DNA from: Acidobacteriaceae bacterium
GTDB lineage: Bacteria; Acidobacteriota; Terriglobia; Terriglobales; Acidobacteriaceae
NCBI GenBank assembly: GCA_003131585.1
Contig: PKVW01000021.1
Location: 20,576-55,351, forward strand
Direction of reading: 5' to 3'
Length of the DNA: 34,776 bases
Part shown: in pieces, positions 1 to 34,776 of the stretch
Layout: every line of letters starts with the position of its first letter
How positions within the stretch are numbered: position 1 is the stretch's first letter
Position numbers and translations under genes: made by a program
The notes under the pieces: model-generated
Databases searched by the model: none
The model's input: the letters and a program-made list of their open reading frames with translations, nothing else
Told to the model about the DNA's origin: nothing

Positions 1-261
1 GAAGTGATTTTGCGGGCCATGGGGAAGAAGATCGCGTGGTGGCAGGCAGCGGAGATAATCGGGATCAGCGACCGGCAGATGCGGCGTTGGCGGGAGCGCT
101 ACGAAGAGTTCGGGTTCCGGGGATTGTTTGACCGGCGGCGGGGAAAACCGTCGCCCAAGAAAGTGCCGGTGGCGGTGGTGGAGAAAGTTCTGGGGCTGTA
201 TCGGGAGAAGTATTTCGATCTGAACGTGCGGCACTTTCACGAGAAGCTGCAAGCCGAGCAC
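1..261 (+). pseudogene. Transposase fragment (ISNCY-like), N-terminal helix-turn-helix part
   Basis: The reading frame is open from base 1, so the gene probably begins outside the window. The first 87 or so residues form the winged/HTH DNA-binding region of an ISNCY-type transposase. Visible landmarks are WWQAAEIIGISDRQMRRWRERY, split around the recognition helix, then LFDRRRGKPSPK and YREKYFDLNVRHFHEKL. In intact relatives this is followed by a second HTH and a DDE catalytic domain. Here the similarity stops at about base 261 and the frame runs on through unrelated residues to a stop at 366. No catalytic domain and no terminal inverted repeat are visible. I read it as a decayed insertion sequence. 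The family name is from memory of the N-terminal motif; the transposase assignment is firmer than the family. Confidence 0.72.
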
Positions 262-484
262 CTGCGCCATGCTCGCCCCAAGAGACGAAAAATCCACAGC
301 GATGCCTGCTGCCACGAAAAAGTTGCATTTTCCATCCACTCCGAAGTAATATGCATTACGGAGTAAGTTTTCCCGGTGTTCCAGACCCTGTACCGCTCGT
401 TCCTAACTTCCAAACTTGCAGTTCAGCTTGTGTAAAACATAAGAGGTGGTTGGTCCGCCTCCGTCCCGGTTCGGAGAGTTCAAT

Positions 485-1231
485 ATGTCGTGGTACGCAT
501 ACTGCCTTACCGAGCACCAGACCCTTCCCAACGGCACCCGTTCCCGTCGCCCATTCGTAATTGAAAACGTTCAAGGCGTGAATGGAGCCCCTGTCCTCAG
601 CTATCCCAGCGGCGAGTTTGCTGTGATTGTGAGCGAATACGACCAAAACGCTGGACAACTCGATCAGAAATCGGCCATCGAGCACATCCGAGTGGTTAGC
701 GGCTGCTTCCGCAATTCCACCGTATTGCCCTTTCGCTTCGGAACCATCTTCGAAAGCGACGACGCGCTCCGCCAAGCTGTTCGGGTAAACCGGCGCGCCT
801 TCGGCCTGAGTGTCGCCCGCCTTCGGGGCAAGTCCGAGATGCACATCAAGCTGACGGTCACCGACGGATCGCTGCGCGAGGCTATGATCGACGTTGTGCT
901 CCCCGACACCGTCGGCGGCGACTATCTTTCAAAGCTGCGCGTCAAGGCTTCCCGGGAACGCGAGCGCCAAACGAAGGCTCGCGCCCTCTCGGTGCAGGTG
1001 CACAAGTTGTTTAACCCTCTGGAAGAAGAAGTGAGCTGCAAGAAGGTTGCTCCCCAAGGCATGCTCATCGACATCGCGCATCTCATCGACACCAAATCGG
1101 TCGAGAAATACCAGAACCGCTACAGCACCGCCGCCAAGCAGTTGAAGAACTGCGCGGTGACCATCAGCGGACCCTGGCCCCCTTACCACTTCCTGCCCGG
1201 GAAGCTGCGTACCGTGGCCGGAAACAGCTAG
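485..1231 (+). CDS. GvpL/GvpF-family protein (orphan)
   Basis: This 248-residue protein matches the GvpL/GvpF family, minor structural or assembly proteins of gas vesicles. The start at 485 is preferred over an in-frame ATG at 446 because GGAGAG lies six bases before it and the family N-terminus (MSWYAYCL) begins there. Family landmarks are VLPFRFGTIFES at about residues 80-92, a central charged helix (SRERERQTKARAL, about 155-168) and the C-terminal ISGPWPPYHF, which corresponds to the TGPWPPY signature. The usual EWGVKV strand is replaced by EMHIKLTV. No gvpA, gvpN or other gas-vesicle gene lies nearby, so a role in flotation is not supported. Lone GvpL/F proteins occur in non-vesiculate bacteria with unknown roles. 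The neighbour on the left is a dead transposase. Confidence 0.85.
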   Translation: MSWYAYCLTEHQTLPNGTRSRRPFVIENVQGVNGAPVLSYPSGEFAVIVSEYDQNAGQLDQKSAIEHIRVVSGCFRNSTVLPFRFGTIFESDDALRQAVRVNRRAFGLSVARLRGKSEMHIKLTVTDGSLREAMIDVVLPDTVGGDYLSKLRVKASRERERQTKARALSVQVHKLFNPLEEEVSCKKVAPQGMLIDIAHLIDTKSVEKYQNRYSTAAKQLKNCAVTISGPWPPYHFLPGKLRTVAGNS

Positions 1232-1662
1232 TTTCAATCCTCTTCGAGCCGCTGGTTTGCTCATTCACCGGCGGCTCGAACTGCTCCTCACAAGACTATC
1301 CTCGTGCAATCAATGTGCACCTATCTGCACCTGCACGTCGTGATCTTTTGCCGTCAGACCGCCTTTTCCGGCGGCCATCTTGCCTTAACCCTTGCTCGAT
1401 CAATCACTTATGGACTCGCGTAATCCCAACCCCGGTGGCTGCGGCTTTTGGCTCGGCAAATGCTTCTTCTCACTGTAATAAAGAGGCCGCAACCCCGAAG
1501 CAATGACCTTCACTCTCTTCTCTCTTCAACATTTCCCGAAGTGCCGTTCCGGCTGTCGGAGCGGCAACTTGCATTGCCTTTCCTGACATCCTACCCATCT
1601 TGCCTCTTTGAAAACGTGGCCCCAGCAATGGGGTCACATTTTTTTGGCCCCGGCGAAGCCCG
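1232..1662. other. Intergenic region with no convincing gene
   Basis: About 430 bases separate the GvpL/F gene from the small membrane peptide. Short open frames exist on both strands but have no recognisable composition, ribosome-binding site or motif. The only clear element is the hairpin plus T-run at 1617-1645. Confidence 0.5.
1617..1645. terminator. Rho-independent terminator with GCAA tetraloop
   Basis: GTGG-CCCA pairs with TGGG-(G)-TCAC around a GCAA (GNRA-type) loop. The pairing has one G-T wobble and one bulged G. Seven T residues follow directly on the plus strand (1639-1645). On the minus strand the stem is followed by GTTTTC, so it could also stop transcription of the small minus-strand membrane gene ending at 1663. 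The GvpL/F stop is nearly 390 bases upstream on the plus strand. Confidence 0.6.
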
Positions 1663-1782
1663 CTAGAAAAGCCTCCACACAAAATGCGCCAGCAGCGCGA
1701 ACAGGAGCAGCATAAATACCCCGCCAATCCAGACGAGGAAGTTCACCGTCATCTTTGGAGAGTTGATCTCTTTTTTGTCCAT
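1663..1782 (-). CDS. Small single-pass membrane protein (39 aa)
   Basis: A 39-residue frame on the minus strand. A short polar N-terminus (MDKKEINSPKMT) is followed by one strongly hydrophobic helix, NFLVWIGGVFMLLLFALLAHF, split here as residues 14-26 and 27-34, and a short basic end WRLF. GAGGGGC lies just before the ATG, a reasonable ribosome-binding site. The Lys-rich start, the single helix and the terminator-like hairpin downstream (1617-1645) all favour a real gene. It is divergent from the M28 peptidase, whose signal-peptide start lies about 100 bases away. I do not recognise the family. It could be a small membrane regulator or a subunit-like peptide; no function is claimed. Confidence 0.6.
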   Translation of the reverse strand: MDKKEINSPKMTVNFLVWIGGVFMLLLFALLAHFVWRLF

Positions 1783-1882
1783 GCCCCTCACGCTACCACA
1801 TCGCCACCCGCTGCATCCGGTTCGCGCGATCTCCCTTGACGCTTTTCCTCAGCCGCCCTTCTCAGATACACTGCCTGCATCT

Positions 1883-3388
1883 ATGACCAAGGCCTTCCGC
1901 TTCTCTCTCGCATCCTTATCTGTGTCTGTCGAAACTTTGATCGCACTTCTGCTGCTCTCGCCCGTGCCCGTCGTCGCTCAAACGCCACAGACGCCGCCGC
2001 CCGCCGCCTCCTGGACGGCGCCGCCGCAAACCACCCAGGCTAACCGGCAGAATTTCCCTCCACTCCTGCTCCAGCAGCTTTCCGCCATCAAAGCGGCCGC
2101 GCTCGGTGACGACTACGCCTACCGCCAGGTCGCTCACCTCACCGAGAACATCGGACCGCGCCCCAGCGGCTCGCCCCAGGCCCGCGCAGCGGCCGAATAT
2201 GTCGCCGCCCAGCTTCGCCAGCTCGGCCTCGAAGTCCGCCTCCAGCCAGTCGCCGTGCCGCACTGGGTCCGCGGCGCGGAAACAGCCGCCCTCGTCGAAT
2301 ATCCCGGCATGGTTCCCAACACAACACAAAAGATCGTTCTCACTGCCCTCGGTGGAAGCTCCTCCACTCCTCCAGACGGCCTCACCGCCGACGTTGTCAC
2401 GGTCGACACGTTCGATGAACTTACCGCCCTCGGCCGCGATAAGGTCGCCGGCAAGATCGTCCTCTTCAACGAACTCTTCGACAAGCAAAAAGCCGCCGCC
2501 GGACTGGCCTTCGCCGCCTACGGCGAGGCCGTTCGTTATCGCGGAGCCGGAGGCAAGGCCGCCGCCGATCTCGGCGCCGTCGCCGCTCTCGTCCGCTCTG
2601 TAGCCAACGCCGACTACCGCCTTCCCCACACTGGATTCAGCTATCCCGCCGGAATCCCCGCCGCAGCCGTCACCGCCGAAGACGCCGACCTCATCGTCCA
2701 TCTCGCTGCCCAGGGCAAAGTCCGCATGCACCTAACCCTCACACCGCAGAAGCTGCCCGACGAAACCGGCTATAACGTCATTGCCGATCTCAAAGGCTCC
2801 GAACATCCCGAGCAGATCGTGGTCGTCTCCGGACATCTGGACTCCTGGGACCTTGCCACCGGCGCAATCGACGACGCTGCCGGCGTCGCCATCGCCATGC
2901 AGGCCGGCGAAGTTCTCCAGCGCCTCCACCTGCGCCCCGCCCGCACTCTGCGCGTCATCGCCTGGATGGACGAAGAAACCGGAGGCGCAGGCAGCAAAGC
3001 CTACTCCGCCGAATACTCCGCCGAGTTCGCTCACCACATCGCTGCCATCGAAAGCGATGCCGGCGCCGCCCATCCTCTCGGCTTCGACGTCAAAGCGACT
3101 CCGGCCGCCATCGAAGTCCTCCGCCCGGTGCAAACCGTTCTCCAGAGCATCGGCGCCACCGTCCTCCAGCCCACCACCTATCCTCCCGGCGCCGACATCG
3201 AAGCCATGTCCGATGCCGGAGTCCCCGCCTTCGGCGTCATGCAGGACGGTCGCACCTATTTCAACTACCACCACTCCGCCGCCGACACCCTGGACAAAAT
3301 CGTCCCCGCCGAACTCCGGGAAAACGCCGCCGCCATGGCCGTCCTCGCCTACGCCCTCGCCAACATGAAAGACCCTCTGCCGAGATAG
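1883..3388 (+). CDS. Secreted M28-family zinc metallopeptidase (carboxypeptidase Q-like)
   Basis: This 501-residue exported peptidase belongs to family M28. Start 1883 is chosen because the signal peptide begins there (MTKAFRF, then a hydrophobic core ending PVPVVAQ); in-frame ATGs at 1763 and 1781 give a poor N-terminus. A Pro-rich stretch (about 33-55) is followed by a domain with a PA-like insert (AGKIVLFNE) and then the catalytic domain. All expected di-zinc ligands and the general base are visible: SGHLDSWD (His, Asp), AIDDAAG (Asp), MDEETGG (Glu-Glu), ESDAGA (Asp) and [10 protein letters not shown] (His). The GHLDSWD and C-terminal pattern resemble carboxypeptidase Q (plasma glutamate carboxypeptidase) more than aminopeptidase Y. 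It probably trims peptides in the periplasm or outside the cell. It is not in an operon with its plus-strand neighbours. Confidence 0.9.
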
Positions 3389-3420
3389 GCGCGATAAAGA
3401 TTTGGATTTTCTATTTCGCT

Positions 3421-3462
3421 CATGTGGGGACAGCCGCCCTCGGCTGTCCAGGAGCGAAGCGT
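3421..3462. repeat. Palindromic dispersed repeat (GGACAGCCG type), copy 1
   Basis: GGACAGCCG-CCCT-CGGCTGTCC forms a perfect nine-base stem at 3428-3449. It is preceded by CATGTGG and followed by GAGCGAAGCG. The same arrangement occurs in reverse orientation at 5478-5524, flanks included. Confidence 0.75.
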
Positions 3463-3568
3463 GCCTGCGGTGTTGGTGGGCCGGCGGGGTTCGGAGAGTG
3501 CGAAAAGAGAGGTCTTCGCAAGGTTTGCAAGAGTGGCCACCCGATCCAGTTCCTCGATTTGGAAAAAG

Positions 3569-3676
3569 AAACGGCAAGCGCCCGGTCGCCATCTGATAGA
3601 GCACGGTGCCGAAAGAAAAAAGATCGGAGCGCGCATCCAGATCCTCACCTCGCGCCTGCTCCGGCGACACTCGCCT
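3569..3676 (-). pseudogene. Serine/threonine protein kinase remnant
   Basis: On the minus strand a run of about 34 residues reads [16 protein letters not shown] then [18 protein letters not shown]. This is the activation-segment end (SPEQ, equivalent of APE) plus subdomain IX (DxxSFG) of a bacterial PknB-type kinase. Nothing of the ATP-binding lobe, the HRD catalytic loop or DFG is present, and the frame becomes unrelated sequence on both sides. At the upstream edge the motif CCGGAGCAGGCG occurs twice, 17 bases apart, suggesting a small duplication at the breakpoint. This is a fragment of a once larger kinase gene, not a functional protein. Confidence 0.8.
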
Positions 3677-3773
3677 GCTCCGGCTAGTGCCGCGCACACC
3701 CACCGGAGCTACTGCGGTAGAAAAACTAATAGGTGGGCGCCACATTGGGCACGGGCGACACCGGATTACAGAA

Positions 3774-3790
3774 CGAGACTTTGAGTCTCG
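3774..3790 (-). terminator. Possible terminator of tRNA-Pro
   Basis: A perfect seven-base stem (CGAGACT / AGTCTCG) with a three-base loop lies about 35 bases downstream of the tRNA 3' end, read on the minus strand. It is followed by TTCTGTAAT, so the T-run is weak. Position and perfect pairing favour a transcription end or processing site. Confidence 0.4.
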
Positions 3791-3824
3791 CCCCGATAAC
3801 TACCATTGTGTCTTAAAGATGAAT

Positions 3825-3901
<77 letters not shown>

Positions 3902-3968
3902 ACGACGCTGCGGGAGGCAACAAGGAAGGCTATCCACCCGCACACTTTACTTCTCGATAGGCACAAGG

Positions 3969-3974
3969 ATTATA
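3969..3974 (-). promoter_or_regulatory. Candidate -10 box for tRNA-Pro
   Basis: A perfect TATAAT lies on the minus strand about 68 bases upstream of the mature tRNA 5' end, in an AT-richer patch. No good -35 hexamer is seen at the normal distance, so the promoter call is tentative. Confidence 0.3.
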
Positions 3975-4139
3975 ACATTGTGGAGTCTTGCCGTTGGCGG
4001 ACGCGTTCTCGGCGCGCTCGCAGCCCAAGCGCATCGGCCCGTTGGATATCCTGTGCGAGTAACCACTGCGGAAGCTCTCCACCCGAGGGTTCTCTCGCCC
4101 TTGTCCGGACCTCTTTCGCGCTACACTGAAGACGCGCCG

Positions 4140-4204
4140 GATCCAACGGACCCCGATCTAACGGACTCCGGACTCCGATCCGACGCAACCCGATCTAACG
4201 GAAT
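4140..4204 (+). repeat. Degenerate 15-base tandem repeat just upstream of nagA
   Basis: Units GATCCAACGGA / GATCTAACGGA begin at 4140, 4155, 4177 and 4192, so spacings are 15, 22 and 15. The 22 is explained by an extra seven-base GGACTCC copy. The last unit ends two bases before the nagA start codon and occupies the place where a ribosome-binding site should be. Confidence 0.65.
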
Positions 4205-5386
4205 ATGATCGTCCTCTGTGCTAATCGTCTCTTTACGCCGCAGGAAGAGATCCAGAACTCGCTCCTGTTTATTGAGGACGGCCTCATCTCCGCCGTTTCC
4301 TCGCGGGCTCAACAGGAAGTCCCGAAGAATGCAACGGTGATTGATCTTAGCGACGACTTTGCCGATGCCATCCTGTCCCCCGGTTTCGTCGACATTCACA
4401 TGCACGGCGGCGCTGGTCTGGATGTCATGCAGGACCTGCCGGCCGAGTTGCCGCGTCTACACAGGTTCCTCGCCACGCATGGCGTCACCGGCTACTTTCC
4501 CACCACCGTCGCGGCGCCGCTCGATCAGACTTGCGTCGCGCTGGAACGGCTGGCCGATGCCATCGAAGCGGCTCAAGATTCCCCTGCCAGCAACGGCGAC
4601 GCGGTGCAGGCCCGGCCGCTCGGCATCCATCTGGAAGGCCCGTTTCTCAGCCACAAGCGCCGCGGCGCGCATCCCCCGGAATACCTCGTCGAGCCCACGC
4701 TAAAAATCTTTGAACGTCTCTGGCAGGCCGCGCGCGGGCACGTGCGCATGATGACCATCGCTCCGGAACTTCCCGGTGCGATCGAGGTAATCGCGGAAGC
4801 GGCGCGGCGCAACGTTTGCGTGAGCATCGGCCACTCCGACGCCGTGCTGGAGGCCGCCCGCGCCGGTGTCCGGGCCGGCGCCCGCCACGCCACTCACACT
4901 TTCAACGCCATGCGGCCGCTGGATCATCGTGATCCTGGCATCCTCGGCGAAGTGCTTACCGACAGGCAGCTCAGTGCCGACATTATCGCGGATGGAATTC
5001 ACGTCGCGCCCGCCGTCGTTCAGCTTTTCCTGCAGGCGAAGGGCATCGAACGCGCGGTGCTGATCACCGACGCCACGGCCGCGACGGGCATGCCCGACGG
5101 CGCCTACCAACTCGGACCTACACAGGTCCAGGTTAAAGACGGCAAATGCATGATGGATGGAAAACTCGCCGGCAGCGTCCTCACAATGGACCGCGCCGTT
5201 CGCAACGTGACGCGGTTCGCGGGCTGGAGCCTGCAGGAAGCAGTGCGCGCCGCGACGCTGAATCCCACGCGCGCGGTTGGCCTGTCGCAACATGGACACC
5301 TTGCCCCGGGCGCTGAAGCCAACATCATCGTCCTGAGCCCAGACGGAGAAGTAAGGAAAACGATGGTCCGCGGCCGCGGCTTCTAG
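4205..5386 (+). CDS. nagA: N-acetylglucosamine-6-phosphate deacetylase
   Basis: This 393-residue cytoplasmic amidohydrolase removes acetate from GlcNAc-6-phosphate, giving glucosamine-6-phosphate for amino-sugar catabolism or cell-wall recycling. The metal and catalytic signatures are present in order: DIHMHGG (His65, His67), LEGPF (Glu144), GHSDA (His210), ATHTFNAM (His231) and LITDA (catalytic Asp289). The start codon gives the usual short beta-sandwich N-terminus and total length matches the family. No clear Shine-Dalgarno sequence is seen because the upstream bases are a tandem repeat. No nagB, PTS or chitinase gene is nearby, so its pathway partners must lie elsewhere. Confidence 0.95.
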   Translation: MIVLCANRLFTPQEEIQNSLLFIEDGLISAVSSRAQQEVPKNATVIDLSDDFADAILSPGFVDIHMHGGAGLDVMQDLPAELPRLHRFLATHGVTGYFPTTVAAPLDQTCVALERLADAIEAAQDSPASNGDAVQARPLGIHLEGPFLSHKRRGAHPPEYLVEPTLKIFERLWQAARGHVRMMTIAPELPGAIEVIAEAARRNVCVSIGHSDAVLEAARAGVRAGARHATHTFNAMRPLDHRDPGILGEVLTDRQLSADIIADGIHVAPAVVQLFLQAKGIERAVLITDATAATGMPDGAYQLGPTQVQVKDGKCMMDGKLAGSVLTMDRAVRNVTRFAGWSLQEAVRAATLNPTRAVGLSQHGHLAPGAEANIIVLSPDGEVRKTMVRGRGF

Positions 5387-5477
5387 CGGTGATGGCTCCG
5401 CAGTGATCGGCATTGCTGACTTCCCGGAGAATTACGTGCGGATTGCGGAGAATTCGCAGGTGGGTGACGAGACTTCC

Positions 5478-5524
5478 GCCTCGCTTCGCTCGGCGGGACA
5501 GCCGAGTGCGGCTGTCCCCACATG
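5478..5524. repeat. Palindromic dispersed repeat (GGACAGCCG type), copy 2, inverted
   Basis: GGGACAGCCG-AGTG-CGGCTGTCCC makes a perfect ten-base stem at 5495-5518. Read on the minus strand it matches the copy at 3421-3462, including the CATGTGG lead and the GAGCGAAGCG tail, so the two flank the tRNA/nagA segment in opposite orientation. Confidence 0.75.
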
Positions 5525-5574
5525 GTCCTTGGTGGCGTCGGGCCAAGATCAAGATCAACATCGGTCAAAGGCAG

Positions 5575-5600
5575 GCGGGCGAGGGCGCCCGCCCCACACT
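5575..5600. repeat. Hairpin repeat GCGGGCG-AGGG-CGCCCGC with CCACAC tail, copy A
   Basis: A perfect seven-base stem and AGGG loop at 5575-5592 is followed by CCCACACT. The identical 18-base hairpin occurs at 12381-12398 and a variant sits inside the homoserine dehydrogenase gene at 23640-23657. It lies just past the sodA stop codon. Confidence 0.75.
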
Positions 5601-5619
5601 AGCATTTCACACGATCAAC

Positions 5620-6267
5620 TTAACGCGCCATGGCTGGCTCTTGGACGGACTTGCCGGACTTGAAGGCTTCGTAACGGGAGTTGACTTCGTCCCAGTTGAT
5701 TACGTTCCACCAGGCGGCTAGATATTCCGGACGACGGTTGTTGTATTTCAGGTAGTAGGCGTGCTCCCAGACGTCGTTGCCGAAGATGGGATGGAGGCCT
5801 TGCGAGATGGGGTTGTCCTGGTTGGGCGTGGAGATGACTTGGACGTCGCCGCCCTGCTTGCCGGCGAGCCAAACCCATCCGGAGCCGAATTGCTTGGCAC
5901 CGGCGTCGTTGAACTTGGCCTGCAGATCTTTGAACGTGCCGAAAGTTTTGGTGATGGCTTGCGCGATGGGACCGGTGGGATCGCCTCCGCCTTTGGGTTT
6001 CATGATCTTCCAGAACATGGTGTGATTGACGTGGCCACCGCCGTTGTTGCGGACGGCGCCGCGAATGTCTTCGGGGATGGAGTTGAGGTCGCGGATGAGA
6101 TCTTCGGGGCTTTTTTTGGACAGCTCGGGATGTTTTTCGAGGGCTGCGTTGAGATTCTTCACGTAAGCTGCGTGGTGCATGTCGTGGTGCAGGGTCATCG
6201 TCTGCTTGTCGATGACGGGTTCCAGCGCCGCGTAATCGTAGGGCAGGGGGGGTAGTTCGTAAGCCAT
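5620..6267 (-). CDS. sodA: Superoxide dismutase (Mn-type)
   Basis: This 215-residue Fe/Mn-family enzyme dismutates superoxide to oxygen and peroxide. The start at 6267 is set by a GGAGG site eight bases upstream and the conserved start ([16 protein letters not shown]); the open frame extends 51 residues further upstream without support. Metal ligands are His27 ([11 protein letters not shown]), His82 ([11 protein letters not shown]), Asp165 and His169 ([13 protein letters not shown]). The [11 protein letters not shown] form, together with the Gln in STPNQD (about residue 150), is the arrangement typical of Mn rather than Fe enzymes, though metal choice cannot be proved from sequence. No signal peptide, so cytoplasmic. 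A guanine-rich quadruplex motif lies 36 bases upstream. Confidence 0.95.
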
Positions 6268-6302
6268 GATTTTTCCTCCAGAGTGCTGATTGTACTGATG
6301 AC

Positions 6303-6330
6303 GGGGGTGGGGGTGGGGATTCAGGGGGGG
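6303..6330 (+). other. Potential G-quadruplex upstream of sodA
   Basis: Four G-tracts of 5, 5, 4 and 7 bases are separated by T, T and ATTCA on the plus strand, which is the template strand for sodA. The pattern meets the usual quadruplex rule (four runs of at least three G, loops of 1-7). Confidence 0.55.
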
Positions 6331-6397
6331 AGGTGGTTCTAGAGTTCGTCCAGGTACCTCGAGGGCTAAATCCCGGCTTTCAAAGGGAAATCCTATC

Positions 6398-6415
6398 GCA
6401 ACGCTGAAGCGCTGC
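6398..6415. repeat. TGAA-loop hairpin repeat
   Basis: GCAACGC-TGAA-GCGCTGC pairs at six of seven positions. The same plan, a GC-rich stem with TGAA loop, is seen at 14142-14159, 22753-22773 and 23899-23916. Confidence 0.5.
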
Positions 6416-6509
6416 GCCACCCAAAATCATTGGGTCCTTAAGCAAGCCTTCGGTTTCAAGGCGAAGATCTGACCGCGCGTCGCTCCTAACTTATGTGGCG
6501 CCTCGGGCA

Positions 6510-6560
6510 GCGAGGGCGAGACGCCCTCGCGACAGCCGGCGGGGACGCCGGCGCTACGAA
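6510..6560. repeat. Double hairpin repeat ending GCGCTACGA
   Basis: Two perfect hairpins lie side by side: GCGAGGGCG/CGCCCTCGC at 6510-6530 and GCCGGCG-GGGA-CGCCGGC at 6535-6552, followed by GCTACGA. The second hairpin and its tail recur at 23937-23960. The element sits immediately after the histidine kinase stop codon and may serve as its 3' end structure. Confidence 0.7.
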
Positions 6561-6564
6561 GGTT

Positions 6565-9135
6565 TTAGTTGGCTGGGCCGAGGACTTCGCGGACTTTGCG
6601 GGCGAGGCTTTGCAGGGTGAAGGGTTTTTGCAGGAAAGTTCTCTGCGCCTCGGCGGCGAGCGGGATGGAGAAGGCGTCCTGGGCGTAGCCGGAGAGGTAG
6701 AGGACTTTGATGGCGGGACGCGCGGGGAGGAGTTTCTGGACGAGTTCGTGGCCGCTGAGGCCGGGCATGACGACGTCGGTGATGACGAGGTGGATGGGAT
6801 CGGGGTGGCTGGCGGCGAGGGCGAGAGCGGCGTTACCGTTCTCGGCTTCGAGGACGCGATAGCCGCGGGATTCGAGGGTCTCGCGGACGAGTTGGCGGAC
6901 GGAGTCTTCGTCCTCGACGAGCAGGACGGTTTCCGATCCGCCGGCGGCGGCGAGAGAAGCGGGAGTCGAGCCGCGAGCGTCGCAGGGTTCGTCGACGCGG
7001 GGGAAATAAATGGTAAACACGGTGCCGCGGCCGGGTTCGCTCTGGACGAAAACATAGCCGCCGCTCTGCTTGATGATGCCGTATACGGTGGAGAGTCCGA
7101 GGCCGGTGCCCTTGTTTTTTCCCTTGGTGGTGAAGAAAGGCTCGAAGATGCGGGCCTGGGTTTCGCGGTCCATGCCCTGGCCGGTGTCGCTGACGGAGAT
7201 CATGACGTAGGGGCCGTGCTTGATGAAAGGATTTTCCGGGCGGTAGGACTCGTCGAGGACGACGCCGGCGGTGCGAATGCAGATTTTGCCGCCGTTAGGC
7301 ATGGCGTCCTTGGCGTTGACGACGAGATTCATGATGACCTGCTCGAGCTGTCCGGCATCGGCGCGGGTACAGCCGACGGCGGGGGCGAGGGTGGTGGTGA
7401 GTTCGACATCTTCGCCGATGAGCGGGCGGAGGAGGCGGTCCATGTCGGCGACGATGGCGTTGACGTCGATGACCTTGAGTTCCAGAAGCTGTTTGCGGCT
7501 GAAGGCGAGGAGCTGGCGGGTAAGAGTGGTGGCGCGATCGGAGGCCTGCTGAATGGCTTCGGCCTTGGCATAAAGAGGATGGCCGAGCGCGAGCTGGCCG
7601 AGCATCACCTCGGTGTAGCCGCTGATGACCATGAGCAGATTGTTGAAGTCATGAGCGATGCCGCCGGCGAGGCGGCCGACGGCTTCCATTTTCTGGGCCT
7701 GACGGAACTGGTCTTCGAGGACGCGGCGCTCGGTGATGGCTTCGGCGATGGCTTCGAGGACGTCGGCGGGCGCGTCGCCGCCGGCGACGGCGCGGCCGCT
7801 GATGCGGACGGTGATGGCAGCGCCGTCCTTGCGCCTCCAGCGGACTTCAAAACCATCCATGCGTCCGGTGCGGCGGAATTCGTCGACCAGGCGGGCGTAT
7901 TCGTCAGGCTCGACGAAGACGTCTTTTTGCGGATCGAGGGCCAGGACTTCAAGAGCGGAGTTGTAGCCCAGCATGCCGATGAGAGCGGGGTTGACGTCGA
8001 GAAAATGGCCTTCGAGGCTGGAGCGGTAGATTCCGTAAACCGCGGTCTGCACCAGGGAGCGGTAACGCACCTCGGAGCGGCGCAGGGCCTGCTCGTTGCG
8101 TTTGCGGTCGATGGCGGCGGCCAACTGCTGCGAGACCAGGGTGAGGACTTCCTGGTCGCGTTCGCGGAAGCGGGTATTGTTGGAATAGCTCTTGAGGACA
8201 AGCGCGCCAAAGATGTGATGGTTGACTTTGAGCGGAACGCCCAGCCATTGGAGCGGGGGCCGGCCGGCGAGTACGACTTCGCCGCGCCGCTGCATTTGTT
8301 GCACGAGTTCGGGAGTGCAGAGCAAAGACTCGCCGGTACGCAGCACGTATTCGGTGAGGCCAGAGGCGAGTTTTCCGGGAGCCGGAGCGGATTCCCGCTC
8401 ATCGACGAAGTAGGGGAAACTGAGCAGTTGGGATTCCGGGTCGTGAATAGCGATCGAGAAGTTGCGGGCGCACATGAGTTCGTCGACGATGCCGTGGATG
8501 GCGGCGAAGAACTGCTGGAGATCCTGCGCGGCGCTGGCCTTTTCGGCAATGCGATAGAGAGCGGAGCTGAGAGCTTCGGCGCGCTTGCGCTCGGAGATGT
8601 CGCGATAGATGGCGTAGAAGGCGACGGTGCGTCCGTCGACGCTCAAAGGAGCGGAGGAGACGAAAACGTCGAGCAGCGTGCCGTCCTGGCAGCGGCGTTG
8701 AGTTTCGAGGGTGAGGCGTTCGCCGCGCTGCAGGCATTGGGCGATCCACTGGGCTTCGGCGGCGCGGCCGGAGGGGAAGATCAGCGCGTCGATGGGCTGG
8801 CCCAGAGTCTGCGCGGCGGAGTAGCCGAACATGCGCTGAAATTCCTCGTTGACGCACTGCGTGCGGAAGGAGGCATCGACGATGATGAGAGCGTCCGGGG
8901 AACTTTGAAAGAGCTGTTCGAGATACTGGCGGCGGAGGCCGAGGGTTTCTTCGGGGCTGGTTCCTTCGGGATTTGTCTCCTGGAGATTCCAGGAAAGAGA
9001 AGATGGCTGCGCGATGGGGTTGGGGAGTCCGGGTGGGATGAACGCGGGTGGGGCTCCGCGCTCGAGCGCCTGGCGCAAACTCCTGGCGCGGACGAGTTCC
9101 CGGGACTGCGCTGACTGGGTGAAACCATCACCCAT
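6565..9135 (-). CDS. Hybrid sensor histidine kinase (PAS-GAF-PAS-HisKA-HATPase-REC)
   Basis: This 856-residue protein is probably soluble, with no membrane helix. The domain order is PAS (about 70-185, ending [11 protein letters not shown]), GAF (about 200-345), PAS (about 355-475), HisKA with phosphoacceptor His495 in [11 protein letters not shown], HATPase (N box [11 protein letters not shown]1 DTGQGM, F box FEPFFTT, G2 GTGLGLS, to about 712) and a C-terminal receiver (735-855) with phospho-acceptor Asp787 in ITDVVMPG, Ser815 and Lys837. The HDFNN motif and terminal receiver are typical of cytoplasmic hybrid kinases. The ATG at 9135 has GGGGAG eight bases before it. It lies downstream of the PilZ and binding-like genes on the same strand. 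No dedicated response regulator is nearby, so output probably passes by phosphorelay to a distant partner. Confidence 0.93.
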
Positions 9136-9169
9136 TTCGAAGCTCCCCCCTCTGGAGCTCAGCCAGAGG

Positions 9170-9283
9170 CATGGTAGAACGCGAGAGATTCACTCGAAAG
9201 TTACTGAGGTAATTGTTGAAGTTGAGTCGTTGAAAGATTGAGTCATTGAGTCAATCTCTCAATGGTTCAATGATTCAATCACT
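9170..9283. repeat. Degenerate ATTGA/TCAAT repeat spacer with inverted repeat
   Basis: On the minus strand the spacer reads as units ATTGAATC, ATTGAACC, ATTGAGAG, ATTGACTC, AATGACTC. The centre forms a 13-base inverted repeat with two mismatches. It lies between the PilZ stop and the kinase start. Confidence 0.55.
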
Positions 9284-9661
9284 TCAGGATTTGGTGGCGA
9301 GCATCTCGCAGGCGCGGCGGATCATGTGGCGCTGGATGTCGGTGAGGGTGAGAAACTCAAAACCATAGCGCAGACCCTGGCGGTAACGAACAATGGCCCG
9401 CACTCTTAAGGGGTAGGGACTGAGCGGGAGAGGAACTTCGAGGGAAACGATTTCGCCAATTTCGAGGTCGCCGGTGAGGGTGGCGCCGATGCCATCCTGA
9501 CCAAGTTCCGTGGAGCGTCCCCAACAACCGCGGAATTCGCCGTCCTGAAACATGCGGACCTGCATGCGGGTATCGACGGCGAAGCGCGGGAAACGGCGAG
9601 CGTAGGCCGGGGCGGGCGGCGCCAGCCGTTTGGGCGCGAGTTTTTTGCTGGGAGCTGACAT
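9284..9661 (-). CDS. PilZ-domain protein
   Basis: This 125-residue single-domain protein has the PilZ fold, known as a cyclic-di-GMP receptor. A Pro/Lys-rich N-terminal tail (residues 1-20) precedes the RRFPRF segment, which supplies the RxxxR-type loop, then STELGQDGIGAT, which stands where D/NxSxxG is expected, and the barrel strands up to VRYRQGLRYGFEFLTL. The second motif is altered (Leu-Gly-Gln-Asp in place of the canonical Asn/Asp-x-Ser), so ligand binding is plausible but not assured. It lies between the small binding-like gene and the hybrid kinase on the same strand. The start codon has only a weak ribosome-binding site, with repeat sequence immediately upstream. Confidence 0.85.
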   Translation of the reverse strand: MSAPSKKLAPKRLAPPAPAYARRFPRFAVDTRMQVRMFQDGEFRGCWGRSTELGQDGIGATLTGDLEIGEIVSLEVPLPLSPYPLRVRAIVRYRQGLRYGFEFLTLTDIQRHMIRRACEMLATKS

Positions 9662-9667
9662 ATTTTA

Positions 9668-9757
9668 AGGTCAGTGGTCAGTGGCCAGAGGAAAACGTAA
9701 GTTTACTAACCACTAACCACTAACCACTGACCACTGATCACTGATCATGATCACTGG
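9668..9757. repeat. Seven-base tandem repeat and its inverted copy
   Basis: From 9705 six consecutive seven-base units read ACTAACC x3, ACTGACC, ACTGATC x2. Upstream at 9669-9684 the reverse complement unit GGTCAGT occurs twice, so the two arms can pair into a long hairpin. The block fills the gap between the binding-like gene and PilZ. Confidence 0.75.
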
Positions 9758-9762
9758 CTAAT

Positions 9763-10233
9763 CTAGTTGCCGTGCAGCACGTAACCGGGCTCGAGGGGAA
9801 GTTTGCCTGCGATCCTAACCACCGCGACACTGCTATTGATGGAGTACACATCGACGACGCCAATGGCTCCGGGGAGCGACGCCACTTTGTTGACGAGTTC
9901 TTCGTCGGAAGCGACGACCAGGATGGCGGGATGGGCGGGGCGTCCGTGGTTGGAGGTGACGATGAGACCATTGACCTCGCCCTCGGACATGCCATAGACC
10001 TTCTCCAGCACCACCTTCATTTCAGGCACGGACGGGGAGCGCATGACGACGGTGATGGGCTTGCCATCGGGCCAGCGATTGCTTTGAGCTTTGCAGACTT
10101 TGACCAGCTCGGTGAGGGTAATGGCGCCCACGGCATTGGATTTGTTGGAAACCAAGGCGAGATCGCGCGCCGACGCCAGCGAGGCGCCGATCAGGACGAA
10201 TATGGAAACGCGAAGAAAGCGTTGGTAGAGCAC
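9763..10233 (-). CDS. Small exported substrate-binding-like protein (PstS-like fold)
   Basis: A 156-residue protein with a signal peptide (MLYQRFLRVSIFVLIGASLASA, cleavage probably before RDLAL). The mature part resembles one lobe of a phosphate-type periplasmic binding protein: ITLTELVKVCKAQSNRWPDG near residues 38-57, RSPSVPEMKVVLEKVYG and VASLPGAIGVVDVY near 115-130, the last corresponding to the GAIGYV turn. It is far shorter than a true PstS (about 300 residues or more) and no ABC transporter genes are adjacent, so a sensory or accessory role is more likely than transport. The start is a GTG with GGGAG seven bases upstream. PilZ and a hybrid kinase follow on the same strand. Confidence 0.7.
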   Translation of the reverse strand: MLYQRFLRVSIFVLIGASLASARDLALVSNKSNAVGAITLTELVKVCKAQSNRWPDGKPITVVMRSPSVPEMKVVLEKVYGMSEGEVNGLIVTSNHGRPAHPAILVVASDEELVNKVASLPGAIGVVDVYSINSSVAVVRIAGKLPLEPGYVLHGN

Positions 10234-10384
10234 TCTTGGTCTCCCGCAGGCCTACAGAAATCTCAGAGTCATTGTGCGCGAAGCGGGGGCATTCGTTAAA
10301 GGTAACTAAGGTCACGAATTGCGGGAAGGGAAACGGGGCAGTTTTTCGCAGGGAATCGGAAGTTGAGCCACCTGAAGGCTAGAG

Positions 10385-10417
10385 GAAAAACAAGGGCGCG
10401 GCTTGGAGGCCGCGCCC
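10385..10417 (-). terminator. Rho-independent terminator of the modular lipoprotein gene
   Basis: GGGCGCGGC and GCCGCGCCC form a perfect nine-base stem with a six-base loop. Read on the minus strand, the stem is followed by TTGTTTTT. It starts 26 bases past the lipoprotein stop codon, the expected place. Confidence 0.8.
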
Positions 10418-10442
10418 GTAGTTATTTACGCGATCGCATAGC

Positions 10443-12005
10443 TTACTTGCGCCGCAGGGCGGTGTGTGCTCGGAGTATCGGTCGCACCAAGGAGACGGCC
10501 GACCGGGCTGCTGCGTGGGCTGCCGGAGCACTCTGGAGCTCGATTGTCCCCGTCCCAATCTGGTTGGAATCGGTTTCAAGCAGGAGAACAGTTGAGCTGT
10601 CCACGACGTAGAAAGTAAAGCTAACAAACTGGTTATTATTCGCGGTCGTGGTGGCCGTGCCCCGACCCGTGCTGTCCGGAGCAGTATAGGTGCCGCTAAA
10701 CGACTGATCAAAAGACGTGCTGCCCTCGTCGTTGATATCGACAATTCCGCTGAAACCGGTGCTGGTTGTGGTGAACTGGGCTATGTCATCCTCCTCGAAG
10801 CTACCGCTCCCGTTCCCCGTGTTGACGGCGCTGAGATTCAATCCGTAGTTTTGGGAAGCCGCGAACGTCTGACTGGTCTGAGCGTAACCTGCACCGACGG
10901 TAACAGTTGCCGAATCCGTTTCCAGCATCAGAAGTCCGCCGCTGGAAGGATAGATGACCCATTGAGTGGCTGGGACGAAGCCAGTGAGATTGACAATAAC
11001 GCGACCGCCTACCGAACCGCCTGCAGCGGCGGTGCCGGTGAATGGCACTGGCGCCACCGAAATCGTGCCGTTGTCGTTAACGTCCTCAAGGCCGCCGGTA
11101 AAATTGCCCGTGCCATCAGAGGTCATGACGCCGCCGACCGCGATGGGACCGGTAGCGAGGCTGCCGCCCGCCATTGTGAACGCCATGGGGCCGGTGGGAA
11201 TGGAAGCGCCAGTTTGCGTGAAGGCATCGCCGGCAAGGAACTCGTTAGAATCTGTTTCGATGAACTTCAGGTGCGTAGCGTCGATTGGGTAAAAGTCAAA
11301 CGTGAGCGCTCCGAAAGTGGTTGTAAAGGTAATCGTTCCCGGGCCAGTCCCTGAACCCAAGGTTGCGGCAACGGAATCGGAAAGGGACTGATTGAGATAA
11401 GGGATGCCTGCGTCGTTGAAATCTTCTACGCCGGCAGTGACGTCGCCGGTAGTATCGAGTGTGAACGCCCCAACTGTGGCGAAGGTGTTGGTGAGACTGG
11501 CGTCAACGCCGGCAAAGCTGAACGCGTAAGGCCCCTGGAGCTGGCTCAGACTTGTGACTGCAGTCTGCAGGTCGATAGTGCCGCTCCCGGTACCACTGTC
11601 GAATTCGGTGACCAGCCCGTGCGAACTCGAGGTCAGGACGAAATCCAAGACGATGGTTCCAGCTGAACTGGTCAATGTGGCTTGCCCGCGGCCATCGCTG
11701 CCGACCGTATAGGAACCTGAGGTAATTGCCTGGGCAACCGGCACCGGCGGAACAAAATCTACGCCGATGACGTCCATGGTGCCGCCCGTAATGCCGCCGC
11801 TTCCGTTGGCCACCACAGTGCCTGCCGCAGCCAAAAGGCCTCCATTGCCATCTGCACCTGTTGACGAAAACACGTAGGTGCCGCTGAGATTGCCCTGGCT
11901 GAAGCCAACTGGATTGGGTTTGGGCGAGCTGCTGCCTCCGCAGCCGACTAGAAGGGTGAGTGTGGAAAGGGCGAGGAGCAGGACGATTCCGTTGCGTACT
12001 GACAT
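10443..12005 (-). CDS. Lipoprotein built from four repeated modules
   Basis: A 520-residue predicted outer lipoprotein. The start at 12005 is supported by GGAGG six bases upstream and by the signal sequence with lipobox LLVGC (Cys22), followed by a Gly/Ser linker. The rest consists of four modules of about 110-120 residues. Each opens with a strand such as LSGTYVFSS, LQGPYAFSF, PTGPMAFTM or QNYGLNLS, has a middle segment with G(D)xND(E)G (for instance VEDFNDAGIP, LEDVNDNGTI, VDINDEGSTS) and closes with an LxETDS-type strand (LVTEFDS, FIETDSN, MLETDSA, LLETDSN). They look like beta-rich adhesive or structural repeats. I know similar proteins only as uncharacterised acidobacterial lipoproteins. 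The C-terminus ends in an Ala/Arg-rich tail. A strong terminator follows. Confidence 0.75.
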   Translation of the reverse strand: MSVRNGIVLLLALSTLTLLVGCGGSSSPKPNPVGFSQGNLSGTYVFSSTGADGNGGLLAAAGTVVANGSGGITGGTMDVIGVDFVPPVPVAQAITSGSYTVGSDGRGQATLTSSAGTIVLDFVLTSSSHGLVTEFDSGTGSGTIDLQTAVTSLSQLQGPYAFSFAGVDASLTNTFATVGAFTLDTTGDVTAGVEDFNDAGIPYLNQSLSDSVAATLGSGTGPGTITFTTTFGALTFDFYPIDATHLKFIETDSNEFLAGDAFTQTGASIPTGPMAFTMAGGSLATGPIAVGGVMTSDGTGNFTGGLEDVNDNGTISVAPVPFTGTAAAGGSVGGRVIVNLTGFVPATQWVIYPSSGGLLMLETDSATVTVGAGYAQTSQTFAASQNYGLNLSAVNTGNGSGSFEEDDIAQFTTTSTGFSGIVDINDEGSTSFDQSFSGTYTAPDSTGRGTATTTANNNQFVSFTFYVVDSSTVLLLETDSNQIGTGTIELQSAPAAHAAARSAVSLVRPILRAHTALRRK

Positions 12006-12430
12006 AAGTTCCTCCGTGAGCGAATCAATCGTGGGACTGGCCATCTTTACTTTCGAGGTTAGCACAGGTGAATTCTTTTGCCTTGAACCCGAACCAAAGG
12101 AATAAGTAGCGCGAGATAGGAGAAAAAGTTCGCGGCCCGGCGCAAGTTATACATATCGTTACATTCTGGAGGCGACGGCTCCCCTCTTCCGGAGTTGGCA
12201 TCCATCTTCCCACGCCCGACTTCCCCTATGATGTACCTCCTTACTGGGGAGTGGAATTGTGAGGAAGGGATGGAGAATTCCGGTAGCATAGTGGAGAAGA
12301 TCTGAACGAGTCCGAGTAGGCTGGAAACCCGGAGCGAGGGTGGAAACGCGTTGCGAGGACATGGGGACAGCAAGCATTTCGCGGGCGAGGGCGCCCGCGC
12401 CACACAGTGTTTCTCGATGAGGATGGAAGA
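12006..12430. other. Divergent intergenic region
   Basis: About 425 bases separate two divergent genes. Apart from the hairpin repeat at 12380-12405 I see no gene or certain promoter. The lipoprotein ribosome-binding site is at its left end. Confidence 0.45.
12380..12405. repeat. Hairpin repeat GCGGGCG-AGGG-CGCCCGC with CCACAC tail, copy B
   Basis: The 18-base hairpin at 12381-12398 is identical to that at 5575-5592 and is again followed by CCACAC. Here it lies about 30 bases upstream of a start codon, preceded by CATGGGGACAG, a piece of the GGACAGCCG repeat lead. Confidence 0.75.
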
Positions 12431-13291
12431 ATGAAGTGGGGATTTCGCCGAGCGGGATTTTTGTGCGCGCTGGTGTGCGCGCTGGGGGTAGCCGCGTTGG
12501 TGGTGGCGATGAACGCTGCGGCCCCAAGGCAGGCGGAAGCGGGGCGGAAGGACTCAGTCCCGGCCGGGGCGGACCAGACCTCGCAGGACCAGACCTCGCG
12601 GGACCAGACTTCGCAGGACCAGACTTCTCAGGGCAAGACTCAGACTTCGCCGGACAAGATTTCGCCGGACAAGACTTCGCCGGACAAAGACGATGGACTG
12701 GTGATTGAGCCGGGAGAGTTACCGGGGACGTATCCGCACGGGCCGTACCTGGTGAATTTTCATGCGAAAGGCAATTACGTGCCGACGCTGCACTGGAGTT
12801 TGGAGAAGGGCACGCTGCCACCTGGGATCACACTGGACGACAACGGAGCGCTGCGGGGAGAGGCCGAGCGTGCGGGCGAATTTCAGTTTGTGCTGGCGGT
12901 GCGGGACGGCGGCAAACCGCGGCAGGCGGTGCAGAAGGAATTCGTGATCAAGGTGGTGGAAGCGATCACGCTGGTATGGAAGGTTCCGGCGCACGTGACC
13001 GCGAACCGGATCGACGGCAGCGTGCAGGTGTCGAATACGACAGTGGACGATGTGGATTTGACGTTTGAGGTGAAGGCGGTGGCCGAGGACGGGCGGGCCA
13101 CGGAGATCGGGTATCAGCGCTTTTCGTTGAAGAAGGGCACGATTGGGATGACGTTGCCGTTTGGCGAGAGCTTGCCGCACGGGGCCTATGTGGTGCATGT
13201 CGACGTGAACGGCGAGGTGGCCAAGCGGAACGCGATTTATAAGGAGCGGATGCAGACGCCGGTGGCGCTGCAAGTGGTGGTGGGGCCGTAG
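12431..13291 (+). CDS. Exported Ig-like (putative Ig/He_PIG) domain protein
   Basis: This 286-residue protein starts MKWGFRRAGF, followed by a hydrophobic helix (about 9-29) acting as signal or anchor. GGAAGA precedes the chosen ATG; an alternative in-frame ATG lies at 12407. Residues 48-88 are a low-complexity repeat built on DQTSQ and then SPDK(T/I), encoded by eight 15-base units. Residues 95-176 match a putative Ig domain of the He_PIG kind (LHWSLEKGTLPPGITLDDNG then LRGEAERAGEFQF), as found in surface and cell-wall proteins. The C-terminal 110 residues are beta-rich and of unknown type. Probably an envelope or extracellular structural protein. Confidence 0.7.
   Translation: MKWGFRRAGFLCALVCALGVAALVVAMNAAAPRQAEAGRKDSVPAGADQTSQDQTSRDQTSQDQTSQGKTQTSPDKISPDKTSPDKDDGLVIEPGELPGTYPHGPYLVNFHAKGNYVPTLHWSLEKGTLPPGITLDDNGALRGEAERAGEFQFVLAVRDGGKPRQAVQKEFVIKVVEAITLVWKVPAHVTANRIDGSVQVSNTTVDDVDLTFEVKAVAEDGRATEIGYQRFSLKKGTIGMTLPFGESLPHGAYVVHVDVNGEVAKRNAIYKERMQTPVALQVVVGP
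12572..12691 (+). repeat. In-frame 15-base minisatellite, eight units
   Basis: Eight 15-base units run without gaps: four of GACCAGACCTCGCAG type, one hybrid and three of TCGCCGGACAAGACT type, encoding DQTSQ-like then SPDKT-like pentapeptides. Neighbouring units differ by one to three bases, which indicates recent amplification. Confidence 0.85.
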
Positions 13292-13449
13292 GACAGTGGC
13301 CAGCGATTGGAGGTCGGCGGCCAGTTCCCGGCGGTGCATTCTACGGCGGTACCGTGGTCACGTTGACTTGCATTTGAGGTTTCTGAAAAACTGGCGGGGC
13401 GGGGTAACTTGGAGCCGCTTTCGCGCCCGGTTTGACTGTGAAGCGAAAT

Positions 13450-13474
13450 GAAGTGAAGTGAAGTGAAGTGAAGT
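13450..13474 (+). repeat. GAAGT x5 repeat directly abutting a start codon
   Basis: Five perfect tandem copies of GAAGT end at 13474 and the ATG begins at 13475. A degenerate GAAGCGAAAT precedes them. An ATG at 13448 opens only a two-codon frame (ATG AAG TGA), so it cannot start the downstream gene. No separate Shine-Dalgarno sequence is seen, so the repeat occupies that position. Confidence 0.8.
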
Positions 13475-13894
13475 ATGGAGCTCTTGCTAAATCTCGCGTG
13501 GGTGCTGCTGGCGCTGCCGGCGTATTGGCTTTGGCGGCGGGACGCGGGAGCGCGGCAGGCGCGCCGGGTGAGTTCGCTGCAATGTTTGCTGGCCCTGGGA
13601 TGCGGGCTGGTTCTGCTGTTTCCGGTCATCTCGGCTACGGACGATCTGCACGCGATGCGGGCCGAGATGGAAGAGTCGGCCACCAGCAAGCGCACGGTGC
13701 GCCAAGCCGGAAGCGATAAGAATGCGGGCTGGGTCAACCGGCTGCAACGGCCTCCGGCCACCGTGGCGAGTGCGATGTGGCGGACTGTTCCGGAAGTTGG
13801 GCTGCATAGAGTTTTTGTTGCGTGTATGTCGCCGCTGGCCGGGCCTCACGATTTCCATGCGGGCCGCTCGCCTCCTTATTCCCTCCTCGGGTAG
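13475..13894 (+). CDS. Small membrane protein of unknown function
   Basis: This 139-residue protein has two predicted membrane helices, roughly residues 3-19 (LLLNLAWVLLALPAYWLW) and 35-53 (LQCLLALGCGLVLLFPVIS), separated by a basic loop (RRDAGARQARR). A soluble acidic/polar tail with DDLHAMRAEMEESATSKR follows. The positive-inside rule places the loop in the cytoplasm. I recall similar two-helix proteins as hypothetical acidobacterial proteins, without known function. It lies about 180 bases after the Ig-like gene and is translated from a start codon directly abutted by GAAGT repeats. Confidence 0.6.
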   Translation: MELLLNLAWVLLALPAYWLWRRDAGARQARRVSSLQCLLALGCGLVLLFPVISATDDLHAMRAEMEESATSKRTVRQAGSDKNAGWVNRLQRPPATVASAMWRTVPEVGLHRVFVACMSPLAGPHDFHAGRSPPYSLLG

Positions 13895-14069
13895 TTCGCC
13901 GAATCATTCTGGTTGAGTCATCGTTCGCCGAATCGCTGATTGGGATGTAGTAAGAGGTCCGCAGCGAGCATCTTTCATCTTTAGGACATCCTTACGACGG
14001 AAACCGGATACTCGTAAGAAATGCGCCTTTGCACGCGGCGATTGTGCTCTTGAGACGTTAACAAGCCAT

Positions 14070-14095
14070 GTCTGAGCCTGCTGAAGGACTCAGAC
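14070..14095. other. Perfect 7-bp hairpin (GTCTGAG/CTCAGAC)
   Basis: GTCTGAG and CTCAGAC are separated by 12 bases. No T-run follows on either strand, so it is not an evident terminator. It may be part of a leader RNA for the efflux operon. Confidence 0.4.
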
Positions 14096-14141
14096 CTTGT
14101 CCCCCAGCGCTTGAGGACGCTCTTGATTTCGCGGCGGTTAC

Positions 14142-14159
14142 GCATCGCTGAAGCGATGC
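14142..14159. repeat. TGAA-loop hairpin repeat
   Basis: GCATCGC-TGAA-GCGATGC is a perfect seven-base stem. It shares its plan with the hairpins at 6398, 22753 and 23899. Confidence 0.6.
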
Positions 14160-14304
14160 CCCGATACGAATCTCGCGCTTGTCGGCAGTCTTGATTTTGT
14201 GAGCAATCGCGAGTTTGTCAGGAGTCTCTTGTCAGCCGTCTGAGGAGTGGCCCACTACTTCTCACAGCCTCCGTCGAATCCGGAGGAGATTTGTGGAGTT
14301 ATTG

Positions 14305-15582
14305 ATGCGAAAAACATTCTGGCGGTATTGCGGCGTGCTGGTTGTGCTGGGCGCTGCAGTGGGATTGGCGGTGCCGCAGACCACGCAGTCCCCGCCTCGG
14401 GCCTGGACGTGGGGGCAGGTGAAAGACCGGCTGGAGCTTAACAATCCCACGCTGCTGGCGGGAAAGCTGAATCTCGGCGAGCTGCAGGCGGGGGAAATTA
14501 CGGCGCATCTGCGGCCGAATCCGAATCTTGGCCTTCTTTCGGATCAGATCGCTCCTTTTTCCGTTGGGCAGCCCCACGGCGCTCTGGCGTACTTGCTGCC
14601 TTCGGCGACAGTGAGTTACCTGCACGAGCGGGCGCACAAGCGGGAGTTACGGACGGAAAGCGCGAAGAAGGCCACGGCGATTGGAGTTTCGCAGCAGGAC
14701 GATCTGGAGCGGGAGCTATTGTTCAACCTGCGCAGCGCTTTCGTGCAGACGCTGCAGGCCAAGGCGGTGTTGCAGGTTTCGAAGGAGAATCTCGAGTACT
14801 ACGACCATGTGCTGAAGATCAGCCGCGACCGCTTTGAGGCGGGCGATATCGCGCAGATCGACCTGGACCGGCTGGAGTTGCAGCGGGTGCAATACGAGTC
14901 GGACGTGCAGACGGCGGCAGTGGACCTGCGGACGGCGAAGATCCAAATGCTCATGCTGTTAAACGACCGCACTCCGATAGAGGAGTTCGATCTGGTGGGC
15001 GTGTTCGATTTTAACGATCAGGTCGAGGCTTTGGATGCTTACCGGCAGATCGCGCTGGATACTCGTCCCGATCTGCGGGCAGCGGTGCAGGCCGTGGACA
15101 AGGCGCATACCGACTACAAACTGGCCGTGGCCAACGGATCGACCGATCCCACCATTACCTTCGATATTGGGAGGAATCCACCGATTGATGTGTATTTCGG
15201 CTTTGGGGTGGATTTCCCGCTGCGCATTTTTGACCGCAACCAGGGGGAGAAATTGCGCACGCAGATCGACATCACGCGCAACGAGCGGCTGCGGGATGGG
15301 GCTCAGGCGCAGGTGTTCAGCGACGTGGATTCGGCTTACGCCACGCTGAACAGCAATCTGATTCTGCTGCGGCCTTATAAGCGGAAATATCTGGCGCAGG
15401 CGGTGCGGGTGCGGGATACGGTTTTCTTTTCCTACCAGCATGGAGGAGCGTCGCTGCTGGATTTTATAAACGCGGAGAGCGAGTACCGCACGGTGGAATT
15501 GAGTTACGTGAACCTGGTGGGCTCGTATTTGACGGCGGCGGCGCAGTTGAATCAGGCCGTGGGGCGAGAGGTGATGCAATGA
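14305..15582 (+). CDS. TolC/CusC-type outer membrane efflux protein
   Basis: This 425-residue protein is the outer-membrane channel of an RND efflux system. The start at 14305 is set by TGGAG seven bases upstream and by the signal peptide (MRKTFWRYCGVLVVLGAAVGLAVPQ); the frame is open 30 codons further upstream. The mature protein shows two related alpha-helical/beta halves of the OEP family: TWGQVKDRLELNNPTLLAG and LRPNPNLGLLSDQI at the front, the coiled-coil helices with LQAKAVLQVSKENLEYYDHV and DRFEAGDIAQIDLDRLELQ in the first half, and YQHGGASLLDFINAESEYR in the second. The stop codon overlaps an ATG of the adaptor gene (ATGA). With the following two genes it forms a tripartite pump operon. 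Confidence 0.92.
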   Translation: MRKTFWRYCGVLVVLGAAVGLAVPQTTQSPPRAWTWGQVKDRLELNNPTLLAGKLNLGELQAGEITAHLRPNPNLGLLSDQIAPFSVGQPHGALAYLLPSATVSYLHERAHKRELRTESAKKATAIGVSQQDDLERELLFNLRSAFVQTLQAKAVLQVSKENLEYYDHVLKISRDRFEAGDIAQIDLDRLELQRVQYESDVQTAAVDLRTAKIQMLMLLNDRTPIEEFDLVGVFDFNDQVEALDAYRQIALDTRPDLRAAVQAVDKAHTDYKLAVANGSTDPTITFDIGRNPPIDVYFGFGVDFPLRIFDRNQGEKLRTQIDITRNERLRDGAQAQVFSDVDSAYATLNSNLILLRPYKRKYLAQAVRVRDTVFFSYQHGGASLLDFINAESEYRTVELSYVNLVGSYLTAAAQLNQAVGREVMQ

Positions 15583-15605
15583 AGGTGGAATGGTTGTGCG
15601 GTGCG

Positions 15606-15656
15606 GTCCCTGACGGGACTCGCTTGTTCGGATGCTGGTCTCCGGACTTACGTCCG
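15606..15656 (+). repeat. Two small hairpins in the adaptor leader
   Basis: GTCCC-TGAC-GGGAC (15606-15619) and CGGAC-TTAC-GTCCG (15643-15656) lie between the outer-membrane gene stop and the lipoprotein-type start of the adaptor. They resemble other short palindromes in this window and are translated only if the upstream ATG at 15579 is used. Confidence 0.5.
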
Positions 15657-15662
15657 AGTCCG

Positions 15663-16814
15663 ATGAATGGCGCCGCTGCGCGGCTGGTTCCGCTCCTAGT
15701 GCTGCTGGCCGTTCTGATAGCCGGGTTGGCTTGTTCGAAGCAGACCCCGGCACCGACAAGCAAGGCACCGGTGACGGTGGATCCCGCTGTTTTTTCCTCG
15801 GAGCATCCGGAGTTGTTCAAGACCGCCAAGGCGGAAACGCGGGCGCTGCCGACCGAGCTGACGGCGAACGGCACGGTGACTCCAGATGTGACGCGGACGA
15901 TCCACGTGACCTCGCTGGGCGGAGGCCGCGTGATCGAGCTAAAGGTAAAGCTGGGCGATTCCGTGAAGAAAGGGCAGACGCTGCTGGTGATTTCGAGTCC
16001 CGATCTGGCGGCGGCGATGGCGGATTATCAGAAGGCCGTGGCCGATGAAGTGCTTTCGCGCAAGGCGCTGGACCGCGCGCAGCTTCTCTACGATCGCGGC
16101 GCGATCGCTGCGAAGGACCTGGAAACCGCGCAGGATTTGGAAGATAAGGCCAAGGTGGATGTGTCGACTTCCGATCAGCGCGTGCGGGTGTTGGGGGCCG
16201 ATCCGTCGCATCCGAGCCCGCTGATCGCTCTGCGCGCGCCCGTGACGGGAACGATTGTGGAGCAGAACGTCGCCGGATTTGAAGGCGTGAAGAGCCTGGA
16301 CAATACGCCCAATCTTTTCACCATTGCCGATCTGAGCCAGGTTTGGGTGGTGTGCGACGTATTTGAAAACGATCTGGGCGACGTGCATCTGGGCGACGCT
16401 GCGGAAATCCGGCTCAACGCTTTTGGAGATCGTGCGTTTCACGGAAAGGTGGCGGACATTTCGCGGGTGCTCGACCCCAACACACGTGCGGCGAAAGTAA
16501 GGATCGTGCTGGCGAACGCGGACGGAGCGCTGCGACCGGGAATGTTTGCGGTAGCGCAGTTCCGGTCGCGCAAGATGACGGATCGGGTGGTGATTCCGGC
16601 AACCGCGATCATGCGTTTGCACGATAAAGACTGGGTCTTCCTCAGGGAAGGCGAAAAGAATTTCCGGCGGGCAGCGGTGCAGGCGGATGGACTGGCTCCC
16701 GATGGCATGCAGGAGATTCGCGAGGGCGTGAAGCCGGGCGATGAAGTGGTGGCGAACGCGCTGGAGTTCTCGAGCGAAGTGGCGGAGAAGAAAGCGGAGT
16801 CAAAACAGCAATGA
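15663..16814 (+). CDS. RND efflux periplasmic adaptor (membrane fusion protein)
   Basis: This 383-residue adaptor belongs to the HlyD/CusB-CzcB type. From 15663 it begins with a lipoprotein signal ending LIAGLAC (Cys24), so it is probably anchored in the inner membrane facing the periplasm. A half-motif lipoyl segment (GRVIELKVKLGDSVKKGQTLL) is followed by a helical hairpin (about 115-170), the second lipoyl half (LRAPVTGTIVEQNVAGFEGV) and beta-barrel and membrane-proximal domains. The alternative start at 15579 overlaps the upstream stop codon and has a better ribosome-binding site (AGGTGA). It would add 28 residues encoded by hairpin repeats ahead of the signal, so I prefer 15663. The 3' end overlaps the pump start by ATGA. 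Confidence 0.88.
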   Translation: MNGAAARLVPLLVLLAVLIAGLACSKQTPAPTSKAPVTVDPAVFSSEHPELFKTAKAETRALPTELTANGTVTPDVTRTIHVTSLGGGRVIELKVKLGDSVKKGQTLLVISSPDLAAAMADYQKAVADEVLSRKALDRAQLLYDRGAIAAKDLETAQDLEDKAKVDVSTSDQRVRVLGADPSHPSPLIALRAPVTGTIVEQNVAGFEGVKSLDNTPNLFTIADLSQVWVVCDVFENDLGDVHLGDAAEIRLNAFGDRAFHGKVADISRVLDPNTRAAKVRIVLANADGALRPGMFAVAQFRSRKMTDRVVIPATAIMRLHDKDWVFLREGEKNFRRAAVQADGLAPDGMQEIREGVKPGDEVVANALEFSSEVAEKKAESKQQ

Positions 16815-19800
16815 TCCGCGGCATGATCGATTTCGCGCTGCGCAACCGCTTGATGGTTCTGGGCGGAGCGTTGGTGCTGTTCGTGTGGGGCATCGTCTCG
16901 TTTCACAACCTGCCGATTGAAGCCTATCCCGACGTGGCCGACACTTATGCGCAGATCATCACGCAGTGGCCGGGCCACGCGGCGGAGGAGGTGGAGCAGC
17001 AGATCACGGTGCCGCTGGAAGTGGAATTGAACGGCGTGGCGCATCTGACGCACCTGCGGTCGGTATCGTTGTCGGGCTTGTCGATGATCACCATCATCTA
17101 CGACGATGACATCACCACATTCAACGCGCGGCAGGAAGTGCTCGACCGGCTGCAGATGGCGACTCTGCCTCCGGGAGTGAATCCCGGGATTGGGCCGGAT
17201 TACAGTCCGACCGGGCAGATCATGTTCTACACGCTGACCAGCGCGAATCCGAAGTATGACGTGATGGAACTGAAGACGCTGAATGACTGGTTTGTGGTGA
17301 ACCAGTTGAAGTCGGTGCCGAACATTGTGGATGTGAATCCGTTTGGCGGGCCGACGCGCGAATACCAGGTGCAGGTGGATCCGGGAAAGCTGGTGTCCTA
17401 CGGGCTGTCGCTGGCACAGATGGAGCAGGCGCTGGCGGCCAACAACATCAATGCCGGCGGCGGATTTATTGAGCGCGGCGAGCAGGCGCTGAACGTGCGC
17501 GCCGTGGGCTTGATGGAGAGCACCGACGACATCGCAGCCACCGTGGTGAAGGTGCAGGGCGGAACTCCGGTGCGGGTGCGGGATTTGGGCCAGGTGGTGC
17601 AGGCGCCGAAGGTCCGGCTGGGACAACTGGGCAAGGCTATTCACAAAGAAGATGGAACCATCATCGACTCGAATGACGTTGTGGAAGGCATTGTGCTCCT
17701 GCGCAAGGGAGCGGTGGCGGAGACCACGCTCGCCGCACTGCATCAGAAGATTGACGAGTTGAACGGAACGAATGGGCAGCACGGATTGCTGCCGGCCGGT
17801 GTGAAGTTTGTTCCGCATCTTGACCGCAGCGAGCTGATGAAGCACACCACGCACACGGTGCTGCGTAATCTGACAGACGGAGTGTTGCTGGTCACGCTGA
17901 TTCTGTTTCTGTTCCTGGGGAATGTGCGCAGCGCGCTGATTGTGGCCATCACGATTCCCTTTTCGTTGTTGTTCGCGGCGATTCTGCTGGACTTGCGGCA
18001 GATTCCGGCGAACCTGCTTTCGCTGGGAGCGCTCGACTTCGGCATGGTAGTAGACGGGTCGGTGGTAATGGTGGAGAACATCCTGCGCCACACTGCGTTC
18101 GGCGACAAGAAAAAGTCGTTCATGGAGATCATCGCCGTGGCGGCGCACGAAGTGCAGAAACCTGTGTTCTTCGCGCGCATCATCATTATCGTTTCCTACC
18201 TGCCCATCTTCACGCTGCAGCGGGTGGAAGGACGGCTGTTCAGTCCGATGGCTTGGACGGTGGCATTTGCTTTGCTGGGAGCGCTGGTGTTCGCCCTGTT
18301 CATCGCGCCGGTGCTGTGCAGCATGCTGTTCAGCAGCGGAATGAAGGAATGGCGGAACCCGGTTCTCGAGTGGCTGAACCGCAGCTATGGACGTTCGCTC
18401 GACTGGTGTTTCGACCACATCAAACTGACTCTCGGACTGGGACTGCTCGCTCTAGCGGCGATGCTAGTGCTGGTGTTCAGCGGAATTATCGGGTCGGAGT
18501 TTTTGCCGCACCTGGACGAAGGCGCAGTCTGGGTGCGCGGGACATTGGCGCCCAGCACCGGACCCACGGCGGGCATCGCTCTGGCGAACCAGGCGCGGCT
18601 GGTGCTGGCGGGATTCCCAGAAGTCACGCAGGTGGTCAGCCAGGTGGGGCGTCCAGATGACGGCAGCGATGCCAGCGGATTCTATAACACGGAGTTCTTC
18701 GTCGATCTGCTACCGCGGGAGAAGTGGAGGAAGCAATATCACACGAAGGATGCGCTGATCGCGGCGATGGATGAAGCGTTGAGCAAGTTTCCTGGAGTAG
18801 ATTGGAATTTTTCGCAGCCGATCTCCGACAACGTGGAAGAAGCTGTCAGCGGCGTGAAGGGCGAATTGGCGGTGAAACTCTTCGGGCGCGACCTGAAGAC
18901 ACTGGAGCAAAAAGCCGAAGAGATGCAGGCTGTAATGAGCCAGATTCCGGGCGTGGCCGACCTGGGCACGTTCCAGGTGCGCGGGCAGCCGAATGTGAAT
19001 CTGGTGGTGGATCGCGCGGCGGCGGATCGTTTCGGCATCAACGTGAGCGACATTCAGGATGCGGTGGAAGGCGCGGTGGGCGGGAAGGCGGTGAGCCAGA
19101 TTCTGATCGGCGAGCAGCGCTACGACTTGACGGTGCGCTACCAGCCGCAGTTCCGCGCGACTGTGGAGGATCTCGGCAACATTCGGATTCTTGCGCCTTC
19201 GGGCGAACGTGTGGCGCTGAGCCAGGTGAGCCACATTACGCTCGATGACGGCGCTTCCACGATTTACCGCGAGGGCAACTCGCGTTACATCGCCATTAAG
19301 TACAGCGTGCGGGGGCGCGACCTGGGCAGCACGGTGCGCCAAGCCATTGAAGAAGTCGGGCAGAAGGTGCAGTTTCCCGAGGGCTATCACCTGGACTGGA
19401 CGGGAGAATACGAAAGCCAGCAGCGCGCCAATCGGCGGCTGGCGTTTATTGTGCCGATCACGCTGCTGCTGATGGCGTTCATCCTTTATTCGGCGTTTGG
19501 GTCTTGGAAGTGGGTGGGGCTGATTCTGGCCGTGGTCGCGCTCTCGCCTCTGGGCGGGTTCCTCAGCCTGCTGCTGACGGGGACGCATTTCAGCGTGTCG
19601 TCAGGGCTGGGATTTCTCGCGCTGATCGGAGTTTCGGTGGAGATTGGCGTCATCATGGTGGAATATATAAACCAGTTGCGCACGCGTGGGCTGCCCGTGC
19701 GCGAAGCGGCGAAGGAAGGCGCGGCGCTCCGGCTGCGTCCCATCATGATGACCATGATCGTGGCGACGCTAGGGCTGCTGCCGGCGGCGATGTCGCATGA

Positions 19801-19975
19801 CATCGGGTCGGACTCGCAGCGGCCGTTTGCCATCGTGATTGTCGGCGGACTGATCGTGGAGATGTTCGTGAGTGTGATTCTGTGGCCGACGCTGTATGTG
19901 TTCTGGGCTCGGCCGGGGGACCGGCTGCCACCTTCGGAGCAGAGCTTTATGGCGGAAGGGGAGCATGTGGATTAA
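16811..19975 (+). CDS. CzcA/CnrA-type RND efflux pump (heavy-metal class)
   Basis: This 1054-residue inner-membrane proton-driven pump is of full family length. The N-terminus ALRNRLMVLGGALVLFVWGIVSF is the first membrane helix. Two large periplasmic loops follow, with LPIEAYPDVADTYAQIITQWPGHAAEEVE near the start. Helix 4 carries the charged motif LDFGMVVDGSVVMVEN, which is the CzcA-like heavy-metal (HME) version rather than the hydrophobic multidrug version. Paired helices 7-12 include FIVPITLLLMAFILY and a second set of motifs (GVSVEIGVIMVEYIN). The substrate is probably a divalent cation, but which metal is not readable from the sequence. It ends with an acidic/His tail (AEGEHVD). The three-gene order (channel, adaptor, pump) is complete; no sensor-regulator pair is adjacent. 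Confidence 0.93.
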   Translation: MIRGMIDFALRNRLMVLGGALVLFVWGIVSFHNLPIEAYPDVADTYAQIITQWPGHAAEEVEQQITVPLEVELNGVAHLTHLRSVSLSGLSMITIIYDDDITTFNARQEVLDRLQMATLPPGVNPGIGPDYSPTGQIMFYTLTSANPKYDVMELKTLNDWFVVNQLKSVPNIVDVNPFGGPTREYQVQVDPGKLVSYGLSLAQMEQALAANNINAGGGFIERGEQALNVRAVGLMESTDDIAATVVKVQGGTPVRVRDLGQVVQAPKVRLGQLGKAIHKEDGTIIDSNDVVEGIVLLRKGAVAETTLAALHQKIDELNGTNGQHGLLPAGVKFVPHLDRSELMKHTTHTVLRNLTDGVLLVTLILFLFLGNVRSALIVAITIPFSLLFAAILLDLRQIPANLLSLGALDFGMVVDGSVVMVENILRHTAFGDKKKSFMEIIAVAAHEVQKPVFFARIIIIVSYLPIFTLQRVEGRLFSPMAWTVAFALLGALVFALFIAPVLCSMLFSSGMKEWRNPVLEWLNRSYGRSLDWCFDHIKLTLGLGLLALAAMLVLVFSGIIGSEFLPHLDEGAVWVRGTLAPSTGPTAGIALANQARLVLAGFPEVTQVVSQVGRPDDGSDASGFYNTEFFVDLLPREKWRKQYHTKDALIAAMDEALSKFPGVDWNFSQPISDNVEEAVSGVKGELAVKLFGRDLKTLEQKAEEMQAVMSQIPGVADLGTFQVRGQPNVNLVVDRAAADRFGINVSDIQDAVEGAVGGKAVSQILIGEQRYDLTVRYQPQFRATVEDLGNIRILAPSGERVALSQVSHITLDDGASTIYREGNSRYIAIKYSVRGRDLGSTVRQAIEEVGQKVQFPEGYHLDWTGEYESQQRANRRLAFIVPITLLLMAFILYSAFGSWKWVGLILAVVALSPLGGFLSLLLTGTHFSVSSGLGFLALIGVSVEIGVIMVEYINQLRTRGLPVREAAKEGAALRLRPIMMTMIVATLGLLPAAMSHDIGSDSQRPFAIVIVGGLIVEMFVSVILWPTLYVFWARPGDRLPPSEQSFMAEGEHVD

Positions 19976-20274
19976 AAATAGAGAGCCGCCGAGCGCGGAT
20001 TCGCATGGTTTCGCCGGCAATCTCCCGGTTCTCTACCGTTTTCACCCGGCCGTTTGGAGCTGTGCATATCTCGTAAACGCCGCTTCTGGCACGGGCCGCG
20101 GCAGGAGCACCGGCGAAATATCGAGTGCACGTTCTTGCGATGTGCAACCCCGTGTCTACGTTGCTATCATTCCGCGCGCCTAAACTCTTGACAACCCAAG
20201 CAACCATGTTAAAGTGCGAGAGAAAAGCTATTCCGTGAGCTGTCCGACAGGACGCACTTTCAGGTGCCCCGAAT
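19976..20274. other. Spacer after the RND operon with a promoter for the small gene
   Basis: No gene is seen. No clear terminator follows the pump gene. A strong promoter-like pair lies at 20188-20215. Confidence 0.5.
20188..20215 (+). promoter_or_regulatory. Sigma-70-type promoter for the coiled-coil gene
   Basis: TTGACA (20188-20193), a 16-base spacer and TAAAGT (20210-20215) lie about 60 bases upstream of the start codon at 20275. The same layout (TTGACA, 16, TAAGGT, with TG one base upstream) recurs at 34621-34648, which supports both. Confidence 0.65.
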
Positions 20275-20532
20275 ATGAAGAATGTCTACGAAGTTTTGCG
20301 GCAGAAAGAGATGGAGCTGACCCGGCTGGAGAAGGAAGTGGAAGCGCTGCGGCTGGTGGCTCCCTTGCTATCCGAAGAAAAGGAACTCAACTCCGACATG
20401 GTGAAACCGGCACTGGCCACCGCCGTGAACGGACCGCAGCAGCCCATCCGCATACCGGCGCCCCCGGCCGTGGCAGCGGCGCAACCGGTGCGCGCAGCGG
20501 GCTGGGACGATAGCGCCAAGCGCTGGCCATAA
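20275..20532 (+). CDS. Small coiled-coil protein
   Basis: This 85-residue protein begins MKNVYEVLRQKEMELTRLEKEVEALRLVAPLL, a heptad-patterned amphipathic helix (residues 5-35), and continues as an Ala/Pro-rich tail (IPAPPAVAAAQPVRAA) ending GWDDSAKRWP. I recall the MK(N/D)(V/I)YEVLRQKE start from hypothetical acidobacterial proteins, which argues that it is a real gene; the function is unknown. A promoter of good quality precedes it, so it is probably transcribed on its own. It could be a small scaffold or regulator; the sequence does not say. Confidence 0.7.
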   Translation: MKNVYEVLRQKEMELTRLEKEVEALRLVAPLLSEEKELNSDMVKPALATAVNGPQQPIRIPAPPAVAAAQPVRAAGWDDSAKRWP

Positions 20533-20710
20533 AGCAGCGCCGGGAAGATCGGCCACGAGTTTGTTGGCGCTCTTCTTCGCGGGATTCTTTTCCGCGCGCT
20601 TTCTTGCGGCGCGGCGGTTCGCGCCCTCCCAGCCTGGGACCAGGTTCCCCGGCTGATGTGTTTCCGCAGGGCCTTCCAAACTCCAGAGGCTACTTCCTTC
20701 GCGATCGGTT

Positions 20711-22042
20711 CTATACCCCGACAATCTGCCTGAGCGCTACGAGCAGACGATCCACTTCTTCCACGGTGTTGTAGTGGACGAGGCCGACGCGGAGGAAGCC
20801 GCCGAACTTTTCCACGTCGAGGCGCTCGGTTAAGTTCAGAGCGTAATAGTTTCCGTCCCAGGTGAAGAAGCCGCGCTCGGCCAGTTTGGTGGCGAGCGTG
20901 AGCGGAGTTTGGTCTGCGGCTTGATTCGCACTTTGATCAACGACGCGCAGGGCGAGCGTAGGACAGCGTTCGGCAAAGCGCGCGGGGTTGGTGATGCCGT
21001 AGAGTTTGAGCTTGGGAATCCGCGCCAGGCCGGCGATCAGGCGCTCCATCAATCCGTGCTCGTAGTGGCGGATCGCCTCGAAGGCGGCGACGATCGCGGC
21101 GCGACGCGTGGCGGCCTGGCGCCGCGAGATATGGGGATGCGCGCGGCGGCCGAGATCGGCGAGATACTCCACACAGGCGGTGATGCCAGCGATGCACTCG
21201 TGGTTGAGCGTACCCCACTCCCAGCGGTTGGGGATGGCTTCGGTAAGGGGACGAACTTTGTAGGGACGCAGACGCTGCAGGTGTTCGCGCTTGCCGAAGA
21301 GAACTCCCATGTGGGGGCCGAAGAATTTGTAAGTCGAGCAAACGAGAAAGTCGCAGTCGAGCGCCGCGACATCGATGAGACCGTGCGGACCGTAGTGTAC
21401 GGCGTCGATGTAGGCGAGCGCGCCGGCGGCATGGGCTAGGCGGACGATTTCTTTGACGGGATTGATGGTGCCGACGGCGTTCGACGCGTAGCCGACCGCA
21501 ACCAGTTTGGTACGGTCGTTGATTTTGCTGGCCAGGTCGGCGAGGTCGAGGGTGCAGTCTTCTTCGTGAATTTCGGCCCAGCGGATGGTCACGCCTTTTT
21601 CTTTTCCTTGTTCGGCGAGCGCGAGCCAGGGCGAGACGTTGGCGTCGTGATCGAGGCGTGTGACCAGGATTTCGTCGCCCGGGCCGAGGTCGCGGCCTAT
21701 CGCGCGGGACATCTCATACGTCAGCGTGGTCATGTTGGGGCCGAAGACGATCTCGTTGGCGCCGCAGTTGAGGAAGTCGGCCATGGCGGCGCGGGCCTCT
21801 GCGAGCCTGGCATCGGTGTTGCGGCTGGTCGCGTAAGCTCCGCCAGTGTTGGCGTTGTCGCGGCGCAGGTAGTCGGCGATGGCGTCGATCACGCGCTGCG
21901 GGACTTGCGTTCCGCCGGGACCGTCGAGGAAGACGCCGGGATGTCCGTTGACGGTTTGAGCGAGCGCGGGGAATTGGGAGCGGACCCAGCGGAGGTCGAG
22001 CTCGGCGGGGGTGGTGGTTTCAGTGAGCCGCATGGCGAACAT
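20711..22042 (-). CDS. PLP-dependent class V aminotransferase, cysteine-desulfurase-like
   Basis: This 443-residue fold-type I enzyme is of the NifS/Csd-like class. Landmarks are FLDGPGGTQVPQRV (about 38-51), NTGGAYATSR, FGPNMTTLTY, the cofactor-binding YIDAVHYGPH (Asp213) and the Schiff-base Lys239 in VCSTYKFFGPHMG, followed by GTLNHECIAGI. The conserved cysteine loop of true IscS/SufS is not evident near the C-terminus, where RLDVEKFGGFLRVGLVHYNT is found, so actual sulfur transfer is uncertain. Such proteins are often annotated as cysteine desulfurase-like. The start is at 22042, or at Met4 (22033). No Fe-S assembly genes are nearby. Confidence 0.85.
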   Translation of the reverse strand: MFAMRLTETTTPAELDLRWVRSQFPALAQTVNGHPGVFLDGPGGTQVPQRVIDAIADYLRRDNANTGGAYATSRNTDARLAEARAAMADFLNCGANEIVFGPNMTTLTYEMSRAIGRDLGPGDEILVTRLDHDANVSPWLALAEQGKEKGVTIRWAEIHEEDCTLDLADLASKINDRTKLVAVGYASNAVGTINPVKEIVRLAHAAGALAYIDAVHYGPHGLIDVAALDCDFLVCSTYKFFGPHMGVLFGKREHLQRLRPYKVRPLTEAIPNRWEWGTLNHECIAGITACVEYLADLGRRAHPHISRRQAATRRAAIVAAFEAIRHYEHGLMERLIAGLARIPKLKLYGITNPARFAERCPTLALRVVDQSANQAADQTPLTLATKLAERGFFTWDGNYYALNLTERLDVEKFGGFLRVGLVHYNTVEEVDRLLVALRQIVGV

Positions 22043-22289
22043 CCATCATATTATGGAAAATAATTAAGTGCTCCCGTCCGATAAACTATGAAAAAACGTT
22101 TGGCGCTCGCGGCTGCACACATGTGTGGCCGCGCCCGGCACGATCAAGGTGAGAACATCGCTCGCTCCCAAATTATTTCCACAACGCCCGTGTGACATCT
22201 GACCTTGTGCCGACGTTGAATTTGAGTAATCATGGTCGAGGCCGTGACGGTCGGGTGAACCCGCATCGTCGCGCCCCTAAGTCCTTTGT

Positions 22290-22390
22290 TTCACGGATTC
22301 TAGTATCTAAGTTCTTTAACATCCGGATTTTACGGAGAATTTCCTGCTAACCCGATGATTCCACTAGACCCCAGGGGGGAGGGGGCTATC
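22290..22390. other. Possible conserved intergenic element ending in a C/G tract
   Basis: The sequence runs from CTAAGTTCTTTAAC through GAGAATTTCCTGCTAACC to CCACTAGACCCCAGG and a G-tract. Its base composition differs from the flanks and it has a weak resemblance to intergenic blocks I recall from other acidobacteria. This is an impression only; no second copy is in the window. Confidence 0.25.
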
Positions 22391-22533
22391 GAGAAGCGAT
22401 TCCGAAGCGCACGCAAAGACGCCCGAATCAACCATCCTCCTCAGAATTTATTTTGCGGAGGAATTCACAGTGCACAAGCGGGAAGCCAAAGCGGGTTCCG
22501 TCCCACACGAATCAACAGGCGGACATTTCATTA

Positions 22534-22773
22534 GCCGCGAAGCGGCGTAAGAATCCAGCCCACGGCGTAAGCCGTGGGTGGAAGGTAGAGCAGGAGTCAG
22601 CCCCGCAGGGGCGCAAGGCTAGCTATGACACAGACTCCGTAGGGACGGCTGAAATCGTTCCCGAGTTACTACGGCGCACACCCACGCGGCCTAGCATTCA
22701 TTGGATGAGTTCAGGCATCCCTACGGGATGCGGTTCACGATTGCGCAACTTCCCCGGCGCTGAAAGCGCCGGG
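22534..22773. repeat. Cluster of five perfect small hairpins
   Basis: The hairpins are: 22534-22546 GCCGC-GAA-GCGGC; 22559-22578 CCCACGGC-GTAA-GCCGTGGG; 22600-22612 GCCCC-GCA-GGGGC; 22715-22731 GCATCCC-TAC-GGGATGC; and 22753-22773 CCCGGCGCT-GAA-AGCGCCGGG. All stems are perfect with three- or four-base loops. The last has the TGAA-type loop region seen elsewhere in the window and lies about 55 bases past the homoserine dehydrogenase stop codon. Confidence 0.8.
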
Positions 22774-22828
22774 CTATTATCAAGCATCCTTCGGACGCAA
22801 GGCCCTGATGGGCTCGCGCCGTGTCCAA

Positions 22829-23845
22829 TCAAGAAACAGCCCGCACAAAATCCGCCAGCATCCCGTAGGCGGTCGCATACAGACCGGGATTTTCTTCGGT
22901 GATGGCGAGGCCGGGGAAAATGTCGGTTTCGAAGTAGATGTAGGAGGAGGTACCGGAGATTTTTCCCATCGGGCTGCTGCTTGACACTTTTTCCGGCGCG
23001 ACGCTCGCCTTTACGCCGCTCCCTACGCGCTGTGCCCGGCATACGAGCTTGAACGGCCAGCCATCGCGGCGGCCGTTGCGGACGGCGTTGGTGGTCAGTT
23101 CGCGAATTCCCTCGCAATGGATTTCTTCCAGACGCACCGGAACATCCATCAGCACCGTGATCAGCGCGGCGGTTTTCACGGCGGCGTCCCAGCCGTCGAT
23201 GTCGTGCGTGGCATCGGTTTCCGCGATGCCCAGCGCCTGCGCCTTCTTTAACGATTCGTCAAAGCTGAGGCCGTTTCCCATGTCGCTCAGGATCACGTTC
23301 GTCGTGGAATTCAGAATGCCGTGAAATCCCTGCAGGTGGATGACGGGCAGTTCATGAAACAAAGAGAGAATAGGGACACCATCCATCACGGTAGATTCGA
23401 ACAGGAAGCGCTTGCCTTTCGTGGCGGCCAGATCGCGGAGTTCGCGGTAGGCGTGGACGATTGGTCCTTTGTTAGCGGTGATGGCGTGGGCTCCATGCTC
23501 GAGCGCGGCGCGGATGTGGTCGACCGCGGGCTGGCCGGTTTCTACGTTTAATGCTGTGGCTTCGAAGAGCACATCGGCTTGGGCTGCGGAGAGCCAAGCA
23601 CGGACGTTGGCGAGCTTCGGATTCGCTTCCCGGCCTTTAGCGCGCGAGGGCGCGCGCTCCCCACACGCCGCTGGATCCAGACCAGCCGGATCGGCAATCC
23701 ATCCCAGACGGCGAGTTGCAACTCCGGTGAAGCGCCATGAAATTCCGTGGCGCTCGCGAAGGTCATGCGCGCGGTCTTCGAGCAACCGGACGAGCGTCCG
23801 GTTGACGTTGCCGAGGCCGAGCAGGCAGAGGTTGTAGGTGCGAAT
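22829..23845 (-). CDS. hom: Homoserine dehydrogenase (short form, no ACT domain), unusual start
   Basis: The enzyme reduces aspartate semialdehyde to homoserine in threonine/methionine synthesis. The NAD(P)-binding GLGNVN sits at about residues 9-14, followed by ATRRLGWIADP, VLFEATALNVETGQPA, ALEHGAHAITANKGP, the catalytic-domain stretch GILNSTTNVILSDMG and ETDATHDIDGWDAAVKTAAL. The length of about 338 residues fits the short family. No ATG, GTG or TTG precedes the Rossmann motif in this frame. The first in-frame TTG (23785) would delete it, and the upstream frame is closed by TAG about 60 bases further on. The best candidate is an ATT at 23845-23843 behind an eight-G tract. Residues from the insert GERAPSRAKGREANPK, about residues 61-76, are encoded by a hairpin repeat. 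An indel in the G tract is the main alternative. Confidence 0.85.
   Translation of the reverse strand: MRTYNLCLLGLGNVNRTLVRLLEDRAHDLRERHGISWRFTGVATRRLGWIADPAGLDPAACGERAPSRAKGREANPKLANVRAWLSAAQADVLFEATALNVETGQPAVDHIRAALEHGAHAITANKGPIVHAYRELRDLAATKGKRFLFESTVMDGVPILSLFHELPVIHLQGFHGILNSTTNVILSDMGNGLSFDESLKKAQALGIAETDATHDIDGWDAAVKTAALITVLMDVPVRLEEIHCEGIRELTTNAVRNGRRDGWPFKLVCRAQRVGSGVKASVAPEKVSSSSPMGKISGTSSYIYFETDIFPGLAITEENPGLYATAYGMLADFVRAVS
23640..23665. repeat. Hairpin repeat inside the homoserine dehydrogenase gene, copy C
   Basis: GCGCGCG-AGGG-CGCGCGC at 23640-23657 followed by TCCCCACAC has the same stem length, the same AGGG loop and the same tail as the intergenic copies at 5575 and 12381. 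It is in frame and encodes an Arg/Ala-rich insert. Confidence 0.7.
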
Positions 23846-23859
23846 AGGTGCCCCCCCCG

Positions 23860-23960
23860 CGCGGGGCTCAAAGCCCCAATGAAATGTACACCGCTAACGC
23901 GGCGCTGAAGCGCCGCTCTTCCACGCCTGGGAAGAGGCCGGCGGGACGCCGGCGCTACGA
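23860..23960. repeat. Three hairpins between the dehydrogenase and the flavoprotein
   Basis: GGGGCT-CAA-AGCCCC (23863-23877), GCGGCGC-TGAA-GCGCCGC (23899-23916) and GCCGGCG-GGA-CGCCGGC (23937-23953) followed by GCTACGA. All stems are perfect. The third matches the hairpin at 6535-6552 including its tail. The block fills the space between the flavoprotein stop (23966) and the dehydrogenase start region. Confidence 0.8.
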
Positions 23961-23965
23961 GAGCC

Positions 23966-24364
23966 CTAGCCCATCACCGTGGTGTGCTCGGGCTTAATCT
24001 TGTAGAGCACGCGCACTTCGCCGGCCTGGCCATAGGGATACTTATCGACACCGAGATATTTCTTGGCCATCTTATCGATGTGAGCACTGGCGCCGTCTTC
24101 GGTGATCTCGACGACGCGGCCGCGGATCTCGAGGTAACGGTAGGGATTCTCTGGATCCATCAAAGTAATCGCCACGCGAGGATCGCGGCGGACGTTGCGA
24201 TCCTTCTGGCGTCCCTTGGCGGAGTTGAAAATCAGGTGTTCGCCATCAAAGTCGCACCACACGGGCGTGACTTGCGGGCGGCCATCGGGCATCAGCGTGC
24301 CCAGGTTGGCGAAGGCGCGCTTCTGGAACAAATCGCGGTACTTCTCGGGGATGACTTCCGACAT
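23966..24364 (-). CDS. PPOX-class (F420/FMN-dependent) split-barrel oxidoreductase
   Basis: This 132-residue protein has the pyridoxamine-phosphate-oxidase-like split-barrel fold. The characteristic segments are FANLGTLMPDGRPQVTPVW (residues 18-36), LIFNSAKGRQKDRNVRRDPRVAI (44-66) and the strand YRYLEIRGRVVEITEDGA. These match the PPOX-class F420-dependent subgroup, which reduces flavin- or deazaflavin-linked substrates; the true cofactor cannot be settled by eye. The start has an excellent AGGAGGT site four bases upstream. No partner gene is evident; the dehydrogenase follows on the same strand about 120 bases downstream, beyond a triple hairpin. Confidence 0.88.
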   Translation of the reverse strand: MSEVIPEKYRDLFQKRAFANLGTLMPDGRPQVTPVWCDFDGEHLIFNSAKGRQKDRNVRRDPRVAITLMDPENPYRYLEIRGRVVEITEDGASAHIDKMAKKYLGVDKYPYGQAGEVRVLYKIKPEHTTVMG

Positions 24365-24617
24365 AAGACCTCCTGGCGGTTGTGCGATGGAATGAACAGC
24401 ACATTATAGATCGGGGCGGGGCGAAGCCGCCGGGGTGAGTGAATATGCGGGCGAGCGGGACGTACTTCCCGTTTTCTGTTCGTCCGTTTAGAATGGCAAG
24501 CTTACTGGAATTCAACAACGTATTCTCGGGCGGCGTCGGCGATTTGCTGCGCGGTCGGCGCGCCCCGAGCATTCTTGCAGACTTTAAGCTGCCAACGAAA
24601 CAGGAGAACTGACTCGC

Positions 24618-25601
24618 ATGATGGCTGCATACCCGCGCATCGCGATGGATCGAACCGTGCTCGATCAAACCGTGATCGATCAAAGAGCAAATGACCGAGG
24701 AACGTCCCCAGCTGCGTGGCTGATTGCGCTGCTGGCGCTCATGATTGCGCTCTCGGCGCTGGCCGGCGGGCAAACCGGGAAGTATCCGCAAACCATCGTC
24801 TTCATGACCGATTTCGGCGTAGTGGACGATTCGGTGGCCATCTGCCGGGGCGTGATGTATTCGATCATGCCGGAGGTGCGGATCGTCGACCTGACCCATC
24901 AGGTGACGCCGTTTTCCATTCTCGATGGCGCGCGTTTTCTGTATGGCGCGACCCCTTACTATCCCGCGGACACGGTTTTCGTGGTCGTGGTCGATCCGGG
25001 CGTGGGTAGCACGCGCAAAGCGATCGTCGCCAAGTCGAAGCGCGGACAGTATTTCGTGCTGCCGGATAACGGACTGCTCACGCTGGTGGAGCAGCGCGAT
25101 GGCATCGAGGGCGTGCGCGAGATCGGCAATACGGATTGGATGATTGGCACCAAGATGTCGTCGACGTTCCACGGGCGCGACATTTTTTCTCCCGTGGGAG
25201 CGCACGTCGCGCGCGGCGAGGATTGGACCAAGGTCGGTCCGGAGATGCCAGTCTCGTCTCTCGTGCGTTTGGAATTAAAGGCTGCGCGGATCGACGCTCG
25301 CGGCGTAAGCGCCGAGGTAATTGCGATCGACGGTCCCTTCGGCAATCTGGTGACGAACCTGGACGCCGAGGATTTTCTGAAGCTTGGCTACCAGCGCGGG
25401 CAGGAAGTTCCGGTGAAGGTCGGCGGCAAAGAGATGAAGATCAAGTTCGTGCGGACCTTCAGCGATGTGGCGTTGGGCCAGCCTTTGCTCTATATCGACT
25501 CGCGCGGACATCTCGGCCTGGCGGTGAACCAGGGAAGTTTTTCCGCGGCGTACGGCGTGAAGCCGCCGGTGGAATTGTTTATTCCGCGGGCGGGGAATTA
25601 A
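24618..25601 (+). CDS. SAM hydroxide adenosyltransferase (DUF62/SAM hydrolase family), exported
   Basis: A 327-residue member of the chlorinase/fluorinase fold family. The hydroxide-using members split S-adenosylmethionine into adenosine and L-methionine. The core begins at FMTDFGVVDDSVA and shows the Asp-Arg-His set of the hydroxide enzymes: VVDPGVGSTRK (Asp126, Arg133) and STFHGRDIF (His185), plus LPDNGLLT. The first 50 residues are extra: a polar segment encoded by 15-base repeats, then a hydrophobic helix (AAWLIALLALMIALSALAGG) that looks like a signal peptide or anchor, so the enzyme probably acts outside the cytoplasm. GGAGAA precedes the start at 24618 (or 24621). The TonB receptor follows after 40 bases, probably in one transcript. 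Confidence 0.88.
   Translation: MMAAYPRIAMDRTVLDQTVIDQRANDRGTSPAAWLIALLALMIALSALAGGQTGKYPQTIVFMTDFGVVDDSVAICRGVMYSIMPEVRIVDLTHQVTPFSILDGARFLYGATPYYPADTVFVVVVDPGVGSTRKAIVAKSKRGQYFVLPDNGLLTLVEQRDGIEGVREIGNTDWMIGTKMSSTFHGRDIFSPVGAHVARGEDWTKVGPEMPVSSLVRLELKAARIDARGVSAEVIAIDGPFGNLVTNLDAEDFLKLGYQRGQEVPVKVGGKEMKIKFVRTFSDVALGQPLLYIDSRGHLGLAVNQGSFSAAYGVKPPVELFIPRAGN
24648..24692 (+). repeat. In-frame 15-base repeat at the SAM hydrolase N-terminus
   Basis: GATCGAACCGTGCTC, GATCAAACCGTGATC and a third diverged GATCAAAGAGCAAAT unit follow each other, encoding DRTVL-DQTVI-DQRAN. The repeat lies before the hydrophobic helix and outside the conserved enzyme core. Confidence 0.7.
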
Positions 25602-25641
25602 GCATGGCCGTTCGGGCAGGTAACCCGGGAGGGCGAAACCT

Positions 25642-28600
25642 ATGAGCGCGTCTTCGTTTGGAAGCAATACGTCTTCAGTTTTGACTTCATCTCCGACAGC
25701 ATACTCGAATGCGACCCAGAGGCCGGGATGCCAGAGGCTGGGATGCCAGAGAATGCTCCGCGGCGCAATCGTGGCAGCCCTATTCCTGCTGCCATGCCTG
25801 CTGGCGGCGCAAAGCTACCGCGGCTCGATTCGCGGCAAAGTGGATGACGCGAGCGGTAGTCTGGTGGTTGGCGCTAAGGTCACCGCCAAGAACGTTGCGA
25901 CCGGCCAGACGCGCGATACCACGACTGGTCCCGATGGCGTATATGTTTTGCCCGAATTGCCCGCGAGCGAATACGAATTGACGGTTACCGCGCAAGGATT
26001 CAATCCCTGGGTCGTTCGAGTCGTGGTCAATGTCGGCGCCGATACTACTGCTGACGTTCGTGTCCAAATTGGCGAGCGTCAACAAGTCCTCGTAACCGCC
26101 GAGACTCCAATCGTCGATTCGACCCGTGACGTGCTCAGCGAAGTTGTCGACCAGCGGCTGGTCGAGGAACTGCCGCTGAATGGCCGCGATTTCGGAAAGC
26201 TAGTGGCGTTGTCCCCGGGAACCACGGTCGATCCTTCAGGCGTGGCCGGAAGCCAGGGAGGGTTCGGTCAATTCAATATCAATGGAAATCGCGATCGCTC
26301 CAACAACTACACGCTCGACGGCACCGACGACAACGACCCTTTCTTCAACAATTCCGCGCTCAACCAGACCGGGATCGGAGGCGCGCCGGCCTCTCTGCTG
26401 CCGATCGACGCGATTCAGGAGTTCAATCTGGAGTCGCAGTTCGGCGCCGAATACGGACGCAACAGCGGTTCAGTCGTGAACATCGTCACCAAGTCGGGAA
26501 CGAATCGCTTCCACGGCTCAGGCTTCGGGTTTCTGCGCAACAGCGCTTTGGACGCCCGCAATTACTTCAATACGGAAGCGCACAAGTCGGAATTCCAGAA
26601 CAGCAATTTTGGCGCCGCGCTGGGCGGTCCTGTCGTGAAGGACAAGACGTTCTTCTTTGCGGCTTACGAGGGAGAGCGGGAGCGAGTCGGCTCCGACTTC
26701 CTGCTTCTGGTTCCAACCACGCAGGAGATTGCTCAGGCCCGCGCCACCGCTTTGCTGTACCAGCCCGTGATCAATCCCGGCCTGGATGCTCTCCTGGCTT
26801 TCTACCCGCAGAGCACCACCGGCCAGGTTGCCGATTCGGTGCGCGATACCAACAGCGGAGATAACTTCATCGCGAAGCTGGATCATAACTTCACCAACAC
26901 GGAATTGCTGACTGGCCGGTATGCCTTCGGACAGAACTATCAGGTGTTTCCGCTCGGTTCGCCGGGGGGCTACGGCACGGGTTCGCGTTTGCCGCAATTC
27001 GCGCAGACTTCGCCGACGCGCGTTCAGGTCGTCTCCCTGAGTTTGCTCTCGAGTCTGAGCACAAGCGAGATCAATGAGGTCCGCTTCGGCTACAGCCGCT
27101 ACCGGACCTCATTCAGTTCGTTGAATGCCAATTTTGATCCCAACACGATCGGGCTGAACTTCGGTACGGGAAAACTCGGGTTGCCCGAGTTCGACTTCTC
27201 CGGCATTGAAAATCTGGGCGCCATCGGCTTCAGCGTCCCGCGCGGACGCACCAGCGGCACCTATCAGATTCTCGACAACTTTACCCTGCTGAAAGGCAAG
27301 CACACCTTCAAGTTCGGTGGCGAATTCCGCCGCGCCGCAATCGACAATTTCAACGACAACCTGGAGCGGGGAATCTTCCAGTTCACCGCCGGGGCATGCC
27401 TCACTCAGGCTCCTGTCTCCATTCCCTGCGGACAGACCGGGTACGATCCCGTCGTGGATTCGCTCGCTGACTTCTACACCGGGGGTGCGCCGAACTCCTG
27501 TTGCAGCTCCGTCTCCGTCGACCAGGGAAATACCCGCCGTACGACTTACAACAACGGTTTCAGCTTCTTCGGCCAGGACGACTACCGGGTCGCCAGCAAT
27601 CTGACGCTCAATTTTGGTTTGCGCTGGGAATACTTTGGGCCGATGAGCGAAGCTCACAACCTGCTTTCGAACCTTGGACAGGACGGAAACCTGGCCATGG
27701 TGGGCACGGACGGGCTCAACGGCCTTTATAAGCGCGACCTGCACGACTTCAGCCCGCGCGTGGGACTGGCTTGGAACGCTTTGAAGAATACGGTAATCCG
27801 CGCCGGCTACGGCCTCTACTATGACTACGTCCCGCAGGACTTGTTGATCGCAAACTTCACCACTTCGGCGGGAGTGGCCACCAATCCGATCGGTCCGCAG
27901 GCCGTACTGCCCCTGAGCTTCGATGCCACTGCGTTCAACGGCACCAACCCGACACCGAATGCGCCCATCCTGAACGGAGTGGCCAGCAGCCCGTACTCCA
28001 TCTTCGTCACGCCGCGAAGCTTCCCCTCGCCCTACACCCAGAACTGGAACTTCAACGTGCAGCAGAAGTTCGCCGAGAACGCATCCTTTGAAATGCGCTA
28101 TGTGGGCAGCAAAGGCACCAAACTGGTGCGCCTTACCGATCTCAATGAACCCGACGCGAATGACGTTCGTCCCAATCCCAACTACAGCGCGATCGATGAG
28201 CTGACGCCTTCGAGTTCGTCCGTCTACCACGCGCTAAACGGGATTGCTCGATTCCAGAACGCGCACCGCTTCTCGGGACTTGCGGGTTACGTCTGGTCGA
28301 AGTCGATCGACGATGCTTCCGACGGAATCGATTTCGTTCCCGGAGCAGCCTTCCCGCAGGATCCCGGCAACCTGGCGGCCGAGCGCGGACCGTCCACGTT
28401 CGACACACGCCAGCGTTTCACCGCCGCGGTGAATTATGCTTTGCCGTCGTTTCACGGCAACAAGCGGCTGGGCTCCGGCTGGCAGTTGAATGCGATCGTC
28501 AGCATTCAGAGTGGCCGCCCAATTCCCATCGTCAATTCGAGCGATACCAGCGGCCGGTTCTATTTCAACCAGCGGCCGAACGTGGTGCCGGGGGTAGATC

Positions 28601-28998
28601 CCATCCTGCCCAACTGGAGTCCGGCGACGGGATATCTGAATCCGCTGGCCTTCAGCCAACCGGCATTCGGAACGTTTGGGGACCTGGGACGAAACTCAAT
28701 TTATGGGCCCGGATACCGCGATTGGGATCTGTCGGTGACGAAAGAGACGCAGTTGACCGAGAAGCTTGCCCTGCAATTGCGCGGGGAAGTGTTCAACGTG
28801 CTCAATCATCCCAACTTCGCTTTGCCGAATCACAACATTACTCCGGGATACGATGCGAGCGGGAACGTGCAGTGCAATCCAGCCCTGCAATGCTACGACG
28901 GGGTGATCACGCAGACTCCCGACGTCGCCCAAACCAACCCCGGCCTCGGCGGCGGCGGCCCACGGGTGTTTCAGTTGGGAGCGAAGTTGGTATTTTGA
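25642..28998 (+). CDS. TonB-dependent receptor, Oar-like, with carboxypeptidase-regulatory-like domain
   Basis: This 1118-residue outer-membrane protein opens with a polar 37-residue stretch and a signal helix (MLRGAIVAALFLLPCLLAAQ, from residue 38). A beta-sandwich regulatory-like domain follows (SIRGKVDDASGSLVVGAKVTA to about residue 140), then a plug with LVEELPLNGRDFGKLVALSPG and INGNRDRSNNYTLDGTDDND, and a long beta-barrel with IVTKSGTNRFHGSGFGFLRN and the terminal strand GPRVFQLGAKLVF ending in Phe. This is the Oar/cellulose-type layout that is abundant in acidobacteria. The substrate is unknown. The start at 25642 has GGGAGGG eight bases upstream; a Met at 25753 is an alternative. Gene order places it directly after the SAM hydrolase, 40 bases apart. 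Confidence 0.93.
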   Translation: MSASSFGSNTSSVLTSSPTAYSNATQRPGCQRLGCQRMLRGAIVAALFLLPCLLAAQSYRGSIRGKVDDASGSLVVGAKVTAKNVATGQTRDTTTGPDGVYVLPELPASEYELTVTAQGFNPWVVRVVVNVGADTTADVRVQIGERQQVLVTAETPIVDSTRDVLSEVVDQRLVEELPLNGRDFGKLVALSPGTTVDPSGVAGSQGGFGQFNINGNRDRSNNYTLDGTDDNDPFFNNSALNQTGIGGAPASLLPIDAIQEFNLESQFGAEYGRNSGSVVNIVTKSGTNRFHGSGFGFLRNSALDARNYFNTEAHKSEFQNSNFGAALGGPVVKDKTFFFAAYEGERERVGSDFLLLVPTTQEIAQARATALLYQPVINPGLDALLAFYPQSTTGQVADSVRDTNSGDNFIAKLDHNFTNTELLTGRYAFGQNYQVFPLGSPGGYGTGSRLPQFAQTSPTRVQVVSLSLLSSLSTSEINEVRFGYSRYRTSFSSLNANFDPNTIGLNFGTGKLGLPEFDFSGIENLGAIGFSVPRGRTSGTYQILDNFTLLKGKHTFKFGGEFRRAAIDNFNDNLERGIFQFTAGACLTQAPVSIPCGQTGYDPVVDSLADFYTGGAPNSCCSSVSVDQGNTRRTTYNNGFSFFGQDDYRVASNLTLNFGLRWEYFGPMSEAHNLLSNLGQDGNLAMVGTDGLNGLYKRDLHDFSPRVGLAWNALKNTVIRAGYGLYYDYVPQDLLIANFTTSAGVATNPIGPQAVLPLSFDATAFNGTNPTPNAPILNGVASSPYSIFVTPRSFPSPYTQNWNFNVQQKFAENASFEMRYVGSKGTKLVRLTDLNEPDANDVRPNPNYSAIDELTPSSSSVYHALNGIARFQNAHRFSGLAGYVWSKSIDDASDGIDFVPGAAFPQDPGNLAAERGPSTFDTRQRFTAAVNYALPSFHGNKRLGSGWQLNAIVSIQSGRPIPIVNSSDTSGRFYFNQRPNVVPGVDPILPNWSPATGYLNPLAFSQPAFGTFGDLGRNSIYGPGYRDWDLSVTKETQLTEKLALQLRGEVFNVLNHPNFALPNHNITPGYDASGNVQCNPALQCYDGVITQTPDVAQTNPGLGGGGPRVFQLGAKLVF
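25716..25755 (+). repeat. In-frame 15-base repeat near the TonB receptor N-terminus
   Basis: CCAGAGGCCGGGATG and CCAGAGGCTGGGATG are consecutive 15-base units followed by a partial third (CCAGAGAATG). They encode part of the polar leader just before the signal helix. Confidence 0.7.
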
Positions 28999-29056
28999 GG
29001 GAAACGGTGCAGACTCGGTGTCGCGCGGAGCGCCCCGCCCGCGTTAACCATTGCGT

Positions 29057-29896
29057 CTAGCTGCCTGCGTCGTTCTGCATGCGCGGCAGCACGGCGCGCA
29101 GCAGGGCCTCGAAGCTGGTCTTGACGCGCTCGCCAGTTTCCATGACTTCCTGGTGCGAGAGCGGCTGATCGACGATCCCGGCCGCCATGTTGGTGACGCA
29201 CGAGATGGCGAGCACTTTGATTCCCATGTGACGCGCGGCGATCACCTCGAAGGCCGTCGACATTCCGACCAGGTCCGCGCCAATGGTTCGCAGGTAGGCG
29301 ATCTCGGCGGGCGTCTCGTAACTGGGCCCGAGCAGGGCCGCGTAGACGCCTTCGTGGAGCGTCATTCCCAGCTTGCCCGCTTCTTCTCGCGCCAGCTTGC
29401 GATATGGTCTCGCATAGGCTTGCGTCATGTCGGGAAAGCGCACGCCGAAGCGGTCGTCATTCGGCCCGGTCAGCGGATTGCTTCCCTGCAGATTGATGTG
29501 GTCGCGGATCAGCACCAGCGCGCCCTGCTGGTAATTTAGATTAATTCCGCCCGCCGCATTGGTCAGGACGACCGCGCGAATTCCCATGCGGCCGAACACG
29601 CGCATGGGGAAAGCGACTTCCTGCGCCGAGTATCCTTCATAGAGGTGCACGCGACCCTGCATCACGGCCACGGGAACGTCGCCCGCCTTGCCGATGACCA
29701 TCTGTCCGGCGTGGCCGATTGCGGTGGATCGCGGGAAAGCGGGAATCTCGGCGTAGGACATTCGAGCCGCCTCGCTCAACGAATCGGCGAACCCGCCCAG
29801 CCCCGATCCCAACACCAAACCGATCTCTGGACGCAGGGGCGTCCGCCGCAGCACAGACTGCGCAGCCGTTTCCGCACGCGTGAATTGATCGTCCAT
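29057..29896 (-). CDS. punA: Purine nucleoside phosphorylase (trimeric, family 2)
   Basis: This 279-residue cytoplasmic enzyme phosphorolyses inosine/guanosine to the base and ribose-1-phosphate. The start at 29896 (MDDQFTRAE) is chosen because the open frame upstream is repeat and foreign sequence. Motifs of the trimeric mammalian-like class are all present: phosphate site GLVLGSGLGGFAD (Ser31), QGRVHLYEGYS (His84), TNAAGGIN, GPSYETPAEI (Glu197), VGMSTAFEVIAARHMG and SCVTNMAAG (Asn236). Glu and Asn at those places fit 6-oxopurine preference (inosine, guanosine). Only a weak ribosome-binding site is seen. The gene lies downstream of the ERCC4 and adenosine deaminase genes on the same strand, 46 bases from the former. 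Confidence 0.94.
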   Translation of the reverse strand: MDDQFTRAETAAQSVLRRTPLRPEIGLVLGSGLGGFADSLSEAARMSYAEIPAFPRSTAIGHAGQMVIGKAGDVPVAVMQGRVHLYEGYSAQEVAFPMRVFGRMGIRAVVLTNAAGGINLNYQQGALVLIRDHINLQGSNPLTGPNDDRFGVRFPDMTQAYARPYRKLAREEAGKLGMTLHEGVYAALLGPSYETPAEIAYLRTIGADLVGMSTAFEVIAARHMGIKVLAISCVTNMAAGIVDQPLSHQEVMETGERVKTSFEALLRAVLPRMQNDAGS

Positions 29897-29950
29897 AAGA
29901 GCTACAAACCGAGGGTTACAGTTGAACGTTACAAGTCGAGAGTTACAAGT
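29897..29950. repeat. 14-base (2 x 7) repeats filling the PNP-ERCC4 gap
   Basis: Four GCTACA/GTTACA-headed units start at 29901, 29915, 29928 and 29942, with spacings of 14, 13 and 14. They make up nearly all of the 46-base gap and run a few bases into the end of the ERCC4 gene. Confidence 0.65.
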
Positions 29951-30545
29951 CATCATCGGCCAGAAACCGCCCGTGGCCATTGCGCTCCAGCCAATCATAT
30001 AAGAACGTCTGATAGAGGTAGGACGCCACAATTTCCTCTCCCAGTGCGTGCGTTTCCGTACAGACAAAGGGCATGCGCAACCCCGCCAACACCGCGATCA
30101 GAGACTGCGTAACCTGGTTGGGGCTGACCCGGCCGTAAGGATAGGCGCTCTTGATCTGGCTGAGAGGCGCGGTAATTACCAGCAGGCCGTGCGGAAGTTG
30201 GCTCATGCGCCGCAGACGTTTGACAAATACTGCCCGATTCCCGGTGAAGGAGTGAATCAGGTCGGCAAGGTCCTTGCGCTCGACCACACAGGAATCTTCC
30301 ATCCCGGCCACGCTGTAATCGCCGAGCGGCAAGGCGCGGGTTTCGATCCCGGCAAACCAGCCTTTGAACCGCCGAAAGGAAAGCGGAATCTGCTCGCGCG
30401 TGTCGACCACCACGACCGGCAGGGGCGTGCGAAGCTGAGACCCGCCGCGCTCGGCCAGCACCGGAATGATCGGATGAGAAACCGGCGCCGCGCGCATCTG
30501 CCATTCCAGGGGCGAGGAAATCAAAGTTCGCGTCTTGCGTGCCAT
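29943..30545 (-). CDS. ERCC4 (XPF/Mus81-type) nuclease-domain protein
   Basis: This 200-residue protein consists of little more than an ERCC4 nuclease domain. The catalytic signature is complete: VVVDTREQ (Asp48), LPLGDYSV (Asp76), VVERKDLADLIHSF (Glu89-Arg-Lys, Asp92, Asp95), the GDxnERKx3D pattern of XPF/Mus81 nucleases. No helicase and no helix-hairpin-helix tandem follow, unlike archaeal or eukaryotic XPF. In bacteria such small proteins are rare and resemble phage or stand-alone repair nucleases; the substrate (branched or flap DNA) is inferred from the family only. It lies between PNP and adenosine deaminase, 33 bases from the latter, so it could be co-transcribed with purine genes, though a functional link is not obvious. 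Confidence 0.85.
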   Translation of the reverse strand: MARKTRTLISSPLEWQMRAAPVSHPIIPVLAERGGSQLRTPLPVVVVDTREQIPLSFRRFKGWFAGIETRALPLGDYSVAGMEDSCVVERKDLADLIHSFTGNRAVFVKRLRRMSQLPHGLLVITAPLSQIKSAYPYGRVSPNQVTQSLIAVLAGLRMPFVCTETHALGEEIVASYLYQTFLYDWLERNGHGRFLADDDL

Positions 30546-30577
30546 TCGTCTCCCGGTCTCCGATTAAGACTGCCGCT

Positions 30578-32107
30578 CTAGTATTTCTTCTCGAACTTCG
30601 CGAACTCGCCCTCCAGCTTCCACTGCATCCGAGCGCGTTCATTAGCCGCGAGGAACTCTCCGCATCGCGACGAAAGCCGGTCCGCGCCCGCCGCACCGCC
30701 CGCGCAGGCCGGAGCAAGGCGAAATGCCAGTTTCGTCTGCGACCACAGACTTTTCCCCGGAAGGAAACTGTGCTCCAGACTTTGGCGCGCCATCCGCTTC
30801 AAATCGGAATATGACAAGTTGTAGCTCTGCACCGCGCGCAAATATTCATGCGTCATGTCCGAGCGCGACACGCCCTCGTCGTCGGTCGCCATCGCCACCG
30901 GAACGCCATACTTCATGTAAATCGGCAGTGGATGGTCATCCCCACTCACACCCAGGATCATGTCATTCGAGGTCAGCGCGATTTCCACCAGCACATTGCG
31001 TTCCGCCATTTCATGCAACAAGCCGATCGGATCCTTTTCGTTCATCACGGAAACCCCGTGGCCGATGCGCTCCGCATGTCCGCGCTCCACCGACGCGCGA
31101 ATATGAAACCCTAAATCCTCCGGGGGCACAAGCCCCATGGCGAGTTCGCCGGCGTGCAGCGTGATGTGCGCCTTGGGATAAACTCCGTGAAGATAATCGA
31201 GCATGGCCATGTGCTCATTGAAGTCATGGAGGGGAACGTACCAGTCCTCGGGCATCACCAGATTCAGCCCGACAAATCGCGGATCGGACGACGCCAGCTC
31301 GAAGCCCAGCAGAATCTGCGCGAACACGATTTCATGCGGCAATCCGCGCAGCACCTGATAAAGATAACGCACGGTCACGTCGCATCCGGGAGCGGCGTCT
31401 GCCGTTCCGCACTTGAGAATCTCTTTGGCGCGGGCATCGTCGGCAGCGAGTCTTTTGCCGGTCTCCGTGGCCACGTCTTTCATGCCGGCGCTCAGCAGCG
31501 CGTCGCGCATCTTGGCGAAATCCTGATGCCATTCGACTTTTGCCGCCAGTTGCGCCGCTGCGCCGCCATCGGCGGTGTGCATGAACTCCACGTACTGCAG
31601 ATGATCCATGCCCGCGCGATTCGCAGCCGCGGCAATTGCCTCGGCCACATGAGTGTGCGAGGCCAGCCCGAATTTGTCGAACGAGCCGAAGAAATGGTCG
31701 TGACCGGATTCGTCGCCCGGCTTCCAGTTGCGCATCGACCAGGCGTCAATCATCTGGTTGTAAAGCACGTGATCGCCATAGCTGCAACGGGCCGCGGGTT
31801 TGGCCGTATAGTTCTCGCAGGAGTCGCAGGGCGGGGCCAGCAGCCGCGAAGACGTTCGATCCACGCACAGGCCGCCGGAGGCCGCGAAATCCACCAGATC
31901 TTCGGCGTAGATCGCGCCGTCCAGATGATTGTGCAGATCTCCCCCCTTGGGCAGGTCGTGCGCAAAAGCCAGCAGCAACGGCGGCTGCTTGCGAATGGAC
32001 TCCATATACCGGGCCGTGCGCTGCTCGGGACTCTGGGCCGCGGCCAGCGCGGTCAGCAGCACAACCAGCAAACAACGGCGCATCACCCCACGCATGGTTG
32101 GTCGCAC
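30578..32107 (-). CDS. Secreted adenosine deaminase (ADA/ADGF-like)
   Basis: This 509-residue protein is an exported member of the adenosine deaminase family, which converts adenosine to inosine and ammonia. The start is taken as the GTG at 32107, seven bases after GGGAGG; a TTG at 32113 is too close to that site. Its signal peptide is MRRCLLVVLLTALAAAQS. Zinc and catalytic motifs are all visible: GGDLHNHLDGAIY (His-x-His), ITLHAGE, ERIGHGVSV, ALTSNDMI (for CPxSN) and MATDDEGVS (Asp-Asp). Long insertions between the HxH region and the rest, including Cys-rich CDSCENY, resemble the extracellular ADGF type. With PNP downstream it can feed inosine into the salvage route after uptake. It probably heads the minus-strand group ADA, ERCC4, PNP. 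Confidence 0.9.
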   Translation of the reverse strand: MRPTMRGVMRRCLLVVLLTALAAAQSPEQRTARYMESIRKQPPLLLAFAHDLPKGGDLHNHLDGAIYAEDLVDFAASGGLCVDRTSSRLLAPPCDSCENYTAKPAARCSYGDHVLYNQMIDAWSMRNWKPGDESGHDHFFGSFDKFGLASHTHVAEAIAAAANRAGMDHLQYVEFMHTADGGAAAQLAAKVEWHQDFAKMRDALLSAGMKDVATETGKRLAADDARAKEILKCGTADAAPGCDVTVRYLYQVLRGLPHEIVFAQILLGFELASSDPRFVGLNLVMPEDWYVPLHDFNEHMAMLDYLHGVYPKAHITLHAGELAMGLVPPEDLGFHIRASVERGHAERIGHGVSVMNEKDPIGLLHEMAERNVLVEIALTSNDMILGVSGDDHPLPIYMKYGVPVAMATDDEGVSRSDMTHEYLRAVQSYNLSYSDLKRMARQSLEHSFLPGKSLWSQTKLAFRLAPACAGGAAGADRLSSRCGEFLAANERARMQWKLEGEFAKFEKKY

Positions 32108-32148
32108 GATCAACCCTCCCAGATCATTTCTCCAAGGTCAGGAGAGAA

Positions 32149-32177
32149 ATTGTAATCTGTCGCGGGCGCGGTGTTCA
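32149..32177 (-). promoter_or_regulatory. Candidate promoter of the adenosine deaminase gene
   Basis: On the minus strand TGAACA (32177-32172), a 17-base spacer and TACAAT (32154-32149) lie about 40 bases upstream of the GTG start. Each box matches consensus at four or five of six positions. Confidence 0.45.
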
Positions 32178-32182
32178 CGGAA

Positions 32183-32230
32183 AATGAAGAGAATAAGAAA
32201 GAGAATTAAAGAAGAGAATGACGATGAGGC
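32183..32230. repeat. Purine-rich AAGAGAAT-type repeats
   Basis: The stretch is a loose tandem of GAAGAGAATAAGAAAGAGAA-like units with six- to eight-base period, upstream of the adenosine deaminase promoter. It is almost free of pyrimidines on the plus strand. Confidence 0.5.
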
Positions 32231-32242
32231 GGCTCGGCAGTG

Positions 32243-33604
32243 TCAGCGCAGCCACGCGATCGCGCCAATGACGATGGCAACGACCAGCAAGGCACTGAGA
32301 ATGTACTTATTGGCCGCGAACCACGATTCGGACTGCACGGCCGAGCTTAAGAACGGAGCGGAGCTGTCGGAGGCTGGTACGTCCCCGGGCACATCCTGTG
32401 GTACATCCTGTGGTACACCCGCTGGCTCATCAGGGACATTCGAAGAGGAAGGCGCTGGAGTCTGCACGAAGGTCTGGACCGAAGCCAGCGCCGAAGTCAG
32501 GACGGAAGTCAGGGCTGAAGAAGAATCCTTCCAAACATACATTTCCGACGCATCCCCGGTTGCGCGGACAACTTGCGGTTCCTGTTGCGGATGCCGATGC
32601 GCTTGCTGGCCCGCGCCTGTAGCGGGCTGCTGCGGAAGGCGCTGTCCGCGCCACTGCATCTCTTCGCATTCCACGCAGAGCGTGCGCCCCTGCGATACCG
32701 GAAAACCGCAAGCCTGGCACTTCTGCAGATTTCTCAAGACCGAAGGCACAGCCATGGGTTCAGCGTCCTCATTGGCCCGGCCGGCGCTGCCCTGCGTGTG
32801 CATGGTGGCCGACCAGAGAAGCGGCTTCTTCGGGGCGGCCTCGGACCTCGTCCTTTCCAGTTCTGTGGTTTCCACTTCTTGCGGCGAACCATCTTTCACT
32901 GGCGAAGCGGGCGCAAAATCCAGCCCTGCCACAGTGCCAGAGGATTCAACTCGGGCGGTCACAGCTGCGATCGCATCCAGGGACGGCTGGGGTTCCGCGC
33001 TCGCCGGCTCGACCGCGGGCACCGTCTGCATCGCCACCGCATGCTTCACCGCCGTTTCTGCCATTTCGCTCAAGCGCTGCAGGGCGGATAGATCGCGGTC
33101 ATCAAAGGCGCGCGGCTTGCCGGAAAAAAGCTCGAAGACGCCGAGCACGCGTTCCCCGCTTACGATGGGCATCACGACTACCGAAGCGATGCCCAACTCA
33201 CGGCAGACTTCGCGGTTCACCCGCGAATCGCGTTCGGCGTCGTCACAACGCAGGGCCTGACCGGTGCGCACGCTTTCCCCCGAAAGCCCATAATCGATGG
33301 AGAGCAGCGCGCCCAACTCGGGCGCGTCCGAGCCTGCGCTGGCCCGGCAAAGCATGTCGTTGTGTTCGCTGCGGCGCAGGGCAATCGCGGCGCCACTGGC
33401 TCCGGTGATGTACCGGGCGCGCTCGGCCAGCAGTTGCAGGGCGGCATCGAGATCGCTGTGGGCCATTTCGGCCAGCGACCGACCGCCGTCCTCTCCGGGA
33501 AAGCGCGGCCACCTCTCCGAAGACTTGGGCAGAAGCGCGTTGGCAGCGGCGATTCCCGCGGAGACGCTCGCGGCGGCGGATCGGCTTGCGCTAGTGTTCA
33601 GCAT
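32243..33604 (-). CDS. GAF-domain, zinc-ribbon, tail-anchored protein
   Basis: This 453-residue protein has a GAF domain at about residues 45-195 (ERARYITGASGAAIALRRS, YGLSGESVRTGQALRCDDA, GIASVVVMPIVSGERVLGVFELFS). A long Pro/Ala/Ser linker with a four-Cys zinc ribbon (CQACG, ten residues, then CVEC) follows, then a low-complexity stretch encoded by 12-base repeats (VPQDVPQDVPGDVP) and a C-terminal single membrane helix (YILSALLVVAIVIGAIAWLR). The start at 33604 is chosen for GGAGG five bases upstream; frames open further up (33661, 33733) lack one. The GAF domain would sit in the cytoplasm tethered to the membrane and probably senses a small ligand or redox state. No output domain is present. 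A TTGACA on the minus strand at 33784-33779 may be its -35 box. Confidence 0.8.
   Translation of the reverse strand: MLNTSASRSAAASVSAGIAAANALLPKSSERWPRFPGEDGGRSLAEMAHSDLDAALQLLAERARYITGASGAAIALRRSEHNDMLCRASAGSDAPELGALLSIDYGLSGESVRTGQALRCDDAERDSRVNREVCRELGIASVVVMPIVSGERVLGVFELFSGKPRAFDDRDLSALQRLSEMAETAVKHAVAMQTVPAVEPASAEPQPSLDAIAAVTARVESSGTVAGLDFAPASPVKDGSPQEVETTELERTRSEAAPKKPLLWSATMHTQGSAGRANEDAEPMAVPSVLRNLQKCQACGFPVSQGRTLCVECEEMQWRGQRLPQQPATGAGQQAHRHPQQEPQVVRATGDASEMYVWKDSSSALTSVLTSALASVQTFVQTPAPSSSNVPDEPAGVPQDVPQDVPGDVPASDSSAPFLSSAVQSESWFAANKYILSALLVVAIVIGAIAWLR
32376..32423 (-). repeat. In-frame 12-base repeat, four units
   Basis: Four 12-base units (GGTACGTCCCCG, GGCACATCCTGT, GGTACATCCTGT, GGTACACCCGCT on the plus strand) encode a VPQD/VPGD repeat in the linker of the GAF protein. 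The middle two differ at a single base. Confidence 0.75.
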
Positions 33605-33839
33605 GTCTTCCTCCACCGCCGGCGATGCGGAATCCCGATCGAGAATCGAGTGACGATCCATGGCGCGCGTGCCCATCTTCGGTCGAGTCGTGGTTGCCGG
33701 GGCGCGATGCGGCCCGCTCAGGACTCGTTTCAATTTTCAGGATGCAGTAATTGGAGTCTCGCTCGGAGAAGGCGGGGTGTCAAGAAGTTCGCCACGCAAA
33801 GGTCGTAGGCCAATGGTGCGAGGAGGCGGTCACCACACG

Positions 33840-34000
33840 GCAATCTGCACTTGGCATTTGGCCAAGCCGGAATTAGGCCGGGATTTTGCCGGAGGTGACC
33901 CGAAATCTTGACGGCTAAATGCTAGTTGCTAAGTGCCAACTGCAGCTCGCCACGACCTTGAAATGGCTGAGTGCTGATTGCCCAGTGCTGCCTGCTAGAC
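33840..34000. repeat. Seven-base-phased degenerate repeat spacer
   Basis: Read from 33916 in steps of seven: TAAATGC, TAGTTGC, TAAGTGC, CAACTGC, AGCTCGC, CACGACC, then TGCTGAT, TGCCCAG, TGCTGCC and TGCTAGA units. An upstream part (GCACTTG, GCATTTG) has the same period. The block fills the gap between the GAF-protein upstream region and the RNase H stop codon. Confidence 0.6.
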
Positions 34001-34399
34001 CGACCGCTGGCGCACGGCCGAGTTGGCCAGATGGTTGGCCTCGGCATTGTCCTCGCGAGGGACGTGAGAGATGGAGAAGTTCAGGGCGCGAGCCAGCTTG
34101 CGGCAAGTCCAATGCAGAGAGTACAGGCGCGAGCTGCGGCAGGTATACTCGCCGCGCATCTGGCGGACGACCACTTCGGAGTCGGAGTAAACGTGGAGCG
34201 CCTTGGCCTTCAGAGAGAGAGCGCACTGCAGCGCTTCCAGCAGCGCCACGTATTCGGCGACGTTGTTATCCTGGCGACCGATCCATTTGGCGATGCGGAT
34301 GGGGCCGCTTTCGCAGCCGTCGATCACCACCCCAATACCCGACGGCCCTGGATTGCCCAGGGAACCACCGTCCACATAGGCTACGAGATCTGACATCAT
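33995..34399 (-). CDS. Ribonuclease H family protein
   Basis: This 134-residue RNase H-fold enzyme hydrolyses RNA in RNA-DNA hybrids. The start at 34399 (or 34396; Met-Met) puts the first strand at LVAYVDGGSLGNPG with catalytic Asp; the Glu lies in NNVAEYVALLEAL, the second Asp in LHVYSDSEVVVRQM and the last acidic position in VPREDNAEANHLAN. This is the compact bacterial form lacking the basic protrusion (handle) of E. coli RNase HI, often annotated as reverse-transcriptase-like. The open frame upstream of 34399 is not supported. The stop codon adjoins the seven-base repeat block. Confidence 0.9.
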   Translation of the reverse strand: MMSDLVAYVDGGSLGNPGPSGIGVVIDGCESGPIRIAKWIGRQDNNVAEYVALLEALQCALSLKAKALHVYSDSEVVVRQMRGEYTCRSSRLYSLHWTCRKLARALNFSISHVPREDNAEANHLANSAVRQRSV

Positions 34400-34776
34400 T
34401 GTTTCTTTTCCGCTTATTAGCAAGATGCGCCGAGAATCTTTCTGCGTCAAGGCGAATGTTTGGTTCGCGCTCAAGATTTTGCGGTCCCTCGGCGTTGTGC
34501 AAGTTTTTGTGAAAAACCAGTCCGAATCTAAACCGCGTATTAATAAGCTCCGGCGCTGCAAGAGGTTGCACTTTCCGTTATGCACAGGGGCAGGGTCATG
34601 CATTGCACCAATAGTTTGCGTTGACATTTATCCATGCTCTGTTAAGGTTACTCCCGTCGACGGTTGAAAGGGTTGGCGAAATAAAACTTGTCGGCCCGAA
34701 GTAGACTGAGTGATCAGCCCAGCGGGGCAACCTGCGGGGCAGCCAGACCTGAAAAAACCGACGGCCCTGCGAGGGG
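34400..34776. other. Right-edge divergent upstream region and leader
   Basis: No gene is visible. On the minus strand TTGACG and CATCTT, 17 bases apart, lie about 55 bases before the RNase H start and could be its promoter. On the plus strand a strong promoter at 34621 is followed by at least 125 bases of untranslated leader with a GCGGGGCA direct repeat (34723-34730 and 34735-34742 approximately). The gene it serves begins beyond the window. I tried to match the leader to common riboswitches and found no fit. Confidence 0.5.
34621..34648 (+). promoter_or_regulatory. Sigma-70-type promoter for a gene beyond the right edge
   Basis: TTGACA (34621-34626), a 16-base spacer and TAAGGT (34643-34648) match the layout of the promoter at 20188-20215. 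The perfect -35 box and the shared CTGT/ATGT just before the -10 box make this the best promoter candidate in the window. Confidence 0.65.

Follow-up and report, generated by a model that had tools for sequence, protein, structure and literature searches.

The locus studied here raises the question of whether a predicted exported DUF62 enzyme, a TonB-type receptor, a purine nucleoside phosphorylase (PNP) and a secreted adenosine deaminase (ADA) together form a system that feeds on S-adenosylmethionine (SAM). An earlier note on this DNA had proposed such a SAM-to-purine locus; the predicted export of the DUF62 and ADA proteins and the pairing of DUF62 with the receptor held up in our analysis, and the gene-order support for the ADA-PNP arm proved unspecific. 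The window (the whole stretch of 34,776 nucleotides that was analyzed) is part of contig C4 of a 3.9-Mb genome that is 96% complete and that is most closely related, among those with names, to Candidatus Sulfotelmatobacter and Acidobacteriaceae metagenome-assembled genomes (MAGs). Profile searches confirmed all of the gene positions given earlier (Table 1), as well as the placement of the two halves, DUF62-receptor and PNP-ERCC4-ADA, on opposite strands, where they are convergent. The receptor starts 40 bases past the DUF62 stop, GGAG precedes the DUF62 ATG, and the probable starts of PNP and ADA are ATG codons near 29896 and 32095, respectively. Scans for promoters (2 found versus 2.2 expected) and terminators (10 versus 8.1) were at chance level.

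Table 1. Features of the DUF62-receptor pair and of the facing purine genes, with positions in the window
Feature	Positions	Strand	Basis
Exported DUF62 / SAM hydroxide adenosyltransferase (SAM hydrolase-like), 327 aa, predicted	24618-25601	+	PF01887, PF20257 above cut-off
DUF62 leader with hydrophobic segment, residues 1-49, end ~S-A-L-A	24618-24764	+	Hydropathy 2.86; putative cleavage site
Span of triad codons Asp126, Arg133, His185 in DUF62	24993-25172	+	Conservation, PH0463 spacing
TonB-type outer-membrane receptor, CarboxypepD_reg + OMP_b-brl_4 barrel	25642-28998	+	Pfam profiles, pair conservation, barrel model
PNP, inosine/guanosine type, without leader	ORF 29057-30067, part 29057-29896	-	TIGR01700; solved PNPs; candidate member of the system
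ERCC4-domain protein, likely a passenger, lying between PNP and ADA	29943-30545	-	PF02732; missing from several genus loci
Exported adenosine deaminase (predicted), ADA2/ADGF-like build	30578-32113	-	PF00962, conserved residues, fold matches; candidate member of the system

The DUF62 protein matched both PF01887 (SAM_HAT_N, 173.8 bits, cut-off 26.3) and PF20257 (SAM_HAT_C, 79.1 bits, cut-off 25.5), and its closest solved chains were 2zbu, SalL and PH0463. A His-Arg-Asp triad is described for DUF62 hydrolases (PMC10491745). When 61 proteins of the exported clade were compared, Asp126, Arg133 and His185 were each kept in 97% or more, and their PH0463 counterparts (Asp68, Arg75 and His127) have the same spacing when counted along the alignment, so that the protein resembles PH0463 and the Salinispora enzyme StDUF62 in having both domains and the triad. 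On the basis of its family and triad, we infer that this protein would hydrolyze SAM. It also belongs to the same fold family as SalL and the fluorinases, and has an S-R-G-x-L motif in common with SalL. However, the triad positions are Tyr, Thr and Tyr in the SalL chlorinase by alignment, and the fluorinase model gave 138 bits versus a cut-off of 400; a fluorinase or chlorinase identity was therefore rejected.

The S-R-G motif lies near the C terminus of the exported clade, with Ser295 and Arg296 each present in at least 97% of its members. At the same site SalL has S-R-G, 2zbu and 2cw5 have S-A-G, PH0463 has S-H-D, 2f4n has S-E-G, and the leaderless paralogue described below has S-M-G. Two NCBIfam (R)-SAM hydrolase models, NF058624 (197.5 bits versus a cut-off of 350) and NF053629 (162.1 bits versus 470), did not reach their cut-offs. 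Given the S-R-G motif, the substrate or epimer preference of the enzyme may differ from that of (R)-SAM hydrolases. Overall, the exported DUF62 departs from known SAM hydroxide adenosyltransferases and (R,S)-SAM hydrolases in its leader or lipobox, its paired receptor, its S-R-G motif and its scores below the NCBIfam equivalog cut-offs.

DUF62 matches at an E value of 1e-48 or better were found in 89 of the 399 genomes of the class; 78 of these contained a match of 53-100% identity and 11 contained matches of 42% or less only, with a clean gap between the two. We drew the boundary of the exported clade at this gap, which places the clade in 78 of 399 genomes. Leaders were scored with a plain 14-residue hydropathy window at a threshold of 1.8 that was fixed after earlier hydropathy values were known (the lowest was 1.87). 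Among 114 non-redundant clade loci, 112 were testable because they were not cut at a contig start, and 111 of these had a hydrophobic leader ahead of the domain; the remaining member (L224) scored 1.6 and has a lipobox-like end. Leaderless DUF62 controls (n = 11, of which 8 were long enough to score) reached at most 1.45. The export helix described for the window protein is thus common to the clade, and the protein is predicted to be exported. A lipobox was present by pattern in 17 clade members, mostly Acidiferrum-like. Because the leaders vary in sequence and type (cleaved or lipoprotein) and the domain stays alike, export itself appears to have been selected.

The genome that contains the window encodes a second DUF62 protein on another contig (G000:C35, L083), with 37% identity and without a leader. 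A leaderless second DUF62 is also present in most genomes of the genus. The exported form occurs in 22 of 25 genus genomes; it is absent in G008, G019 and G021, and in G016 it is seen as a contig-end piece.

The receptor was recognized by PF25183 (630.5 bits) and CarboxypepD_reg (68.8 bits), both above cut-off, and the Plug profile PF07715 gave 21.3 bits with a cut-off of 23.9. Its structure model has a mean pLDDT of 62.7, falling below 50 in the plug region, and contains a barrel, presumably of the 22-strand type found in TonB receptors. Foldseek matches of this model were generic TonB receptors (PqqU/YddB, FusA, siderophore receptors and BtuB), and a sequence search of the receptor against solved structures returned 0 matches. 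With a weak model and generic matches, reading the cargo of the receptor from its fold was rejected. The domain make-up and barrel are those of OMP_b-brl_4/CarboxypepD_reg TonB-dependent receptors; what sets this protein apart from such receptors in general is that it is tied to one exported enzyme.

The earlier note had suggested checking whether the DUF62-TonB pair stays adjacent across acidobacterial genomes, and the pair proved to be conserved. When close receptor orthologues were defined genome-wide by an E value of 1e-250 or better (the best two candidates per genome being scored), they occurred in 16 of the 399 genomes, all 16 of which are among the 78 with an exported DUF62 (Fisher p 1.2e-12, phylogeny ignored). 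In 15 of these 16 genomes the receptor lies directly downstream of DUF62 on the same strand; in the other (G377) it is on a different contig and DUF62 ends up 194 bases from a contig end. These orthologues span families f1, f5 and f7. In a set of DUF62-centered loci that is biased for pairing, both genes were present in 39 loci, 33 of them non-redundant, and they shared a strand in 33 of 33. The DUF62 stop and the aligned receptor start were separated by 93-318 bases, except in L199 (781 bases, including unknown ones), and the DUF62 and receptor distances were correlated (r 0.75), a value reached in 0 of 2000 permutations. Open-frame clustering, with antisense frames set aside, identified no other gene family next to DUF62 in all three families.

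Receptor presence varies among the loci. It was present in 23 of 80 named loci, in 6 of 21 loci of the genus, where the window is a minority arrangement, and, outside the genus, in 5 of 18 f1 loci and 6 of 21 f5/f7 loci (several contigs being short). The receptor was never found without an exported DUF62 in this sample; at the threshold used, 62 of the 78 genomes with an exported DUF62 had no close receptor orthologue, indicating that the enzyme works without it. Where DUF62 identity is below 66%, the window's genes on both sides of DUF62 (upstream and purine) are lost in 37 of 38 loci, and 8 of these 37 still have the receptor. Because the receptor is kept where the other window neighbors are lost, the link is specific. 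Judged by this gene-order evidence, the receptor is a true partner of the predicted exported DUF62, and the two form a unit conserved across families.

On the facing strand, PNP exceeded the cut-off of TIGR01700 (333.5 versus 293.35 bits); as it has no leader, it would carry out a cytoplasmic step. ADA was above the cut-off of PF00962 (88.1 bits), and it was well below those of the adenosine deaminase equivalog TIGR01430 (79.9 versus 216.55 bits) and the ADGF/ADA2 model TIGR01431 (30.5 versus 315 bits), the latter being a resemblance by fold alone. Among 43 sequences, H55, H57, H314, E317, D405 and D406 are invariant and H346 is kept in at least 90%; we take the HxH, H, E, H and D residues to be the zinc and catalytic residues. 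The ADA model (pLDDT 91.1) had Helix AMP deaminase, an ADGF chimera and human ADA2 among its top ten Foldseek matches, and fold comparison gave a Z score of 34 over ~334 residues for adenosine deaminases and 33.1 over 408 for ADA2, which count as tied because rows within 1 were treated as equal. ADA therefore resembles the secreted ADA2/ADGF deaminases in its leader, extended deaminase domain and first Foldseek matches, but differs from them in its low TIGR01431 score. Its substrate could be adenosine or AMP. By visual inspection rather than by count, a hydrophobic leader is seen in most of the ADA orthologues whose start is complete, so the description of this deaminase as secreted agrees with predicted export across orthologues. 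Cysteines C77, C229, C238 and C464 are also invariant in the 43 sequences (alignment A3), and they may form disulfides in the periplasm. The ERCC4 gene varies among loci of the genus, some of which have it and some of which do not.

In the reading of the earlier note, DUF62, the receptor, ADA and PNP are one pathway from SAM to purine. The chemistry chains, and both DUF62 and ADA are predicted to be exported. The adjacency of the two halves is also not peculiar to this genome, as 20 contigs of the genus were fetched and 16 of them have PNP and ADA facing DUF62, in addition to the window (L067 and L070 end too early, and L072 and L075 lack PNP and ADA within 2.1 and 3.9 kb, respectively). Outside the genus, 39 of 73 genomes were fetched; PNP and ADA were found at 5 of 18 f1 loci and at 0 of 21 f5/f7 loci, several of these contigs being short. 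As a control we used the upstream side of DUF62, which encodes a PPOX, a homoserine dehydrogenase and a cysteine-desulfurase-like protein. Across 66 non-redundant loci with long flanks, both sides were kept in 22, the purine side alone in 2, the upstream side alone in 1 and neither in 41. Because the purine genes fare no better than these unrelated ones, their link to DUF62 is what gene-order inertia would be expected to give, and the use of DUF62-ADA-PNP order as proof of function was rejected. Furthermore, G019 (L084) keeps ADA-ERCC4-PNP and has lost the exported DUF62. The functional tie of ADA-PNP to DUF62 was thus not borne out: a pathway of all four genes makes chemical sense but draws no specific support from gene order, and we consider it doubtful as a single system, with the ADA-PNP arm plausibly a helper and not an established part.

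Purine-related genes accompany the exported DUF62 in a few other lineages. In G219 (f7), a lipobox-type DUF62 heads a same-strand run of a PF00860 permease, AllB (allantoinase; TIGR03178, 552.5 bits, cut-off 357.85), an XdhA-like protein and an XdhB-UraD fusion, with a divergent amino-acid permease next door. Another genome of this genus (G260) has an amino-acid permease, DUF62 and a PF00860 permease, and G381 (f1) has two amino-acid-permease-like genes (judged by eye), DUF62 and a PF00860 permease; in all three genomes the PF00860 permease is ~0.75-1 kb from DUF62. At L204 (f1), XdhA, AllB, a deaminase, DUF62 and PNP lie within 8 kb. These permease, allantoinase and Xdh neighbors are suggestive of a purine context. 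Across the 78 genomes with an exported DUF62, a PF00860 permease is found in 65 and is within ~1 kb of DUF62 in 3 of them, and an allantoinase is found in 43 and is near DUF62 in 1. Based on these counts, a regular purine transporter or catabolic operon beside the exported DUF62 was mostly rejected. Searches of the window's genome gave no match for a PF00860 permease or an allantoinase, and a CNT nucleoside transporter was found in this genome and in the rest of the 8 genomes of the genus that were searched for one (8 of 8).

We propose, tentatively, that DUF62 and the receptor may well act together to scavenge SAM, or a close adenosyl-sulfonium, from outside the cell, and that its cleavage products would be taken up; scavenging of SAM is the most likely use of this unit. 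The receptor would carry scarce, charged SAM across the outer membrane on TonB energy, and the enzyme, placed in the periplasm (lipid-anchored in relatives), would cleave it by attack of water at C5' to give adenosine and methionine. The cell would then take up the methionine together with the adenosine, or with inosine if the secreted deaminase has acted first, and in the cytoplasm PNP would split inosine to hypoxanthine and ribose-1-phosphate. Gene identity, export signals, the hydrolase triad and the receptor partnership are the observed basis of this proposal, from which we infer SAM as the substrate, the cargo of the receptor and the uptake of the products. It is possible, at a lower level of confidence, that this is a dedicated SAM-eating system in which a SAM-recognizing TonB receptor and an (S,S)-specific exported hydrolase would supply purine, ribose, sulfur and nitrogen; the (S,S) specificity is suggested by the SalL-like S-R-G motif. 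Against the proposal we count the instability and small size of SAM, which may not need a TonB receptor, the many genomes that have the enzyme without the receptor, the unspecific retention of the purine arm, the low frequency of permease and allantoinase neighbors, and the derivation of G219 and G260 from one genus.

Among the matches listed in the open-licence PMC literature, none described a DUF62 protein that is exported, a TonB receptor specific for SAM, or a locus of this kind, so that the exported DUF62 and its receptor are a conserved unit not previously described in those matches. What DUF62 SAM hydrolases do in the cell is disputed, and PMC12120602 argues that their real function may be something other than hydrolysis of (R,S)-SAM. 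A clade that acts outside the cytoplasm, as predicted here, could not waste the cell's own SAM, and a matched receptor offers a concrete, testable purpose. If SAM scavenging is correct, one receptor among the great number of TonB receptors in acidobacteria would gain a substrate class, and SAM would prove to be a nutrient that soil organisms share; the conserved pair suggests that soil acidobacteria may feed on SAM released by other cells.

An alternative in which the pair is real and its cargo is not SAM appears unlikely to us. Here the receptor would import a different compound that is adenosylated or resembles SAM, such as a nucleoside antibiotic or an adenosyl metabolite secreted by cells, and the periplasmic DUF62 enzyme would destroy or strip it, for detoxification or special-compound use. 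The one-sided dependence of the receptor on the enzyme is consistent with this, as is an S-R-G motif like that of SalL and absent from the four aligned DUF62 hydrolase homologues, since substrate handling may differ; however, the hydrolase triad is kept, and the permease, allantoinase and Xdh neighbors point to feeding on products. We find it improbable that the exported DUF62 performs housekeeping removal of stray (R,S)-SAM, or of SAM leaked into the periplasm, with the receptor as an inherited accident of gene order. Hydrolysis of (R,S)-SAM is known for the Salinispora DUF62 (PMC12120602, PMC10491745), and the enzyme occurs in more genomes than the receptor does, but the receptor stays directly behind the enzyme in three families even where other window neighbors are gone, a second, leaderless DUF62 serves the cytoplasm, and the score on the (R)-SAM hydrolase model NF058624 is far under its cut-off. 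Export of the DUF62 protein by the receptor from the periplasm to the surface or medium, by analogy with what is reported for the Myxococcus protease PopC and Oar, a TonB-dependent transporter (PMC6434023), is very improbable, because most enzyme-bearing genomes lack the receptor and lipobox forms would be membrane-anchored, even though the receptor is found only with the enzyme and an exported DUF62 is also present in a myxobacterium (L240).

Several minor observations concern the surroundings and spread of the exported DUF62. Four members of the f7 genus g43 (L156, L169, L170 and L171) have a MacB-like ABC permease (cluster c34, identity judged by eye) behind DUF62 instead of the receptor; this gene and a thiolase-like downstream gene (c12) recur inside family f7 only. 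An XdhB-like FAD subunit fused to an OHCU decarboxylase (UraD, 170.4 bits, cut-off 139.4) is encoded at L157:790-2175. Exported DUF62 proteins of 59-62% identity, with leaders, were also found in the myxobacterium Hyalangium versicolor (L240, 9 kb-11 kb), a MAG labelled Phenylobacterium deserti and two Blastocatellia MAGs (the other loci being L239, L214 and L251), where horizontal transfer or a mislabelled MAG is a possible source.
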